From Calditrichota bacterium (GTDB lineage: Bacteria > CLD3), in contig QQUF01000016.1 of NCBI GenBank assembly GCA_008501735.1, positions 1-64,000 of the forward strand: DNA of 64,000 nucleotides, given 5' to 3'. Position numbers and translations under genes: made by a program. Numbering within the stretch: the first letter of the stretch is position 1; each line of letters begins with the position of its first letter. The notes under the pieces are model-generated. The model had not been told where the DNA came from. It saw only the letters and a program-made list of their open reading frames with translations, and did not search any database. Positions 1 to 64,000 of the stretch are shown here, piece after piece.

Positions 1-112
1 ACTCTCGAATTCGAGCTTCGTGAGTTCTTTTATAGAAAATCGAAGAATTATTTCCTTGTGAAATAAGAATTTGATTTTTTGCACTTTAACAGAATATTTA
101 TACTTCTAAGAA

Positions 113-1177
113 TTAACGATTAAGTTTGATTTCTTCACCTAAACTCAAACTTGAGGTAAAATTTAATTTTTGGGCTGTTTCTTTAAAGTGAGTTGGTAGC
201 AAGTGTAAGTATCTTTCTGTCATTTCTGTTTTTGTATGCCCAAGCAACTTTGAGACTTTGTAAAAATCAATTCCTTTAAGTAGAGAATGAGTAGCAAATG
301 TATGCCTTAAAGTATGAAAATTTTTACCAGCTCCATCAATGCCTTTCTTTCTTAAATTCCTTTTTAGATACCGATAAACTCCATCTTTGTAATCTCTTTC
401 CGTCATCAGTGGATAAAGTTTTCCTTTTTCTGGTACCAATCCATAACCAAGAATGAAGATTTCCTTTAAAAGCTCCTCCAAATCCTTACAAATTGGAAAG
501 TTAAGTTGAATTTTGGTTTTTTGCATTTTAAAGGAGATGATATTTTTAGCAAAATCAATATGTTTCCTTTCTAACCGATAAATATCTGAAATTCTAAAAC
601 CAGTTAAGTACGCAAGTTTTAAAATCTTTGGTGCTTTAGGATAATCAGGAAATCGAAGAATTACTCTTAGTTCTTTTTCTGAATAAATTATTGTATCTGG
701 TTTTTCTTCTGGAAGATTTTTAAGATTCTCTATTGGAGAAATTTTTAAGTAATTATGGTCAATGCAGTACCTAAAAAATCTTTTCAGAATAGATAATTCT
801 TCATTGATTGTAGCATTCTTAACTATTTTTTGGCGTTCTTGTATGTAATCTTCAACTAACTTTCTTGTGAGCTGGTCTAAAGAATACCCGAAACTAAAAG
901 AACAAAAGAAACTAAATCTTTGCTTAGTTCTTAGTTTTGTTGATTCTGTCTTTTGAATACTTGTCTGATACTGGATAAAATCATTTCGGATTTCTTCTAA
1001 TGATTTTTCGATTTTCTCTTTTTCGTTAAGGTCGTGAAGTCCTAAAATTGCTTTTGACTTAATTTTTTGTGCAATTTTTAAAGCATCTTTTTTATTACTT
1101 GTAAAAGTGCTTTCTCTAAACCTTGCACCTTTTACTGAAAAGTTACAGTAATAAATTTTACCACGTTTAATGAGCAT
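113..1177 (-). CDS. Tyrosine recombinase / phage-type integrase
   Basis: Site-specific recombinase that would integrate and excise the adjoining element. The 354-residue protein has an N-terminal arm-binding-like stretch (residues 1-40), a SAM-like core-binding domain (about 60-150) and a catalytic domain with the full set of family residues: R195 in TGFRISD, K220/K222, H288 and R291 in HTLRHTFATH, H314 in LLGHT and the nucleophile Y323 in ERYLHL. The ATG is preceded by AAAGG. It is the outermost gene of an element whose other genes are mostly on the same strand. Only 112 bases lie beyond it, holding a short palindrome at 4-15 but no recognisable tRNA or att site. Confidence 0.93.
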   Translation of the reverse strand: MLIKRGKIYYCNFSVKGARFRESTFTSNKKDALKIAQKIKSKAILGLHDLNEKEKIEKSLEEIRNDFIQYQTSIQKTESTKLRTKQRFSFFCSFSFGYSLDQLTRKLVEDYIQERQKIVKNATINEELSILKRFFRYCIDHNYLKISPIENLKNLPEEKPDTIIYSEKELRVILRFPDYPKAPKILKLAYLTGFRISDIYRLERKHIDFAKNIISFKMQKTKIQLNFPICKDLEELLKEIFILGYGLVPEKGKLYPLMTERDYKDGVYRYLKRNLRKKGIDGAGKNFHTLRHTFATHSLLKGIDFYKVSKLLGHTKTEMTERYLHLLPTHFKETAQKLNFTSSLSLGEEIKLNR

Positions 1178-1258
1178 AGTTCTTGCCTTTCTAATAAATT
1201 AGAGTAAAAAGTTTGTCTAAAATGTTATTTGTTAGTTCTTAATTTTTCGGTCATTGAG

Positions 1259-1294
1259 AAGTTAGGAATTAGCCGAAAATCTAATTCCTAACTT
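1259..1294. repeat. 14-bp inverted repeat upstream of integrase
   Basis: Perfect 14-bp arms AAGTTAGGAATTAG (1259-1272) and CTAATTCCTAACTT (1281-1294) around an 8-base loop, between the integrase start and the stop of the next gene. There is no T-run on either side, so an operator or recombinase-accessory site is as likely as a terminator. Confidence 0.55.
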
Positions 1295-1320
1295 AATTAG
1301 AGGTAAAAGAGAATCTGCTT

Positions 1321-2184
1321 TTAAGAGTAAACATTTATGTTGTGTTCATACTTAGCAAAATGTTTGTAAAACATTCCTGTTAAATCAAGAATTGGGTAAA
1401 CAGTTTCACTTCTGCTTGTCTTAAAGCCATTCGCAGAAAATCGCCAAGAATCATAATTATTTTCAATGAAATACTCATACCCATTGCTTTCACCTTTAAT
1501 TTTTTTTAGGTGATTGTGTGAAAAATGAATAAATACTTTTTTAGCTTTTATTGGGTCAATTTTAGGAATTTTATCTGAAAAATTATCTATGGTTTCTTTG
1601 ACAATTCCTTCGATAATTTCAAGGCTAACATTTGGATAATTTTCCAATTTTTCAAATGCAAGTTGAAAAGCCTGTTCAGAGCTTAAGTTAGAGTTGATTT
1701 TCTTAGAGTAATCAATAGCAATTTTTCCAATTTGGTTAATTTTTCTCTGTTCAGAAGTTTCAGCTTCAAAAACTTCTATTTTATCTTTTAACTCGTGATT
1801 TTCTCTAAGAACCTGAATAAGAAATTCAAACAGTTTCTTAGCATTTTCAATATTCATTTCCAAACAATTTCCAATTGGTTTCTCAAGAGTATTCCCAATC
1901 AAACCTTTTAATATCTCTTTAAGATTGTGGTCTAAACCATTGTAAAACGCTTGTAGCTCTTTGGTTTTCCTTTGGTCTTGCTTCCGTTCTTCATAGGCTT
2001 CCATTAGTTCAACTGCCGTTTCACTATCATTTGTGATTACGGTTTCCTTGTTGTCATTGTAACCTGCTCTGAAAAGCAGACCTTCGTTAACTCTGTTGTC
2101 GATTGTCTTTTTATCGACTCCTAACATTTCTGCCCACTCACTTTTAGTTCGGACAATGATTTCTGTAATTTGTTCTAAGTTCAT
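1321..2184 (-). CDS. Hypothetical element protein with N-terminal HTH-like segment
   Basis: 287 residues, not assigned to a named family. Residues 10-35 (RTKSEWAEMLGVDKKTIDNR) look like a helix-turn-helix. The middle (about 65-165) is rich in K/E/L/N and probably helical or coiled-coil; the C-terminal part is mixed. The start has a strong AAGGAG eight bases upstream. It lies between the integrase and the TOPRIM protein, both on the same strand, with 14 bases to the upstream gene. A role in regulation or replication of the element is an inference from position only. Confidence 0.75.
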   Translation of the reverse strand: MNLEQITEIIVRTKSEWAEMLGVDKKTIDNRVNEGLLFRAGYNDNKETVITNDSETAVELMEAYEERKQDQRKTKELQAFYNGLDHNLKEILKGLIGNTLEKPIGNCLEMNIENAKKLFEFLIQVLRENHELKDKIEVFEAETSEQRKINQIGKIAIDYSKKINSNLSSEQAFQLAFEKLENYPNVSLEIIEGIVKETIDNFSDKIPKIDPIKAKKVFIHFSHNHLKKIKGESNGYEYFIENNYDSWRFSANGFKTSRSETVYPILDLTGMFYKHFAKYEHNINVYS

Positions 2185-2198
2185 TTTGAACTCCTTTG

Positions 2199-3161
2199 TT
2201 AAATATTGTGATTGATTAATTCTAATTCATTCCAAAAAGCTGGACTTCCATCTGGAGCAAGTATCCAATTGTAATTTTTATCTCTTTCTAAGAAGTCCGC
2301 TAAGTCTAATCCAACTGTTTCTTTTGAAGCCAAACTTTCTAAAGTGTCAGAAATTCTTACTTCGCAAAAGTTCATTAATCTTTGAGCTTTCATTTTCCAC
2401 TGTTCAAAACCTGAAACATCTGGATAAATAATTACTTTTCTTCCTTTTAAAGCTTTGCAAATTTGGGAATTCAAGTTGTGTAAACCGCCACAAGCAAGCC
2501 AAATATATTTTGGCATTACCAAGCTCATTAAAACCGCTGTTTTCTCACTTTCCACAATGGCGATAGTTTTTCTTTCTTGAGTTTGGCTAAGCTGATATTC
2601 ACCAAACAAACATTGAGCAAGGTTAAAATTTTTGAATTTTCCAAGTTTGTGAACCCAAGTAATGAATTCTCTTCTTCTCTTTCCTGTCTTAGAATCGTAA
2701 AGCATTACTTTGCCACTTCTAACTTTTCCATTCTGGTCAACTTGCCAAAAAATAGTAGCACCTTTCCAATGCTTAGAAGTTCCGATAAAGAAAAGATTCA
2801 GTAGTCTTTTTGTGGTTTCTTCCGAAAAGCAACTTTTCAAATATTGAGCGAAGTTATTTGTTTCGTAACAACTCATTGATTTTTGAACTAACTCAAAAGG
2901 AATAAAACTTGGTTCTTTTGGTGGTTCTTGTTGAGCTTGTTTTTTTACTCCTAGAATCGAGTTGATATTGGACTCTTGGGAAGAAAAAAACTCTCTTGGT
3001 GGTAAGTGATAACCGCAATTATTTATTCTATCACAAATCCCAACATTGACATTTAAATATTCTTTAGTCTCAACGTCAATGTATCTTTTAAATCTCTTTT
3101 GTTGACACTGCGGACAAAGGAACTTTTTACTCCCAGTTTCAAGTGTGAATTTATTGTTCAT
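2199..3161 (-). CDS. Zinc-finger/TOPRIM primase-like protein of the element
   Basis: Probably a replication (primase-type) protein. Residues 14-55 form a zinc-finger-like module (C16, C19, C43, C49 with H52 nearby). Residues 195-260 look like a TOPRIM fold: AIVESEKTA with E204, then IIYPDVSG with D248. This Zn-finger plus TOPRIM layout is shared by primase-like proteins of plasmids and phages, including DUF6371-type proteins (family link is from memory). I chose the ATG at 3161, which has AGAGG upstream; an extension to 3194 in the same frame lacks support and runs into the iteron region. It reads away from the putative origin, and the RepA-like ATPase lies on its other side. Confidence 0.72.
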   Translation of the reverse strand: MNNKFTLETGSKKFLCPQCQQKRFKRYIDVETKEYLNVNVGICDRINNCGYHLPPREFFSSQESNINSILGVKKQAQQEPPKEPSFIPFELVQKSMSCYETNNFAQYLKSCFSEETTKRLLNLFFIGTSKHWKGATIFWQVDQNGKVRSGKVMLYDSKTGKRRREFITWVHKLGKFKNFNLAQCLFGEYQLSQTQERKTIAIVESEKTAVLMSLVMPKYIWLACGGLHNLNSQICKALKGRKVIIYPDVSGFEQWKMKAQRLMNFCEVRISDTLESLASKETVGLDLADFLERDKNYNWILAPDGSPAFWNELELINHNI

Positions 3162-3185
3162 TTTTTTCCTCTTGGGCTGTAATAA

Positions 3186-3472
3186 TTGTACCATTTTGTA
3201 AGTGAAAAAGTGTACCGTACCACTTTGACGGTACAGTGTACCGTTTGTACCACTTTGACGGTACAGCGGTACACTTTTTAGAATTAATCAAAAAAAATAA
3301 TTTATCACTAATCGGCAAATTGCCGATTAAACCCATTAGAAATAGGTTATTCGCTATTTTAAAATTTTTTAGAAAGTATATCATTTCTGAATTTCTCCTT
3401 AACTGTACCGCTTGTACCGCTAAAACGGTACAGTTGGTACACTGTACCACCAAAGTGGTACGGTACACTTTT
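3186..3472. repeat. Iteron-like inverted-repeat block, candidate replication origin
   Basis: A 310-base gap between the TOPRIM gene and the RepA-like gene holds about 15 GTACC/GGTAC motifs. A 20-base unit GTACCACTTTGACGGTACAG occurs twice exactly (3217-3236 and 3247-3266, period 30). The left arm 3207-3242 matches the reverse complement of 3436-3471 at 34 of 36 bases. Between the arms is an AT-rich stretch with a perfect palindrome at 3309-3329 (arms TAATCGGCAA/TTGCCGATTA). Iterons, AT-rich DNA and flanking replication genes are the layout of an iteron origin; the function is inferred. Confidence 0.65.
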
Positions 3473-4535
3473 AGAAAGGTTCTTTAAACTTTGCTAAAGT
3501 CCTTTGAACTTTATTATTATTTGTTCCTAATTGCTCTGCAATTTTTCTTACCGATAAATTTGGTTCTGACTCTTTTAATGCCAAAATATTTTCTTCGAGT
3601 TGACTTCTTTCATTCTCTGTAAAATTTCTAAGATGTTCAGTTTCGCTACCAAATTCCACGAAATCAAATTTTAGAAAATTAGATGGTTTGGACACTTCAA
3701 AGACAATAACATTATCAGAATCGTAAAGAACTTCTGTTGCTCTGGCTTTAATTTGTTTCAAATATCTTAGGCTTGAATCTTTGCAACTTTTGTTTATTGC
3801 AAAGGCTGAATCACAAAAATTGATAAATTGTTTACTTCCTGCTAAACAATTTACGGTAAGAGCTTTTGTTAAATCTCTTTTTGGTGTATGCCCTAAAATC
3901 AAAATTGAGACATTTAAATCTCGAGTGAGGTTGTGGAAACGCTTAATTAATGGAAGAGCTTTCTTACCTTCTTCAAGTTGATTACCTAAATAAGTTAGGT
4001 TATCTATAATTATTATCTTTGCTTGGTAATCTTTAATGGCTAATTCTAAGTTATTAATAAGAAGTTTCTCAAAATCAATTCCTTTTTCGATTTCAGTGCT
4101 ACTAAGACGTTCCAAGTCTAATTCAGCACGAAGAAAATTATCATTAAATTCATAGTGATTTTTGTAATTCTCTGAATATCTATTTTCAAACTGCTTTGTA
4201 GATAATTCAAAATCGAAATAAATCACCTTTTGTGCTCCTGCTTCTATTTTCAAAGGTTTAATCTCTTCACCTCTGGAAATTGAGTTGGCAATTTGCACAG
4301 CTAACAAGGATTTTCCAATATTCGTATCAGCGAATAAAAAGCAAAGTTCTCCTTCGTGGAAAAATTCTCCGAATAACTTTTTGGGAATTTGCATTTGATT
4401 TGCTTCCTTTAATGTTTCAGTTGCAGTTTTTATGTTAAATATTCCACAGCTTGAATCTGATTCTCTGTCAAATTTTTCAGACTCTCTATTTACTTTTTGG
4501 AGTATTTCTGAATTGCTAACATTGTTGTTTTTCAT
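3471..4535 (-). CDS. RepA-like AAA ATPase (replicative helicase type)
   Basis: A RecA-fold ATPase of the plasmid RepA/AAA_25 type, likely the helicase or origin-binding motor of the element. Walker A is FADTNIGKS (residues 68-76, with K75), followed by a Walker B-like run IIIIDNLTYLG and a sensor-like LILGHTPKR. The last 40 residues (LSVRKIAEQLGTNNNKVQRT) form a winged-HTH-like segment. The 354-residue length fits the family. The start overlaps the stop of a tiny upstream ORF by four bases (ATGA), so translation is probably coupled. Its 3' end touches the iteron block. Confidence 0.85.
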   Translation of the reverse strand: MKNNNVSNSEILQKVNRESEKFDRESDSSCGIFNIKTATETLKEANQMQIPKKLFGEFFHEGELCFLFADTNIGKSLLAVQIANSISRGEEIKPLKIEAGAQKVIYFDFELSTKQFENRYSENYKNHYEFNDNFLRAELDLERLSSTEIEKGIDFEKLLINNLELAIKDYQAKIIIIDNLTYLGNQLEEGKKALPLIKRFHNLTRDLNVSILILGHTPKRDLTKALTVNCLAGSKQFINFCDSAFAINKSCKDSSLRYLKQIKARATEVLYDSDNVIVFEVSKPSNFLKFDFVEFGSETEHLRNFTENERSQLEENILALKESEPNLSVRKIAEQLGTNNNKVQRTLAKFKEPF

Positions 4536-4612
4536 TATCTTTTACCAAATTGAATGAGTGTTTCAAAGGTTTCAGTCTCGTCACAGACTGCTTTGAATTG
4601 ATTATCTTTCAT
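4535..4612 (-). CDS. 25-residue coupled small ORF
   Basis: A small ORF beginning MKDNQFKAVC, with AAAGG eight bases before its ATG. It overlaps the stop of the upstream Xis-like gene by 11 bases and its own stop overlaps the RepA start (ATGA). The overlaps on both sides and a good ribosome site argue for real translation, possibly only to couple RepA synthesis. The longer reading of this frame (to 4717) runs inside the upstream gene and has less support. No family is recognised. Confidence 0.45.
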   Translation of the reverse strand: MKDNQFKAVCDETETFETLIQFGKR

Positions 4613-4850
4613 CACGTTTGCCTTTTTTAAAACGTGGTAAGAAATTTTGCCTTTTACCTCTATTTTTTGGTAAAGGGCTTTTTTGTTTCTGATTACTGTT
4701 GAAAGCCCAAAGGTCAATCATTGAGCTTTGATTCCCTCTTCCTCTTGGATATTTGACTTTGTTGTTGTACAAAGTTCTAATTGGGATTCCTGTCATTTCA
4801 CTAAACCTGCTTAGCGTTACAAATCTTACTTCACTAATTAAATTGTTCAT
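4602..4850 (-). CDS. Small HTH protein, excisionase/AlpA-like
   Basis: 82 residues. The N-terminal half (FVTLSRFSEMTGIPIRTLYN) resembles the winged-helix HTH of MerR/AlpA/Xis-type proteins, followed by a basic tail (KNRGKRQ, KKGKRDER). It overlaps the upstream HTH gene by 17 bases and sits just before the replication genes. A role as excisionase or activator of the element is plausible from size and place but is not shown. Confidence 0.6.
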   Translation of the reverse strand: MNNLISEVRFVTLSRFSEMTGIPIRTLYNNKVKYPRGRGNQSSMIDLWAFNSNQKQKSPLPKNRGKRQNFLPRFKKGKRDER

Positions 4851-5034
4851 TTTTTAAAATTCCTTTGGGTTTAATTTCTAAAAGTTGATTCATTCTTTCA
4901 ATTTCAAGTTTGTTAAAAGTTCCACGTCGGAGTTTGTTGGTAAAGTTTTGTGGACTTATTCCAAGTTCCTCTGCAATAGCTTTTTGCAATAATTTTTTTG
5001 CTTTAATTTGTTGTTTTAATCTTGGAATTATCAT
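4834..5034 (-). CDS. Cro/C1-type HTH protein
   Basis: 66 residues with a Cro/C1-like helix-turn-helix (KLLQKAIAEELGISPQNFTN, about residues 14-33). It is the first gene of the leftward replication operon and is divergent from the repressor that starts at 5128, as in lambda-type or SaPI-type switches. Its probable role is early regulation of the switch. Confidence 0.68.
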   Translation of the reverse strand: MIIPRLKQQIKAKKLLQKAIAEELGISPQNFTNKLRRGTFNKLEIERMNQLLEIKPKGILKNEQFN

Positions 5035-5080
5035 TTTTTATTACCTTTCAATTAAGATTAAATTTGATTATTGGTTGCTA

Positions 5081-5107
5081 TACTATTAAATTACAAGAAA
5101 AATAGTA
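5081..5107. promoter_or_regulatory. Candidate operator between divergent regulators
   Basis: TACTATT (5081-5087) and AATAGTA (5101-5107) form a 7-bp inverted repeat in the AT-rich gap between the Cro-like gene (start 5034) and the repressor (start 5128). Position suggests a repressor operator; no consensus is known to compare with. Confidence 0.35.
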
Positions 5108-5127
5108 AAAATAAATTATGGTGTAAA

Positions 5128-5745
5128 ATGAAAAATCAAAAAGATGAAAAAAATAATTTAAAGGAGTTTGGAAAACGTGTTGGAGAAGTATTTGAATATT
5201 TCAAAAAATCAAAAGATATTACTCAAATAGAGTTTTGTAAGCAGTTTGAGTATAATGTTACAAACTTCAAAAAACTAATAAATGGTGATATTGGTCTAAA
5301 ATTTGAGAATATTTTAAAGTTCTTAGATGTATTTGGAGTCAATTCAGATTGGTTACTAAAAGGCAAGGGAAGTATGTTTTCAGAGGTAGCCTTATATAAA
5401 AAAAGCACTTCAATTTCGATAGTTGGTGAAGAAATAAACCAAATTATCTCTTCAAAAGGTTTCTTTGCTCTATGTCGTGGTGGAGGAAGGAAATACATTT
5501 ATCCTATAATTCATTGGGCTTTGAAAACTTTTGATTATACCACTAGTGGAACTGCTTTTACGCAAGAAGGGCAAAAAGTAGTTGGGTATGTAGATATTGG
5601 GAATGGAGAATTACTTCCTTGTGATGAATTAGAGGAATTTATTTGTTACTTGGCGAAAAGTGATTTTGAAGAACAAGAGTTAGAGGAATTGTTAAGAAAA
5701 CGTCGAAATAATATTAAAAATTTCTTTAGTGAAGACACAAATTAG
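5128..5745 (+). CDS. CI-like HTH transcriptional repressor
   Basis: 205 residues from the ATG at 5128; a TTG 57 bases further upstream would place the start inside the operator region and is less likely. An HTH lies near residues 25-75 (ITQIEFCKQFEYNVTNFKKL ... VNSDWLLKGKG), the usual arrangement of phage CI-type repressors. The C-terminal half shows no Ser/Lys self-cleavage motifs that I can recognise, so it is not an obvious S24 LexA-like protein. It is divergent from the element's replication operon and is the only rightward gene of the island. Its probable role is to hold the element silent. Confidence 0.75.
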   Translation: MKNQKDEKNNLKEFGKRVGEVFEYFKKSKDITQIEFCKQFEYNVTNFKKLINGDIGLKFENILKFLDVFGVNSDWLLKGKGSMFSEVALYKKSTSISIVGEEINQIISSKGFFALCRGGGRKYIYPIIHWALKTFDYTTSGTAFTQEGQKVVGYVDIGNGELLPCDELEEFICYLAKSDFEEQELEELLRKRRNNIKNFFSEDTN

Positions 5746-5769
5746 ACACACAAAATAGAAAAATAGCGT

Positions 5770-5822
5770 GGGAATATCTTTAAACTAACAAAACAAGATA
5801 TTCCCTCTCTCTCCGTTTTTTT
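5770..5822 (+). terminator. Terminator-like hairpin after the repressor
   Basis: Perfect 11-bp arms GGGAATATCTT (5770-5780) and AAGATATTCCC (5795-5805) with a 14-base loop, followed about ten bases later by a T7 run. It ends the repressor transcript; the large loop and the distance to the T-run make it a weak version. Confidence 0.55.
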
Positions 5823-5960
5823 GTTTTTAACAAATATTTAAAATCCATAAACTTTACAGAATGATTAGAGCAGGAGAAATTAAAGGGAAAGATTAGGCTT
5901 CGAGTATTTCATTGATGAAATGGAAATTGAAGCTATTAGTAGGAAAAAGTTTGAGTGAGG

Positions 5961-7694
5961 TTAAAATGGTAACCAAGGGTTCTTGTTTTCCTCAATCTTA
6001 AATAATTTATCTTTTTGTGATAATTTAAGAGTAAAATACTTTTCATCATTTAAATCATTTGGAAGTTTATCTTTAAGAATTGATGCAATAAATTGAATTT
6101 TTTCTTTATTAACGAGTTCAGAAATTTTCACCAATTGATTACCGTGCATTAGCTCCTTTTTATCGTTTAAAATAAAGTGCATACAAGGAATATTCTCACT
6201 ATCGGCAAAAAGTGTATAAGCAATATCAAAACAAGATATTTCACCTTGTTTCTTACCAGAGCTAAAATTTGTATTAAATGCACTAAATTTATATAATTTT
6301 TGCCCCTTCTTATTAGTTTCTATATCATATTTTAGAGCATATTGCTCTCCATACAATAAATCTGAAGTATAGGAAAAGTGTCGATTAAATTTATTTAACT
6401 GTAACTTAACTTTTGCTTCAAACTCATCAGAAAAGAGTTCAGTATCAATTAATCTTAATTCTTCATTATAAGCTTTTAAGTTATTTTCAACTTCTTCTAT
6501 TTGATGAATTGTATTTTCATATTCACCTTTGTTTTTAAACTTTTCATTAAGTTCAGTAATTATTTTCTCAAGTGTTTCAAAAGAATCACTTTTCGAAATT
6601 ACCTTCGAATATTCAACTTCTTTTTCAAGTAACTCATTTAATACTTTGCCCTTATTTTCTATTTCCTTTGATAAAACTGGGAGTTCTTTAGAAATAAAAT
6701 TAGCTTTTTCTTGTATCATTTGATTATGGTACTGCACCATATCTTCGAATGATTTTTGCATATCAGTCAAATTGACTTTAACTTGGTTATAAATTGCTCG
6801 TAATTGCTGAAAATCTATATCTGAAGCACTAGATTGTAATTCTTCTTGCATTTTAAGGATTAAATTTTTTCTTAAGTTTAAATTGCTTAGTTGAGAACTA
6901 AGTGAATTTAGTTGGTATTTAACTTGGTTTAGTTTTTGTAAATCTTTTTCGAAATGGTCATTAATATTTAAGTTCGCTTTTTTCAATTGCAATTTCTCTA
7001 TTTCTCTATCAATTATAGATAATGCAACTTCATAGGCAGATTTGGTTTGCACTTTTTCCAAACGGTTTTTAAAAGTAGTCTCTAATTTAATCTTTTGTAA
7101 AATAGCTTGTTTATCATCTCCTTTAGTAAAATTACATCCTAGAAGAAATAAATATAAAGTTTCATATTCCTCAAGAGCAGTATATTCATTAAGTGTTTTA
7201 AGAGTATTGTTTAGACTAGTATCTTTGTAACGTATATTATGTGAAATTATTTGTTTAAAAGTAGGTTTCGATGATTTATGATTAGGAAAAAATAATTCTA
7301 CTAATCTGTTTTCAAATTCATCTTCAGTATATTTACGTCCATCAATACTTAATATTTTTCTTTTACGGAATAAAAAATTACGCTCAATTACATATGTCTT
7401 TGCATTCTCATTATAAAGATTCTCAGAAATTTCTAAAGAAATTATTACTTCATTATTAACTAAGTAGTCTTTGACAAGTTTATAGAATTGCTTTTTATCT
7501 TCGGGGTCTTCATAAATTATTTTTTTGTCTGCTCCAAAACAAAAATCAATCAATTTCAATACAGTAGTTTTTCCGACATTATTTCCTGTAATCTGACCTT
7601 CACTTTCATCTACAATAAGATTAAGTCCCATATGAAAATCAATTTGTCGAATTACTTTTGTAGGAGTCAAAATTTTAAGTGATTTTAAGAACAT
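5961..7694 (-). CDS. ABC-3C system ATPase, DUF2326/SMC-like
   Basis: 577-residue ABC-type ATPase of the RecN/SMC style. Walker A is GNNVGKTT (residues 37-44) near the N terminus. Residues 190-420 are mostly heptad-like coiled coil. The C-terminal ABC half contains SSGKKQGEISCFDIAYTLF (signature-like plus helix) and CMHFILNDKKELMHGNQL, which matches the DUF2326 style of ABC-three-component ATPases. In these systems the ATPase is thought to sense an invader and license an effector. It is the last gene of the operon and overlaps the middle component by ten bases. Confidence 0.85.
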   Translation of the reverse strand: MFLKSLKILTPTKVIRQIDFHMGLNLIVDESEGQITGNNVGKTTVLKLIDFCFGADKKIIYEDPEDKKQFYKLVKDYLVNNEVIISLEISENLYNENAKTYVIERNFLFRKRKILSIDGRKYTEDEFENRLVELFFPNHKSSKPTFKQIISHNIRYKDTSLNNTLKTLNEYTALEEYETLYLFLLGCNFTKGDDKQAILQKIKLETTFKNRLEKVQTKSAYEVALSIIDREIEKLQLKKANLNINDHFEKDLQKLNQVKYQLNSLSSQLSNLNLRKNLILKMQEELQSSASDIDFQQLRAIYNQVKVNLTDMQKSFEDMVQYHNQMIQEKANFISKELPVLSKEIENKGKVLNELLEKEVEYSKVISKSDSFETLEKIITELNEKFKNKGEYENTIHQIEEVENNLKAYNEELRLIDTELFSDEFEAKVKLQLNKFNRHFSYTSDLLYGEQYALKYDIETNKKGQKLYKFSAFNTNFSSGKKQGEISCFDIAYTLFADSENIPCMHFILNDKKELMHGNQLVKISELVNKEKIQFIASILKDKLPNDLNDEKYFTLKLSQKDKLFKIEENKNPWLPF

Positions 7695-7909
7695 AACTCT
7701 ACCTTGTTATTCTTTACTTCTGCTGCATTGATTAAATAAAGCCAATCAAGACATAAAACAAACAAAGGAAAAGAGATATTTCGTATTTGGACAATTCTTT
7801 CATAAAGCTCCAATAATTCAACATTATCTTCATTTTGAAGAAGCTGTAAAACTAAAGCTCCATTATAATAAATACTATTTTCAGGATGAATATTATCTGG
7901 AAGTAACAT
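7685..7909 (-). CDS. ABC-3C middle component (short type)
   Basis: 74 residues from the ATG at 7909, preceded by AAGGA at seven bases. A longer start at 7963 would overlap the SMEK gene by 71 bases and lacks this site. The opening MLLPDNIHPENSIYYNGAL followed by a leucine-rich helical body is typical of the very short middle components (MC6-like, from memory) that link an ABC-3C ATPase to its effector. It overlaps the SMEK gene by 17 bases and the ATPase by ten, so all three are probably translationally coupled. Confidence 0.72.
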   Translation of the reverse strand: MLLPDNIHPENSIYYNGALVLQLLQNEDNVELLELYERIVQIRNISFPLFVLCLDWLYLINAAEVKNNKVELCS

Positions 7910-8870
7910 ATTTATATCCTTCAGGGTTTTCAAAAATTTTACATCTAATAAAGGCATCAACAACTAAAATATCAACGGACAATTCTAATTCATCTATTGG
8001 AATATTTGTAAAATTCAAACTTTCCAATACTATACTCATAACTGATTCAGTTACTGCAAAAAAAATCTGATCAGCACTTTTGTTTTGGTCAATTGTGAGT
8101 TTCAAATATATATTGCTAATTGCTCCAAGGACTGATTGACTTTTGTTTTTTCCAAGTTTGTCAAATTCAGAGTATTTTTCATCTACTCTTGTCGAATGTA
8201 AAGAATAGAATTCAATAACTTTCTTAGCAGCTACCAAATTGTTAAAATCTATCTTTTTTTCTATATCAAAACTTTTATCTCTTTTGGTAGCATTTGAATT
8301 GCTCCAATCTTCTTCGGCTAAAATATTAATAATTGTAGCTAAATTCGAATCTAATTTTACATAATCAGTTTCTTTACCTAATTCTACTTTTATAAATTGA
8401 TAAATTATTTTTACATCAGGAGTTGTTTTGCTAAGAATTTTTTGTAGAATAGATTTTATATCGTGAATATCTTTCGATGGATTAAAATTAATATTGTGAG
8501 GATTTTGAAATGTTTTACTTCTTAAGTTTGAAGCATCTTTGGCTATGGAAATAAAATTAAAAGTATAATCTGGGTAATTTTGAATAATTTCTTTTTGCAA
8601 TGCTGTTTCAATTTTTTCTTTTGTACAAGTAGCTGAGACTTGAATAACAACTTTATCTTTGTGGTCAATTAAATCGATTGCTGGGGCATTTGCAATTTCA
8701 TCATTAAGATTCTTTAGTTCATATCCATATACCAAATTTAAAAAATCACGATAAAAATATTCAGAATAAGTATGTAAATCTAGTATATGCAATTTCCCAT
8801 TTGTTTCGGTAATGCGAGATAAATTATGCAAATGATTGTTTATGTAGTTGAAGTATAACTGCTTATTCAT
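7893..8870 (-). CDS. SMEK-domain protein, putative ABC-3C effector
   Basis: 325 residues. Residues 1-170 carry the conserved SMEK-domain blocks: LDLHTYSEYFYRDFLNLVYG, NAPAIDLIDHKDKVVIQVSA, TKEKIE and FISIAKDASNLRSKTFQNPH. The D66/D69 ... VVIQVSA arrangement recalls the core of restriction-type nucleases, but that is only an inference. The C-terminal half is alpha/beta with no known match. It is the first gene of the three-gene operon. SMEK proteins are described as components of ABC-3C conflict systems in comparative work by the Aravind group. Confidence 0.82.
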   Translation of the reverse strand: MNKQLYFNYINNHLHNLSRITETNGKLHILDLHTYSEYFYRDFLNLVYGYELKNLNDEIANAPAIDLIDHKDKVVIQVSATCTKEKIETALQKEIIQNYPDYTFNFISIAKDASNLRSKTFQNPHNINFNPSKDIHDIKSILQKILSKTTPDVKIIYQFIKVELGKETDYVKLDSNLATIINILAEEDWSNSNATKRDKSFDIEKKIDFNNLVAAKKVIEFYSLHSTRVDEKYSEFDKLGKNKSQSVLGAISNIYLKLTIDQNKSADQIFFAVTESVMSIVLESLNFTNIPIDELELSVDILVVDAFIRCKIFENPEGYKYVTSR

Positions 8871-8967
8871 TTCTATCTAAATCTCAATTTTATAAGGCTT
8901 TAAGTGATAAACTACAGAAAAAATTTTACTTTTATACCTCGAATATAGATAAAAACTATGTTTTTCT

Positions 8968-8986
8968 TGTGTGCAAATTTCACACA
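8968..8986. promoter_or_regulatory. Inverted repeat upstream of the ABC-3C operon
   Basis: TGTGTG (8968-8973) and CACACA (8981-8986) with a 7-base spacer, about 100 bases upstream of the SMEK start. It is a possible operator for the operon; the rest of the gap (8871-9067) is AT-rich without a visible gene. Confidence 0.35.
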
Positions 8987-9067
8987 TAAGAAATTTACAC
9001 AAGGTAATTATTTTGTAAAATTAAAATTTTTAAAGGGAAATGAAAAGGTTTTTTCCCTTTAAACAAA

Positions 9068-9098
9068 AAAGCCGAACCTAAAAATTAGATTCGGCTTT
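9068..9098 (-). terminator. Bidirectional-looking terminator
   Basis: Arms AAAGCCGAA (9068-9076) and TTCGGCTTT (9090-9098), extended inside by CTAA/TTAG. A-rich DNA on the left gives a U-tract to leftward transcripts. It lies just past the stop of the sorted cohesin-like protein gene. Confidence 0.8.
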
Positions 9099-9120
9099 GG
9101 GAAATTTATCTGAAAAATGC

Positions 9121-10989
9121 TTATTTTAAGAGAAGCATTTTTTTAGTTTCTGAGAAATCACCAGCTGTGAGTTTGTAGAAGTAAACTCCACTCGAAACCT
9201 TCTGACCAAAGTTGTCAGTTCCGTCCCAAGTTGCCATTGTTGAAACTCCACCGATTACTTTTGCATTCACAAGAGATTTCACTTCTTGTCCAAGCACGTT
9301 GAAGATTTTCAAGCTAACTTGTTCTGTTTGTGGAACAGTAAAAACAATGCTTGTTGAAGGGTTAAAAGGGTTAGGGAAGTTTTGCGACAAAGCATAACCT
9401 TCAGGAGTTGGATTCAAGTTAATTTCTTCAGCAATACCCAAACCAATGTCTAAGAAGTTACAAGAATCACCATCACAAATTCCAAAAACAAAGAAAAGAC
9501 CTTCGATTAAAGTTGGTTCAGGAATTTGTCCGAAACCATCAAAAGTAAATCCATTTGGAATTTCTACACCTTGTCCGGGAACGTCAATTTCTGAAAATGT
9601 AAGTGCAGTGCTATCACCAATTACGAAGTTTCCTGTATCACAACCTGCAACTGTTGGGTCAAGTGGGTCAAAAGGAAAAACATCAGTTCCTGCAAGCAAA
9701 GTATCATTTGCAACATCAATAAAAGTTTGCCCACCAAGAACAACTGTATTTGTAATCGTTACAGCACCTTGATTGTCAACTACTAAATTCTCACAATCAA
9801 CTCTTGAGTCATAAATTTCGATGTTGTCAAAGAAAGCTCCGTCGTTTGGTGGTTGGTAACCTCCAGCAGAAATAAATAATCCGTCAGTAATTGCAGTGCT
9901 AACATCAAATCCTTCTAAGAGTAAGTTTCCATCTCTGTAAACTTGAAGGTCTCCATTCCAGTAACGAATCATTCTATAAGTGTGATAATTTCCGTCAACT
10001 GCTGGTGAAGGAACTGCATCAATTGGAGTGATAATTCCATTGTTTACTTTTTCAAGTTTATATTCATTTGTAGTGTAAGTAAATCTGTAGTAAGGCTGTA
10101 AGTAAAGTCCAGGAGTCGAAAGGTTTGGAGTTCTAAGGCTCATTTCCCAAAAAACTGAAACTCCGCCACCAGCACCATCTTCTCTGATGTCTGCAGAAGC
10201 ATCAATGTAAGTTCCACCAAAGTTTCCAGCACCAAGAAACATTCTTCCGTTGTCGCGAATTCTTAAAGCATTGTCACCAGAAGAAGGGTCAACCATTACA
10301 GTGTCGTTTCCAATTGTTGTGTGTTGGAACCAAGTTGGATTTCCAGTAAAGTTACCATCAGTAAAATCATCTGTAACAAGCGGATTCAAACCAGTTTGGT
10401 CAGGTAAAAGTTCACAAAGAGTTGTATCGCAATTTACTAAATTAAGTAAGCCTGCATTTGCAGTATCGCTAATTACTTCAAAAACTAAGTAACCAAGAAT
10501 ACCACCGTCAGTTTCTTTAAAAATTCCGTCGGTAGCAGAAGCAGCAGAAATTCTTGCTAATCCACGATTATTTAAATTGTCAAAATTGTTTTGGACATTA
10601 ACTGCAAAGTTGTAAGCATTTGGCTTGATTAGTGTCAAGTCATATTCTGTAGAGTTAAGGTTAATTACTCCATCAGAAATTTGTTCAGGGCTTGTAGCAG
10701 TTGGGTCAATTTCATTAAAAGCAAAACCAACTGATTGAAGCACAGTGTTTTTGAATTTAATCGAAGCTGAAAATTCTGTGATAGTAGAGTCAACTGCATC
10801 AGCAGCAGTAACAATCGGAACCAAAACTGTCGGACTGTTTGTCACTCCAGCTGGACCAGACGAAATACCTATATTTAGGTTTTGGTCAAAAAATTGACCA
10901 AGTAGAACAGCAGTATTTTGAGCATAACTTCCTAAGGCAAAAGCCAAAACTCCTAAAATACTACAGATTGATGTTTTGAAGAATTTCAT
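9121..10989 (-). CDS. Secreted cohesin-like / laminin-G-like protein with Por (T9SS) sorting domain
   Basis: 622 residues. Signal peptide 1-23 (cut after SYA). Residues 25-190 look like a cohesin-type beta sandwich (VLVPIVTA ... SASIKFKNTVLQSVGF ... GGILGYLVFEV). Residues 205-395 resemble a LamG/concanavalin-like domain (DDFTDGNF ... YHTYRMIRYWNGDLQVYRDG ... FFDNIEIYD). The last 90 residues are a textbook sorting domain: QNFPNPFNPSTS, then TWDGTDNFGQ, SSGVYFYKL and a terminal KKMLLLK. It is probably surface-bound or secreted by type IX secretion; its ligand is unknown. AGGAG precedes the ATG. It is monocistronic. Confidence 0.8.
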   Translation of the reverse strand: MKFFKTSICSILGVLAFALGSYAQNTAVLLGQFFDQNLNIGISSGPAGVTNSPTVLVPIVTAADAVDSTITEFSASIKFKNTVLQSVGFAFNEIDPTATSPEQISDGVINLNSTEYDLTLIKPNAYNFAVNVQNNFDNLNNRGLARISAASATDGIFKETDGGILGYLVFEVISDTANAGLLNLVNCDTTLCELLPDQTGLNPLVTDDFTDGNFTGNPTWFQHTTIGNDTVMVDPSSGDNALRIRDNGRMFLGAGNFGGTYIDASADIREDGAGGGVSVFWEMSLRTPNLSTPGLYLQPYYRFTYTTNEYKLEKVNNGIITPIDAVPSPAVDGNYHTYRMIRYWNGDLQVYRDGNLLLEGFDVSTAITDGLFISAGGYQPPNDGAFFDNIEIYDSRVDCENLVVDNQGAVTITNTVVLGGQTFIDVANDTLLAGTDVFPFDPLDPTVAGCDTGNFVIGDSTALTFSEIDVPGQGVEIPNGFTFDGFGQIPEPTLIEGLFFVFGICDGDSCNFLDIGLGIAEEINLNPTPEGYALSQNFPNPFNPSTSIVFTVPQTEQVSLKIFNVLGQEVKSLVNAKVIGGVSTMATWDGTDNFGQKVSSGVYFYKLTAGDFSETKKMLLLK

Positions 10990-11029
10990 TAGAACTCTCC
11001 TTTAATTTAATTAAGGGTTAGTGGGTTGT

Positions 11030-11308
11030 CTAAAATGTTCCTCCGCTTCTCTTAGATAGAATTTTGATTTTTGGTGAACCATTTTCAAGTGAGACTTCAA
11101 AGCATTTGTCATAAGATAGAAGCTCCATTCCTGAAAGGAAAATTTGGTTGTTACAACTTCTGCAAGAGTATAAAACGTCTTTTTGGTTTCCAAAAGAAAC
11201 TTGCGGTAAGGCATTTATTAATTCATCTCTATCTTCGTGTTCTAAATCGTAAATGTGTTCATAGGAAGGAAATTCCCTTCCACAAAGGTCGCATTGCCAA
11301 CTATCCAT
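11030..11308 (-). CDS. Small CxxC zinc-finger-like hypothetical protein
   Basis: 92 residues starting MDSWQCDLCGREF, with two cysteine pairs (CDLC and CRSC, about 40 residues apart) and a histidine between them, suggesting a zinc site like that of HNH or C2H2-type small proteins. No nuclease motif is clear. A GGAG lies 11 bases before the ATG. It is 40 bases upstream of the cohesin-like gene and may be co-transcribed. No family assigned. Confidence 0.6.
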   Translation of the reverse strand: MDSWQCDLCGREFPSYEHIYDLEHEDRDELINALPQVSFGNQKDVLYSCRSCNNQIFLSGMELLSYDKCFEVSLENGSPKIKILSKRSGGTF

Positions 11309-11435
11309 TTCTAAAATTCTCCAGTAAAATTAAAAATTCTAAAATAAAATCGTAACATTTAATTTAGTTCTAACTCGCTAAAAATTCAACTCATTTTCTT
11401 AGGTTAGAATTTCTTAAAATTATAAAACTTAAAAA

Positions 11436-13043
11436 TTAATCTAAAGATTCCTCTCCATCTGCAATTTCTAACTTCTGAAATGCGTAGTAACAAGTCGTTT
11501 CTTCTGTTGCCCGAATCAGGATTTCGTTTTCTCCTGTTTTCAAAAACCTTGTCAAATCGTGGTCTTCGTAATCAAGGATTTTACTTTCATCAATGTTATA
11601 GTAAGGAGAGTATTTCCATTTCAAGTAGTTTTCATTCACAACTATTGCCATCTTTGAGTTATTAACAAAAGTAAAAGGAAAATTAGAGTTTGTTGCGTAA
11701 CCCCAAAGTTTTAGAGTTGGTTTCCTTCTAAAGTCGTAATCTTCAGGCAAGTTAAAAGTTACTTTTAAAGTTGCATAACCATAGCCTTCTGTTCTGTAAC
11801 CAAGTTCAAGATATTTGAAAGAATGCTTGTCAGATTTTTTTGTTTTAACCGAATTCCCGTTTGGTTCAGGGACAAATTTTTCCTTAACTGTGTCAAAAAA
11901 TCCAGATTCAAGTTTTATATTTCCTGTACTTACAATGTCTCCAGAATTTCCAATTTCGACTTTGAGGTCAATTTGTTTTTTGTATTTGACAAGAACTTCT
12001 TCTTTTTTGTTATTATAGAAAAAGAAAACGGTCTTCGGGTCAGGAGTTATGTAACCTGGAACATAACCGAAAGTCAATTCGATTGAGTTTACATTTTCGT
12101 AAGTATCTTCATAAGTTCCTGTTCCTTTATGGTTTCCATTAACAAAGATTTTCCCTGCAACTGGTTCTGTTTTTACAATGATTTCATTTCGAATTAATCT
12201 AGTTAAGTCGAAATTAATTAAGTATTCTTTGTTGTTTCCACTAATCTCAATTTCTTTTGGCTCTGTCGTTTCAAAGCCTTCTTTCTCAAGTGAGACTTTA
12301 TAAGTTCCTGGTTCAAGGTTTCTGAAAGAGTGGTCTGTGTGGTAGCCTGTGTCATTTTGGTTCAAGAAAATTTTCGCACGTTTTGAGTTTGAAGTTACTT
12401 TTAGAATATTTGTCCAAACAGTTTCTTTCATTCTGTCCAAACGGAAATCCATTTTAACTTCTTTACCTTTTTCGAGGTAAAGTTCTTGGCTCGTTGGAAA
12501 AATTGTGTAACGGTCTCTTTTTACAGAAACTACATATTTGCCAGGAAGTAATTGAAGTCCTTTACGATTTGTAAAGAATCCTGTTGATTCTCCGTCAACA
12601 AAGATTTCGGCATCAACATTTGAAGTAATAAAAACATTTGTTGAATCAACCGTTGGGATTTCAGCAATTTCGATTCGCTTCAAAGAATCTGTAACTGCTT
12701 GTTGTTGCTTCGTTTCTTCATCAGTTACTTTGTCAGTTAGTTTGACAACAAATGCAATTAATCCACCAACCAACCCAAGAAAGACGATTGCAAAAATTAT
12801 GTTTCTAACTTCAGAAGGGATTCCAGGGTTTTTATGTTTTTTCTTTTTCCGCTTTTTAGTTGGGTCAACTTTTTCAACCAAACTTTCACTACATTTTGCA
12901 CATTTTGTAGCCGCATAAGAATTTTCGTGGTTACAAGCCTTACAGGTTTTTAAAATTTCTTTTCCTGTTAAACCAGCACCGCAACGAGTACACTTTTCGC
13001 GACGACTTTTGTTTTTATGCTTACATTTGGGACATATTTTCAT
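11436..13043 (-). CDS. Zinc-ribbon, membrane-anchored PEGA-domain protein
   Basis: 535 residues. Two tandem zinc ribbons at the N terminus (C4/C7/C18/C21 and C34/C37/C48/C51), a very basic KKRKKKKHK linker, one membrane span (about 80-104), then an outer part with at least two PEGA-type repeats (VFITSNVDAEIFVDGESTGF; ILKVTSNSKRAKIFLNQNDT) and a further PVAGKIFVNGNHKG unit, ending in a jelly-roll-like region. PEGA domains are common in surface proteins and in signalling baseplates. The two ribbons inside with sugar- or protein-binding modules outside suggest a transmembrane scaffold or sensor; no partner is known. Confidence 0.8.
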   Translation of the reverse strand: MKICPKCKHKNKSRREKCTRCGAGLTGKEILKTCKACNHENSYAATKCAKCSESLVEKVDPTKKRKKKKHKNPGIPSEVRNIIFAIVFLGLVGGLIAFVVKLTDKVTDEETKQQQAVTDSLKRIEIAEIPTVDSTNVFITSNVDAEIFVDGESTGFFTNRKGLQLLPGKYVVSVKRDRYTIFPTSQELYLEKGKEVKMDFRLDRMKETVWTNILKVTSNSKRAKIFLNQNDTGYHTDHSFRNLEPGTYKVSLEKEGFETTEPKEIEISGNNKEYLINFDLTRLIRNEIIVKTEPVAGKIFVNGNHKGTGTYEDTYENVNSIELTFGYVPGYITPDPKTVFFFYNNKKEEVLVKYKKQIDLKVEIGNSGDIVSTGNIKLESGFFDTVKEKFVPEPNGNSVKTKKSDKHSFKYLELGYRTEGYGYATLKVTFNLPEDYDFRRKPTLKLWGYATNSNFPFTFVNNSKMAIVVNENYLKWKYSPYYNIDESKILDYEDHDLTRFLKTGENEILIRATEETTCYYAFQKLEIADGEESLD

Positions 13044-13064
13044 TGAGTTCTCTTACTTAAAAAA

Positions 13065-13397
13065 TTAAAAAATCCAAAGGTGTTTTGTTAGGTTTACACG
13101 TTCTTTTGAGTCAAACTCAATTCCTTCCGACTCAAGTAACTTTTTCATCATTTGTGAGTCACCAAAAGCGAATTTTCCTGTGAGTTCTCCGTTACGGTTC
13201 ACAACTCTGTGACAAGGTAAACCTAAAGGTGATTTATTCAGAATCCAACCAACTAATCGTGAACTTCTTGGCTTTCCGCCCGCAATTGCTAAGTTTTTGT
13301 AAGTCGTAACTTTGCCTTTTGGAATTTTGGAGACAAGTTCCAAAATTCTAAAGTAAAATTCCTCTTTCGCTGAATTTTGTTTAACACGCTCTGTCAT
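13065..13397 (-). CDS. MGMT/ATL-family DNA base-repair protein with PCHR motif
   Basis: 110 residues from the ATG at 13397 (a TTG at 13406 is possible). It matches the C-terminal, DNA-binding domain of O6-alkylguanine-DNA alkyltransferase: GKVTTYKNLA, RLVGWILNKS (Arg finger region), LPCHRVVNRNGELTGKFAFG. C62 sits in the acceptor position. Proteins of this short type usually are alkyltransferase-like (ATL) with Trp or Ala there, so the intact PCHRV is notable. It overlaps the upstream gene by 17 bases and lies 21 bases before the PEGA gene. Confidence 0.85.
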   Translation of the reverse strand: MTERVKQNSAKEEFYFRILELVSKIPKGKVTTYKNLAIAGGKPRSSRLVGWILNKSPLGLPCHRVVNRNGELTGKFAFGDSQMMKKLLESEGIEFDSKERVNLTKHLWIF

Positions 13398-13806
13398 TTG
13401 GAACAAATTTAAAATCTATACTTTTTAGTTTTTGCTGAAAATAATTTAATCTTGTCAGGTTTTCGCCAATGAATTCATCTTCTGCAACGTGAGTCTTAAG
13501 CATTGCTCTTTCAAACCCAAGTTCCAAAGCCTTTTCCAAAATTGCAAAAATACCTTCAACTTGTGCTTGAAAAATGTCTTGAGTTTCGGTTTTAAAAATT
13601 TCAGTAAAAATTAATTCTTGTTTGTAATTTTTAGCACCAAGAATAATTTTATTTCCTTGTAAATTTACAGCTAAAATTAGCTTGGACTTTTGATTACTAA
13701 AAATTTCTAAGGCTTCTTCAAGAGAAATTTTGCCACTTTGAACACTTCTTACTAAAGGTTTTGAAATTTTTTCTTCTTTGACAAATTCTTCAAGTTTGTC
13801 TGACAT
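13381..13806 (-). CDS. Hypothetical protein, possible RNase H-like fold
   Basis: 141 residues, not firmly recognised. After a helical N terminus (1-45) comes a beta run LILAVNLQGNKIILGAKNY, then a QAQVEGIFAILEKALELGFERAMLKTH segment and a C-terminal FKFVPNDRAC. This order of strands, long helix, strand and final VPxxxxA motif recalls RNase HI-like proteins, but the acidic catalytic set is not clear. It heads the operon with the MGMT-like gene, divergent from the glutamine amidotransferase gene. Confidence 0.65.
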   Translation of the reverse strand: MSDKLEEFVKEEKISKPLVRSVQSGKISLEEALEIFSNQKSKLILAVNLQGNKIILGAKNYKQELIFTEIFKTETQDIFQAQVEGIFAILEKALELGFERAMLKTHVAEDEFIGENLTRLNYFQQKLKSIDFKFVPNDRAC

Positions 13807-13893
13807 TAAACAACCTAATTTGACTAAATTAAAAGTTTACCAATTTAATTAATTTTGGTAGAACCTAAAACCCTAAAAATTTTTTGTAAGATT

Positions 13894-14454
13894 TTGATTT
13901 TAGTAATTGATAACTTCGATTCCTTTACCTACAACTTGGTAAATATTCTCGGGAAAATGACCGAGTTAAAGATTTTTCGGAATGATGAAATTTCGGTTAG
14001 AGAAATTATAGAACTGAATCCGCAGAAAATCTTAATTTCTCCCGGACCGGGAACGCCGAACCAAGCCGGAATTTCTCTCGAAGTTATTTCAGAATTTCAC
14101 GGAAAAATTCCAATTTTTGGAGTTTGTCTCGGGCATCAAGCAATCGGACAGTTTTTTGGTGGGAAAGTCATTCACGCTCCTTCACTTTTTCACGGAAAGA
14201 CTTCGAAAGTTTCTCACAACGGAAAAAGTATTTTTCAGAATTTGCCACAAGGTTTACTCGCAGGTCGTTATCATTCTTTAGTTTTAGAACGCAAGACTTT
14301 GCCTGAATGTTTTGAGATTACTTGTGAGACAAAAGATGGAATTGTGATGGGAATTCGACACAAAGATTTTGAAGTTGAAGGAATCCAATTTCACCCCGAA
14401 TCAATTCTCACCGAACAAGGAAAACAACTATTGCAAAATTGGGTTAACCAATGA
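13894..14454 (+). CDS. pabA: Glutamine amidotransferase subunit of aminodeoxychorismate/anthranilate synthase
   Basis: Releases ammonia from glutamine for the chorismate-binding partner. I place the start at TTG 13894, giving MILVIDNFDSFTYNLV exactly as in the family; an upstream TTG at 13855 adds 13 unmatched residues. Class I GATase motifs are present: oxyanion ISPGPGTP (48-55), nucleophile C78 in FGVCLGHQ, and the H/E pair in QFHPES. PabA and TrpG cannot be told apart by sequence alone; the neighbouring PabB-like gene favours folate, and a shared role is possible. Its end is four bases from the convergent pabB. Confidence 0.88.
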   Translation: MILVIDNFDSFTYNLVNILGKMTELKIFRNDEISVREIIELNPQKILISPGPGTPNQAGISLEVISEFHGKIPIFGVCLGHQAIGQFFGGKVIHAPSLFHGKTSKVSHNGKSIFQNLPQGLLAGRYHSLVLERKTLPECFEITCETKDGIVMGIRHKDFEVEGIQFHPESILTEQGKQLLQNWVNQ

Positions 14455-14458
14455 AAAA

Positions 14459-15898
14459 CTAAACTTTTTCAAGACCTAAAGTTTTAAGCAAAGCCTTTGC
14501 TTTTTGAAGTGATTCAAAATATTCCTTCTCAGGCTCAGAATCTGCGACAATTCCGCCGCCAACTTGGAACTCAAGATTTTCTTCATTAATCACAAAAGTT
14601 CTGATGACGATGTTTAGGTCAAGATTTCCGTCGCAATTCACAAAGCCGACAGAACCTGCGTAAAGTCCACGTTGGCAAGTTTCAAGTTCCTCAATAATTT
14701 CCATACAACGAACCTTCGGGCAACCTGTCAAAGTTCCGCCCGGAAACATTGCTCTTAGCAAATCAAAAAGGCTCAAGTTTGGAAAAAGTTTTCCCGAAAC
14801 ATTCGAGACGATGTGTTTGACGTGAGAATAATTTTCGATGACCATAAATTCATCGACTTCGACAGTTCCGTACTCACAAATTCTTCCCAAATCATTTCTT
14901 TCCAAATCAACAAGCATTGTGTGTTCGGCTCGTTCTTTCTCGTTTAAAAGAAGTTCTTCTGCCAAGTCGGAATCTTCGATTTCGGATTCACCGCGTTTTC
15001 GAGTTCCACCAATTGGGCGAGTTTCAGCAAAGCCGTTTTCGACCTTCAAAAGTCTTTCGGGCGAAGAACTGACAACAGTGAACTCATCAAAATTCACAAA
15101 ATTTGCGAAGGGTGATGGGTTGATTGAGTTTAGTTTTTTGAAGAGTGAAAAAGCATTTCCAGAAAATTTAGCACTAAACTTTTGGCTAATGTTTACTTGG
15201 TAAACGTCGCCTTCAAAAATGTATTTTTTGATTTTTTCAACGACTTTTTCGTATTCCGATTTTGGAAAATTGCTCTTCGGTTTACTGACAAAAAACTCTT
15301 CGTTTTCAGATTCCATTTCTTTTGAAAGTTTGGAAAAAGTCGTCTCAATTTTCGCCTTTGCTTTTTTCAAGTCGTCCGAGTTACTAACTGAAAGTGAAAA
15401 AGACAATTCTTGAGTTTTTTCGTCTAAACAAAAAACTTCCGATGTTTTTGCTAAGGTGATTTCAGGGAAGTTTGTGAAGTCAGGTTTTGTAAAGGGGATT
15501 TTTTCAAAAGCTCTGACAATTCCGTAAGAAGCCAAAACAATTTCGCCTGACCAAAAAAATGGTGCGTAATCGAATTTCTCTGTTTTTTGTGAAAGGTTTT
15601 GAAAAAGGCTTTTTACTTCCTCCGCAAATTCTTCTGTGGACTTTTTAGAGGTGTAAGAAAGAGAGTAAATTTTATTTGAGTCAATTTTGCCGAAGTAAGA
15701 ATTTTGAGCAGTTTTGGGATTGTAAGAATTGCTTTCAAAAAGGAAACAATTCTTTGGGTTTGAACCGTAAATTCTTTCAAAAAATTCTGTTGGGCGATTT
15801 TTTGCAGTTAAGCGAATTTTCCCAACTAAAGGGAAAGTTTCGGACTTAGAAAGTAATTCTTGGAGAGTTTTGTCGTCAGGGAAAAATTCGATTTGCAT
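14459..15898 (-). CDS. pabB: Chorismate-binding aminodeoxychorismate synthase component I-like protein
   Basis: 479 residues with the chorismate-enzyme fold. The C-terminal half holds TRPIGGTRKRGE, LVDLERNDLGRI, VSGKLF, FPGGTLTGCPKVRCMEIIEELE and GLYAGSVGFVNCDGNLD. The FPGGTLTGCPK form is PabB-like. The classic PabB lysine (PIKGT) is glycine here (PIGGT); TrpE has alanine there. So substrate assignment rests on context. The start directly follows the dinB stop (TAAATG), making arsC-dinB-pabB one transcript running toward pabA. Confidence 0.82.
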   Translation of the reverse strand: MQIEFFPDDKTLQELLSKSETFPLVGKIRLTAKNRPTEFFERIYGSNPKNCFLFESNSYNPKTAQNSYFGKIDSNKIYSLSYTSKKSTEEFAEEVKSLFQNLSQKTEKFDYAPFFWSGEIVLASYGIVRAFEKIPFTKPDFTNFPEITLAKTSEVFCLDEKTQELSFSLSVSNSDDLKKAKAKIETTFSKLSKEMESENEEFFVSKPKSNFPKSEYEKVVEKIKKYIFEGDVYQVNISQKFSAKFSGNAFSLFKKLNSINPSPFANFVNFDEFTVVSSSPERLLKVENGFAETRPIGGTRKRGESEIEDSDLAEELLLNEKERAEHTMLVDLERNDLGRICEYGTVEVDEFMVIENYSHVKHIVSNVSGKLFPNLSLFDLLRAMFPGGTLTGCPKVRCMEIIEELETCQRGLYAGSVGFVNCDGNLDLNIVIRTFVINEENLEFQVGGGIVADSEPEKEYFESLQKAKALLKTLGLEKV

Positions 15899-16339
15899 TT
15901 AAGCCAAAATTCTTCTGTGGTAATTAATTTGTCCTAAATGGTAAGTCAAATGCCCGTAAAGGTGAATCAAAAAGAATCCTGTTGTCATTTTTTCAAAGAC
16001 TTCGATAGGAAACTCCTTACCAAGTTCAGATTCTTCAAGGCTGTCCAAAGTCTTGAGAACGATTTCTTTGGTTTGATTTACTAAGTCTAAAATTTCTGAT
16101 TTCGGCAAATTTTTTGTACTAAACTCTTCGTCCCTTTTTCTGACGTAACCTGAATTTCCGAGAATAGAACCGATGAAGTGTTGCAAGTTCCCGACTAAGT
16201 GAATTGCTAAATTTCCCGCAGAATTTTTGACTTCGTTTGTCGTGAGCCAAAGTTTAGTTTCGTCATTGTAGGCTTCGATTTCTTCAGCTAAATTTTCTAA
16301 TTCTCTTTCAAATAAATTTCTAATCTCTTTTAATTTCAT
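15899..16339 (-). CDS. DinB-family four-helix protein
   Basis: 146 residues with the DinB/DUF1572-like four-helix-bundle pattern. The metal-type histidines are in LAIHLVGNLQHFIG (near residue 47) and HLYGHLTYHLGQINYHRR near the C terminus. Members include thiol transferases and many uncharacterised proteins, often linked with stress. The start overlaps the arsC stop (ATGA) and the stop abuts pabB. Confidence 0.8.
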   Translation of the reverse strand: MKLKEIRNLFERELENLAEEIEAYNDETKLWLTTNEVKNSAGNLAIHLVGNLQHFIGSILGNSGYVRKRDEEFSTKNLPKSEILDLVNQTKEIVLKTLDSLEESELGKEFPIEVFEKMTTGFFLIHLYGHLTYHLGQINYHRRILA

Positions 16340-16740
16340 TTGTGAGTCTCTGCAAGTTTTTCTGAAAAATCTTTGATTAGACTTCTAACCTTTCTGAATT
16401 CAGCTAAAATTTCTTCTTCTGTTCCTGTTGCTTTTCCAGGGTCAGGGAAATTTTGGTGAACTTTTTCAGCTTTTGACGGAAAGACAGGGCAACGCTCTTT
16501 AGCGTTATCGCAAACAGTAATTACAACGTCAAAATCAATTTCTTGGTATTCGGTTAAGTTGTTTGAAGTGTGGTCAGAAATGTCTATTCCGATTTCTTTC
16601 ATAACTTGAATTGCTCTTGGGTTTACTCCGTGAGTTTCAACTCCTGCACTGTAAACCTCAAAGTTAGGATTTTGCTTCAAAAAGCCGTGTGCAATTTGTG
16701 AACGGCAAGCATTTCCTGTACATAAAACTAAAATTTTCAA
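16336..16740 (-). CDS. arsC: Arsenate reductase, LMW-phosphatase (thioredoxin-coupled) type
   Basis: Reduces arsenate to arsenite. From the TTG at 16740 the protein starts MKILVLCTGNACRSQIAHGF; AAAAGG lies nine bases before it. A GTG at 16779 would put the start inside a DNA palindrome and is rejected. The P-loop CTGNACRSQ holds the first Cys; DVVITVCDNAKERCPVFP carries the second and third redox cysteines (CxxxxxxC); NFPDPGKATG is the Asp-containing loop. About 134 residues, the usual length. First gene of arsC-dinB-pabB. Confidence 0.9.
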   Translation of the reverse strand: MKILVLCTGNACRSQIAHGFLKQNPNFEVYSAGVETHGVNPRAIQVMKEIGIDISDHTSNNLTEYQEIDFDVVITVCDNAKERCPVFPSKAEKVHQNFPDPGKATGTEEEILAEFRKVRSLIKDFSEKLAETHK

Positions 16741-16771
16741 TTTAATTTGCCTTTTAATTTTAAAATTAAAA

Positions 16772-16791
16772 AGACGCACAGCCGTGCGTCT
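16772..16791. repeat. Palindromic GACGCAC/GTGCGTC repeat
   Basis: GACGCAC (16773-16779), loop AGCC, GTGCGTC (16784-16790), flanked by A and TCTAC. Higher in GC than its surroundings. It is like the GTAGAGACGCAC...-type palindromes scattered through many bacterial genomes (recalled, not searched). It lies between the deiminase stop and arsC. Confidence 0.6.
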
Positions 16792-16825
16792 CTACATTGA
16801 TTTTCGTGTTTTTTTGTAAGCTCTT

Positions 16826-19800
16826 TTACTTAATTAGTGTCATTTTTTTGACTTTGTTGAAAGAACCTGCTTCGATTCTGTAAAAATAAATTCCGCTTGA
16901 AACGGGTTTTCCACTTTCGTCTGTTCCGTCCCAAGTAACAAAATTATTTCCAACTGTTCCGGTTCCTGAAAATAAATTCTTTACAAGTTGTCCGTTTGCA
17001 TTAAAAACCTTCAACGTTACTTTTTCTTCGGAAGGAAGGAAAAATTTAATTTCAGTTTTTGGGTTAAACGGATTCGGGAAGTTTTGTGCAATTTCGTAAC
17101 TAAGTTCGATTCCAAGGGAGTTTTTCATCAAATCCACAACAAAAACTTCCATCGCAGAAGTCATTGCACTTGTCGGTTGGGTTTGAACAAATTCCAAAAT
17201 TTCTTTTGAAGCTGCTTCTTTGTCAACGTTTGCAGGAACTCCGTTTTCTTTTGTTGCATTCCAATTTGTAACAATTGCTTCAACGTCTTTTTCGTCAACT
17301 GTTCCGTCACCGTTACAGTCTGCAAAACAAGACTCAAAAGGTGTCCAAATTTCCAAAAGTGGTTGAGCTCCCCAATCCGAATTTCTTCCTGTTCTTTTGC
17401 TTCCCGTTGTGTTAAAAAATGTTTGGATTGCTGAAACGTCGCTCAAGTTTACGATTCCGTCGTCGTTTGCATCTCCGGGATAAACATAAATCGGAGAAAT
17501 TTGGAAAACTTCGTCGCTTTCGTCAACGATTCCATTTAAGTTTTGAACGGAAATTTTGATCCTACATTGTTCAGCTGAAATGTTTGGAACTGCCCAAGTA
17601 AAAATGTGATTTCCAGAAGCTAAGTTTTGGAATGTTTCAATTAGCCAAGTGTTTCCTTCCGTTACCAAGTCAAGTCTAACAGAGGTTACGTTTTGGATTC
17701 GGAAAGAAATTTCCTGTTCGGTTGCAATTCGGAAAATCTCTCCGCCGTTTGGTGAAAGAATTTCAACCGAAGATTCAAGAATTGTGAAAGTTTCGTCACT
17801 TTCATCAAACAAAGCGTTGTGCTGAAAATCCATAACTCTGACTTTACAGTTTGTCGAAGGCGAATTTGGAACTACCCAATTGTAACTGTCCAAACTTGCA
17901 GCAACTGTGTCAATCGAGTTCCAATTTGTTCCGTCAGTTGTGTACTGTAAAACGACTGTCTGAACGTTTGAGTTTTCCCAAGAAATCTCTTGAATGGATT
18001 TGTAAGTTAAGTTTTCGTTTCCATTCGGACTCAAGACAGTTAAACTTCTTCCGATGATTTCAAAGTTTGTGTCGCTTTCGTCAAAAATTGAAGGATTGTT
18101 TGAATCGCTGATTTTGATTTTACAAGTTGTAGAAGCAATGTTCGGAATTTCCCAAGTGTAAGTTCCCGAAGTAGAAGAGACATTCTCAGCAATCAAATTC
18201 CAGTCAGTTCCGTTTGTTGTGTACTCAATGTTTACTTCCGAGACTTGGTTTGTGAGGAAAACAATTTCCTGTTCCGTAAACGCTTGCCACTGTTCGCCAC
18301 CGTTTGGTAGAACTAAAGTTGCAAAAGTATTTTCAGGAATTTCGATAGTAAAAGTTGGACTCTCGTCGTTCAAATTCGGATTGTGTAAATCGCTGATTCG
18401 GATTTGGCATTGAGTAGAATTTACCATTGGTACGAGCCACTCAAAACTTGTGAAAATTGTTGAACCGTCAGAAATCCAAATCCAATCTGTTCCGTTAGTT
18501 GTGTATTCAAGTCGAATGCTGTCAACGTCAGAACTCGTCCAAGAAATCACTTCTTGAGTTCCGCTTTCCCAAATTTCTCCGCCACTTGGAGAAGCAAGAG
18601 TTAAAGTTGGCAAAAGGATTTCTTCAATTGTAAAATTATCATCACTCTCATCATTCAAGGAAGGGAAACCTAAAGCACTAATTTTGACTTTGCAAGTTTC
18701 CGACGGTGTGTTCGGAATCGTCCAATCAAAAGTTCCCAAACTTGCTGAAGCCGTGTCAATTGTTGTCCAATCCGTTTCATTAGTTGTGTATTCCAAAAGG
18801 ACTTCTGCAATGTCTGTGCTTTGCCAAAGAATTTCTTGCTCAGAACCGACTTCCCAATTTTCATTTCCGTTCGGAGAAATCAAAGTGATAGAAGGAAAAG
18901 TAATTTGAAAAGTGTTATCACTTTCATCTGAAATTGAAGGGTCATTTGGGTAAACTACACGAACTTTACAATCAGAAGAAGAAACGTTTGGAACAGTCCA
19001 ACTGTAAGTTCCGCCGAAATTCGTAGGTAAGTTACTTGCGATTTCTGCCCAATCGGTTCCGTTTGTAGTGTATTCAAGGTTTATAAAATCTGCGTTGAAA
19101 CTCACCCAAACAATGTCTTGAGTTGTTCCAGCTTCCCAAATTTCTCCGCCGTTTGGAGTAGAAAGTCCAAGTTGTGGCGGAATTCCTGTTGCTTCGAAAA
19201 TCCAATGACCTTCTGGTGCAACGAGTGGTTTTGAGATTGTTTTTCCACTGTTTGAAGTTGCAGAAATGTAATAATGAATTTTTGTTCCCCAATTTTGGAA
19301 AGGAATTTGTGCGTAAAAAGAATCATTTTGAGTTGGAGTCATCGTAAGTTCTGTGAAACCTTGAGTCGTGTCAGTTGACCAAAAAACACTCGCTCCTGAA
19401 ACTCCACTTTGAGTTTTTATTTTTGCAGAAACGTCGTAACCTGTTGTGCTTGAGCCGTCGAGTATTTTTGCGTGAGAAATCCAGAGCGGTTCTTTTACAC
19501 CGATTTCTTTTGTGATGCAGTGAATTGCTCCACTAAGTGGAATAATCGAATTGCAGTTAATTCCAACTATGTTGTAACCGGGCATTGCATTTTCATAAAT
19601 TCTTAAAGCGGTTGTGTCGTACTGAGTTTCGTAAGTTGGAACAATTACAGTTTTGTTTACGATTACTGAATTTGTGTAGGTTCTGTAATCACCGTTTGTA
19701 TTTGGATATTGACCGTTTTCAGGAGGCATTGGAATACGAATTACTTTGTAAGGTCTTCCTGCATAAGTCATAAAATTATTCATTATGTATTGCAAATTTG

Positions 19801-20629
19801 CTTCGATTTGTGGTCCATCAGCAACTCCCGGAGGATATTCTCCAACCAAAAGAGTTTCTTCGTCAAGTAATTTTATGTGCATATCAATGTGGTGAATTAC
19901 ATCGTAAGGAAGGTTCGTCATATTTATGTAACGGTCAACTCCCATATAATTACTTAAAATTCCGTCAATGTCTGTTTTCGTTTTAGTTGGATTTTCATCA
20001 ACAATGAGGTTTGAAGAAAAAGCTGTTCCGTGTCCATCAACCATAAAATTTCCACCTGTTGCGATAAGGTCGTTTGGTGATTGAGTTGTTTCGTGAATCG
20101 GAACATTGAGCAAGTTTGCGATTGCAACAGGAGTTGCATCGTCAAGAGGTCTTGGTCGGTTATAAATCCAATCAACAACTCGCATTGTATCAACTTCGTC
20201 AGAATAAACAGTCCAAGGACCGTAATCTCTACACCAAATTGAATTGAAAGGCTCTTCGAGATAAACTGTATTCGTGAGTGGGATTCCATTTGCTGTGAGA
20301 TTGTTTTTGACTTGGTTTGAATCACTACAAACAATGTAAACCTTGCCTTCTTCTTGAGCAGCATCAACGATTTGTCTGTGAATTGAAGGAAACTGTGTCC
20401 AAGTAATTTGGATTCCATCAAGTTCTTCCCACTCAGCCATTGTTCTTACAGGAGTTGGAGGAGGATTTGTCCCTCTTTCCGAAGAAATAGGAGGTTGGTA
20501 AGTTTTGAGTAATTCTTTTTCTTCCTCAGTTAAATAATGAGGTAGATTTTTGTCGGCAATTGCTTGAGCAAAAGTTAATGCACTAAACAAAGCCAAAAAG
20601 AAAAGCGAAAGGAGTTTTGAATGATTCAT
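16826..20629 (-). CDS. Secreted agmatine deiminase / peptidylarginine deiminase with Ig-like repeats, dockerin and sorting domain
   Basis: 1267 residues from ATG 20629 (AAGGAAG seven bases upstream; gives signal peptide MNHSKLLSLFFLALFSALTFAQ). Residues 55-380 are a Porphyromonas-type PAD/agmatine deiminase with the full catalytic set: D135 (WCRDYGPW), H247 and D249 (HHIDMH), C371 (GAIHCITKE); the spacing fits P. gingivalis PPAD. After a linker domain come six repeats of about 84 residues (GGEIWE ... EYTTNGTDW ... DESD), a two-loop dockerin-like module (GDANDDGIVNLSDV; DCNGDGTVDEKDV) and a C-terminal FPNPFNP/WDGTDESG/SSGIYFYRI sorting domain. Probably a cell-surface or secreted arginine/agmatine-deiminating enzyme. 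Confidence 0.88.
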   Translation of the reverse strand: MNHSKLLSLFFLALFSALTFAQAIADKNLPHYLTEEEKELLKTYQPPISSERGTNPPPTPVRTMAEWEELDGIQITWTQFPSIHRQIVDAAQEEGKVYIVCSDSNQVKNNLTANGIPLTNTVYLEEPFNSIWCRDYGPWTVYSDEVDTMRVVDWIYNRPRPLDDATPVAIANLLNVPIHETTQSPNDLIATGGNFMVDGHGTAFSSNLIVDENPTKTKTDIDGILSNYMGVDRYINMTNLPYDVIHHIDMHIKLLDEETLLVGEYPPGVADGPQIEANLQYIMNNFMTYAGRPYKVIRIPMPPENGQYPNTNGDYRTYTNSVIVNKTVIVPTYETQYDTTALRIYENAMPGYNIVGINCNSIIPLSGAIHCITKEIGVKEPLWISHAKILDGSSTTGYDVSAKIKTQSGVSGASVFWSTDTTQGFTELTMTPTQNDSFYAQIPFQNWGTKIHYYISATSNSGKTISKPLVAPEGHWIFEATGIPPQLGLSTPNGGEIWEAGTTQDIVWVSFNADFINLEYTTNGTDWAEIASNLPTNFGGTYSWTVPNVSSSDCKVRVVYPNDPSISDESDNTFQITFPSITLISPNGNENWEVGSEQEILWQSTDIAEVLLEYTTNETDWTTIDTASASLGTFDWTIPNTPSETCKVKISALGFPSLNDESDDNFTIEEILLPTLTLASPSGGEIWESGTQEVISWTSSDVDSIRLEYTTNGTDWIWISDGSTIFTSFEWLVPMVNSTQCQIRISDLHNPNLNDESPTFTIEIPENTFATLVLPNGGEQWQAFTEQEIVFLTNQVSEVNIEYTTNGTDWNLIAENVSSTSGTYTWEIPNIASTTCKIKISDSNNPSIFDESDTNFEIIGRSLTVLSPNGNENLTYKSIQEISWENSNVQTVVLQYTTDGTNWNSIDTVAASLDSYNWVVPNSPSTNCKVRVMDFQHNALFDESDETFTILESSVEILSPNGGEIFRIATEQEISFRIQNVTSVRLDLVTEGNTWLIETFQNLASGNHIFTWAVPNISAEQCRIKISVQNLNGIVDESDEVFQISPIYVYPGDANDDGIVNLSDVSAIQTFFNTTGSKRTGRNSDWGAQPLLEIWTPFESCFADCNGDGTVDEKDVEAIVTNWNATKENGVPANVDKEAASKEILEFVQTQPTSAMTSAMEVFVVDLMKNSLGIELSYEIAQNFPNPFNPKTEIKFFLPSEEKVTLKVFNANGQLVKNLFSGTGTVGNNFVTWDGTDESGKPVSSGIYFYRIEAGSFNKVKKMTLIK

Positions 20630-20930
20630 CAATTTCTTCCTTAAAAGGTTAAAAGTTAAGGGCTTAAAAAGATAAAACAATTTAACTGAAGTCTATAAGT
20701 TTTATTTCTTATTTCAAAAATCAGATTTCTCATTATTAGAATGAGGATTAGATGTTGTAATACAAATAAAAATAGTTTTATAACACTTTTTTTGCATTTT
20801 AATTTTTTTTATAGATTATATTTGAAACTGTACTTAATAAAGGTGGTTAACTGCGTTTCTATCTCAAACCTTTTCTAACTTAATTTCTTTAGAATCAGTT
20901 CCTTAGTTTTCGCTTCGTTACCAACCTAAT

Positions 20931-20956
20931 CAAAAGGTTTTGCCTTTTGGTTTTTT
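20931..20956 (+). promoter_or_regulatory. Terminator-like leader hairpin upstream of RRM gene
   Basis: CAAAAGG (20931-20937), loop TTTTG, CCTTTTG (20943-20949), then GTTTTTT. It sits 43 bases before the RRM gene start in a 369-base AT-rich gap (20630-20998) with no other gene. A weak terminator or attenuator in a long 5' leader is possible. Confidence 0.45.
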
Positions 20957-20998
20957 ACTTTCATTTTATTTTTTTAACACAGGAGACATTGGATAAAA

Positions 20999-21337
20999 AT
21001 GGAATCCAAACTTTATGTCGGTAATGTTGCTTACACTGCAACAGAAGAATCATTAGAAGAGTTATTCGGCGAAGCTGGTAACATCGTTTCTGTAAACTTA
21101 ATTAAAGACAGAGAAACAGGTCGCTCAAAAGGGTTTGCTTTTGTAGAATTTGAATCACAAGATGACGCTAACAACGCTATTGAAATGTTCAATGGTACTG
21201 ACTATCAGGAAAGAAGTTTAGTTGTAAACTTCGCACGTCCTAGAGAAGAAAGACCAAGAAGAACTGGCGGCGGCGGAAGAGATTTCCGTAGCGGCGGCGG
21301 TAACGGCGGTGGAAACAGAGGCGGTTTTAGACGATAA
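20999..21337 (+). CDS. Glycine-rich RRM RNA-binding protein
   Basis: 112 residues. An RRM occupies residues 3-80 with RNP2 LYVGNV and RNP1 KGFAFVEF both intact. The tail (81-112) is Gly/Arg rich (RRTGGGGRDF, GGGNGGGNRGGF), like cyanobacterial and FCB cold-inducible RNA-binding proteins. It likely binds single-stranded RNA, possibly as a chaperone in the cold. AGGAG lies 13 bases before the ATG, slightly far. Monocistronic with a strong terminator. Confidence 0.92.
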   Translation: MESKLYVGNVAYTATEESLEELFGEAGNIVSVNLIKDRETGRSKGFAFVEFESQDDANNAIEMFNGTDYQERSLVVNFARPREERPRRTGGGGRDFRSGGGNGGGNRGGFRR

Positions 21338-21362
21338 TAATTTTAGTTTAAAATACTTTTCT

Positions 21363-21397
21363 AAAAACTCCGACTAATTATTTAGTCGGAGTTTTTT
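21363..21397 (+). terminator. Strong intrinsic terminator of RRM gene
   Basis: Perfect 15-bp arms (AAAAACTCCGACTAA, 21363-21377; TTAGTCGGAGTTTTT, 21382-21396) with a 4-base loop and a T6 run. Confidence 0.92.
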
Positions 21398-21459
21398 GTT
21401 TTATGGATTTTTCAACTTAACTTGTATAAAAAAATGATAGGTTGTGTATCTTGTTTGCA

Positions 21460-22512
21460 ATGGAATTACTAAAAGAAATTTGGAAATTAACTTTAGAGGC
21501 TTCACCTTATCTTTTGATAGGTTTTGTTTTTGCTGGAGTTATCAAAGCATTTTTAAAAGATGAATTCATTCAGAAATTCATTGGTGAGAAATCTACAAAA
21601 TCGGTTTTTTGGGCTTCGTTAATCGGAATTCCGCTTCCAATCTGCTCTTGTGGAGTTGTTCCTGTTGCTACTTCTTTGAAAAAACAAGGTGCTTCTTCGG
21701 GAGCTTCAATGTCATTTCTTGTTTCAACTCCCGAAACCGGGGTTGATTCAATTGCAATCACTTATGGAATGCTTGGCGGCTTTATGACTTTGGTAAGACC
21801 GATTGCAGCATTTTTTACTGCAATTGCTGTCGGGATTACTGAAAATATTTTTGGAGAAGAAACTAAAGTTCAAGAAGTAAAATCTTGTTGTGCAAGTTCA
21901 AGTTGTGGAAGTAAAGAAGTTGTCGCTGAAAAATCCCTGACGGAGAAATTAAAGGAAGGTTTTGTTTACTCTTTCACAGATTTATTCGCAGACATCTCAA
22001 AATATCTTGCCATTGGCTTGGTAATTGGAGGAATGATTTCTTATTTAATCCCAACTGATGTGATTCAATCTTTTGACGGAAATGTTTTAGGAATGGTCGG
22101 AATGCTTTTCCTCGGAATTCCACTTTACATTTGTGCAACTTCTTCGACTCCAATTGCAGCAGCTTTACTTTTGAAAGGAATGAGTCCGGGAACAGCTTTG
22201 GTTTTCTTACTTGTTGGACCTGCGACAAACATTGCTTCTTTAGTCATAATTCAAAAAGTATTTGGCAAAAAATCCACAGCACTTTACTTAGGTGTGATTG
22301 CAATTTGTTCAATAATTTTTGGTATGTTGACGGATTACCTTTTCCAAATTCTAGGAATTAATCCAATCGCTTCGATTCAAGAAACTAACGAAATGATTCC
22401 TCATTGGCTTGCTTTTGGTTCGAGTGTCGTTGTTGTTGGTTTGATATTTTACTTTGAAGTCTTCAAAAAACTTAAAGTGAAGTTCGGCTCAAAAGAAAAT
22501 GTAATTGCTTAA
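21460..22512 (+). CDS. SO_0444/YraQ-like metal efflux permease
   Basis: 350 residues from ATG 21460 (TTG 21442 is possible). Polytopic permease of the DUF318/YraQ-ArsP type with two repeated halves: GIPLPICSCGVVPVATSLKK and FLGIPLYICATSSTPIAAALL. A loop near residue 140 has CCASSSCGS, a likely metal-binding cluster typical of the SO_0444 Cu/Zn efflux group. It would export heavy metal or metalloid across the inner membrane. arsC lies 5 kb away, which makes arsenic compounds another candidate substrate. Confidence 0.85.
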   Translation: MELLKEIWKLTLEASPYLLIGFVFAGVIKAFLKDEFIQKFIGEKSTKSVFWASLIGIPLPICSCGVVPVATSLKKQGASSGASMSFLVSTPETGVDSIAITYGMLGGFMTLVRPIAAFFTAIAVGITENIFGEETKVQEVKSCCASSSCGSKEVVAEKSLTEKLKEGFVYSFTDLFADISKYLAIGLVIGGMISYLIPTDVIQSFDGNVLGMVGMLFLGIPLYICATSSTPIAAALLLKGMSPGTALVFLLVGPATNIASLVIIQKVFGKKSTALYLGVIAICSIIFGMLTDYLFQILGINPIASIQETNEMIPHWLAFGSSVVVVGLIFYFEVFKKLKVKFGSKENVIA

Positions 22513-22520
22513 CAAGACTT

Positions 22521-22685
22521 TTAAGTAGTCATAAACTTTCCAAAAACAACTCCAAAAGCGACACCAATTCCTATTCCGACTGAAACATTGTCGAAAGCAG
22601 TTCCAATTGCAACACCAACACCGATTCCAATCGCAATTCCTGCTCCCATATAATTTCTTGTAGGCTTTTGTTCTTCGTTTACCAT
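22521..22685 (-). CDS. 54-residue glycine-zipper membrane protein
   Basis: A small protein beginning MVNEEQKPTRNYMGAG. Two Gly-rich hydrophobic segments (GIAIGIGVGVAIG and VSVGIGIGVAFGVVFG) with GxxxG-like spacing are separated by TAFDN, so it may form a membrane hairpin or oligomer. It fills most of the convergent-to-codirectional gap after the permease gene. Length, codon style and charged start support a real gene; function unknown. Confidence 0.7.
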   Translation of the reverse strand: MVNEEQKPTRNYMGAGIAIGIGVGVAIGTAFDNVSVGIGIGVAFGVVFGKFMTT

Positions 22686-22747
22686 TTTTATCTCTAAAAT
22701 TAATTTGAACTTTTGTGCTAAAGTTTACTCATTCGTTATTTTATAAA

Positions 22748-23455
22748 TTAAGTTTCTTTGAGAGATTTAAAAATTGTGTAGATGATTTTGAAACCAGCAG
22801 AAATCACACCTTTGACAGTCCCCGATATTTTTGAAAAACCGATTCTCACAAAGTAATTCGCAGGAATTTCTTTAATTCTAAGTTTTTGTTTTACAGCTTT
22901 AATTTGCATTTCGACAGTCCAGCCGTAATTCGTATCTTTCATTTCCAAATCTTGCAACGCAGAGTAACGAATCGCTCGAAAAGGTCCTAAATCCGTGTAG
23001 CTAAATCCCCAAAAGAGTTTAATCAAAGTAACTGCAAGCCAATTCCCAAAAGCTTGTTGTGGCGTCAAACTTCCTTCCTCTTTTTTGCCGAGTTTCCTTG
23101 AACCAATCACAAAATCGAACTCGTTTTTCAAAATAGGCAAGACTAAATCGTCAATCTGTTTTGGGTCGTCAGAAGCATCTCCGTCAATGAAAAGAACAAT
23201 TTCAGGTGAGTCAACCGAAGCAATTCCAGTAAGACAAGCCATTCCGTAACCAGCTTTCGGTTCGTCAACAACTTTCGCCCCTGCTTTTCTTGCAACTTCG
23301 GCAGTTTGGTCAGTCGAAGCATTGTTTACAACAATTATTTCTTTTACAAATTTTGAAGTGATTCCCGAAACAACTTTGCCAATTGCTTGTTCTTCGTTGT
23401 GAGCGGGAATTATGACTGAAACGGTTTTTTCTGACAAAGTCTTGCTAATTTCCAA
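22748..23455 (-). CDS. GT2 glycosyltransferase (dolichyl-phosphate mannosyltransferase/DPM1-like)
   Basis: 235 residues. SVIIPAHNEEQAIGKVV at the start, LFIDGDASDDPKQIDDLV (DxD), and IGSRKLGKKEEG mark a DPM1/UPF-like family 2 transferase that moves sugars onto a polyprenyl-phosphate or similar acceptor. The C terminus has one hydrophobic stretch. It overlaps the upstream prenyl-synthase gene by 11 bases, which fits a role in polyprenyl-linked sugar chemistry. Confidence 0.85.
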   Translation of the reverse strand: MEISKTLSEKTVSVIIPAHNEEQAIGKVVSGITSKFVKEIIVVNNASTDQTAEVARKAGAKVVDEPKAGYGMACLTGIASVDSPEIVLFIDGDASDDPKQIDDLVLPILKNEFDFVIGSRKLGKKEEGSLTPQQAFGNWLAVTLIKLFWGFSYTDLGPFRAIRYSALQDLEMKDTNYGWTVEMQIKAVKQKLRIKEIPANYFVRIGFSKISGTVKGVISAGFKIIYTIFKSLKET

Positions 23456-24395
23456 TTTTGGTTAAACTTGCAAGAGCAGATTTGAATTCACCGTTTTCAA
23501 GAGGTTCTAAAGATTCAGTTGCTAATTTTAAGTGGTCGGAAATTTTTGAAGAAGTATAGTTGAGACCACCGTATTTTTCAGAAAATGCCTGCCAAAGTTT
23601 TGTACCTGATTTGAAATTTTCAAGCAATTTTTCAACTTCTTGTTGAGGAGCATTTTGAAGTGAGTAAATCAGTGGTAAACTAAAGTCAAATTCTTTAATG
23701 TTTTTCTCAAGAGGTTTCCCGAAAACAGAGTTTTTTGACATTTTGAAAAGGTCGTCTTGAAGCCAAAAAATGATTCCAAGATTTTGTCCAAAATTCTTGA
23801 GCGAATTTTGAATTTGAGTTGTTGGGTTTTCCGAAAGAACAACTCCAAGTTCACACGAAGCTGAAATTAAATCTGAATATTTTTCCGAAATTAATCTTAC
23901 GTATTCTTTTTCATTAAAATCTGCTCGGTTCAACATATCTTGGGCGAAAATTTCGCTTTCAGTTACTTTTGTCGCAACTTTTGAAAAAATATTCACAGCT
24001 TCCAAATTTTCAGTCGAAGCAATTTCCACCAAAGAACGTGACAGCATAAAATCACCAAGCAAAATCGAAAGTTTGTTAGCTTTTCGTTTGCTAATTAAAC
24101 GGAATTTACTTTCAACAATGTCGTCTGTAACTTCTGAGTGCAAAAGCATTGCAGTGTGCAAAAGTTCAACGGCAATTGCTCCTTTGTAGGCTTTCGTCGG
24201 AAGTTTTTCGGAGAGCATTTTTGTAATTCCAAGCAAAAGTGAGGAACGAAGTCCGCTGTTTTTGCTCGAAGAAATAAACTGAATCGCCTTGTCCACCAAA
24301 AAAATATCTGACTTCAAAGTCTTGTGGAATTCTTTCTTAAAGTGCGAAAGTTCCTTGTTCAGTAATTTCGTAATGCTTTTTAATCCGTTAGCCAT
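23445..24395 (-). CDS. Divergent polyprenyl synthase-like protein
   Basis: 316 residues with the isoprenyl diphosphate synthase fold: HTAMLLHSEVTDDIVESKF in place of the first DDxxD region, DFMLS, and WLQDDLFKMSKN plus GKPLEKN and LPLIYSLQ for the second. The first aspartate-rich motif is SEVTD (87-91) instead of DDxxD and the second ends in K. Both are substrate-Mg ligands in the family, so activity may be reduced, altered or lost. It heads an operon with a GT2. Confidence 0.75.
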   Translation of the reverse strand: MANGLKSITKLLNKELSHFKKEFHKTLKSDIFLVDKAIQFISSSKNSGLRSSLLLGITKMLSEKLPTKAYKGAIAVELLHTAMLLHSEVTDDIVESKFRLISKRKANKLSILLGDFMLSRSLVEIASTENLEAVNIFSKVATKVTESEIFAQDMLNRADFNEKEYVRLISEKYSDLISASCELGVVLSENPTTQIQNSLKNFGQNLGIIFWLQDDLFKMSKNSVFGKPLEKNIKEFDFSLPLIYSLQNAPQQEVEKLLENFKSGTKLWQAFSEKYGGLNYTSSKISDHLKLATESLEPLENGEFKSALASLTKIGN

Positions 24396-24421
24396 TTTTC
24401 TCTTTCGTTAATTTTACTGTA

Positions 24422-24452
24422 CTGAGAGCCTGACTGAGAGTTAGACGCTCAG
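24422..24452. repeat. REP-like palindromic repeat, inverted copy
   Basis: A 31-base imperfect palindrome (CTGAGAGCCTGACTGAGAG followed by TTAGACGCTCAG) that matches, in reverse orientation, the three tandem units at 26362-26491. It lies between the prenyl synthase and upp. Confidence 0.65.
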
Positions 24453-24461
24453 TTTATCCGT

Positions 24462-25088
24462 TTACTGTGTTCCAAAAATTCTATCACCTGCATCTCCGAG
24501 TCCAGGAAGAATGTAGCCAACTTCGTTTAATTCTCTATCAAGCGAAGCTGTAAAGATAGGAACGTCAGGGTGCTTTTCATTCAAGTTTTTTACACCTTCG
24601 GGAGCCGCAACCAAACACATAAACCTAATATTTTTTGCACCTCGTAATTTGACTTGTTTCAAAGCAAAATCTGCACTTCCACCAGTTGCGAGCATTGGGT
24701 CAATTACGATTACTTCTGTTTCACCGATGTCTTTCGGAAGTTTTGCGAAGTATTCGACGGGTTCAAGAGTTTCTTCATTCCGATAAACTCCCAAGTAACC
24801 GATTTTGGCAGTTGGAATTAAGTCTAAAATCCCTTCAAGCATTCCTGTTCCTGCTCTTAAAATTGGAACGAGAGTTACTTTAGAATCGAAAACTTCACAC
24901 TCTGTTTCTTCCATTGGAGTCTGAACTTTGACTTTAACAACAGGGAAAGTTCGAGTTATTTCGTAAACCATCAACGAAGAAATTTCGCTCAAAAGAATCC
25001 TGAATTCGTGATGTGGAGTGTTCAAGTCTCGCATCAAAGAAAGTTTCTTTTGAATTAAAGGGTGATTAATTTCTGTTACTTTTACCAT
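24462..25088 (-). CDS. upp: Uracil phosphoribosyltransferase
   Basis: Pyrimidine salvage: uracil + PRPP to UMP. 208 residues, the usual length. The PRPP loop is VIVIDPMLATGGSADFAL, and the C-terminal uracil-binding region reads YILPGLGDAGDRIFGTQ. LVPILRAGTGMLEG is the conserved early motif. It is followed upstream by sbcD with 17 bases between, so may share its transcript. Confidence 0.96.
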   Translation of the reverse strand: MVKVTEINHPLIQKKLSLMRDLNTPHHEFRILLSEISSLMVYEITRTFPVVKVKVQTPMEETECEVFDSKVTLVPILRAGTGMLEGILDLIPTAKIGYLGVYRNEETLEPVEYFAKLPKDIGETEVIVIDPMLATGGSADFALKQVKLRGAKNIRFMCLVAAPEGVKNLNEKHPDVPIFTASLDRELNEVGYILPGLGDAGDRIFGTQ

Positions 25089-25105
25089 CGAAATTTCTCC
25101 AAATT

Positions 25106-26329
25106 TTATTCTTGTGAAATACGGCTTTCCAAGTCATCAACTTTTTCTAAAATCTTGTCTTGGTGTTCGCTTAAATCTTCACGTTTTCTTAAATATTTTT
25201 TTACAGAGTCTTGCAAGTTCTCGTCTTTTGTTACAAAAATCCGTTTGCGGCGTTTTTCTTCTTCAGTAATGAACTCAATTTTTGCAAGGTAAAATGCTTT
25301 TTGCAAAAGTTTATCAATTTTTTGTTTGTCAATCGCAGTTTCGTCAGATTTCTTAATTTTCAAAATCACTCGCAAAATCTTACCCGAAATATTTTCTGCT
25401 TTAAGTTCTTTTTCAATTTGAGCCATTGGATTCTCAGAATCTGTAACGTCAATTTTAATTGTCAGAAATCCACGTGCATTTGTCGGAATAAATTCAAATT
25501 CGGTTTTACCTTTTTCCTTAATTTCGGCAATTACGAAGCCTTTTTCATTTTTTTCTTCACCAAAATCAATCCGTTCAATGCTTCCCGGATAAACAATTGG
25601 GATTGTATAATTTTCATTCAAGTTCTGAAATTTGTGAACGTGTCCGAGTGCAACGTAATCAATTCCGTCAAGCCTGAAATCCGAAGTCTCAAAAGTTGGG
25701 TCAGGAGTAATCATTGCCCGTTTTTCTGTTCCTGAAAAAATTGCACTTGCGATGTTCACGTGAGCGAGAATTACTGACGGCAAAGTTTTGTCTAAAAGTT
25801 CGGCTTGTTGAGTGAGCCAAGCGTTGCAACGTTTTACAACTTCTTGAGCAATTTCTTCACGAGAAATTGATTTCGCTTCTTCTCTTGTCCGAAAGTTTGA
25901 AGTTGTTGGCCAAGGTAAACAGAGAAGTTGCAATTCTCCCGATTTCGTTTTCATTCGCAAATTTTCAGGTTTGGAAACAACTTTGATTGTCGGAAGTCCA
26001 AGACTTTCATAAAGTTCAATCGGCGAAGATTTACCAAAAGAAATCGGAGCGTCGTGATTTCCTGTTAAAATTATGAGAGGAATTTCATTTCTTAGAAGAA
26101 TGCTGATTTTTTCGGCAAACATTTTTTGTGTTGTCGGAGAAGGAAAAGAATTTTTGAAAATGTCGCCACCGAACAAAACGATGTCAACTTTTCTTTCGAC
26201 ACAAGTTTTTAAGCAAAATTCAAGAGTTTCAAAAAAATCTACAAAACGTGAGTTCAAACCTGTTTCAGGATTAATTCTACCGTAATTGTCAATTCCCAAG
26301 TGTAAATCTGAAATGTGTCCGATTTTCAT
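25106..26329 (-). CDS. sbcD: SbcD/Mre11-type DNA exonuclease
   Basis: 407 residues. Metallophosphoesterase motifs in order: ISDLHLG (residue 5 on), LFGGDIF, TGNHDAP, LAHVNIAS, and ALGHVHKFQ. C-terminal capping domain and a K/E-rich tail complete it. Partners SbcC/Rad50 are usually adjacent but none lies in this window. It acts on hairpins and double-strand ends. Confidence 0.9.
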   Translation of the reverse strand: MKIGHISDLHLGIDNYGRINPETGLNSRFVDFFETLEFCLKTCVERKVDIVLFGGDIFKNSFPSPTTQKMFAEKISILLRNEIPLIILTGNHDAPISFGKSSPIELYESLGLPTIKVVSKPENLRMKTKSGELQLLCLPWPTTSNFRTREEAKSISREEIAQEVVKRCNAWLTQQAELLDKTLPSVILAHVNIASAIFSGTEKRAMITPDPTFETSDFRLDGIDYVALGHVHKFQNLNENYTIPIVYPGSIERIDFGEEKNEKGFVIAEIKEKGKTEFEFIPTNARGFLTIKIDVTDSENPMAQIEKELKAENISGKILRVILKIKKSDETAIDKQKIDKLLQKAFYLAKIEFITEEEKRRKRIFVTKDENLQDSVKKYLRKREDLSEHQDKILEKVDDLESRISQE

Positions 26330-26361
26330 TTTGTGTCTTTAAATTTGTGAAAGCCAAGTTT

Positions 26362-26491
26362 GTGAGTGTCTGACTTACAGTCAGGCTCTCACTTTTATTC
26401 TAATTTCGTGAGTGTCTGACTCTCAGTCAGGCTCTCACTTTTATTCTAATTTCGTGAGTGTCTGACTCTCAGTCAGGCTCTCACTTTTATT
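26362..26491. repeat. Three tandem REP-like units (46-bp period)
   Basis: Units at 26362-26407, 26408-26453 and 26454-26491 (the last truncated to 38). Each contains GTGAG ... CTGACT ... AGTCAG ... CTCAC, an imperfect hairpin. Units 1 and 2 differ at two bases. They sit between sbcD and the next gene; their unit ends overlap the stop region of that gene by a few bases. Confidence 0.85.
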
Positions 26492-27938
26492 GCCCAAATT
26501 GTTTAAGTTCGTCTAAGTAAAATTTCCAAAGTACTAAGTTCTCGGTTGAGTTTACTTCTTCAACTTCAAGTTTTGTGTCTTCGCCGAAAGCAAAAATTTC
26601 AGCAAATGCTTCTTCCGAAAAGTACCTAAAATCGTTGTTCAATTTAAATTTCTTTTCCTCAATTCCAAACTCCTCTCTTGAAAAAATTTGAAAACCCCAT
26701 TCTCCGAAACTTGGCAAAGAAATTCTCGCAGGTGTAACAAAAAATCCAACTTCCTCCAAAGTATTTTTTACGCACCAAAAAGCACGCGGCGTGAAAAATG
26801 GTGAAAAACTTTGAGTTACTCCAAAACCATCTGGGTTTAATCTCTTTGCAACTTTTGAGTAAAATTCTTTGGTGTAAAATTTTGCTTCAATTTCACTAAC
26901 AGGGTCAGGCAAATTCAAAAAAATGCAGTCGAATTTCTCGTTTGTCTTTTCCAAATAGCTTTCGACTTCCGCAAAGGAGATTTTCAATTTTGGATTTTGT
27001 AGAGCATTTTTGGTAATTTCTTTCAGCTTTGGATTAGAGTTTACAACTTCCAAAGCAAGTGAGTCTGTTCCAATCAAAACTACTTTTTCAATGGAATCGA
27101 ATTTTAAAATTTCCTTCAAAGCCATTCCTTCGTCACCGACCAAAAGAACAGTTTTCGGAGTTTCGGCAAAAAGTAAAATTGGAACTGTCAAAGCCTCAAA
27201 AAACCTGTACTCGTCGTAAGTGCTAAAGCGAATCACGTTGTTTTTCCAAAAAGTAACTTCGTCGTTTTGCTCAGTCAGAACAAATTTGTCTGAATTTTTA
27301 TTTTTAGCTTTTGCAATTACTTTTGACGGATAAAATTTGTCTTCTAACTGTAACTCGAAATTTCTAAAATCACTAAAAATCAAAACTGCGATTAAACCCA
27401 AAACAGACGAAAAAATTATGTTCTCCTTTGACTTTTGCACAACAAAAATTCCAATAAAAATTAGAACAGAAACCGTGTAAGTGAAGCCTTCGGGAAGAAA
27501 GTAAAGAAGTAAAAAAACTGTGAGTCCAAGGAGAAAAGACCTAAAAGGTTTCTTAAAATCTGTCAGGTCTGAAATTTGTGAAAAGTAAAATGCAGAACTT
27601 GCTCCCAAAATCCCAAAGTTGAAAAGTAATTGCCAATTCAAAATCGGCTCATAATTTTCAGAAATTTTGAAAGTGTAAATAACGAGAGGAATTGCTGAAA
27701 TTACACTTAGAAAAATGAAAAAGAGTAGAGCACTTAAAAAAAAATCTTTTCGTGCTTTTTCGTGTCTTTCGTGGGCAGAAAAAAAATAAAAAGAAACTCC
27801 AACAAAAAAGGCTAAACCTAAGTGCCAAATCTCAAAGTGAAAAGTTAGAATCTTGCAAATTTCCAAGAGGTTTGAAATCGAAGCTAAAAGAACAGCTACT
27901 GCTAAACCTAATGAAAAGTTTTCATTTTTTACGGTCAA
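26487..27938 (-). CDS. Membrane-fused spermidine-synthase-like protein
   Basis: 483 residues. The N-terminal third (1-170) has about six hydrophobic spans. The C-terminal part (230-470) is a SpeE-type Rossmann domain: VLLVGDEGMALKEIL, CIFLNLPDPVSEIEAKFYTKEFY, and PSFGEWGFQIFSR. Such fusions are known among uncharacterised bacterial spermidine-synthase-like proteins; whether polyamine is made is unclear because the SAM site GDGxG is only partly kept (GDEGM). It overlaps the upstream GT2 by 17 bases. Confidence 0.8.
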   Translation of the reverse strand: MTVKNENFSLGLAVAVLLASISNLLEICKILTFHFEIWHLGLAFFVGVSFYFFSAHERHEKARKDFFLSALLFFIFLSVISAIPLVIYTFKISENYEPILNWQLLFNFGILGASSAFYFSQISDLTDFKKPFRSFLLGLTVFLLLYFLPEGFTYTVSVLIFIGIFVVQKSKENIIFSSVLGLIAVLIFSDFRNFELQLEDKFYPSKVIAKAKNKNSDKFVLTEQNDEVTFWKNNVIRFSTYDEYRFFEALTVPILLFAETPKTVLLVGDEGMALKEILKFDSIEKVVLIGTDSLALEVVNSNPKLKEITKNALQNPKLKISFAEVESYLEKTNEKFDCIFLNLPDPVSEIEAKFYTKEFYSKVAKRLNPDGFGVTQSFSPFFTPRAFWCVKNTLEEVGFFVTPARISLPSFGEWGFQIFSREEFGIEEKKFKLNNDFRYFSEEAFAEIFAFGEDTKLEVEEVNSTENLVLWKFYLDELKQFGQ

Positions 27939-28824
27939 AAAAGTAACCTACAATAAATCCGTAGTAGTAACAAATCATAAAAAGCAAATTCATAAATTCG
28001 AGTTTTACGACAGAAAGAAAAACCCTGCCTAACATTCTGAAAAGCCTTGTTCCAAATCCAACTTTCTCCTCAAAATCGTCAGTGTGTGAAACCGTTAGGT
28101 CAACTACAAAGTCGGGATAATTTAACCTAGCAAAAGCAGATTGTCTGCCATTACGAAAAAACTGCCCAATGTTTTTTGAGAGAGTTTCAGGAGGTAAGTG
28201 ATGAATGAAAGTATTGGGAATGACAACGATTTTGTAGCCGTATTTTCGGATTTCAGAACGTAAGTAAGGGTCAAGTCCGCGAGGAATAATTTCATTTTCT
28301 CCTCCCATTCCATAAAAAACGTGTCTTGGAATTGCACAACAAGGATGTTCCGCCATATCGCTTTCGACAACTTCTTTTACGATTTCTGAGCTTCTGCGTG
28401 GAACTTGTTTCATAACTGTTCTGACGACCCAATTTGCGTCTTCAGGAATTGTGTTCGCAACTCCAGCCATTCCGATTTTTGGGTCTTGTTCGATGTGTTT
28501 GACAAGATTTTCAAAAACGGTGTTGTGTCCAATACTTGCATCATCGTCAAGAATTATCAGAAGTTCACCTTTTGCAAGAGCAGCTGCCTTGTTGATTGCT
28601 CTTCCTTGTCTTTTGTCTCCAATAACAATTATCACTTCAAAATCTTGGAAAGTTTGTTCTTTTAGTTGTGAGAGAAGTTTTGCGAAGTAACCTCCTCTGT
28701 CAGCATCAACTGTTGGAAGCAAAACTGAAACATCAACTTTTCCTGTCGAGGATTCAATAGTTCGGATTTCTTTGTGAGTCCCTTCGGAGTTCGGATATTT
28801 AACTTTAAATTCAGGCATTGGCAA
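27922..28824 (-). CDS. GT2 glycosyltransferase with C-terminal membrane segment
   Basis: 300 residues. SVLLPTVDADRGGYFAKLL opens the domain, LLIILDDDASIG is the DxD, and IPNTFIHHLPPETLSKNIGQ resembles the acceptor side of family 2 enzymes. A membrane stretch (about 270-295) anchors the end. It transfers sugar to an unknown cell-surface acceptor. First gene of the two-gene operon with the spermidine-synthase-like protein. Confidence 0.85.
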   Translation of the reverse strand: MPMPEFKVKYPNSEGTHKEIRTIESSTGKVDVSVLLPTVDADRGGYFAKLLSQLKEQTFQDFEVIIVIGDKRQGRAINKAAALAKGELLIILDDDASIGHNTVFENLVKHIEQDPKIGMAGVANTIPEDANWVVRTVMKQVPRRSSEIVKEVVESDMAEHPCCAIPRHVFYGMGGENEIIPRGLDPYLRSEIRKYGYKIVVIPNTFIHHLPPETLSKNIGQFFRNGRQSAFARLNYPDFVVDLTVSHTDDFEEKVGFGTRLFRMLGRVFLSVVKLEFMNLLFMICYYYGFIVGYFFDRKK

Positions 28825-28870
28825 AACACTTGGAGTTAGTTTAAGAATTTGACAAAGTTAGAACTGAAAG

Positions 28871-28889
28871 CCTTTGTTGTCAACAAAGG
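28871..28889. promoter_or_regulatory. Palindrome in divergent promoter region
   Basis: CCTTTGTTG (28871-28879), one base, CAACAAAGG (28881-28889), a perfect 9-bp palindrome between the divergent GT2 (start 28824) and the small ORF at 28970. It is a candidate operator. Confidence 0.4.
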
Positions 28890-28969
28890 ACTTTTAAAAA
28901 GAAGAAGAATAACTTTAGACGGAACTTTTTGACTTTTGAATTGTTAAAGTTAAAACAGGAGAACCAAAA

Positions 28970-29050
28970 ATGGAAACTTACGAAATCATTTTATGCATTT
29001 TTTACACAATCTTTTTGCATTACTCCTTTTACAAGTCAAGCCAATCTTAA
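28970..29050 (+). CDS. 26-residue hydrophobic ORF coupled to VOC gene
   Basis: Starts METYEIILCIFYTIFLHYSF and ends SSQS. A clean AGGAG is eight bases before the ATG, and the TAA is directly followed by the ATG of the VOC protein, which has no ribosome site of its own. Translation of this peptide therefore probably feeds the next gene. The peptide is one predicted membrane helix. Confidence 0.6.
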   Translation: METYEIILCIFYTIFLHYSFYKSSQS

Positions 29051-29617
29051 ATGGAAAATCAAATCCTTGACCACATTGCTTTAGTTGTAAAATCGGTTGA
29101 TAAAATTGCTCGAAAATTTGGAGACTTAGGTTGCCAAATTGGTGAATTTCAAGAATTTCCGAACGAAGGAACACGCGAAGTTTACATCGGAGATGAAAAT
29201 CAATTTGGCAAAATTCTTTTGATGCAACCAATTTCAGAAGGTGCTTATTTTTCTGCTCTAAAAAAGCGAGGCGAAGGACTTCACCACATTGCAATTCGAG
29301 TCAAAAAAATAGAAAAATATTTAGAAAGTTTAGCCGGTTCAGGCTGGAATTTGCATCTCAAAAGTCTTGAAACTTACCAGACAGGTAAAACCGTTTGGCT
29401 CACAAGACTAGACGTGAAAACTCTAATTGAAGTCTTTGAAAGTGAGATTCCAAACACGAATGAATTTTTGGTAAGTGAAATTCGACTACTAAATTCACCG
29501 ACAAAACCACGAATTTTTGAAAGCCTTAAAATCAGCCAAATTATTCCTCACAATTTTGATTCAGTAATTTTAAATATTGGTAGGAAAAGTCTGAGTGTAA
29601 GTGAAATTTTGGAATAA
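29051..29617 (+). CDS. VOC-superfamily protein, methylmalonyl-CoA epimerase/glyoxalase-like
   Basis: 188 residues with two VOC beta-alpha-beta-beta-beta modules. Metal-type residues: H8 in ILDHIALVV, H near GLHHIAIRV, and E in VKTLIEVFES. The layout resembles methylmalonyl-CoA epimerase, but length and a C-terminal extension of about 50 residues differ, so the substrate is open. Convergent with the ABC exporter; six bases between stops. Confidence 0.75.
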   Translation: MENQILDHIALVVKSVDKIARKFGDLGCQIGEFQEFPNEGTREVYIGDENQFGKILLMQPISEGAYFSALKKRGEGLHHIAIRVKKIEKYLESLAGSGWNLHLKSLETYQTGKTVWLTRLDVKTLIEVFESEIPNTNEFLVSEIRLLNSPTKPRIFESLKISQIIPHNFDSVILNIGRKSLSVSEILE

Positions 29618-29623
29618 AGGTTT

Positions 29624-31402
29624 TTACTCTGTCTCGACAAGCTCTTCTTGCAAAAGCTGTCTTTCGTGGAACTCAAAGTAAGTTCCGCCAAGATTCAAAA
29701 GTTCTTCGTGAGTTCCTTCTTCAGAAATTTTACCTTCTTCAATTACAATAATTTTATCACAATTTTGGACAGTAGAAATTCTGTGAGCAACGATTAAAGT
29801 TGTTCTTGATTCCATTACTTTTTTCAAGCCTTTGAGAATTTCGTCTTCGGTTTGCGTATCAACTGCCGAAAGTGAATCATCAAGAATTAGAACTTTAGGT
29901 TGTTTAATCAAAGCTCTTGCGATTGCTGTTCTTTGTTTTTGTCCGCCAGAAAGAGTGATTCCTCGTTCTCCAAGAATTGTCTCAAATTTCATTGGGAATT
30001 CGTCAATATTTTCTTTGAGTTGAGAAAGTTCGGCAGTTTCAAGAACTTTGTCCATTTGTTCATCGGGAACTCCGAATCGAATGTTGTTTGCAATTGAATC
30101 TGAGAAAAGAAATGTTTCCTGCAAAACACAGCCGATGATTTCACGAACATCTTTTAAAGTGTAAGACTGAATATTTTTTCCATTTAAAAGAATTTCTCCT
30201 TCACCGACTTCGTAAAGTCTTGAAAGTAAATTCACAAGGCTTGTTTTTCCAGAGCCAATTTTCCCGACAATTCCAAGTGAAGTTCCTGCGGGAAGTTTCA
30301 GATTAATATTTTGCAAAACGGTTTCATTAGGTTCGTATCCGAAAGAAACATTTTTAAACTCAATGTCAATCGGTGAGTTCTTGTCAAGTTTCTCAGTAAC
30401 ATTTTCCTCGTCGGGAATTGTGTGAAGCACTTTGTTAATTCTTCCAAGCGAAGTGTAACCTTGTTGAAAAATATTCATTACCCAACCAAAAGCAATCATT
30501 GGCCAAACAAGCATCGTCAAGTAAGTGTTAAAGGCAACGAAACTTCCAAGAGTGATTTCGCCAGTTATTACCATTTTACCACCAACCCAAAGAATCCCGC
30601 AAAATCCAAGAGCAGTTAGGAAAGCAAGACCTGCGTGCATTCCGCCACTAACAATTGTTACAGCCATATTTTTTTTTAGGTAGTCAAAGCTAAGTTTGTC
30701 GAATTTTTGAATTTCCAAAGCCTCTTGAACGTAAGCCTTAATGACTCTAATTCCTGAAAGATTCTCTTGTGCTGTCGAATTGATTCTTCCGAACTGTTCT
30801 TGTTTCAGAGCAGTGTTTTTGTGGTTGACACGAATCAAGCTCCAAGTAAGAATTGACATCAAAGGAAAAGGTAAAAGTGCAAAAAACGTCAAAGTCGAAC
30901 TAATTCCAATCATAAAATAAAGTGCAGTACAAAACGTAACTAAAGTATTTGTTGTGTACATAATTCCAGGTCCAAGAACATTTCTGACGGAGCTCAAATC
31001 ATTTGTTCCAAGTGCCATTAAATCGCCAGTTCTGTTTTTGTTGAAAAATGAAATGGGTAAACTTTGGAGATGTTTTAAGTAGTCATTCAGAAATTCAAAT
31101 TCGATTTTTCGGGAAACAACAACGGTAGTTTGCCTCATCGCAAATTTAAAAACTCCACTGATAAAAGCAATTCCAAGGAAAATCCAAACTTGTTCAAGAA
31201 TTACCTCTTTAGAGGCTTTCTCCTGCAAAAAATCGATAATTTGTTTTAGGATTAAAGGTGAGTAAAGTGCGATTACATTTGTAAAGATTGTAAAAATACT
31301 ACCAAACAAAAGTGCAATTTTATGCTTTCTGAGGTAAGGAATTAGTGTATTGAATTCGCCGATTTTTTTACCTTTGTTTTTCTGTAAACTAAAGTTTTGC
31401 AA
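29624..31402 (-). CDS. MsbA-like ABC exporter, fused permease and ATPase
   Basis: 592 residues. About six membrane spans (20-310), then the ATPase: Walker A GKIGSGKTSLVNLL, Q loop CVLQETFLFS, signature LSGGQKQRTAIARAL, Walker B VLILDDSLSAVD, and H-loop VAHRIST. It works as a homodimer or heterodimer exporting lipid, drug or peptide. No cognate half is adjacent. The tRNA-Asn lies upstream with its own terminator. Confidence 0.93.
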   Translation of the reverse strand: MQNFSLQKNKGKKIGEFNTLIPYLRKHKIALLFGSIFTIFTNVIALYSPLILKQIIDFLQEKASKEVILEQVWIFLGIAFISGVFKFAMRQTTVVVSRKIEFEFLNDYLKHLQSLPISFFNKNRTGDLMALGTNDLSSVRNVLGPGIMYTTNTLVTFCTALYFMIGISSTLTFFALLPFPLMSILTWSLIRVNHKNTALKQEQFGRINSTAQENLSGIRVIKAYVQEALEIQKFDKLSFDYLKKNMAVTIVSGGMHAGLAFLTALGFCGILWVGGKMVITGEITLGSFVAFNTYLTMLVWPMIAFGWVMNIFQQGYTSLGRINKVLHTIPDEENVTEKLDKNSPIDIEFKNVSFGYEPNETVLQNINLKLPAGTSLGIVGKIGSGKTSLVNLLSRLYEVGEGEILLNGKNIQSYTLKDVREIIGCVLQETFLFSDSIANNIRFGVPDEQMDKVLETAELSQLKENIDEFPMKFETILGERGITLSGGQKQRTAIARALIKQPKVLILDDSLSAVDTQTEDEILKGLKKVMESRTTLIVAHRISTVQNCDKIIVIEEGKISEEGTHEELLNLGGTYFEFHERQLLQEELVETE

Positions 31403-31477
31403 AAGAAGTTTTGAATTAACGCAAAAAAACTAAATTCACAACAAAATTTTTAATTTGGTTCAGTTTGAGTTTGGTGT

Positions 31478-31511
31478 AAAAAAAAAAGCCTTGTTAAAAA
31501 AACAAGGCTTT
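31478..31511 (-). terminator. Terminator after tRNA-Asn
   Basis: Arms AAAGCCTTGTT (31485-31495) and AACAAGGCTTT (31501-31511) with loop AAAAA; the A-run 31478-31487 is the U-tract for leftward transcription. It begins four bases past the tRNA 3' end. Confidence 0.88.
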
Positions 31512-31514
31512 AAG

Positions 31515-31588
31515 CTCCTCGGGTAGGACTCGAACCTACGACCTAGTGATTAACAGTCACCCGCTCTAACCAACTGAGCCACCGAGGA
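31515..31588 (-). tRNA. tRNA-Asn (GTT)
   Basis: 74 nt. Acceptor TCCTCGG pairs with CCGAGGA, discriminator G; D-arm GCTCAGTTGGTTAGAGC; anticodon loop CTGTTAA with anticodon GTT; T-arm GTAGG TTCGAGT CCTAC. CCA is not encoded. It lies on the strand opposite to the rightward cluster that starts at 31760. Confidence 0.97.
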
Positions 31589-31759
31589 ATTCAATAAGGG
31601 CTTCAAAGGTAATTTCGATTTCTTATTTTGTCAAGAATTTTTTAGTAAAAATATTAAAAAGTTTTTACTTTTAGAAAATAGGAATTAAATAGTATTTTTT
31701 TTAGTTGATAATTTAGCGTGTTTTTACTTTTTAACCCCAAAAGAATAAGGCTTTTATAA

Positions 31760-32779
31760 ATGCGAAAAGATGATTTAACGGGCTCAAAAGTTGTAATTAT
31801 TGATGATGAGTTTGATGCTGTTGAAATGGTTGCTACCTTTTTAGAAAGGCACGGAATTGAGATTGTAAAATGTTACAATGGACCTGAAGGCTTGAAAGCA
31901 ATTGGGGAAAGTCAGCCTGACTTAATAATTTTAGACGTAAATATGCCTGAAATGAGTGGTCTTGAAGTTAGCAAGGTTCTCAAAAGTGATAAGACAACTC
32001 GTTTAATTCCAATAATTATGCTTACTGCTGATAGCCAATTTGATACTAAGATTGCGAGTCTTGACAGTGGTGTTGATGATTTTATGAACAAGCCTTACAA
32101 CCTTCTTGAGCTATTTTACAAGGTAAGAAATTTAATTAATCTGAAACGTTATACAGATGAACTTGAAAATGCGGAATCCGTAATTTTTACTTTAGCAATT
32201 GTCATCGAAGAAAGAGATAGCTATACTGAAGGGCATTGCACAAGACTTGCCTACTACGGAGAACTTTTGGCGAATCACCTTGAACTTTCAGAAGAAGAAA
32301 CAAAAGCAGTAATTCAAGGAGCTTACTTGCACGATGTTGGGAAAGTTGGTGTCAGCGATACAATCCTTCTCAAAAATGGACCTTTGACAGATGAAGAATG
32401 GGTTGAAATGCGTAAACATCCTGAAATAGGTGAAAATATTTGTAAGCCTCTAAAAACTCTCAAAAATGCACTTCCGATAATTCGTGGACATCAAGAACGT
32501 TGGGACGGTTCTGGTTATCCTGACAAACTTAAAGGTGAGGAAATCCCATTTAATGCGAGGCTTATTGCCGTCGTGGATTTTTACGATGCACTTTCGACGA
32601 AAAGACCTTACAGAGGAGCTTTACCAACAAATACTTGCATAGAAATTATGATGAAAGAAACCCTTGAAGGTAAATGGGATCCGTTTATGATTAACGAATT
32701 TTTCAAAGTCCTCAAAAAAACTCACCCACGAAAAATTACACTTAAAGACGAAGAATACATTGATTTTTATAAAAATTAA
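31760..32779 (+). CDS. Response regulator with HD-GYP c-di-GMP phosphodiesterase output
   Basis: 339 residues. Receiver domain 8-125 with phosphoacceptor D59 (LIILDVNMP), D15/D16 acidic pair, T89 and K111. HD-GYP domain about 145-320: EGHCTRLAYYGELL, HD at H191/D192 (AYLHDVGKVG), then GHQERWDGSGYPDKLKG with the GYP motif intact, so it should degrade c-di-GMP. No histidine kinase is adjacent. Confidence 0.94.
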   Translation: MRKDDLTGSKVVIIDDEFDAVEMVATFLERHGIEIVKCYNGPEGLKAIGESQPDLIILDVNMPEMSGLEVSKVLKSDKTTRLIPIIMLTADSQFDTKIASLDSGVDDFMNKPYNLLELFYKVRNLINLKRYTDELENAESVIFTLAIVIEERDSYTEGHCTRLAYYGELLANHLELSEEETKAVIQGAYLHDVGKVGVSDTILLKNGPLTDEEWVEMRKHPEIGENICKPLKTLKNALPIIRGHQERWDGSGYPDKLKGEEIPFNARLIAVVDFYDALSTKRPYRGALPTNTCIEIMMKETLEGKWDPFMINEFFKVLKKTHPRKITLKDEEYIDFYKN

Positions 32780-32823
32780 TCCTTACTTTCGCATTCTTGA
32801 TTTTTCATAAAGTAAAGTAAAAA

Positions 32824-34212
32824 ATGGACATTCTTCTCACTCACGGATATTTTTTGGCGGAAGATTCGATAGAGTTAAAAATTATGCGACCTTATCCGCC
32901 TCTCGGAATCCTTTACATTTCTTCCTATCTCAAAAGTAAAAATTTTGATGTCGAAATTTTCGATTCAACTTTTGCAACCAAAGCAGAGTTCTTCAAACAA
33001 ATCAAATCTGACAAGCCTAAAATCGTTGGGATCTACTGTAATTTGATGACGAAACTTAATGTGCTTCCGATGATAAAATTTCTTAAAGAACAAAAAGTAA
33101 CTGTAATTCTTGGAGGTCCTGAACCTGCTCAGTATGCAAAAAATTATTTGGACTACGGAGCTGATTTTGTAGTCTCAGGTGAAGGAGAGCAGACTTTGGA
33201 AGAACTCATTCCGATTTTACAAAACAAAGATTTCGAAAAATTTCCACAGGTTAAAGGAATCACTTTTAAAGATGAGAATGGTAGTTTTTGCCAAAACGAA
33301 CCTCGTGGACAACTTCCCGATTTAGATTTACTTCCTCTTCCTGACAGAGAATCAATTGACATTCAAAAGTACGTCCGAACTTGGCGAGAAAATCACGGAT
33401 TCGGAGCGGTTTCGTTGATTACCGCAAGAGGTTGTCCTTTCCATTGTAAATGGTGTAGCCACGAAGTTTATGGAAGAACTCACAGAAGGCGTTCTCCTGA
33501 AAATGTTATTGAAGAAATTGAAAAAATTAATTCTCTTTACTCACCTGATTTTCTTTGGTACGCAGACGATGTTTTTACGATAAATCGGAAATGGCTTTTT
33601 GAGTTTGAAGAAAAAATGAAAGAGGCGAATCTTAAATTTCCATTTGAATGCATTTCTCGTGCGGATAGAATGAACGAAGAAATTGTAAGTTCACTTGCAA
33701 ATTTGGGTTGTCAAAAAGTTTGGATTGGTTCTGAAAGTGGTTCTCAGAAAATTTTAGATGCGATGGCAAGAGGTGTGAAAGTCGAGCAAGTTCAAGAGGC
33801 AACTTTGCTTGCACAAGAAAAAGGAATGCAAACAGGAATGTTTTTGATGTGGGGTTACGAAGGCGAAGAAATTGAAGACATCGAAGCAACAATCGAACAC
33901 GTTAAAGAAACAAATCCTGATACATTTTTGACAACTGTAAGTTACCCGATTAAAGGAACGACTTACTTCAAAGAGATTGAAGACAAGGTTTTTTCAGAGA
34001 AGAATTGGGCAGAAAGAACCGACAGAGATTTAGATGTTGAAAGGCGTTTTTCAAAAGAATTTTACAAGTTTGTTGACAGACGTTTGAATGGCGAAGTAAC
34101 GCTTCACAGACTCAAAAAAGACAACTCAAAAGATTACTTTCAAATTGCAAAAGCTTTTGTAAATTCGCAGGTCGGAAAATTAGGAATGAATTTCCATAAA
34201 ATTAAGAATTAG
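32824..34212 (+). CDS. B12-binding-domain radical SAM protein
   Basis: 462 residues. N-terminal B12-binding-like domain (1-140; PPLGILYISSYL, VILGGPEP, GEGEQTLEEL). The radical SAM domain has C204xxxC208xxC211 (GCPFHCKWCSHEVYG) followed by the RRRSPENVIEEIE conserved in the B12-radical-SAM group. Members methylate or rearrange varied substrates (hopanoids, lipids, cofactors); the substrate here is not evident. Upstream and downstream genes give no clue. Confidence 0.88.
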   Translation: MDILLTHGYFLAEDSIELKIMRPYPPLGILYISSYLKSKNFDVEIFDSTFATKAEFFKQIKSDKPKIVGIYCNLMTKLNVLPMIKFLKEQKVTVILGGPEPAQYAKNYLDYGADFVVSGEGEQTLEELIPILQNKDFEKFPQVKGITFKDENGSFCQNEPRGQLPDLDLLPLPDRESIDIQKYVRTWRENHGFGAVSLITARGCPFHCKWCSHEVYGRTHRRRSPENVIEEIEKINSLYSPDFLWYADDVFTINRKWLFEFEEKMKEANLKFPFECISRADRMNEEIVSSLANLGCQKVWIGSESGSQKILDAMARGVKVEQVQEATLLAQEKGMQTGMFLMWGYEGEEIEDIEATIEHVKETNPDTFLTTVSYPIKGTTYFKEIEDKVFSEKNWAERTDRDLDVERRFSKEFYKFVDRRLNGEVTLHRLKKDNSKDYFQIAKAFVNSQVGKLGMNFHKIKN

Positions 34213-34278
34213 GAATTTGGAATTAAGAATTTTTTGTTCTGATTTAAAGTTTGACAGAAAAATTTTAAAAGTAAAAAA

Positions 34279-35514
34279 ATGAACGTTGTAATTTTTGAAG
34301 ATAAAAAAGTGGAGAACCTTTTTCCACTAACGCATTTGAGACCTGTTTTTGAACTCAAGTCAGGGATTTTTTCTCTTTTGGAAAAGGCTCAAAAAGCGAT
34401 TCCTTTTGGAGTAACTCACTTTTGGGTTCGGGAAGAACTTGCTGAGTTTGTTCGTGAAAAATACCCAAACATTAAAGTCAATGAATCTGTTCAAGGTGAA
34501 ACTTTTTTCCTTAACGCTAAAATTTTGGCTGACAAACTTTATATTGATATTGGGAAAGATGAGTTCAGAACCGACTCAGAAGGCGAACTTCTTTGTGCTT
34601 ATTTGAACTTGCAAAATCAAATTTCTAAGATTGAGGAAGTTCCGCAAATTCAAGAAAAAACTTTAGAGTTAAAACTCATAAATTATTCTTGGGATTTGAT
34701 TAACCACAACGCAAGTGAAATCGAACGTGAGGCAAAGGAATTTCCACTTGGTGAAGTTCAGAGCAAACTTTATCCGAATGTAAGTTTGGTTGAAGCAGAC
34801 AAAATTTTTATTGGCAAAAATTGTACGGTAAAACCCGGAGTTGTGCTTGATGCAACTCACGGAGCGATTGTGATTGATGAAGGTGTCGAAATTTTCCCAA
34901 ATTCTGTAATCGAAGGTCCTTGTTACGTTGGCAAAAATTCCAAAATTAAATCTGGTGCAAAAATTTACGAAGGAACTTCAATCGGCGAAGTTTGTAAAGT
35001 TGGCGGTGAAGTTGAAGAAGCAATAATTCACGCTTACTCGAACAAGCAACACGACGGATTTCTCGGACATTCTTACTTGGCAGAATGGGTAAATCTCGGA
35101 GCGGACACAAACACAAGTGATTTGAAAAATGATTACGGAAACGTGAAAGTCCAAGTCAATGGCAGAAACATCGATTCAGGTTCGCAATTTGTCGGTTTGA
35201 CAATGGGCGACCACTCGAAGTCTGCGATTAACACTCAGTTCAACACAGGAACGGTTGTAGGAATTTCGAGTAATATTTTTGGAGCTAATTTTCCGCCAAA
35301 ATTTATTCCATCGTTTGCTTGGGGCGGTTCTGAAAAATTAATAGAACATCAGTTGACAAAAGCATTAAAAACTGCTAAGATTGTGATGTCTCGTCGCAAG
35401 GTTGAAATGAGCGAGGCTTACGAAAAACTTTTTACGGGTACATTCGAAAGCACTTCTGATTTACGGGAAAAAACATTTAAAAAATTAGAACGGCTGTCCA
35501 AGAAACAGATTTAA
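34279..35514 (+). CDS. GlmU-like sugar nucleotidyltransferase/acetyltransferase
   Basis: 411 residues of the alternative bacterial GlmU-like type (nucleotidyltransferase-like N terminus plus left-handed beta-helix C terminus). It begins MNVVIFEDKKVENLFPLTHLRPVFEL, as in that family. Hexapeptide repeats run 180-340 (IGKNCTVKPGVVLDATHGAI, GPCYVGKNSKIKSGAKI). The classic GlmU pyrophosphorylase signature is reduced, so the exact nucleotide and sugar are uncertain. It probably serves UDP-GlcNAc or another cell-wall precursor. Followed after four bases by a GNAT gene. Confidence 0.8.
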   Translation: MNVVIFEDKKVENLFPLTHLRPVFELKSGIFSLLEKAQKAIPFGVTHFWVREELAEFVREKYPNIKVNESVQGETFFLNAKILADKLYIDIGKDEFRTDSEGELLCAYLNLQNQISKIEEVPQIQEKTLELKLINYSWDLINHNASEIEREAKEFPLGEVQSKLYPNVSLVEADKIFIGKNCTVKPGVVLDATHGAIVIDEGVEIFPNSVIEGPCYVGKNSKIKSGAKIYEGTSIGEVCKVGGEVEEAIIHAYSNKQHDGFLGHSYLAEWVNLGADTNTSDLKNDYGNVKVQVNGRNIDSGSQFVGLTMGDHSKSAINTQFNTGTVVGISSNIFGANFPPKFIPSFAWGGSEKLIEHQLTKALKTAKIVMSRRKVEMSEAYEKLFTGTFESTSDLREKTFKKLERLSKKQI

Positions 35515-35518
35515 AAAT

Positions 35519-36112
35519 ATGTCTATTTTTTCACCAGACACTCTTTTCTTAAGTTCGGAAAGAACGTTTTTGCGTTGCCCGAAATTTGACGATTACACTG
35601 CTTGGAAAAGTCTTTACTTGAGAAGTCTTGATTTTTTAAAACCTTACGAACCCGAGCGTCCAAGAGATTACGTTACAAATTTTTCGCATTTTTCCTCAAT
35701 GGTGGAAATCGCTGAAATGGAAATTTGGCAGGATAAAGGTTACAGGTTTTTCATCTTTGACAAAGAAACTTCTGAACTACTTGGCGGAATTGCTTTGTCG
35801 AACTTAGTTCGTGGCAGTTTTCAGAATGCTCATTGTGGTTACTGGATTGGTGAAAAATTTGGAAGACAAGGTTTTATGACAGAGGCTTTAAGGGAAACAA
35901 TTCGGTTTTCTTTTCGTCATTTGAAATTGCACAGAGTTCAGGCTTCGTGTTTGGTCAAAAATGACAGAAGTATTGGACTTTTGGAAAAATTAAATTTTAG
36001 AAACGAAGGAATTGCCAAAGGTTACTTGAAAATTGACGGAAAATGGCAAGACCACATTCGTTACGCAATGACTTTCGAAGATTACTTAAACAATAAAGAA
36101 ATATTTGAGTAG
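35519..36112 (+). CDS. GNAT acetyltransferase, RimJ/RimL-like
   Basis: 197 residues. GNAT motif A reads YWIGEKFGRQGFMTEALRE and motif B is HRVQASCLVKNDRSIGLLEKLNF. Members acetylate ribosomal proteins, tRNA-bound amino acids or antibiotics. Its linkage to the GlmU-like gene (four bases) suggests co-expression. Confidence 0.9.
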   Translation: MSIFSPDTLFLSSERTFLRCPKFDDYTAWKSLYLRSLDFLKPYEPERPRDYVTNFSHFSSMVEIAEMEIWQDKGYRFFIFDKETSELLGGIALSNLVRGSFQNAHCGYWIGEKFGRQGFMTEALRETIRFSFRHLKLHRVQASCLVKNDRSIGLLEKLNFRNEGIAKGYLKIDGKWQDHIRYAMTFEDYLNNKEIFE

Positions 36113-36160
36113 AACTCAATTAACAAAAATCTCATTTCATTTAAAAATAGGAGAAAATAA

Positions 36161-37399
36161 ATGAAAACATCTTTTAAACTCTTAACGCTTTCGATGTTAT
36201 CGTTAGCTTTTATCGGTTGTAGTGATGACACCGAAAACCCATTAGCCCCAGAAGACTTAGGTCCACCAAATAGTGTTACAGTAACAAATATTGGTAAAGT
36301 TCCACTTGCTTCTGACAGTACTAAAATGGGAATTGAAATCGAAGTTTCTTGGAGTGCAAGTAATGATACAAACAGTGACGGTTTCAAAGGTTACAACGTT
36401 TACCGTTATATGGACGTTCTTCCTAACGACACAACTGCTTCTTACTTGAGCCAATTCAAAGCAAACTCAAGTGTAATTGCAAAAGGAACTACTTCTTATC
36501 GCGATACACTTCAAATTAGTAACGCTAATTTTTACTACCACGTAAGAAGTGTGAATGATGAAGGAATTAGTTTGGCTTCTGACAATGGAACTCAGCCTTC
36601 TACAATTTATAAACTTACTGCTCCTGACACTGTTTGGGTAAGTAATGATTTTGGATTGAGTGGTAAAACACTAAGAGTAACTTGGAATGAAAGTTCAGAC
36701 ACTGATTTTGCTGATTTTAAAGATTACGAAATTTGGAGAATGGAAAGTGATAATTACAGAACAAACATTACTGCTGACTCAGTTGCTGCAAATGGTAGTT
36801 CTGTTGGTTTTGTTTCTGCAAGTATGGAGTTTCAAGATTCAGGTTCGACAATTTCTGAAGGAAAAGTTTATTACTATGCAGTAGTTGCAAGAAATACATC
36901 AAATGATATTGGAACTTTAGGTGGTTTTGAATTCAATGCAACAACTTTAACGGGGGATAATGAAATAATCTATGAATTTTCAAGTCCCTTGTTAAGTGGT
37001 TTTAGTTTCGTACTTGGGAAAGAATTTTCTATGATGAGTTCGTTAGCTGATTCAATAGACATTTATCTAGGTACTGCAAATGACGCTTCAAGTGATACTG
37101 AGCTTTTACTCAAAAGCCCTCATTTAGCAGGTGGAAGTTTTAGTTCAAGTTCAATTTATATGATTGGCGATGACTGGAATGTTACAACGCTTAATAAACT
37201 TGAGTTTGGTAACAATGCAGCTTGTGAGAATGGTAAAGTTTATGCATTAGAAATTAAAAACAACACTGATGGAAGTGGTTCGACTCATTATGTAAAGTTA
37301 ATGATTACAGATATGCAACAAACCGCTGCTGGAAGTGCTGAAGGAAGAATTACTTTCCAATACAGTCTCCAACCAATTCCAGATTTACCAAGATTCTAA
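36161..37399 (+). CDS. Lipoprotein with fibronectin III-like domains
   Basis: 412 residues. Signal peptide with lipobox FIGC (Cys 20), then DDTENPLAPEDLGPP. Two FnIII-like domains (about 35-130 and 145-235) with typical VSWSASND and VTWNESSDT strands and YYYAVVARN ends, then a third beta region. Likely outer-membrane-attached and surface-facing. GGAG precedes the ATG. No partner recognised. Confidence 0.82.
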   Translation: MKTSFKLLTLSMLSLAFIGCSDDTENPLAPEDLGPPNSVTVTNIGKVPLASDSTKMGIEIEVSWSASNDTNSDGFKGYNVYRYMDVLPNDTTASYLSQFKANSSVIAKGTTSYRDTLQISNANFYYHVRSVNDEGISLASDNGTQPSTIYKLTAPDTVWVSNDFGLSGKTLRVTWNESSDTDFADFKDYEIWRMESDNYRTNITADSVAANGSSVGFVSASMEFQDSGSTISEGKVYYYAVVARNTSNDIGTLGGFEFNATTLTGDNEIIYEFSSPLLSGFSFVLGKEFSMMSSLADSIDIYLGTANDASSDTELLLKSPHLAGGSFSSSSIYMIGDDWNVTTLNKLEFGNNAACENGKVYALEIKNNTDGSGSTHYVKLMITDMQQTAAGSAEGRITFQYSLQPIPDLPRF

Positions 37400-37423
37400 G
37401 AAAATAGTATTTTAAGATTTTTG

Positions 37424-37456
37424 AAGCCTCGTCAATTTTTTGGCGAGGCTTTTTTT
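37424..37456 (+). terminator. Intrinsic terminator after the FnIII lipoprotein
   Basis: AAGCCTCG (37424-37431) pairs with CGAGGCTT (37444-37451) across a 12-base loop, followed by a T-run to 37456. Confidence 0.88.
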
Positions 37457-37566
37457 GTAAAAAATGCGAAGAAACAAAATAATTTTGTAAGCGTTCGGGT
37501 TATATAAGGAACAAAATTTTTGTTCCTTACTTTATCATCTAATTTAAAATAAAATCGGTTTCTCAT

Positions 37567-38610
37567 TTGTTGAAAGCTTGGTTCAAAATTTCCGCTAACC
37601 ATTTCCTTCTTCTGAAAAATTGGCTTTCAATTCGAGAAAACTTGTTTTTTTCAGGGCTTTTGATTTTCATTTTTTGGTTTTTGGGGTTAGTCCTTAAACA
37701 AAATCTTTTGAACTCAGAAACAAGCCTAATAAAAGAAATTGTGAAAAGCATTTTGGCATTGGCAATTCCAATTTCACTGACAAATCTTTACTTAAACTCT
37801 ACTCAAAAAGAAATCAACTTTTTTGAAAATTTTCTCTCAAAAACCGAAATTAAAAATCTAAGAATTTTACAAACTTTCATTCTAAATTTTGTGCTTTGGG
37901 TTTTACTTTCGGGAATTGGTTTTCGAGGAGCTTTTGATGGTGTTTCACAGACTTTAATTTTTTCTGTTCAATCTATTTTACTAACCTTTTTTAGTTTTTT
38001 TCAAGTTTTTAAAATCAAAAAAAATAAAGTCAAAAATCAAATCTTCACCCAAAAATCTTTACTCAAAGTTCAAGACAAAAACCTACCTCCAAAGTCAGTT
38101 TTTGAACGAGAAATTTTATTCCTTTGGCGGTTCCACAAAGCTAAGGTTTTGCAAATATTTTTCGGGTTCTTGGCTCTCAATGGATTGATACTTTTGATAA
38201 ACTCAAATACAGATTTGGGAAACTTGCTTTTTTTCGGGATTTTAATTCAGTTTCTAATTTTTATCGACTTGCCGTTAAATTTTGGACTTGAAAATGACAC
38301 TTGGCTTTTGCAAAAAAATCCAAAACTTACCAAAGAAATTTTAAAAGGTGAATTTGCTTTTTGGAGTTTAGTTTTCATTTTACTTTGGGTTTTGGTTTGT
38401 GCGGTTTTTGGAATTTTTGTTGAAAGTTTTGGCTTAGTGTTTTTGCCTTTCGGAATTTCGGTTGGTTTGGTTTTGATTGGCTTTGCAGTTGTTCTGAGAA
38501 TTGCTTTTGCGGAAAGTAAAGTTTTACGAAACCTGACTTTCGGGTTTTCAGTCTTAATTCCATTTTCGATTCCAATTGTTACATTTTTTGCTTACAGGAG
38601 ACTAAAGTGA
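37567..38610 (+). CDS. Membrane subunit of an ABC transporter
   Basis: 347 residues, TTG start. At least six hydrophobic spans (for example SGLLIFIFWFLGLVL; AFWSLVFILLWVLVC; VLIPFSIPIVTFFAY). It overlaps the following ATPase gene by four bases, so it is probably its permease, in the ABC-2 style. No family assigned from the sequence itself; length is in range. Confidence 0.75.
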   Translation: MLKAWFKISANHFLLLKNWLSIRENLFFSGLLIFIFWFLGLVLKQNLLNSETSLIKEIVKSILALAIPISLTNLYLNSTQKEINFFENFLSKTEIKNLRILQTFILNFVLWVLLSGIGFRGAFDGVSQTLIFSVQSILLTFFSFFQVFKIKKNKVKNQIFTQKSLLKVQDKNLPPKSVFEREILFLWRFHKAKVLQIFFGFLALNGLILLINSNTDLGNLLFFGILIQFLIFIDLPLNFGLENDTWLLQKNPKLTKEILKGEFAFWSLVFILLWVLVCAVFGIFVESFGLVFLPFGISVGLVLIGFAVVLRIAFAESKVLRNLTFGFSVLIPFSIPIVTFFAYRRLK

Positions 38611-39347
38611 TTGAATTTGTAAATCTCACCAAAAATTACACTTCCAAAAAAGTTTTGGACAACTTAAACTTTAAGATTTCGGAAGGTTCGTTGTTCGGTT
38701 TAATCGGTGAAAATGGAGCAGGGAAAACAACTCTAATTAATTCAATTTTGGGCAAACTTGACTTTGAAGGCGAAATTTTGATTCAAGGAATCTCTAACTT
38801 TGAATTTCTGGAAAAAAGTAGAAATGAAATTCTTTTTGTACCTGACACTCCTTTTGCTTACGAATTTCTGACAGGTTTTGAGTTCGTAAGGTTTGTTCTT
38901 GAAATGCAGAAAATCCCACTCGAAAGTGTGTTAGAAAAATTAGAACTTTTGTTTGAACTTTTTGAACTCACAGACTATCAAAACAAACTTATTCAAACTT
39001 ACTCGCTTGGAATGAAACGCAAAATCACTTTGGTTTCCGCACTTTTGCAAAACCCCAAAATTTTGATTCTTGATGAACCTGTTTCTGGGCTTGATGCAAA
39101 AAGCATAATAATTTTCAAAAAACTGCTCAAGTCACTTTCTCAAAATGGTTCGACAATTATTTTTACAACTCACATTTTAGACTTAATCGAAAATCTTTGT
39201 GATTCGGTAGCAATCCTCCACAACCAAAAAATTGCTTACTCAAACGAAAGTTTTGCACTTGAGAAATCCGAGTTGGAAAAAATTTATTTAGATTTAATTG
39301 GAAAAAACGAAGACGAAAATCTAAAGAAGTTTGAAGAATTACTTTAA
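38607..39347 (+). CDS. ABC transporter ATP-binding subunit
   Basis: 246 residues. Walker A GENGAGKTTLINSIL, signature YSLGMKRKITLVSAL, Walker B ILILDEPVSGLD, and H-loop TTHIL. It resembles ATPases of ABC-2 exporters. Partner: the overlapping membrane protein upstream. Substrate unknown. Confidence 0.93.
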   Translation: MIEFVNLTKNYTSKKVLDNLNFKISEGSLFGLIGENGAGKTTLINSILGKLDFEGEILIQGISNFEFLEKSRNEILFVPDTPFAYEFLTGFEFVRFVLEMQKIPLESVLEKLELLFELFELTDYQNKLIQTYSLGMKRKITLVSALLQNPKILILDEPVSGLDAKSIIIFKKLLKSLSQNGSTIIFTTHILDLIENLCDSVAILHNQKIAYSNESFALEKSELEKIYLDLIGKNEDENLKKFEELL

Positions 39348-39414
39348 TGAGTTAATTTTTCAAGTCTTGTAAGTTTGCAAGTTCCAACTTTAAAGAAAAT
39401 TCTAAGGTCAAAGT

Positions 39415-41898
39415 TTGAAACTTCCTTGGCAGAAAAAGCCTCAGAAAAAGCAAAAAGTAGCAACTAAAACCGATTTTAAATCAGTCCTTCTTAAACCTTT
39501 TAAGGATTCTGATTCGGTTGCCAAAATTTTTATGGTTTTGACTTTTATTTTGCTCGCAGCTTTTATTTTCCCTTCTGAAAGGGCAATAATTTTCTCAGAC
39601 TTTGTTGTCGGTTCTCCTGCTCCGAAAGAAGTGATTTCACCTGTAACTTTTACAATTCGGAAATCAGAACAGGAGGTCAAAAGAGACCGCGAAAATTCTC
39701 AAAAAGATATTTTGCCGATTTTTGACCGTTTGAGGGATATTGAAGAAAGAGCCTACTCTCAATTTGATACACTTTTTGCTTTCGTCAGACAAGTTCGAAC
39801 AATCAATTCTGACTATTGGCAGACAAAGGAAGAAGCGGAAATCTTTTTGCAAGAAAATGCTGAAAGTATGCCTGACAGCTCTTTGAAGAAAAGTACAATT
39901 TTGGACTCTTTGCAGAAGGAAATGGCTTCCGATACACTCAAGGTGTTTTTTTTGAAAAGTCAAATTAGTGAAAGGTTTAATTTAGTTTTAGACAGAAAGT
40001 GGGACAAAATTGTTGGAAGGTTCGACATTCCTTTAGAGACAGTTCCAAAACAAGAGTTTCGGAATTTTGAACTTACTTTAAGGCACCTTTTAAGCGTACT
40101 TTTTGATAAAGGTGTTGTCGGTTTTAAAGACGAAATCCAAGAAATTAAAGTCGTTGATAATGGAAGTGTGATTCAAAAATCTTCCAAAGAAATTTCGAGT
40201 GTTTCTGATAAGGCACAATTTATTCGTGAGAAAAATATTGAACTCAAAGATAACTACATTAAAGATACAGAACTTCGTAGTATCGGACTTAACATTCTTT
40301 CAAATTTGCTGAAACCAAATTTAGTTTTTAATGAAAATAAAACTAAATCTGAAAAAGAATTGGTTGCTTCAAAAGTGCCGATTTATACAGGTTTTGTAAT
40401 TAAAGATGAAAAGATTGTTGACGCTCACGAAATCATTACTCAAGAAGTTAAAAACAAACTTACTTCTTTAGAGTTAAAGATTGCGGAAACGAACCTCAAA
40501 GCAGAAGGCTATTCAAGTTTTTCTTCACTTTTAGGGAAAATCGTAATTATTAGTTTCATTTTGGGGCTATTTTTAGTTTTTGTCTTTTACTACACGAAAA
40601 AGATTTGGCATAATCAAAAGAAATTCTCCTTATCGTTGATGCTTCTGTTTTTGCCGATTTTGATGATTTACGTTACGGATACATTTTTTCCGAATGAAGA
40701 CATAAATTATTTGATTCCTGTTGCTTTAAGTCCAATGCTTTTGACAATGTTAGTTGGTTCAAGAACAGGTTTTGTTGGTGCGATTATTTCGGCAATTTTT
40801 GTCGCTTCAATGAATGGAATGGATTTTCAACTTTTTCTTACTTCGACGATTACAGGAATTCTTTCGGTCTTCTTGATGAGGCAAATTAGTCATAGAAACC
40901 AAATTTTCTTTACTTCAATTTTGTTGCCTTTGGTTTATTGCTTGGTGATTTGGAGTTTGCACTCAGTAACTTTCTCAAATCTTAAGACAAACGAATTTGT
41001 TTATGCTTCGATTAATGGTTTCCTCAGCCCGATTCTTGCTTTTGGTTTACTTTACTTCTTTGAAAAAGCTTTTAAAATTATCACTGACATTACACTCTTG
41101 GAACTTTCGGATTTAAACAGACCAATCTTGCGTGAGCTTTCGATTCGAGCTCCCGGAACTTTTAATCACACAATCGGAGTTGCGAATCTCTCAAGAGCAG
41201 GAGCAGAAGCAATCGGAGCAAATGCACTTCTTACAACAGTGGGTTGTTACTACCACGATATTGGGAAAATGCTAAAACCCGAATACTTTACAGAAAATCA
41301 ACTTGATGGCAAAAATCGACACGACGAACTAAAACCTCGAATGTCAGCTTTGGTGATTACTGAACACGTGAAAGAAGGAATAAAAATGGCAAAAGAACTG
41401 AAGTTGCCACAAGAAATTATTGATTTTATTCCACAACACCACGGGACAACAGCGATTCAGTTTTTCTACAAGAAAGCAGTTGAGGAAGAAGGTGATAACG
41501 TAAATATTGACGACTTCCGTTATCCAGGTCCAAAACCACAGTCGAAAGAAACAGGAATTGTGATGATTGCAGATGCTGCACAAGCTGCAACTCAGTCAAT
41601 CAAAAATCCAACTCCGCAAAAAGTCAAAAATATGATTAAAGCAATCACCGACCAAAAATTTAATTCAGGTCAGTTTGATGAGTGTGATTTAACTTTAAAA
41701 GAATTAACTAAAATTCAGGAAGCATTTTTGCCAATTGTTGCAGGTTCACTCCACACAAGAATTGAATATCCAGGACAAGAAAAAATGCTCAAAGGTGAAG
41801 CTGTCAATGAAACTGAACTTCGCCAAAAGGACATAAAAATTAACCCTAAAGAAGAAAAACTTGAAGAAAAAAAGGAAAAAGATGCAGGACAAAATTGA
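39415..41898 (+). CDS. PgpH-type 7TM HD phosphodiesterase (c-di-AMP)
   Basis: 827 residues, TTG start with AAGG upstream. An N-terminal span (about 40-60), a large extracytoplasmic domain, seven spans (about 365-580), then an HD domain: FNHTIGVANLSRAGAEAIG, CYYHDIGKMLKPEYF and FIPQHHGT. This is the 7TMR-HD layout of PgpH, which cuts c-di-AMP. A basic/acidic K/E tail follows. TPR gene starts inside its last codons. Confidence 0.88.
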   Translation: MKLPWQKKPQKKQKVATKTDFKSVLLKPFKDSDSVAKIFMVLTFILLAAFIFPSERAIIFSDFVVGSPAPKEVISPVTFTIRKSEQEVKRDRENSQKDILPIFDRLRDIEERAYSQFDTLFAFVRQVRTINSDYWQTKEEAEIFLQENAESMPDSSLKKSTILDSLQKEMASDTLKVFFLKSQISERFNLVLDRKWDKIVGRFDIPLETVPKQEFRNFELTLRHLLSVLFDKGVVGFKDEIQEIKVVDNGSVIQKSSKEISSVSDKAQFIREKNIELKDNYIKDTELRSIGLNILSNLLKPNLVFNENKTKSEKELVASKVPIYTGFVIKDEKIVDAHEIITQEVKNKLTSLELKIAETNLKAEGYSSFSSLLGKIVIISFILGLFLVFVFYYTKKIWHNQKKFSLSLMLLFLPILMIYVTDTFFPNEDINYLIPVALSPMLLTMLVGSRTGFVGAIISAIFVASMNGMDFQLFLTSTITGILSVFLMRQISHRNQIFFTSILLPLVYCLVIWSLHSVTFSNLKTNEFVYASINGFLSPILAFGLLYFFEKAFKIITDITLLELSDLNRPILRELSIRAPGTFNHTIGVANLSRAGAEAIGANALLTTVGCYYHDIGKMLKPEYFTENQLDGKNRHDELKPRMSALVITEHVKEGIKMAKELKLPQEIIDFIPQHHGTTAIQFFYKKAVEEEGDNVNIDDFRYPGPKPQSKETGIVMIADAAQAATQSIKNPTPQKVKNMIKAITDQKFNSGQFDECDLTLKELTKIQEAFLPIVAGSLHTRIEYPGQEKMLKGEAVNETELRQKDIKINPKEEKLEEKKEKDAGQN

Positions 41899-42202
41899 AA
41901 TCCTCAAAGGCTTTCTCGCTGAAGACCCAAACGACTCATTCTCACGTTTTGCTTTAGCTTTGGAACTTGTCAAATTAGAGAAGTTTGACGAAGCAATTAA
42001 AGCATTTAGAACAATCGAAACTAACGACGAAAAATACGTTGCGACTTATTATCACTTAGGTAAAGCCTTAGAATCTGTTCGTAAAAAAGATGAAGCAGTC
42101 GAGACTTACGAAAAAGGAATCAAAATTGCAGAAGAACTCAAAGACCATCACTCAAAAGCAGAACTTCAAGATGCTTTAATGAATGCAACAATGGACTTCT
42201 GA
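41882..42202 (+). CDS. Small TPR protein
   Basis: 106 residues from ATG 41882 (AAGGAAAAAG upstream; an earlier ATG at 41861 lies within the previous gene). It contains two TPR units (SFSRFALALELVKLEKFDEA, TYYHLGKALESVRKKDEAVE). It overlaps pgpH by 17 bases. A scaffold for protein contacts is likely; partner unknown. Confidence 0.82.
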   Translation: MQDKIEILKGFLAEDPNDSFSRFALALELVKLEKFDEAIKAFRTIETNDEKYVATYYHLGKALESVRKKDEAVETYEKGIKIAEELKDHHSKAELQDALMNATMDF

Positions 42203-42260
42203 TTTTTTAGTAAAAATCAAGCCCAATCAATACCTTAACTTCTAATTGAAATACTTAAAA

Positions 42261-44594
42261 ATGAAAAAATATTGCCTTTTAGCACTACTTGTAACAACTA
42301 TTTTTAATTTAGCCTTTGCCGAAACGGGAAGAATTGAAGGCTTTGTCCTTGACACTTTTGGAAATCCAATTCCTGAGGTTCACGTTGAAATTCCTAAGTT
42401 AAACCTTGGCGATAACACAGACTCTGAAGGACATTTTAACTTGACAAAAGTTCCAAAAGGAAAACACAAAATTACTTTTTCACACATCAGTTTTGAAACT
42501 AAGGTTTTGAAAAATCTCAAAGTTCAAGGTAGCAAAAATCTTGGAGAAATTACACTTGAGCCACGAGTGATTGAACTTGAAGAATTCGTTGTTACTGCAA
42601 CTCGCAACAAAAAAAGAACAGTTGATGTTTCAGTTCCGCTAAACATCGTTGAGCAAGACGTAATTCAAAAGCGAAATGCAAAGACTTCCGCAGAGGCTTT
42701 ACGAGAAGAGACAGGAGTTTTTATCCAAAAGACAAATCACGGAGGAGGTTCAGCGATTCTTCGCGGACTCAGTTCAAACCAAATTCTCCTTCTTGTTGAC
42801 GGAATCAAACTCAACAACTCAACTTACAGACTCGGAAACCACCAATACTTGACGACAGTTGACAACAACAGCATTCAGCGAATCGAAGTTGTTCGAGGTC
42901 CAACTTCTGTGCTTTACGGAAGTGATGCACTTGGCGGAACGATTAATCTTTTGACGCAAAAACCTTCGCTTCTGACAAAAGACTCCGAGTTCCAATTTTC
43001 GGGGAAAGTAAACGGAAGGTTCGCTTCTGCTGACCAAGAAAAAACAACACGAGCTCAGTTTGCCGTTTTCAATAACAAACTCGCTTTCCAAAGTGGTTTC
43101 AGTTACAAAAATTACGGTGATTTGAAACGCGGTAGTTTTGGTGGAAACTCTAAACTCGAAACTTCAACCAACGGCAAAAAACAATCACCAACAGGCTTTG
43201 ATGCGATTGACTTTGATGGAAAAATGATTTACCAATTTACAGAAAGTCAAAGTGTCATTTTAGCTCACCAAACTTCAAGACAATTCGACGTTCCTCGTTA
43301 CGACAAGTACGAAAGTGGAAGCAATGTTCTTTGGGTTTACAAACCACAAAATCGTTACTTGACTTACTTAAACTACGAGAACAGTTTACAAAATAAATTT
43401 GTGAAATTCCTCAAGGCTTCTGTTTCTTACCAAATTCAGGAAGAAGGAAGGCAAACCCAAAAAACAGTAACTTCCGAAATCAAAAAAGAAAAAGATGAGA
43501 CGAAAACTTTAGGTTTCACTTTGCAACTCAATTCAAACTACGAAAATAATTTTTTCACTTACGGCTTTGATTTTTACAAAGACAAAGTTCAAAGTGAACT
43601 AAAAAATTATTCTGCGGAAAATGTTTTCTTGAACCAAGCTGCAAGAGGGCGTTTTCCCGATGATTCGGATTACAAAAGTTTTGGAATTTACTTGCAAGAC
43701 GAAATCCGTTTCACAGAAAAATTCACGACGATTTTAGGAACTCGTTACAGTTTCTTCGATACAAAATTCACGATTCCTTTTGACTCTTCGGCAACGTTGA
43801 ATCTTGGAACAGTTGAGCAAGATTTTCAGTCTTTGACGGCAAGTGTTGGTTTTAACTTTCAAGCAGCGAAAAATGTTTTTCTGAACGCAAACGTTGGACA
43901 GGCTTTTCGAGCTCCAAACTTAAGCGACTTGGCAAAACTTGGTGAGTCAAAAGGTAATACTTACGAAATTCCAAACACAGAACTTGAGCCTGAAAAAATG
44001 ATTAGTTTCGACGCAGGTTTCAAGACTAATTTTCTAAAATTCAAAAGTGATTTGTCAGTTTTCTACGCAAAAGTTACTGACTTAATCGGAAGTGAAGATG
44101 CAACTTTTAACGGCTCTGAGACAATTGACGACTCAATAAAAGTTAAGTCAAAACAAAACATTGGAAATGCTTACTTAACCGGTATCGAAAGTTCATTCAA
44201 ATATTTTTTCAAAGGTAAAACCAATCTCTACGGAAATTTGACTTACACTTACGGACAAAACACGACTTTGGAAGAACCTGTTGGAGGAGTTCCGCCAATG
44301 TTCGGTTTGCTTGGTTTCCGATTTGAAAACGAAAGTTATTCTGTTGATTCTTTTGCAAGGTTTGCGACAAAACAAGACAGACTTTCAGAAGACGACAAAG
44401 ACGATTCAAGAATTCCAGAAGGTGGAACTCCAAGTTGGTTCACTTTGAATTTACGACTTGGTAAAAACTTCGGAGAGCATTTCTACGGACAGTTTTCGGT
44501 TGAAAATATTTTGGACTACAATTACCGAGAACACGGTTCAGGAGTAAATGGCTCGGGAAGGAATTTTATTCTAAGTTTTGAAGCAAAAATTTAG
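42261..44594 (+). CDS. TonB-dependent receptor with CarboxypepD-like domain
   Basis: 777 residues. Signal peptide ends FAFA-like (NLAFA|E). Residues 23-105 are a carboxypeptidase-D regulatory-like domain (RIEGFVLDTFGNPIPEVHVEI), then a TonB box area, a plug (NIVEQDVIQKRN ... ILRGLSSNQILLLVDGIKL ... EVVRGPTSVLYGSDALGGTI) and a beta-barrel to the terminal FILSFEAKI. It imports an iron, cobalamin or similar ligand; which one is not shown. ATG 42261 is preferred over an upstream TTG. Confidence 0.9.
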   Translation: MKKYCLLALLVTTIFNLAFAETGRIEGFVLDTFGNPIPEVHVEIPKLNLGDNTDSEGHFNLTKVPKGKHKITFSHISFETKVLKNLKVQGSKNLGEITLEPRVIELEEFVVTATRNKKRTVDVSVPLNIVEQDVIQKRNAKTSAEALREETGVFIQKTNHGGGSAILRGLSSNQILLLVDGIKLNNSTYRLGNHQYLTTVDNNSIQRIEVVRGPTSVLYGSDALGGTINLLTQKPSLLTKDSEFQFSGKVNGRFASADQEKTTRAQFAVFNNKLAFQSGFSYKNYGDLKRGSFGGNSKLETSTNGKKQSPTGFDAIDFDGKMIYQFTESQSVILAHQTSRQFDVPRYDKYESGSNVLWVYKPQNRYLTYLNYENSLQNKFVKFLKASVSYQIQEEGRQTQKTVTSEIKKEKDETKTLGFTLQLNSNYENNFFTYGFDFYKDKVQSELKNYSAENVFLNQAARGRFPDDSDYKSFGIYLQDEIRFTEKFTTILGTRYSFFDTKFTIPFDSSATLNLGTVEQDFQSLTASVGFNFQAAKNVFLNANVGQAFRAPNLSDLAKLGESKGNTYEIPNTELEPEKMISFDAGFKTNFLKFKSDLSVFYAKVTDLIGSEDATFNGSETIDDSIKVKSKQNIGNAYLTGIESSFKYFFKGKTNLYGNLTYTYGQNTTLEEPVGGVPPMFGLLGFRFENESYSVDSFARFATKQDRLSEDDKDDSRIPEGGTPSWFTLNLRLGKNFGEHFYGQFSVENILDYNYREHGSGVNGSGRNFILSFEAKI

Positions 44595-44694
44595 AAATTG
44601 AATAGTTAAGCAGAGAAAGAAAGAATTTGGTTTGTTTGGTAAAAAAAACTAAATTGGATTCACTTTTGTAAACCCTAAAATTTTAGAGGCTTCA

Positions 44695-45672
44695 ATGTCT
44701 GAAGATTTAATTGTTGTTAAAAATCTCCAAAAATATTTCCCAATCAAAAAAGGTCTATTTTCAAAAACAGTTGGCAACGTAAAAGCTGTTGACGACGTTT
44801 CTTTCACAATCAAAAAAGGCGAAACTTTAGGTTTGGTTGGTGAGTCAGGTTGTGGGAAATCAACTCTTGGAAGAACGATTTTAAGACTTTTAGAACCTTC
44901 TGGAGGTTCAGTGATTTTTAACGGAGAAGACATTGCTTCGCTTTCAAAATCTGAACTACGAAAAATAAGACAAGACATTCAAATCATTTTTCAAGACCCT
45001 TACAGTTCTCTAAATCCAAGAATGACTGTCGGAAGTATGTTGACAGAAATTCTTAAACTCCACAACTTTGGAGATTCGAATGCAATCAAACAAAGAATTG
45101 ACGAATTGCTTGTAAGAGTCGGACTCTCGGAACAACACGCAACTCGTTATCCTCACGAATTTTCAGGTGGACAAAGACAAAGAATTGGAATTGCGAGAGC
45201 TCTTTCCGTTGAGCCAAAATTTATAATTTGTGATGAACCTGTTTCTGCTCTTGACGTTTCTATTCAAGCACAAATCATCAATCTTTTGATGGATTTACAA
45301 AAAGAATTCAACCTTACTTATCTTTTTATTGCTCACGACCTTAGCGTTGTTGAGCACATTTCAAATCGTGTTGCGGTTATGTATTTGGGCAAGATTGTTG
45401 AAATTTCTGATTATAAAACACTTTACGCAAATCCGACTCATCCTTACACAAAAGCACTTCTTTCGGCAGTTCCGATTGCTGACCCTGACAGAAAATCTGA
45501 AAGAATAATTCTCACAGGAGATGTTCCAAGTCCTGCGAACACTCCAAGCGGTTGTTATTTTCACCCGCGTTGTCCGAGTGCAAAACCTGAATGTAAAATC
45601 ACAATTCCAGAATTGCGAGAAAAAGAAGCAGGACATTTTAACGCCTGCATTTTCGAAAACGGTCAAGTTTAA
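44695..45672 (+). CDS. Oligopeptide/dipeptide ABC transporter ATPase, OppF/DppF-like
   Basis: 325 residues. Walker A GESGCGKSTLGRTIL, signature FSGGQRQRIGIARAL, Walker B FIICDEPVSALDVS and the C-terminal oligopeptide-type extension GCYFHPRCPSAKPEC (Fe-S-like cysteine motif of OppD/F). No Opp permease or binding protein is in the window, so it must partner with genes elsewhere. AGAGG is before the ATG. Confidence 0.92.
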   Translation: MSEDLIVVKNLQKYFPIKKGLFSKTVGNVKAVDDVSFTIKKGETLGLVGESGCGKSTLGRTILRLLEPSGGSVIFNGEDIASLSKSELRKIRQDIQIIFQDPYSSLNPRMTVGSMLTEILKLHNFGDSNAIKQRIDELLVRVGLSEQHATRYPHEFSGGQRQRIGIARALSVEPKFIICDEPVSALDVSIQAQIINLLMDLQKEFNLTYLFIAHDLSVVEHISNRVAVMYLGKIVEISDYKTLYANPTHPYTKALLSAVPIADPDRKSERIILTGDVPSPANTPSGCYFHPRCPSAKPECKITIPELREKEAGHFNACIFENGQV

Positions 45673-45688
45673 ACAAAGAGCTTTCGGT

Positions 45689-46294
45689 TTGAATAATTTT
45701 CCAAAGGTCGAAAGATTTTTGCTTGCGTTGTCAGTCATTTCTTTTGTTGTTCTGATTTTTTTTACTTCGGAACTTCTTCTTGATTTCTGTTGGCTTGAAA
45801 TCCTTTTTACATTCTCAATTTTCACTACAATATTTTTAAATCTTTTAAATCAATTTTGGTTTAAAGAGCCTGTCTTTGCTGTCGAACAACTTATTTTTGT
45901 TCCAATTACTTTGGTAACTTTGGCTTTCGGAGGAATACTCCTTTTGCTGACTTTTGGCACATTTTTTCGAGAAGGAATCTTACCACCTGTTCCAAGAGAG
46001 TTTTTGTTAGGAACTTTTATTCTTATGGTTTTGACAATTCCGCTTCAAATTAAAATTCACAAAAAAGAACATTTCTTTGAACTTGCTGTGATGAGTTTCT
46101 CGGCTTTGAGTTTGTTAGCAATTTGCTTTGAATTCGGAATGGTTTGGAGTGCTTTTGAAAATTTCACTTTAAAGCTTTTTGTGCTATCTTTGGTTTTTTC
46201 AGTCTTCACTTTAGTAACAACGAAAATCAAGTGGGATTTAGTGAAATTTTCATTTTGGATTTTTGGTGTTTTGTTTGCTTTGGTTGGGTTCTAA
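45689..46294 (+). CDS. Hypothetical polytopic membrane protein
   Basis: 201 residues from a TTG start at 45689, after AAAGAG; an upstream start in this frame would overlap the OppF-like gene heavily. About six hydrophobic spans (FLLALSVISFVVLIFF; IFTTIFLNLLNQF; LTFGTFF; FLLGTFILMVLTI; FSALSLLAICF; FVLSLVFSVFTLV). No motif recognised. Confidence 0.65.
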   Translation: MNNFPKVERFLLALSVISFVVLIFFTSELLLDFCWLEILFTFSIFTTIFLNLLNQFWFKEPVFAVEQLIFVPITLVTLAFGGILLLLTFGTFFREGILPPVPREFLLGTFILMVLTIPLQIKIHKKEHFFELAVMSFSALSLLAICFEFGMVWSAFENFTLKLFVLSLVFSVFTLVTTKIKWDLVKFSFWIFGVLFALVGF

Positions 46295-46354
46295 ATTCTT
46301 TTAAATTCCTTCCTCGAAAATACTTCCGACTAAAAATAATCTCAAGAGGACAAA

Positions 46355-49009
46355 ATGTCTCCTAAAAAAGAAAAACCTTCCTTGACTCCTTTAATGGCTC
46401 AGTACTACAAAATTAAAGAAGAAAACCCAGGAACGATTTTGCTTTTTAGAATGGGAGATTTTTACGAGACTTTCGGCGAAGATGCGAAAACAGCTTCAAA
46501 GGTTCTCGGAATTACTTTGACCAAAAGGAATTCATCAGGAACTTCGGCAAACATTCCTCTTGCAGGTTTTCCTTACCACTCTCTCGACAATTACTTGCCA
46601 AAACTTGTGAAAGCAGGTTTTAGAGTCTCGATTTGTGAGCAACTTGAAGACCCAAAACAAACCAAAAAAATCGTAAAACGTGGTGTAACGGAAGTTGTAA
46701 CTCCAGGAACTTTAGTCGGCGACAACTTGCTCGAACACAAGAGTAACAATTTTCTCGCAAGTGTTTTTATCCAAAAAAATGTCGCAGGAATTGCGATTTC
46801 TGATGTCTCAACAGGTGAGTTCTTAATAGGTGAAGTTGACGTTCAAAATCTTAAGCAACATCTTTTTAACCTTGCACCTTCTGAAATTCTCGTTCACAAA
46901 AAAGACCGGCAACAAATCGAAAATTTAGTTGAAAACACGCTTCTGACTCAATCGGAAGATTGGCTTTTCGACTACAAATTTGCTCGTGAAAATTTGCTTG
47001 AACAATTCCGCACTCACTCGCTAAAAGGCTTTGGAGTTGATGAGCTAAAAGTTGCCCAAATTGCCGCAGGAGTGAACTTAAATTATCTCAAAGAAACTCG
47101 AAGAAGCGAACTTAGTCACATCACAAAAATCTCACTTTTGACGAACAAAGATTTTATGCTTCTTGACGCTTCGACAAAACGGAATCTTGAGCTTGTTCAC
47201 TCGTCTTCTTACGGCGACAAAAAAGACACACTTTTTGCAATTTTAGATTTGACGCAAACTTCGATGGGTGGAAGACTTTTGGTAAAATGGTTGAATTTCC
47301 CGCTTACAAAAGTTAAGCAAATCGAAGAAAGACTCGAAGGAGTAAGCGATTTTTTTGAAAACGATTCGATGCGTTTGCAAGTTCGGCTTTTACTCGGACA
47401 AGTTGCTGACCTCGAAAGGTTAATCACAAAAGTTGTAATAGGTAAAAACACTCCGCGAGACCTTGTTTCGATTAAAGAAAGCCTAAAATTAACTCCCGAA
47501 GTCAAAAGATTTTTGGAAGAAGCAACTTCTCCTTACGTCAGAAGTCTTTGCGGAAAACTGACTGAACTCGAAGATTTAATATCACTTCTTGAAGAGGCTT
47601 TAGTCGAAAACCCTTCTGCAAATTTTCGTGAAGGAAGATTTATCCGGAAGGGTTACAATGCTGAACTTGACGAACTAAAAGAATTTTCGCAAAATTCAAA
47701 AGATTGGCTCAAAAATTATCAAGAAGAAGAAAAAGAAAAAACTCAAATTTCTTCGCTCAAAGTTGAGTTCAACAAAGTTTTTGGCTACTACATTAACGTT
47801 ACAAAAATCCATTTGGATAAAGTTCCCGATCATTACATTCGGAAACAAACGCTTGTAAATTCAGAACGTTACATAACAGGTGAACTCAAAGAATTTGAAG
47901 AAAAAGCCCTAAGTTCTGATGAAAGAATGATTGCTCTTGAAATGGAAATTTTCCAAGAACTTTGCAACAAGACTGCAAAATTCATTCAAGAAATTCAGCT
48001 GAACGCAAGTTGTTTGGCACGAATTGATTTGCTTTCAAACTTCGCCGAAATTTCAAAGTCAAGCAACTATTCAAAACCAAAAGTTTCTGATTCTGGCAAA
48101 ATTCGAATTGTCGGCGGAAGACATCCTGTTGTAGAAAAACTTTTACCACTTGACAGAAACTTTGTCTCAAACGATACTTTTATGGACAGAGAAAAATCTC
48201 AAATTTGGATTGTAACAGGTCCGAATATGGCAGGAAAATCTACATTTTTGAGACAAGTCGGATTGATAGTTTTGATGGCTCAAGTTGGTTGTTTTGTTCC
48301 TGCTGAACTTGCGGAAATCGGAGTTGTTGACAAAGTTTTTACTCGCGTTGGAGCTTCTGATAACATCACCTCCGGTGAAAGTACCTTTCTTGTAGAAATG
48401 AACGAAACCGCAAACATTCTCAACAACGCAACTGCCAAAAGTTTGATTTTACTTGACGAAATTGGAAGAGGGACAAGCACTTTCGACGGGCTTTCGATTG
48501 CTTGGGCTGTAACGGAATTTCTTCACAACAACAAGCGAGTTTCAGCAAGAACGATTTTTGCAACTCACTACCACGAATTGACAGATTTGGAGAAACTTCT
48601 TGAGCGAGTCAAAAATTACAATGTTGAAGTCAAAGAGTTAGATGGCAAAATTGAGTTTATGAGAAAAATTATTCCCGGAGGTTGCGACCATTCTTACGGA
48701 ATTCAAGTTGCAGAAATGGCTGGCTTGCCTTATAACGTAATTCGCCGAGCCAAAACGATTCTGAAGAATTTGGAAACAAACGAGCTCAATTTGCTCAGCC
48801 AAAATTCTCCAAATAAAAATCGAACTACGCTTGACCAACTAAGCCTTTTTATGGATTCACAAGACAAAGTGGAAAAATTTGAAGCCGCTCTCGATTTGCT
48901 TAAAGAAAAAATTATGGAGCAAGAGGTGAACAATTTAACTCCAATCGAAGCAATGAATTTTCTTGCAGAGCTTCAAGCCGAAGTGAAAAAGAATAAATTC
49001 GATTTGTAG
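46355..49009 (+). CDS. mutS: DNA mismatch repair protein MutS
   Basis: 884 residues. Mismatch-recognition Phe-x-Glu motif GDFYETF (F36-Y37-E38), connector and lever domains, then ATPase: Walker A GPNMAGKSTFLRQVG, GESTFLVEMNE, Walker B LILLDEIGRGTSTFDG, and THYHELTDLE. AGAGGACAAA precedes the ATG. No mutL in the window. Confidence 0.98.
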   Translation: MSPKKEKPSLTPLMAQYYKIKEENPGTILLFRMGDFYETFGEDAKTASKVLGITLTKRNSSGTSANIPLAGFPYHSLDNYLPKLVKAGFRVSICEQLEDPKQTKKIVKRGVTEVVTPGTLVGDNLLEHKSNNFLASVFIQKNVAGIAISDVSTGEFLIGEVDVQNLKQHLFNLAPSEILVHKKDRQQIENLVENTLLTQSEDWLFDYKFARENLLEQFRTHSLKGFGVDELKVAQIAAGVNLNYLKETRRSELSHITKISLLTNKDFMLLDASTKRNLELVHSSSYGDKKDTLFAILDLTQTSMGGRLLVKWLNFPLTKVKQIEERLEGVSDFFENDSMRLQVRLLLGQVADLERLITKVVIGKNTPRDLVSIKESLKLTPEVKRFLEEATSPYVRSLCGKLTELEDLISLLEEALVENPSANFREGRFIRKGYNAELDELKEFSQNSKDWLKNYQEEEKEKTQISSLKVEFNKVFGYYINVTKIHLDKVPDHYIRKQTLVNSERYITGELKEFEEKALSSDERMIALEMEIFQELCNKTAKFIQEIQLNASCLARIDLLSNFAEISKSSNYSKPKVSDSGKIRIVGGRHPVVEKLLPLDRNFVSNDTFMDREKSQIWIVTGPNMAGKSTFLRQVGLIVLMAQVGCFVPAELAEIGVVDKVFTRVGASDNITSGESTFLVEMNETANILNNATAKSLILLDEIGRGTSTFDGLSIAWAVTEFLHNNKRVSARTIFATHYHELTDLEKLLERVKNYNVEVKELDGKIEFMRKIIPGGCDHSYGIQVAEMAGLPYNVIRRAKTILKNLETNELNLLSQNSPNKNRTTLDQLSLFMDSQDKVEKFEAALDLLKEKIMEQEVNNLTPIEAMNFLAELQAEVKKNKFDL

Positions 49010-49071
49010 TAGATTTCATTTAAAGAATTTTGCCCACGAAACACACGAAAAAGAAAAGAGCTAAAGCGAAA

Positions 49072-49128
49072 AGGATTGCAGGCTTTAGCCTGTTAAGTGG
49101 TAAAAAACGGACTAAAGTCCGCAATCCT
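49072..49128. repeat. Nested palindromic repeat (two hairpins within outer inverted repeat)
   Basis: Outer arms AGGATTGC (49072-49079) and GCAATCCT (49121-49128). Inside lie two hairpins: CAGGCTTTAGCCTG (49079-49092) and CGGACTAAAGTCCG (49108-49121). No T-run. The layout is that of a BIME/REP-like or non-autonomous element. It lies in the mutS-tatA spacer. Confidence 0.8.
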
Positions 49129-49217
49129 AAATTTGCTAACTTTTTAAAAAAACAAAGAATTTTAATCATGAAAGACACAGAAAACACGAAAAGGGAGAAA
49201 GGGAAAATCGAAAAGAG

Positions 49218-49254
49218 GGAGTCAGAAGTTGCCACAAGACTAACTTCTGACTCC
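49218..49254. repeat. 13-bp inverted repeat in mutS-tatA spacer
   Basis: GGAGTCAGAAGTT (49218-49230) and AACTTCTGACTCC (49242-49254), loop GCCACAAGACT. It is a second palindromic unit next to the nested element. No clear U-tract. Confidence 0.7.
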
Positions 49255-49284
49255 TGGTTTCTGACTCTTGAAATATTCAAAACT

Positions 49285-49318
49285 ATTAGTCATTAATCAT
49301 TAGTCATTAATCATTAAT
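49285..49318. repeat. Short tandem repeat ATTAGTCATTAATC
   Basis: Two exact 14-base units (49285-49298, 49299-49312) plus ATTAAT. It closes the repeat-rich 367-base spacer, which holds no convincing gene; the open frames across it (49020-49280, 49030-49296) are low-complexity and on opposite strands. Confidence 0.75.
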
Positions 49319-49376
49319 TTTCTTATCTTTTACTCTTAGAATTTCTGAATAAAAACTTTTTTAAAGAGGTATAAAA

Positions 49377-49583
49377 ATGTTCGGATTAGGTGTTCCTGAA
49401 CTCTTAGTAATTGGATTTATCGTCTTTTTGATTTTTGGCGGAAAGAAACTTCCTGAACTTATGGGAGGTCTTGGCAAAGGAATTAAAGAATTCAAAAAAG
49501 CTTCAAAAGACGTTCAAGACGAATTAAAATTAGATGAACCTGCTTCACCTCCAACTCAAAAGCAAGAGGAAACTAAAAGTTGA
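49377..49583 (+). CDS. tatA: Sec-independent translocase subunit TatA/E
   Basis: 68 residues: short N terminus, one span ([15 protein letters not shown]), amphipathic helix [20 protein letters not shown] and acidic/polar tail. It forms the pore for folded-protein export. TatC is not in the window. Its TGA overlaps the gatA TTG start (TTGA). Confidence 0.93.
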
Positions 49584-50989
49584 GTTCTTATTTCTTTCTT
49601 GAAGACAACTCTGTCGAAACAACTGTAAAAAAATACTTAAAAAAAATTGACGAGAATTCTCACCTTAATGCTTTCATCACTGTTGCTGAAAATTACGCTC
49701 TTGAACAAGCAAAAATAGTTGATGAAAAAATTAAAAACAGAACAGCAGGTAAACTTGCGGGACTCGTAATTTCTCTCAAAGATTTGATTTGCACTAAAGG
49801 AATCAGAACAACTGCCGGCTCTAAGATTTTAGAAAATTTTATCCCACCTTACGATGCTTCCTTAGTAAAAAATCTCAAAAATGAAGATGCGGTAATTATT
49901 GGAAAAAATAATCTTGACGAATTTGCAATGGGGTCTTCAAACGAAACTTCTGCTTTCGGAAAGGTTCTTCACCCTTTGGACAATTCTTTAGTTCCTGGAG
50001 GTTCGAGTGGTGGTTCTGCGGTTTCTGTTGCGGCTGGACTTTCAAGAGTTTCTCTTGGCTCCGAAACAGGCGGTTCGATTCGTCAACCTGCGGCTTTTTG
50101 TGGTGTTGTTGGACTCAAAACAACTTATGGAAGAGTTTCGCGTTACGGTGTTACCGCTTTTGCTTCTTCTTTTGACCAAGTCGGACCAATCGGAAAAACT
50201 GTCGAAGACGTTGCACGAGTTACAGAAGTAATTTCTGGTTTTGACAAAATGGATTCGACTTCTGCTCCGAATTCTGTTCCCGATTACACTCAATTTTTGA
50301 ATCAAGACGTTAAAGGGTTGAAAATGGGTGTCTTGAAAGAATGCTTTGATGAAGGAGTTGACCCTGAAATCAAAAAGTCAGTTTTGGAAACAATCGAACT
50401 TTTAAGAAAAAATGGTGCAGAAATTAAAGAAGTTTCTTTGCCTTTGCTCAAGTACGGAATCGCAACTTACTACATTCTTACAACTGCTGAAGCTTCTGCA
50501 AATTTGGCTCGTTACGACGGAATTCGTTACACTTACAGAAACGGAGAAGCAAAAGGTTTAGACGAAGTTTACGTCAAATCTCGTTCGGAAGGTTTTGGAA
50601 CAGAGGTGAAACGTAGAATTATGCTTGGAACTTACGTTCTTTCAGCTGGTTACTACGATGCTTTTTATGCGAAAGGGCAGAAAGTTCGAACTTTGATGCA
50701 AAAAGAAATGAACGAAACTTTTGCGGGTTTAGATTGCATTCTTGCACCAACGACTCCGAACTTGCCTTTCAAAGCAGGCGAGAAACTTGACGACCCACTT
50801 AAGATGTATTTGAACGATATTTTTACTGTGAGTGCGAATTTAACTGGAATCCCTTCGCTTAGTGTCCCTTGTGGAAATGCAAAGAACGGTTTACCAATCG
50901 GAATACAAATTATGGCTAAATCCTTCGATGAAGGAATGACTTTTAGAGTTGGTGATTTCATCGAAAAAAATATAAAAATCTTAGCCTAA
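49580..50989 (+). CDS. gatA: Asp-tRNA(Asn)/Glu-tRNA(Gln) amidotransferase subunit A
   Basis: 469 residues, TTG start overlapping tatA by four bases. The amidase triad is complete: K67 (VISLKDLI), S142 (PGGSSGGSA) and S166 ([10 protein letters not shown]), with the spacing of S. aureus GatA. It provides ammonia for transamidation of Glu-tRNA(Gln) (and, where AsnRS is absent, Asp-tRNA(Asn)). gatB/gatC are not in this window. AsnRS is encoded 12 kb away. Confidence 0.96.
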
Positions 50990-51069
50990 AAACTTGATTT
51001 TTAGCAATTAAAACATTTAATTTTATGCTTGTCTTTTAGTTTAAGTTTAACTTTTCAGAGGATTAAAAT

Positions 51070-52419
51070 ATGAAAAAGCTTTTATTGGCTTCGTTCATTA
51101 CTGGAGCTTTAGCTTTTAGCTCTGTTCAGACTGCTCACTCAGCAGTTGGTTGGTGTGGAAATAATTGGCCCAATAGTGGTTCAACACACGCAAGTAATGC
51201 TGATATAAATATTTATTTCCAAGTTTGGAAACAAAGTGTTACAGATTCACCTGGGCAAGGTCCTTCAATTGCTGGAACACTTTATTACCGAGAAGTTGGT
51301 GAACCTACTTATGAAACTGTTGCAATGAGTTATTGGGGTGATGTTGGTAACAATGATGAATACACGGGAGCAATTCCAACCGCAGCACTCTCAGGTGTAG
51401 GTCAAATTGAATTTTACGTAAAAATCTTAGACACAACCGACGGTGTTGAGTGTTACGGAAATGACCAAAACAATTTTGGTCCGATTGACGCTAACAACCC
51501 TGGAACTTTCAACATTACAGCTGCGACTTCACAAGCGGTTAATGTGAATTTTTCTGTAGATATGAACGCATTTTGTGGTGCAACAATTGATTCTGTAGTT
51601 GCGACTGGAACGTTTACAGGTTGGACTTCTTCGGCATCAGGAGGAGCAGTTGTTCTTACAGATTCGAACTCAGATGGAATTTGGGAAGGAACTAACACTT
51701 TTGCTCTTGGTTCTTCACCTTCACAAGCATACAAATTTATTCACTTCGCAGACGGCTCTTCTACGGCAAATTGGGAATCAGTAAGTGATAGGCAACTTGT
51801 AATTGATGACACAAGCCCAACTCAGAATCTTGCAACAGTTTGGTTCAACGATAACCCTGCTGGAAATGTAACTTCGCAAGCTGTTGATGTATTTTTCCAA
51901 GTTGATATGAGTCAGGTTGATACTTTTACAACTGTTTACCTGAACGGAGATTTCTTAGGTTGGTCAGGAACTGATATGCAACTTAATTTAATCAGTGGTT
52001 CAGTTTATGGTGGAATTTACTCTTTCCCAATATGTGAGAGCAAAAATCAAGGTTATAAATTTTCATATGTTGACACTTCAGGAGCAACTGTTTGGGAAAC
52101 TATTGCGAATCGTTCACTTGACATTGACGATTCGACTCCTTCACAAAATCTTACATCAGTTTATTTCGACGACATTCCTCCAGCAGCAAATTTAAGTGAT
52201 GTGAGTTTGTTAGTTAGTCCAAGCGGAAATGACGTTGTCTTGAATTGGAATTTAGACCCTCTTGCAACGGAATACAAAGTTTACAGAAGTAATTCTCCTA
52301 ACTTTACTCCTAACGCTTCAAACTTACTTACGACTCTTGGAGCAGTTGCAACTTGGACAGATTCAGGTGCAGCAACTTCCAATCAACTTTATTTCTACAT
52401 TGTGAAATCAGGTAACTAA
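51070..52419 (+). CDS. Secreted E-set/starch-binding-like protein with FnIII end
   Basis: 449 residues. Signal peptide with HSA cleavage near 28. Domain 1 (30-155) ends in a Ca-like polar loop; then two repeated beta-sandwich domains (VNVNFSVDMNAFCG ... FIHFADGS ... IDDTSPTQNLATVWFND; VDVFFQVDMSQVD ... FSYVDTSG ... IDDSTPSQNLTSVYFDD), similar to glycogen/starch-binding E-set or CBM-type modules, and a FnIII-like C terminus. Unlike its neighbours in the 9-20 kb block it has no sorting domain, so it probably uses another route out or stays in the periplasm. Confidence 0.78.
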   Translation: MKKLLLASFITGALAFSSVQTAHSAVGWCGNNWPNSGSTHASNADINIYFQVWKQSVTDSPGQGPSIAGTLYYREVGEPTYETVAMSYWGDVGNNDEYTGAIPTAALSGVGQIEFYVKILDTTDGVECYGNDQNNFGPIDANNPGTFNITAATSQAVNVNFSVDMNAFCGATIDSVVATGTFTGWTSSASGGAVVLTDSNSDGIWEGTNTFALGSSPSQAYKFIHFADGSSTANWESVSDRQLVIDDTSPTQNLATVWFNDNPAGNVTSQAVDVFFQVDMSQVDTFTTVYLNGDFLGWSGTDMQLNLISGSVYGGIYSFPICESKNQGYKFSYVDTSGATVWETIANRSLDIDDSTPSQNLTSVYFDDIPPAANLSDVSLLVSPSGNDVVLNWNLDPLATEYKVYRSNSPNFTPNASNLLTTLGAVATWTDSGAATSNQLYFYIVKSGN

Positions 52420-52428
52420 TTTTTAAAG

Positions 52429-52457
52429 AACGGTAATCAATTTCGGTTACCGTTTTT
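52429..52457 (+). terminator. Terminator after the E-set protein
   Basis: AACGGTAA (52429-52436) pairs with TTACCGTT (52447-52454), loop 10 bases, T5 run to 52457. Confidence 0.8.
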
Positions 52458-52600
52458 CCCACCTTCTCGCATTTAAAGTAACAATTTTTTTCTTAAGGTA
52501 ACACTTACAACAAAAAAGATGTTTTTTGAAACAAAAGAATTTTTGTGCGTTTAAGTTGTTTAAAGCTCAAAAATAAATTCACTTTTGTAAAGTAAATTAC

Positions 52601-52617
52601 TTGGCACACATATTGAA
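52601..52617 (+). promoter_or_regulatory. Sigma-54-like promoter
   Basis: TTGGCAC (-24, 52601-52607) and TTGAA (-12, 52613-52617) with exact consensus spacing; the only departure from TGGCACR-N4-TTGCA in core bases is A for C. The predicted start would be near 52628, about 250 bases before the strong terminator at 52877. Sigma-54 function itself was not established in this window. Confidence 0.4.
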
Positions 52618-52627
52618 TTAATTTTGA

Positions 52628-52877
52628 CAAGTGTAATTGTGGTAACACTTAAAATCAGGCTTGAGACACTTGAAAAATTGAGAACTTTATAACCGTGAGT
52701 AAAAAGTTTTTAAGAATATTTTAAATTTTTGAGGGTAAAAAGAAGTGCAAAGAATATTTGACCGCTCCACACAAGGTTGAATAAAATCCCATCCAATCCT
52801 ATCTTTGCATAATTTCCTCCGTGTAGTGCAATCTGTAGCAAGGGAAAAGTTGAATTTACAGATTGCACTATTTTTTT
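52628..52877 (+). ncRNA. Candidate structured small RNA
   Basis: No ORF fits here. The previous gene already ends at its own terminator, yet a second perfect 14-bp terminator stem with T7 stands at 52824-52877. Upstream of it TGCAAAGA (52746-52753) pairs with TCTTTGCA (52802-52809), enclosing a C-rich segment (ATCCCATCCAATCC) and followed by TTTCCTCC, which could pair with Shine-Dalgarno sequences. The 5' end is set only by the sigma-54-like box and is uncertain; the minimal structured part is 52735-52877. No known RNA family was recognised. Confidence 0.4.
52824..52877 (+). terminator. Strong 14-bp terminator without an upstream gene
   Basis: TAGTGCAATCTGTA (52824-52837) and TACAGATTGCACTA (52857-52870), 19-base loop, T7 run. 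It is 370 bases past the previous gene's own terminator. Confidence 0.85.
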
Positions 52878-53018
52878 ACGGGTAAAAAGAAGGGTAACAA
52901 AATGTGTTTTCTAATTTGTATGTGAAATTTTATATTTTTGAATATGTATTTTAAGATAATGTAAAACGAGTTTATCATCAAGCCCTAAAATATTTTAAGG
53001 CTTGAATTCAACTTTTGG

Positions 53019-53498
53019 TTAGATACTCAAACGGTAAACGTTTTTGCTTTTTCCTTCGCCTTGACGTTCTTTCGCCTCTTTGTCAGCACATTTCGTACAT
53101 TTTCCTTGAGGACTTCTCCACTTAACGACTTTCTTACATTCGATACATTTATCTTCAAAAAAATTTACTTTGTCAATTTTGACTTGGCTTTTTAGTTTTT
53201 GTTTACGGTCTCTTTTTTTGCGTTCTAACTCGTCAGTTTCTTTTTGTTTTGCTAATTCTTTAGCTCTCTGTTTACGTTGCTCCTCAGTTTCTTCCTCCTC
53301 TTCCTCATCTTCGTCCTCGTAGTCGTCATCGTCTTCGTAGTCGTCATCGTCAATTATCTCTTCGTCGTCTTCAAAATCTTCGTCTATTTCGATATCACTT
53401 AAATCTTTTTCTGTATCTTCCTCGTCATCTTCCTCTAAATCTTTTCCATCAAAGTATTTGTCGTCTAAATTTTCATCATCATAATTCTTGACTGCCAT
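53019..53498 (-). CDS. Acidic protein with C-terminal zinc ribbon
   Basis: 159 residues. Residues 6-75 are almost all D/E, then a charged K/E/R helix (about 75-110) and a ribbon CIECKKVVKWRSPQGKCTKC (two CxxC pairs) with a basic tail. The acidic stretch may keep a positively charged partner or act as a DNA/RNA mimic; the ribbon resembles those of RNA-polymerase or topoisomerase accessory factors. The low-complexity DNA (GTCGTCATC repeats) encodes the D/E run. Function not recognised. Confidence 0.72.
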   Translation of the reverse strand: MAVKNYDDENLDDKYFDGKDLEEDDEEDTEKDLSDIEIDEDFEDDEEIIDDDDYEDDDDYEDEDEEEEEETEEQRKQRAKELAKQKETDELERKKRDRKQKLKSQVKIDKVNFFEDKCIECKKVVKWRSPQGKCTKCADKEAKERQGEGKSKNVYRLSI

Positions 53499-53640
53499 TT
53501 TTTAACCTCGTTTTTTTCATTAAGTTTGTTAAATTCCTTGCCTTACGGCTAAAAATCAAAGCACGTAAACTACTAATATTATCAAAATGTTCCAAAAAAA
53601 ATAAAACAAATAAATCTATTTGTGTTTTATCAGGAAAAAT

Positions 53641-54789
53641 ATGGATTTAAAACTAACAGAACTGAATTTGGAAGTTCAAAGAATTGCTAATGAATTTTCA
53701 CAAAAAACGTTAAAACCGTTAGCAAGAGAAATGGACAGAAAAAAGAACTTCCCTCGCGAGCTTGTTTCGGAAATGGGAAAATTAGGTTTACTCTCTGGAG
53801 TTCTGCCTAAAAGATACGGCGGAAAAGATTTCGATTACGTCTCAACTGCACTTGCTTACGAAGAAGTCGGAACGGTTTGTTCTTCGACTCGTGGTTTTAT
53901 GACTGTCCAAATTGGACTTGTCGCAATGTGCATTTCTGACTGGGCAAACGAAGAACAAAAACAAAAATATTTGCCAAAATTAGCTTCTGGTGAACAAATC
54001 GGTTGTTACTGTTTGACTGAACCAGAAGCAGGTTCTGACGTTGCAGGAATGAAAAGTTTTGCAAAAAAGACTGAAAACGGATTTGTGCTTAACGGAACGA
54101 AACATTGGATTACAAATGGAAATCTAGCTGACATCGCACTCATTTTTACTTACACCGATAAAGAAGCAAAACACAAAGGAATGACAGCATTTTTGGTTGA
54201 GACAAACTCTAAAGGTTTTAATCGAAAAAAAATGGAAGGTGAAGAACTCGGACACAGAGCTTCTGACCACGCTTTTATAGAATTTAAAAATATGGAAGTC
54301 CCTGAAAGTTGCGTTCTTGGAAAAGTTGGAGATGGATTTAAGATTGCAATGGGAGCTTTGGAACACGGAAGAATTGGAGTTGCTTCTGGAGCTGTTGGAA
54401 TTCTGCGAGGTTGTCTTGAAGCAAGTCGTGATTTTGTGCGAAACCGAAAACAATTCAACTCAAGAATCGGCGATTTTCAGATGATTCAGGCAAATTTAGC
54501 TGAAATGAAAGTGAGTTACGAAGCAGCAAGACTTTTGACTTTTAGTGCTGCACTGAAAAAGCAAGCAGGAGAAAATTCTTCTTTGGAAACTTCGATGGCA
54601 AAATATTTTGCAACAGAATCTGCGATGAAAGCTGCTTCTGACGCGGTTTTAATCCACGGAGGAAGAGGTTACTCAGATGAATTTCCTGTTGAAAGATTTT
54701 ATAGAGATATAAAAGGATTGCAAATTTATGAAGGAACTTCCCATATTCAGAGAATAATCATTGGTAGAAAAGTAGTAGGAAAGCCTTAA
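53641..54789 (+). CDS. Acyl-CoA dehydrogenase
   Basis: 382 residues from ATG 53641 (AGGAAAAAT before it). FAD/substrate motifs: CYCLTEPEAGSDVAGMKSFA, NGTKHWITNG, VLGKVGDGFKIAMGALEHGR, and QIYEGTSHIQRIIIGR with the catalytic glutamate of YEGT. It oxidises an acyl-CoA, feeding electrons to ETF; chain length not determinable. 54789 is one base before the phosphatase gene. Confidence 0.94.
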   Translation: MDLKLTELNLEVQRIANEFSQKTLKPLAREMDRKKNFPRELVSEMGKLGLLSGVLPKRYGGKDFDYVSTALAYEEVGTVCSSTRGFMTVQIGLVAMCISDWANEEQKQKYLPKLASGEQIGCYCLTEPEAGSDVAGMKSFAKKTENGFVLNGTKHWITNGNLADIALIFTYTDKEAKHKGMTAFLVETNSKGFNRKKMEGEELGHRASDHAFIEFKNMEVPESCVLGKVGDGFKIAMGALEHGRIGVASGAVGILRGCLEASRDFVRNRKQFNSRIGDFQMIQANLAEMKVSYEAARLLTFSAALKKQAGENSSLETSMAKYFATESAMKAASDAVLIHGGRGYSDEFPVERFYRDIKGLQIYEGTSHIQRIIIGRKVVGKP

Positions 54790-54790
54790 A

Positions 54791-55267
54791 ATGTTAAAAA
54801 TTTTATTCGTTTGTGCAGGAAATATTTGTCGTTCTCCTGCGGCTACGGCAATTTTCCAAAATTTGCTCAAGGAAAATAAATTAGACGACCAAGTAGAAGT
54901 TGACTCAGCTGGAACTTTAAACAATCCTTATCCTTCGCCTCCAAGTGAACCAATGGTTCTGATCGCTTGGCAAAAGGGAATTAAACTTGAAGGAAAATCA
55001 AGACAAATCAAAGAAGAAGATTTGGAAAAATTTGATTTGATTGTTGCAATGGATAGGTACAACCAAGAGTACGTTTTTAAACTTGATGAAGAGAAAAAGT
55101 TTTATGATAAAATCGTGCTAATGAGGAACTTTGACCCGAAAATGAATTCATTAGACGTTCCTGACCCTTACGGCTTGAGCCAAAAAGATTACGATGAAGT
55201 TTTTGGAATTTTGGAACGCTCTTCTGAAATTTTGATGAAATATTTTAGGCAAAAGTTCAGAATCTAA
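54791..55267 (+). CDS. Low-molecular-weight protein tyrosine phosphatase
   Basis: 158 residues. P-loop CAGNICRSP (CX5RS) and the general acid loop VPDPYG. The family dephosphorylates protein tyrosine, often for capsule/polysaccharide control. The gene starts one base after the acyl-CoA dehydrogenase stop. Confidence 0.93.
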   Translation: MLKILFVCAGNICRSPAATAIFQNLLKENKLDDQVEVDSAGTLNNPYPSPPSEPMVLIAWQKGIKLEGKSRQIKEEDLEKFDLIVAMDRYNQEYVFKLDEEKKFYDKIVLMRNFDPKMNSLDVPDPYGLSQKDYDEVFGILERSSEILMKYFRQKFRI

Positions 55268-55272
55268 ATTTG

Positions 55273-55294
55273 GGGCGAAAACACAGGTTCGCCC
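55273..55294. repeat. Palindromic GGGCGAA...TTCGCCC repeat
   Basis: GGGCGAA (55273-55279), loop AACACAGG, TTCGCCC (55288-55294), then CATACAG and a T6. It resembles the widespread GTAGGGGCGAACCTGTGTG-type palindrome (recalled). It may also act as a weak terminator between the phosphatase and lepA. Confidence 0.65.
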
Positions 55295-55371
55295 ATACAG
55301 TTTTTTGTTTACTAAACATTTAAAGCAAATTAATTTTTGTTCTCAAAATTAAAGAACCCAAAAAGGAAAAA

Positions 55372-57168
55372 ATGGACAGTTCTAAAATAAGAAATTTCTG
55401 CATAATTGCTCACATTGACCACGGAAAATCAACACTTGCTGACAGATTACTTGAGTTTACTCACACTGTAACTGACAAACAACTTCAGAACCAAACTCTT
55501 GACGATATGGATTTGGAACGCGAAAGAGGAATTACAATCAAATCTCACGCAATTCAAATGAATTACAAAGCTAAAGATGGTACGGAATTTATTTTCAATT
55601 TGATTGATACTCCTGGACACGTTGACTTTACTTACGAAGTTTCGCGTAGTCTCGCAGCTTGTGAAGGAGCTTTGTTAATTGTTGACGCTTCGCAAGGTGT
55701 TGAAGCGCAGACAATTTCAAACCTTTACCTTGCAATCGATAGTGATTTGGAAATCATTCCCGTCATCAACAAAATTGATTTGCCGAGTGCAAGAATTCCT
55801 GAAATTAAAGAACAAATTGTTGACTTGATTGGTTGTGACGAAGACGAAATTTTGCTTTCAAGTGCAAAAGCTGGACTTGGAATTGAGGAAATCTTAGAAG
55901 CGATTGTCGAAAGAGTTCCTGCTCCAATTGATAATTCTGAGAAACCACTTAAAGCTTTAATTTTCGATTCATTTTTTGACGTTTACAGAGGAGCGGTTGC
56001 ACTTGTCCGAATTAAAGAAGGGCAACTCAAACAAGGTGATAAAATCAAATTTTTCTCAACAGGAAAACAGTTTGACGCAGATGAAATTGGGATTTTGAAA
56101 TTACAAAGACAGAAAAGCAAAACACTCTCAGTCGGAAACGTTGGCTACTTAATTTGTAACATCAAAGATGTTTCTGAAACAAAAGTCGGCGACACAGTTT
56201 TTGCGGCAGAAACCCCAATTGACAAACCACTTGCGGGATTTCAAGAGGTGAAACCAATGGTTTTCAGTGGGCTTTTTCCAGTAGAAGCAGAAGATTACGA
56301 AGAACTTAGAACTTCGATTGAAAAATTAAAATTGAACGATGCTTCACTTGTTTACGAACCTGAAACTTCTGCGGCACTTGGTTTCGGATTTCGTTGCGGA
56401 TTTCTTGGACTTCTCCATATGGAAATAATTCAAGAACGTCTTGAACGTGAATACGGAATGAATTTAATCACAACTTTGCCAAGTGTTGAATACGAAGTTT
56501 ACCTTCGTAACGGCGATAAATTGGCGATTGATTCGCCTGCTCAACTTCCTGACCCTTCCAACATTGATTACATCACAGAGCCTTACGTGAAAACCTCAAT
56601 TATTACGCCGACAGAGTTCATCGGTGCTTTGATGCAACTAATCATCGAGCGAAGAGGAATTTATGAAGACACAAATTACATTGACGAAAAAAGAGCTGAA
56701 ATAAAATCAAGTTTACCTTTAGCAGAAATTGTCTTTGACTTTTATGACAAACTAAAATCTTACAGTCGAGGTTACGCTTCTTTCGATTACGAATTTTCAG
56801 GTTTTCAAAAGTCAACTTTACAAAAATTAGACATAATGCTAAATGGCGAAAAGGTTGACGCACTTTCGATGATTGTTCACAAAGATAAAGCTTATGAATG
56901 GGGACTTAAACTTTGTTCAAAACTTAAAGAATTAATTCCTCGCCAAATGTTTGAAGTTGCTATTCAGGCTTCAATCGGCTCAAAAATTATTTCAAGAACA
57001 AATGTTAGGGCAATGAGAAAAAATGTAACTGCAAAATGTTATGGGGGAGATATTTCTCGTAAAAGAAAACTTCTCGAAAAACAGAAAAAAGGTAAGAAAA
57101 GAATGAAACAAGTCGGAAGCGTTGAGATTCCACAAGAAGCATTCTTAGCTGTTTTAAAAATTGATTAA
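55372..57168 (+). CDS. lepA: Elongation factor 4 (LepA)
   Basis: 598 residues. Translational GTPase: G1 [14 protein letters not shown]2 RGITIKS, G3 DTPGHVDF, G4 NKIDLP. The LepA-specific C-terminal domain ends [20 protein letters not shown] ... [10 protein letters not shown]. It acts on ribosomes under stress, back-translocating or easing assembly. Complete, no anomaly. Confidence 0.97.
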
Positions 57169-57199
57169 ATAAATCCTTAAAATCTAAAAGGAGCTAAAA

Positions 57200-57727
57200 G
57201 TGGAAGTGAGATTTATTGAGCCGACTGATATTTCTAATTTAAATAAAATTGGAAAACTGCGTGCAGACGTTTGGGAAGACGAAGGTTTTCTTTTACCAAA
57301 TGTTTGCACGAATGGGATTTGGTTAGACGAACTTGACGATATTGGTAAGCATTGGGCAGTTTTTGAAAATGAGGAAATAATTGCTTCTGCACGCCTTACT
57401 TTGCACAATTCAAAAGAAGACATTCCTCATAAAGAAGAATTTGCACCTTACGATTTGCCAACAATTTTGCCTTATGGTTTTATGTCAAGGTTAGTTGTCC
57501 GAAAAGATTTTCGAGGAAGAGGTTTGGCAAGAAAGTTAGATAGCATTCGTTTAGAAGAAGCCAAGAAATGTGGCTTGAAAGAAGTACTAATCTTATCAGT
57601 TCCCAAAAGAATGAATGCGATAAGAAAACTCGGTTTTAAAGGCTTTGGGCTTAGTGGAGTTCCAGCAGACCAAATGCCTGATTTAGCGATTCATTGTTAC
57701 GTAATGGCTTACTATTTTGAGAAATGA
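57200..57727 (+). CDS. GNAT acetyltransferase
   Basis: 175 residues, GTG start with AAAGGAG before it. GNAT motif A: MSRLVVRKDFRGRGLARKL; NAIRKLGFKGFG near the C terminus. Substrate unknown; it follows lepA by 31 bases. Confidence 0.88.
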   Translation: MEVRFIEPTDISNLNKIGKLRADVWEDEGFLLPNVCTNGIWLDELDDIGKHWAVFENEEIIASARLTLHNSKEDIPHKEEFAPYDLPTILPYGFMSRLVVRKDFRGRGLARKLDSIRLEEAKKCGLKEVLILSVPKRMNAIRKLGFKGFGLSGVPADQMPDLAIHCYVMAYYFEK

Positions 57728-57815
57728 CTTCATAATTTTAAAAACTCTCTTACATTGTTTTGAACTTAGATAATATTATCCGAATAGTTTTTAATTAATT
57801 TTTTGAGGTAAAATT

Positions 57816-58058
57816 ATGATTAGCATAATTATTTTCTTAGCGATTGGAGCACTTGCAGGTTGGTTAGCTGGAAATTTTATGAAAGGAAGCGATTTCGGAC
57901 TTGTTAAAAATATCATTGTTGGAATTATCGGTTCTGTAGTCGGTGGCTTTCTTTTTGGTTTAATTGGAATTTCTAGCGATGGATTAATAGGTTCAATCAT
58001 TACCTCAACAATTGGGGCAGTTTTACTTCTTTTCATAATTGGAAAAATGAAAAATTAG
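57816..58058 (+). CDS. Transglycosylase-associated/GlsB-YeaQ-YmgE family protein
   Basis: 80 residues with three small Gly-rich membrane spans (IIIFLAIGALAGWLAGNFM; NIIVGIIGSVVGGFLFGLIG; IITSTIGAVLLLFIIG), the family hallmark. Widespread stress-induced inner-membrane protein; no activity is established. Confidence 0.92.
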   Translation: MISIIIFLAIGALAGWLAGNFMKGSDFGLVKNIIVGIIGSVVGGFLFGLIGISSDGLIGSIITSTIGAVLLLFIIGKMKN

Positions 58059-58110
58059 AGACAGTCTTAAGAAATTAGCTTTCACAAATGTTTTGGCGAA
58101 CTAGTTTTCC

Positions 58111-58779
58111 TTAGTGCGTCAAAGCGTAAACAACAATGTTTGTTCCCATTCGGAGAGCTTCTTGGCGTTTCTCTTCTGAGTCGTTGTGAACTTCTTGGTT
58201 TTCCCAACCATCACCTAAATCACATTCGTAAGTATAAAACAAAACTAATCTTTCTTCGTGGAAAATTCCAAATGCTTGTGGAGATTTTCCATCGTGTTCG
58301 TGGATTTTTGGCAAACCTTTTGAGAATTTGTAGTGAGAAGAAAAAATTTTGTGTGAAAAAGGAATCTCAACTAGTTCTTTTTCAGGAAAGACTTTTTTGA
58401 TTTCACGACGAAAATTTTTGTCTAAACCGTAGTTGTCATCAACGTGCAGAAAACCACCATTCGTTAAGTAATTTTTTAAAATCTCACCTTCCTCTTCTGA
58501 GAATTTTATGTTGCCGTGACCTGTTAGGTAGAGGTAAGGAAGAGTGTAAAGATTCTCGTCCTTTAGTTCGGCATAATTGTCAGAAACCGAGATTTTGATT
58601 GAAGTGTTGTCGGAGATGAAACGAGCTAAGTTCTTGATTGAAGTCGGATTCCCGTACCAATCTCCGCCACCAGAATATTTTAATCTTGTGATTTTGAACT
58701 TACTATCAACTTTTGATTGGTTTTGTGAAAAAGTGAAACTGAATGAAATTAGTAAAAGAATTAAAATGAAAAAACGCAT
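58111..58779 (-). CDS. DUF4159-family secreted protein
   Basis: 222 residues. Signal peptide with a cleavage after FTFS. The DUF4159 core: KITRLKYSGGGDWYGNPTS, LPYLYLTGHGNIKFSEEE, LTNGGFLHVDDNYG, and FPFSHKIFSSHY-like region. Some members have a flavodoxin-like fold; role unknown. Last gene of a four-gene surface-protein operon. Confidence 0.85.
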   Translation of the reverse strand: MRFFILILLLISFSFTFSQNQSKVDSKFKITRLKYSGGGDWYGNPTSIKNLARFISDNTSIKISVSDNYAELKDENLYTLPYLYLTGHGNIKFSEEEGEILKNYLTNGGFLHVDDNYGLDKNFRREIKKVFPEKELVEIPFSHKIFSSHYKFSKGLPKIHEHDGKSPQAFGIFHEERLVLFYTYECDLGDGWENQEVHNDSEEKRQEALRMGTNIVVYALTH

Positions 58780-58785
58780 TAAAAT

Positions 58786-59433
58786 TTACTCCCAAATTGT
58801 GCCTTCAACTGAAACATTGATTTCTTTTGTGCCGATTGGTGCTCCTGCGGAATTCGATTTTGCAGTTACTTTAATTGCAAAATTCCCACTAAGGTTTTCG
58901 ACGTTCCAATTAAAGCTACAATTTTCTGCTGGGCAAGTAGAAACTAATTGATTGTTAATAAAAATATTTATCTCTTCGATTCCGTTGGAGTGAAAGGCGT
59001 TTGTTTCAATCAAAAAAGTTTTTTGAGCAGAAGAAACAAAATCATTGTCTTTTAAATTTGCGAATTCAATTTCAGGTTCTTCCATTGAAAAGACCGTAAG
59101 TTCGATTTCTCGTCTTCTTTTGCCACCTTCGTTTTCGACTGTAACAGTAATGTCGTAATTTCCACCAACAGAAGGAGCTTGCCAAATAATTTCAGACTCG
59201 TCGGTTTTCCCTGTAAAAAATCCTCCTGATTTATCCCAAGAGTAACTCAAGTGAGTTCCGCTGTTTGGGTCTTCTGCAACGACAAAAACTTTCGTGGTGT
59301 CGTTTACTTCGAGGAATGTTTTTGAAGCATAAAGCTGTTTTATGTCAGGTTTACTTTTTCCCAAATCCTCGTCCAAGCAAGAAATCGAAAAGATTAGGGC
59401 AAAAAGTAAAAATGAATTTGTAATTTTTTTCAT
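58786..59433 (-). CDS. Lipoprotein with Ig/PKD-like domain
   Basis: 215 residues from ATG 59433, with CAGGAG before it. Signal peptide and lipobox SISC (Cys 19). The body resembles a PKD/Big-like beta sandwich (HLSYSWDKSGGFFTG ... YDITVTVENEGGKRRRE). Overlaps the upstream gene's stop by four bases (ATGA). Confidence 0.8.
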   Translation of the reverse strand: MKKITNSFLLFALIFSISCLDEDLGKSKPDIKQLYASKTFLEVNDTTKVFVVAEDPNSGTHLSYSWDKSGGFFTGKTDESEIIWQAPSVGGNYDITVTVENEGGKRRREIELTVFSMEEPEIEFANLKDNDFVSSAQKTFLIETNAFHSNGIEEINIFINNQLVSTCPAENCSFNWNVENLSGNFAIKVTAKSNSAGAPIGTKEINVSVEGTIWE

Positions 59434-60173
59434 TTGAAAACTCCTGCTTGAGAAACTTGCTTGTTTTCTTCGACCCAAACCACAACGTTAATTTTTTCAA
59501 ACCTGTTTTGTAAATTTGAAATTGCCACTGAAGGAAAAGTGAATTTTGAAACTTCTCCTGCTTCCAAAATTGGAATGTTTTTCGAGTTAAGTAGCTGAAC
59601 CGCAGAAAATTTGAAATTGCCTCCTTGATTTTCAACTACAACTCCACGAAGAAGTAAATTTGATTTTCTAATTTCCGAGACATTTCCAAGTTCGGCTTGA
59701 ATCGTCAACAAATCTCCTTCGGGTTGAAGTTCAGCCCAAAAAGTAAAATCGGACTCTCTAAACTCGCCGTTTGTAGCTTCTTGCAAAGTTTCTTTGTAGT
59801 TTCGCAGTGCGTTTGAGTAGCTTGAAGCACCTTGAGCTCGTCCTTCATTTCCATTCAAGAAAAAATCTGGAATACCGAAATTAATTCCGTTTGCTCTTTC
59901 ATTTTCGTAAAAATTTTGAGCCCCTGAAATTTCGTCTGGTAAAAGGTCGTACTGAATTAAAGCAATTTGGTCTTTGTAAGTTCCGTCTAAACTCAAAACC
60001 TCAAATGCTTGAGTAGCAAAACTTGAAAGATTGTCGCCTCTTTTATAAAAAAGCTCAACAAGGTTAATTCTTTGAAAAGAGTTGTCTGGGTTTTTGGGGT
60101 CAAGTGGGTTATCGCGGTCAATTTCACAACCGATTAGTGAGATAAAAAGAGAAATTATTAAAATACTTTTCAT
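59430..60173 (-). CDS. Lipoprotein, Omp28-like without the CxxC
   Basis: 247 residues. Signal peptide, lipobox LIGC and NPLDPKNPD leader. VELFYKRGDN, IALIQYD, GIPDFFLNGN and EGRAQGA follow the thioredoxin-fold plan of Omp28-type proteins, but the redox CxxC is missing (YKRGDN in its place). Non-catalytic surface-attachment role inferred. Starts one base inside the CsgG-like gene's stop. Confidence 0.7.
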   Translation of the reverse strand: MKSILIISLFISLIGCEIDRDNPLDPKNPDNSFQRINLVELFYKRGDNLSSFATQAFEVLSLDGTYKDQIALIQYDLLPDEISGAQNFYENERANGINFGIPDFFLNGNEGRAQGASSYSNALRNYKETLQEATNGEFRESDFTFWAELQPEGDLLTIQAELGNVSEIRKSNLLLRGVVVENQGGNFKFSAVQLLNSKNIPILEAGEVSKFTFPSVAISNLQNRFEKINVVVWVEENKQVSQAGVFK

Positions 60174-60997
60174 TAAAAATTCACCTCCAAGCCAAATTTA
60201 ACTTCGTCCTTTTGGTAAGAAAATTGAAATGGGAATTCGTGAGGTTTCTGTGTGTAAATGTATTCTGAGTTTTCATCAGAGAAAAGTCTTTTGAGTGTAA
60301 AGTAGCCAAAAATAACAGCTGAAACTGAACCGTAAATCGAAGCTTTTTGCCATCTCTTTGCAGTTTTGTATTTTCCTTCAATTTTGCTGAGTTGTGTTTC
60401 TTCCTTGTAATTTTTAGCTGCAATTTTACTTTGCCAAAATGAAATCCCGGCAAAAGCAGTCGAAGCCAAAGTCATAAAAATCATTCCTTTGTTACTTTGC
60501 GAGGCAACTTGTAATTCTTTTACTCTATCTTTTGAACCTGAAATTGAGGCGTGAATATTTTTCGCTAAAAGTTCCGCCATTCTTGAAAGGTATTTCCTTT
60601 TACCGCTTACCTTTTCTCCTAAAGTTTTTCCTGTTTGAACGTGTAAAATTTTCACGTCAATTCGGATTTCATTTTCACTCTCTTTGAAAATTTGACCATT
60701 AATGACAAAATCAGCTCCGTAAAGATTTCCCAAAGAAATTGCTTCGGAATCTTCGGTTAATTCTGAGCCGATAAATTCTTGTTCTTGGAGGACTTTATCA
60801 AGGTCTCGTCTTTCGACTAAGGTAAATTCTGCGAAATCAGAAAGTTCCGTTTGGAGTAAATTTGGGAATTGCGAAGTAATGTTTAAGATTGAAAAATCGT
60901 CTTCTAAAGTCTGAAAGTCAACTACTGCGATTTTGGTTTGTGAAATTGAGTTTTGAAAAAATAAAAATAAAGCTAAAATCGGTAACAATTTTCGCAT
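60173..60997 (-). CDS. CsgG/FlgO-like secretion-associated protein with membrane anchor
   Basis: 274 residues. Signal peptide near 19, then CsgG-like N-terminal domain: TKIAVVDFQTLEDD, FTLVERRDLDKVLQEQEF, GNLYGADFVINGQIF, VKILHVQTGKTLGEKV. Unlike CsgG there is no lipobox Cys and a C-terminal hydrophobic stretch (175-215) follows. It may form an envelope-spanning complex, as the operon carries three further exported proteins. Confidence 0.8.
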   Translation of the reverse strand: MRKLLPILALFLFFQNSISQTKIAVVDFQTLEDDFSILNITSQFPNLLQTELSDFAEFTLVERRDLDKVLQEQEFIGSELTEDSEAISLGNLYGADFVINGQIFKESENEIRIDVKILHVQTGKTLGEKVSGKRKYLSRMAELLAKNIHASISGSKDRVKELQVASQSNKGMIFMTLASTAFAGISFWQSKIAAKNYKEETQLSKIEGKYKTAKRWQKASIYGSVSAVIFGYFTLKRLFSDENSEYIYTQKPHEFPFQFSYQKDEVKFGLEVNF

Positions 60998-61170
60998 TTA
61001 AATTTCTACCCGTAATTTGAATTTTAAAAAAAGCGAAGACGATTTCAGAGAAACCGCCTTCGCCCACTTGATGGATAAAATCAGAGAATCTATTTTTAAC
61101 TTCGATTTTAGGAAATTGTTTAAAGAAAAAAAGAGTAAATTTCAGAATCATTTTAGAAAAGTACAAAATT

Positions 61171-61548
61171 ATGCGACAACAATATCATTTTAGAAATTCG
61201 GAAAAAGGTCTTTTGGTTTGGGATATTTTGAAATTAATTGACTTGACGGAAAAGTTAGAAACTAAACTCATTCCACTTTCTGAAATCAAAGAATTGGACG
61301 AAGCATTTTGGTACGATTTGGGCGACTCAAACCCAACTTGCAGAAACATTCTTGAACATTCAAAATTGATTGATGAAGCTGACTTGTCTTACCCGATAAT
61401 TTTGTGCAACAAAGGAAAAATTATGGACGGAATGCACAGAGTTTGTAAAGCATTAAAAATCGGCAAAACTCACATCGAAGCAATTCAGTTTGAAAATTAT
61501 ATCGAACCTGATTTTGTGGGAATTGACCTGAAAGATTTGAAATATTAA
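61171..61548 (+). CDS. Small ParB/sulfiredoxin-fold protein
   Basis: 125 residues. GKIMDGMHRVCKALKIGKTHIE is the ParB/Srx-type motif (GxxxDGxHR). There is no HTH, so it is not a full ParB; free-standing members act as nuclease-like or nucleotide-binding modules. It overlaps the convergent gene's stop by four bases. Confidence 0.78.
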   Translation: MRQQYHFRNSEKGLLVWDILKLIDLTEKLETKLIPLSEIKELDEAFWYDLGDSNPTCRNILEHSKLIDEADLSYPIILCNKGKIMDGMHRVCKALKIGKTHIEAIQFENYIEPDFVGIDLKDLKY

Positions 61549-62411
61549 TTAAACTCTTTCAACAAAAATTCAATGGCTTTTGTGTTTGCTAAGAATTTGT
61601 GGACTAAGGTTTGGCTTCCGAATTTTACTTCAAAGGCAACTTCTCTTGTCCCATTTTGCTCTTGTGAAGAAATTCCGACTGTCTTTAAATTTTCGCCCCA
61701 TTCGATTAGTTTGAAAGGATTGTTAATTATTTGTTGACGATAACTTGTCGGCAATGAATTAAATGCTCTCAAAAACTCTTGTGCTTCGTAAATGTTTTGC
61801 TCGTATTCTTGAGAATTTTCCAAAGTCGTTTGAGCTTGTTTCTCGAAGTCACGAATCAAGTTGAAATCTTCAAGCATCAAAGGGAAACTTCTGAGAACTC
61901 GGTTGTTTTCGTCAACCAAATAAATTTTCACAGATTCTCTTTTTTGAATAAAAGTTCGGTTCCAATTTGAGTCGTTCACGAATTCAAGTAAGTCGAAAGG
62001 TTGAATCATTCTTGCTGAAAGACCTTTGGGAATTGAATTGTAAATCGAAAGAAATTTACTTTTGGAAAGAACGATGTCGCCGCGATTGTTCAGAATTTCT
62101 TTGATTTTGTCAACACCTTCCGAGCTTTCAATTTCTTCTCTTTCACGTTCAAGGTCTTCAAAAATTGACTCCAAACCACCTTGTGCAGAAATATTTTTTT
62201 CTTCGAGAGTGTAGATTCTGCCTAACTTTTCTCGCCCTTCGTTGTTTGAAGCTAAGTAACTTCCGAGTGCAACTTCAACCAAGTTGAACTGAAATTCTAC
62301 AAAGACGACCAGAAAGGCAACCAAAAAAGGAAGTCCTAACCACTTAAAACTTGGTTTCGCTTCTGGAGTGGCTTTTACTTTTTTGGAAGTTGTTTTTTTA
62401 GAATTTGCCAT
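61545..62411 (-). CDS. Single-span hypothetical envelope protein
   Basis: 288 residues. A basic N terminus (KKTTSKKVKAT), one span (about 25-50), then a mostly helical E/N-rich outer part (70-240) and a C-terminal beta stretch (FEVKFGSQTLVHKF). No family recognised. Convergent overlap of four bases with the ParB-like gene. Confidence 0.65.
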   Translation of the reverse strand: MANSKKTTSKKVKATPEAKPSFKWLGLPFLVAFLVVFVEFQFNLVEVALGSYLASNNEGREKLGRIYTLEEKNISAQGGLESIFEDLEREREEIESSEGVDKIKEILNNRGDIVLSKSKFLSIYNSIPKGLSARMIQPFDLLEFVNDSNWNRTFIQKRESVKIYLVDENNRVLRSFPLMLEDFNLIRDFEKQAQTTLENSQEYEQNIYEAQEFLRAFNSLPTSYRQQIINNPFKLIEWGENLKTVGISSQEQNGTREVAFEVKFGSQTLVHKFLANTKAIEFLLKEFN

Positions 62412-62640
62412 TAAAATTATTCTTTAAAGTGATTTTCTTTTTTACCTTAAGTCTCTTTTAGAAATTCAATAGAATTACAAAATTTCTGTATTTTACCAAA
62501 CCCTTGTCAAAAGGGCTTTTTAATTTAGGAAACTTTTTGTGCTTTTACTTGTATTTCGTTAGCTACTTAATAAAATCTCATTTTTGCGAAATTTAAGTCT
62601 TTGCAAAAGTGAATTCAGTAAAAAAATTAACGGAGTTAAA

Positions 62641-64000
62641 ATGACGACTCAAACAATCAAACAACTTTACAGAAACACTGACTCGTTTGCTGACAAAGAA
62701 GTCAAAGTAAACGGTTGGATTAGAACTATTCGTGGTTCTAAAGCATTCGGTTTCATCGAACTTAGCGACGGCTCATTTTTCAAAAATATTCAAATAGTTT
62801 ACGAAAATAATTTAAATAATTTTGAAGAAATTAAAAAACTTCCAATCAGTAGTTCACTTGAAATCGAAGGTGTTTTAGTCGTTACTCCAAACGCCAAACA
62901 ACCTTTTGAAATCAAAGCTACAAACGTAAAAATTGTTGGAGTTTCAAACTCGGATTTCCCGCTTCAAAAGAAAAGACACACTTTTGAATACTTGAGAACA
63001 ATCGCTCACCTAAGACCAAGAACGAACACTTATTCGGCAGTTTTCAGAATGCGTTCGGTTATGGCTTACGCAATTCACCGATTTTTTCAAGAAAAAGATT
63101 TTGTTTACGTTCACACTCCAATCGTTACAGGAAGTGATTGCGAAGGAGCAGGTGAAATGTTCAGAGTTACAACTCTTGACCCTGCAAAAGCAAACGTTGA
63201 CGAAAACGGAGACATCAATTACAAAGAAGATTTCTTTGGGCGTGAAACAAACTTAACAGTGAGTGGACAACTTTCAGTCGAGAATTTTTGTATGGCTTAC
63301 AATAAAGTTTATACTTTTGGTCCGACTTTCAGAGCTGAAAATTCAAACACTGCAAGACACGCTTCTGAGTTTTGGATGATTGAGCCTGAAATTGCTTTCG
63401 CAGATTTAAGCGACGATATGGATTTGACAGAAGAAATGATGAAATACTTGCTCCAATACGCTTTGGACGAACTTCCTGAAGAGATGGAATTTTTCAACAA
63501 ATTCATCGACAAAGGACTTTTGGAAAGAATCAACAACGTCATTAATTCAGATTTTGCAAGAATTACTTACACCGAAGCAGTTGAGATTTTGGAAAAATCA
63601 GGCGAGAAGTTTGAATTCCCGACTGTTTGGGGAAGCGATTTGCAAACTGAACACGAAAGATTTTTGACCGAAAAGCATTTCAAAAAACCTGTTTTCGTAA
63701 CAGACTACCCGAAAGACATTAAGGCTTTTTATATGAAACAAAATGACGACGGAAAAACTGTTGCTGCAATGGACTTGCTTGTTCCCGGAGTTGGCGAGAT
63801 TGTCGGCGGAAGTCAAAGAGAAGAAATCCAAGACAAACTCGAAGCAAGAATTAAAGAAATGGATTTGGACATTAAAGATTATTGGTGGTACTTGGATACA
63901 AGAAAATACGGAACAGTTCCTCACGCAGGTTTCGGACTCGGTTTTGAAAGACTGATTATGTACGTAACCGGAATGAGCAACATTCGCGACGTAATACCTT
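62641..64000 (+). CDS. asnS: Asparaginyl-tRNA synthetase, truncated by window edge
   Basis: [20 protein letters not shown] opens the gene; the visible part covers the OB-fold domain (about 15-105) and nearly all the class II catalytic domain ([63 protein letters not shown]). The insert with [18 protein letters not shown] is usual for bacterial AsnRS. Only the last few residues (after RDVIP) lie beyond 64000. CGGAG is before the ATG. It charges the tRNA-Asn whose gene lies at 31515. Confidence 0.96.

Follow-up and report, generated by a model that had tools for sequence, protein, structure and literature searches.

A GTACC iteron array beside a RecA-fold helicase gene as the probable replicator of an integrated mobile element

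The window (the whole stretch of DNA analysed, 64,000 nucleotides) contains at positions 3186-3472 a dense array of GTACC/GGTAC sites, and the question raised by this locus is what function such an array serves in the element that carries it. An earlier note had described it as an iteron origin with its own Rep-binding rules, and this description is well supported comparatively, through the placement of the array, the inverted arrays of relatives, the covariation of array word and HTH, and the small circles on which the module is found. The array probably serves an integrated mobile element as its replicator (oriV) and would be bound by the adjacent helicase's own HTH. The maintenance of excised integrative elements was called unexplored in a review of IMEs (PMC5704250).

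The mobile element and the anatomy of the array

The region is an integrated mobile element carrying integrase and ABC-3C defence genes, with the following gene order.

113-1177, minus strand: tyrosine integrase (domain matches)
1321-2184, minus strand: protein with a weak terminase-small-subunit (TerS)/MerR-like HTH domain match
2199-3164, minus strand: zinc-ribbon and DUF6371 (PG0870-related) protein, likely a Toprim-type primase judging by domain matches
3471-4535, minus strand: helicase-type RecA-fold ATPase (AAA_25/DnaB_C) with C-terminal HTH, the proposed initiator (domains, fold and covariation)
4602-4850, minus strand: small Cox/excisionase-like protein (weak match)
5128-5745, plus strand: CI-like repressor (domain match)
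5961-8870, minus strand: ABC-3C/Lamassu-like defence cargo (DUF2326 ATPase, MC6, SMEK-CTD10; domain matches)

The tyrosine integrase and the excisionase (a weak match) are traits of integrative elements, and the defence cargo also matches LmuB and PDC-M68. No att repeat of at least 10 bases was found between the element junctions, and a tRNA-based attachment site was rejected on this ground and because the left junction has no tRNA. The start of the window is also the end of a contig, and its first 147 bases overlap contig C9 (G000:C9:9412-9558). Since the contig starts at the left end of the element and overlaps C9 with one mismatch, C9 is taken to be the left flank. The single mismatch is G/T at position 21, and the variant base may derive from a second molecule, e.g., an excised circle.

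Nine element proteins, from ORFs of 80 aa or more at 113-8870, were scanned and included no mobilization protein or relaxase, and the element proteins scanned gave no ParB, no Pfam match to a Rep_3 winged-helix initiator and no match to a RepC-like protein. The presence of an integrase and an excisionase-like protein would suit an accessory site for some other process, such as an oriT, a partition site or Int/Xis arm-type sites. We consider this highly improbable given that relaxase and ParB are missing from the element proteins, that the integrase lies 2 kb away, and that, as described below, the array word co-varies with the helicase HTH and the arrays stay by the helicase despite changes of neighbours.

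As the earlier note had stated, the array lies between two replication-type genes, with the minus-strand ORFs 2199-3164 and 3471-4535 on either side; it starts at the helicase stop codon, directly 3' of the helicase gene. Its features are as follows.

3188-3192, minus strand: lone GGTAC site immediately ahead of the start codon of the primase-like gene (site scan)
3206-3265, plus strand: left arm of the large inverted repeat
3212-3234, no strand: outer module of 3 sites, GTACC-GTACC-N8-GGTAC (site scan)
3238-3272, no strand: inner module of 4 sites, GTACC..GTACC-N8-GGTAC..GGTAC (site scan)
3273-3404, no strand: A+T-rich spacer by composition, proposed unwinding region
3309-3329, no strand: 21-nt palindrome TAATCGGCAAATTGCCGATTA, unique in the genome
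3405-3440, no strand: inner module of 4 sites (site scan)
3413-3472, minus strand: right arm of the large inverted repeat
3444-3466, no strand: outer module of 3 sites, GTACC-N8-GGTAC-GGTAC (site scan)

All fifteen GTACC/GGTAC motifs counted earlier were found again within 3188-3466, out of 33 across the 64-kb window, against an expectation of 0.128 sites per 287 bp (Poisson P ~1e-26). The other repeat features of the earlier note were likewise reproduced: exact copies of the 20-base unit GTACCACTTTGACGGTACAG start at 3217 and 3247 with a 30-bp spacing (a third copy at 3414 matches at 80%), the best 36-nt inverted arms (3207-3242 and 3436-3471) match at 34/36 positions, and the central palindrome has one mismatch. 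Extended to 60 nt, the inverted arms (3206-3265 and 3413-3472) match at 51/60 positions. The sites are ordered as four convergent modules mirrored about the spacer (3+4, a 121-bp spacer, 4+3), with the outermost sites abutting in the mirror-symmetric modules, and the dyad GTACCN8GGTAC is present in 4 copies. The spacer, measured at 3280-3400, is 76% A+T compared with 71% for the whole element, which is only mildly unusual since 11% of element windows are equally A+T-rich. No DnaA box was found in the spacer, and an origin of the DnaA-box kind was rejected. Neither the dyad nor the palindrome occurs a second time in the 4.14-Mb assembly, so the reading as a dispersed chromosomal repeat, which the earlier note had set against an origin, is excluded for this genome.

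The single strand of the array has a very strong predicted fold (-70.1 kcal/mol versus -27.7 for shuffles, z -12.7, with DNA parameters), as would be expected if the array acted as RNA, with a transcript hairpin attenuating or processing the helicase-primase message. Such a role is very doubtful, since no Rfam family was matched, the arms are ~150 nt apart here, relatives keep the inverted pattern while, inside each locus, a single word is conserved from copy to copy, and this word goes with the HTH of a protein that binds DNA.

Arrays beside related helicases and on small circles

The helicase core is of the RecA-fold (AAA_25/DnaB_C) and not of the D5/SaPI-Rep type. No PDB chain matched the helicase by sequence, and its structure model (pLDDT 76, moderate confidence) has fold matches to RadA, DnaB and KaiC in the PDB. 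The HTH comprises residues 307-351, with the predicted recognition helix at 340-351. The closest relatives are 47-53% identical, and relatives were found in Bacteroidota, Acidobacteriota, small IMG/VR contigs and Bacteroides plasmids. Homologues were present in 2/9 genomes of the source phylum examined, in 14/395 genomes of the phylum of G009 (Mucilaginibacter, Bacteroidota), in 80/400 genomes of the order containing G009, in 9/297 genomes of the phylum of G011 (an Acidobacteria MAG) and in 8/291 genomes of a further order. With the window helicase alone as query no viral relatives were obtained, and viral relatives were recovered with a helicase profile search.

The region after the HTH of these relatives was scanned for inverted arrays with no preset word, significance being judged against shuffles. 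A significant inverted array was found in 53/164 loci; significant arrays occurred in 5/168 and 4/168 control windows inside the helicase gene and in 11/163 and 4/163 control windows further downstream (2-7% in the four controls). No clear array follows the gene in about two-thirds of the fetched relatives, mostly Sphingobacteriales and Acidobacteriota paralogues, and a small number of the arrays with high scores are ordinary tandem repeats. In many relatives a short-word array with a ~9-bp period and convergent halves stands just past the HTH-coding end, and in the Tn4555-like and L008 loci it lies within the 3' end of the helicase reading frame. Each array family has its own word: GTACC in the window element, TGTAAC (GTAAC) in L015 and L100-L102, GTTCAC in L010-L012, L016 and L103-L105, GGAAC in L008 and L037, TGTCCC (GTCCC) in the Tn4555-like loci, TGTTTC (GTTTC) in L052-L055, and TGTGCC in L035 and L038. 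The earlier note had proposed a search for the unit in related elements; these have inverted arrays at the same place, with words other than GTACC.

Three loci (L021, L023 and L108) have two convergent TGTCCC arrays ~130 bp apart, which is the two-array layout of the window. At 6999-7150 of L012 an expanded GCGTTCATA run precedes the GTTCAC/GTGAAC array; it is absent in the close relative L011 and is apparently a recent iteron expansion.

Five IMG/VR contigs of 6.1-9.7 kb with helicase and array (L203, L206-L209) are probably circular, since they have terminal repeats of 96-127 nt, and an integrase was present in all four whose integrase candidate was scanned (L203, L207, L208, L209). The arrays remain beside the helicase where the neighbouring genes change: in the circular L208 (9.7 kb) and L209 (6.1 kb) a BT4734-like/PriCT_2 primase replaces DUF6371, and the helicase and a GTTCAC array are kept. 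The helicase-array module is also present on CP103138, a 10,057-bp circular Bacteroides plasmid record, in which the helicase and DUF6371 genes are the only recognisable replication genes; its gene order is the published order of Tn4555 (PMC13183296). No other recognised initiator was found on the multi-kilobase small circles. Clear terminase small subunits in L010, L208 and L210 suggest that some relatives are phage satellites. Those of L010 and L210 are encoded at the place corresponding to 1321-2184 of the window.

Covariation of the array word with the recognition helix

The relationship between word and HTH was evaluated on 38 loci with significant inverted arrays and helicase cores less than 90% identical, which are not fully independent of one another. 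A word was common to 16/17 pairs with recognition helices at least 80% identical and to 8/581 pairs with helices less than 50% identical. When the helicase cores were less than 50% identical, a word was still common to 9/46 pairs with similar helices versus 3/427 with dissimilar ones (Fisher 6e-8), and when the cores were at least 60% identical and the helices different, it was common to 0/31 pairs. The partial Mantel correlation of word and helix given the core was 0.44 (p 0.0002, the lowest value that 5000 permutations allow). The strongest per-position associations were at HTH positions -9, -8, -5, -4 and -3, with smaller values outside the recognition helix at -33 and -20; positions -9 to -3 correspond here to residues 340-346, inside the recognition helix predicted by the model. 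The helix of the window type is TNNNKVQRTL, paired with GTACC, and that of the L015 type is ISHMKVSRVL, paired with GTAAC. Compared across sequences, these associations indicate that the helicase tail would read the repeats by a letter-by-letter code.

The HTH-coding end and the array are only tens of bases apart, and the covariation could in principle reflect co-exchange of neighbours by recombination, without direct contact. This explanation is improbable, as the signal falls mainly on recognition-helix positions rather than on the whole HTH, and the equally close protein downstream of the array had a partial Mantel value of 0.007 given the core (0.10, p 0.08, with the helix also held). Linkage alone is therefore a poor explanation.

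The main rival is an operator-only function, in which the array would serve the helicase HTH or another regulator of the element in controlling the primase gene and downstream operon, with replication elsewhere. The array is directly upstream of the primase-like gene, the HTH covariation would look identical, and iteron initiators are often autorepressors. We nevertheless regard an operator as unlikely. The Tn4555-like and L008 arrays sit inside the 3' end of a reading frame, the multi-kilobase circles lack another recognised initiator, two mirrored halves of 3+4 sites flanking a spacer would be an elaborate design for an operator, and what SaPI and SCC have at this position is an origin or an origin-like site.

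Proposed replicator function and comparison with known systems

For the array as replicator, the following steps are inferred. After excision, the C-terminal HTH of the helicase would bind the GTACC sites, and each convergent module would seat helicase subunits head to head. With two mirrored halves, one helicase ring would be placed on each side of the spacer. Strand opening would follow in this A+T-rich DNA, with priming by the DUF6371 primase-like protein, and replication may proceed in both directions. The earlier note had linked the inverted symmetry to extrusion or a bidirectional start; convergent binding sites for two helicase assemblies could explain it as well.

A specific replicator and initiator pair is thereby proposed for an excised integrative element, and the replicator reading also predicts where Tn4555, which carries cfxA resistance, has its origin. 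The word-helix pairs, dozens in number, would amount to a natural code of protein-DNA recognition that can be tested directly in vitro. For a wider proposal the chances appear evenly balanced. In this proposal, self-recognising RecA-fold initiator helicases form a class that is widespread and so far undescribed; the HTH fused to each helicase would read a five-base word in the inverted arrays next to the helicase gene, and exchanges of a few recognition-helix residues would have given rise to many replicator specificities that exclude one another, spread over defence-carrying islands, phage-satellite-like circles and IMEs (Tn4555). No description of such a self-reading RecA-fold helicase and array was found in the literature searched, which lay mostly outside subscription journals.

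Tn4555 and the cfxA plasmids of Bacteroides share with the element a homologous helicase (43% identical), the DUF6371 partner, an integrase, an excisionase and an inverted array (TGTCCC there) at the helicase 3' end, but differ in having mobilization and cfxA genes and the GTCCC word within the helicase reading frame. Phage P4 is a satellite whose own alpha helicase-primase reads short iterons at ori/crr, with the type I word TGTTCACC. The GTTCAC arrays of L010-L016 presumably resemble this word, whereas alpha is a single large primase-helicase. In IncQ/RSF1010, RepA is a plasmid RecA-type hexameric helicase, comparable to the RecA-fold helicase of the element. Iterons, an A+T-rich region and palindromes at the origin are further common features (PMC7557826), but in IncQ a separate RepC reads ~20-bp iterons, while here RepC is absent, the reader is apparently fused to the helicase, and the repeated unit is a word of 5-6 nt in convergent modules.

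There is experimental precedent in SaPI Rep and SCC Cch2, each of which uses a C-terminal domain to read iterons located 3' of the gene that encodes it (PMC7581432), and PICI origins have two iteron sets on either side of an A+T-rich region (PMC6092414). The element resembles these systems in its proposed initiator helicase with a C-terminal DNA-binding domain, its probable origin directly 3' of that gene, its short iterons (5-nt in SCC), the adjacent primase gene and the integrative lifestyle, and its two 7-site halves around a 76% A+T spacer recall SaPI and PICI, as do L021 and L023. In contrast, their helicases are of the D5/SaPI-Rep type, while here a RecA-fold AAA_25/DnaB_C core is paired with a DUF6371 primase-like protein in hosts that are mainly Bacteroidota. 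As the core is RecA-fold, SaPI, PICI and SCC are functional precedents and not homologues, and the design of a helicase reading its own downstream origin is suggested to have arisen on two unrelated helicase folds. What appears to be new here is that this self-reading design with downstream iterons is built on another helicase fold and uses a word that is legible and can change.
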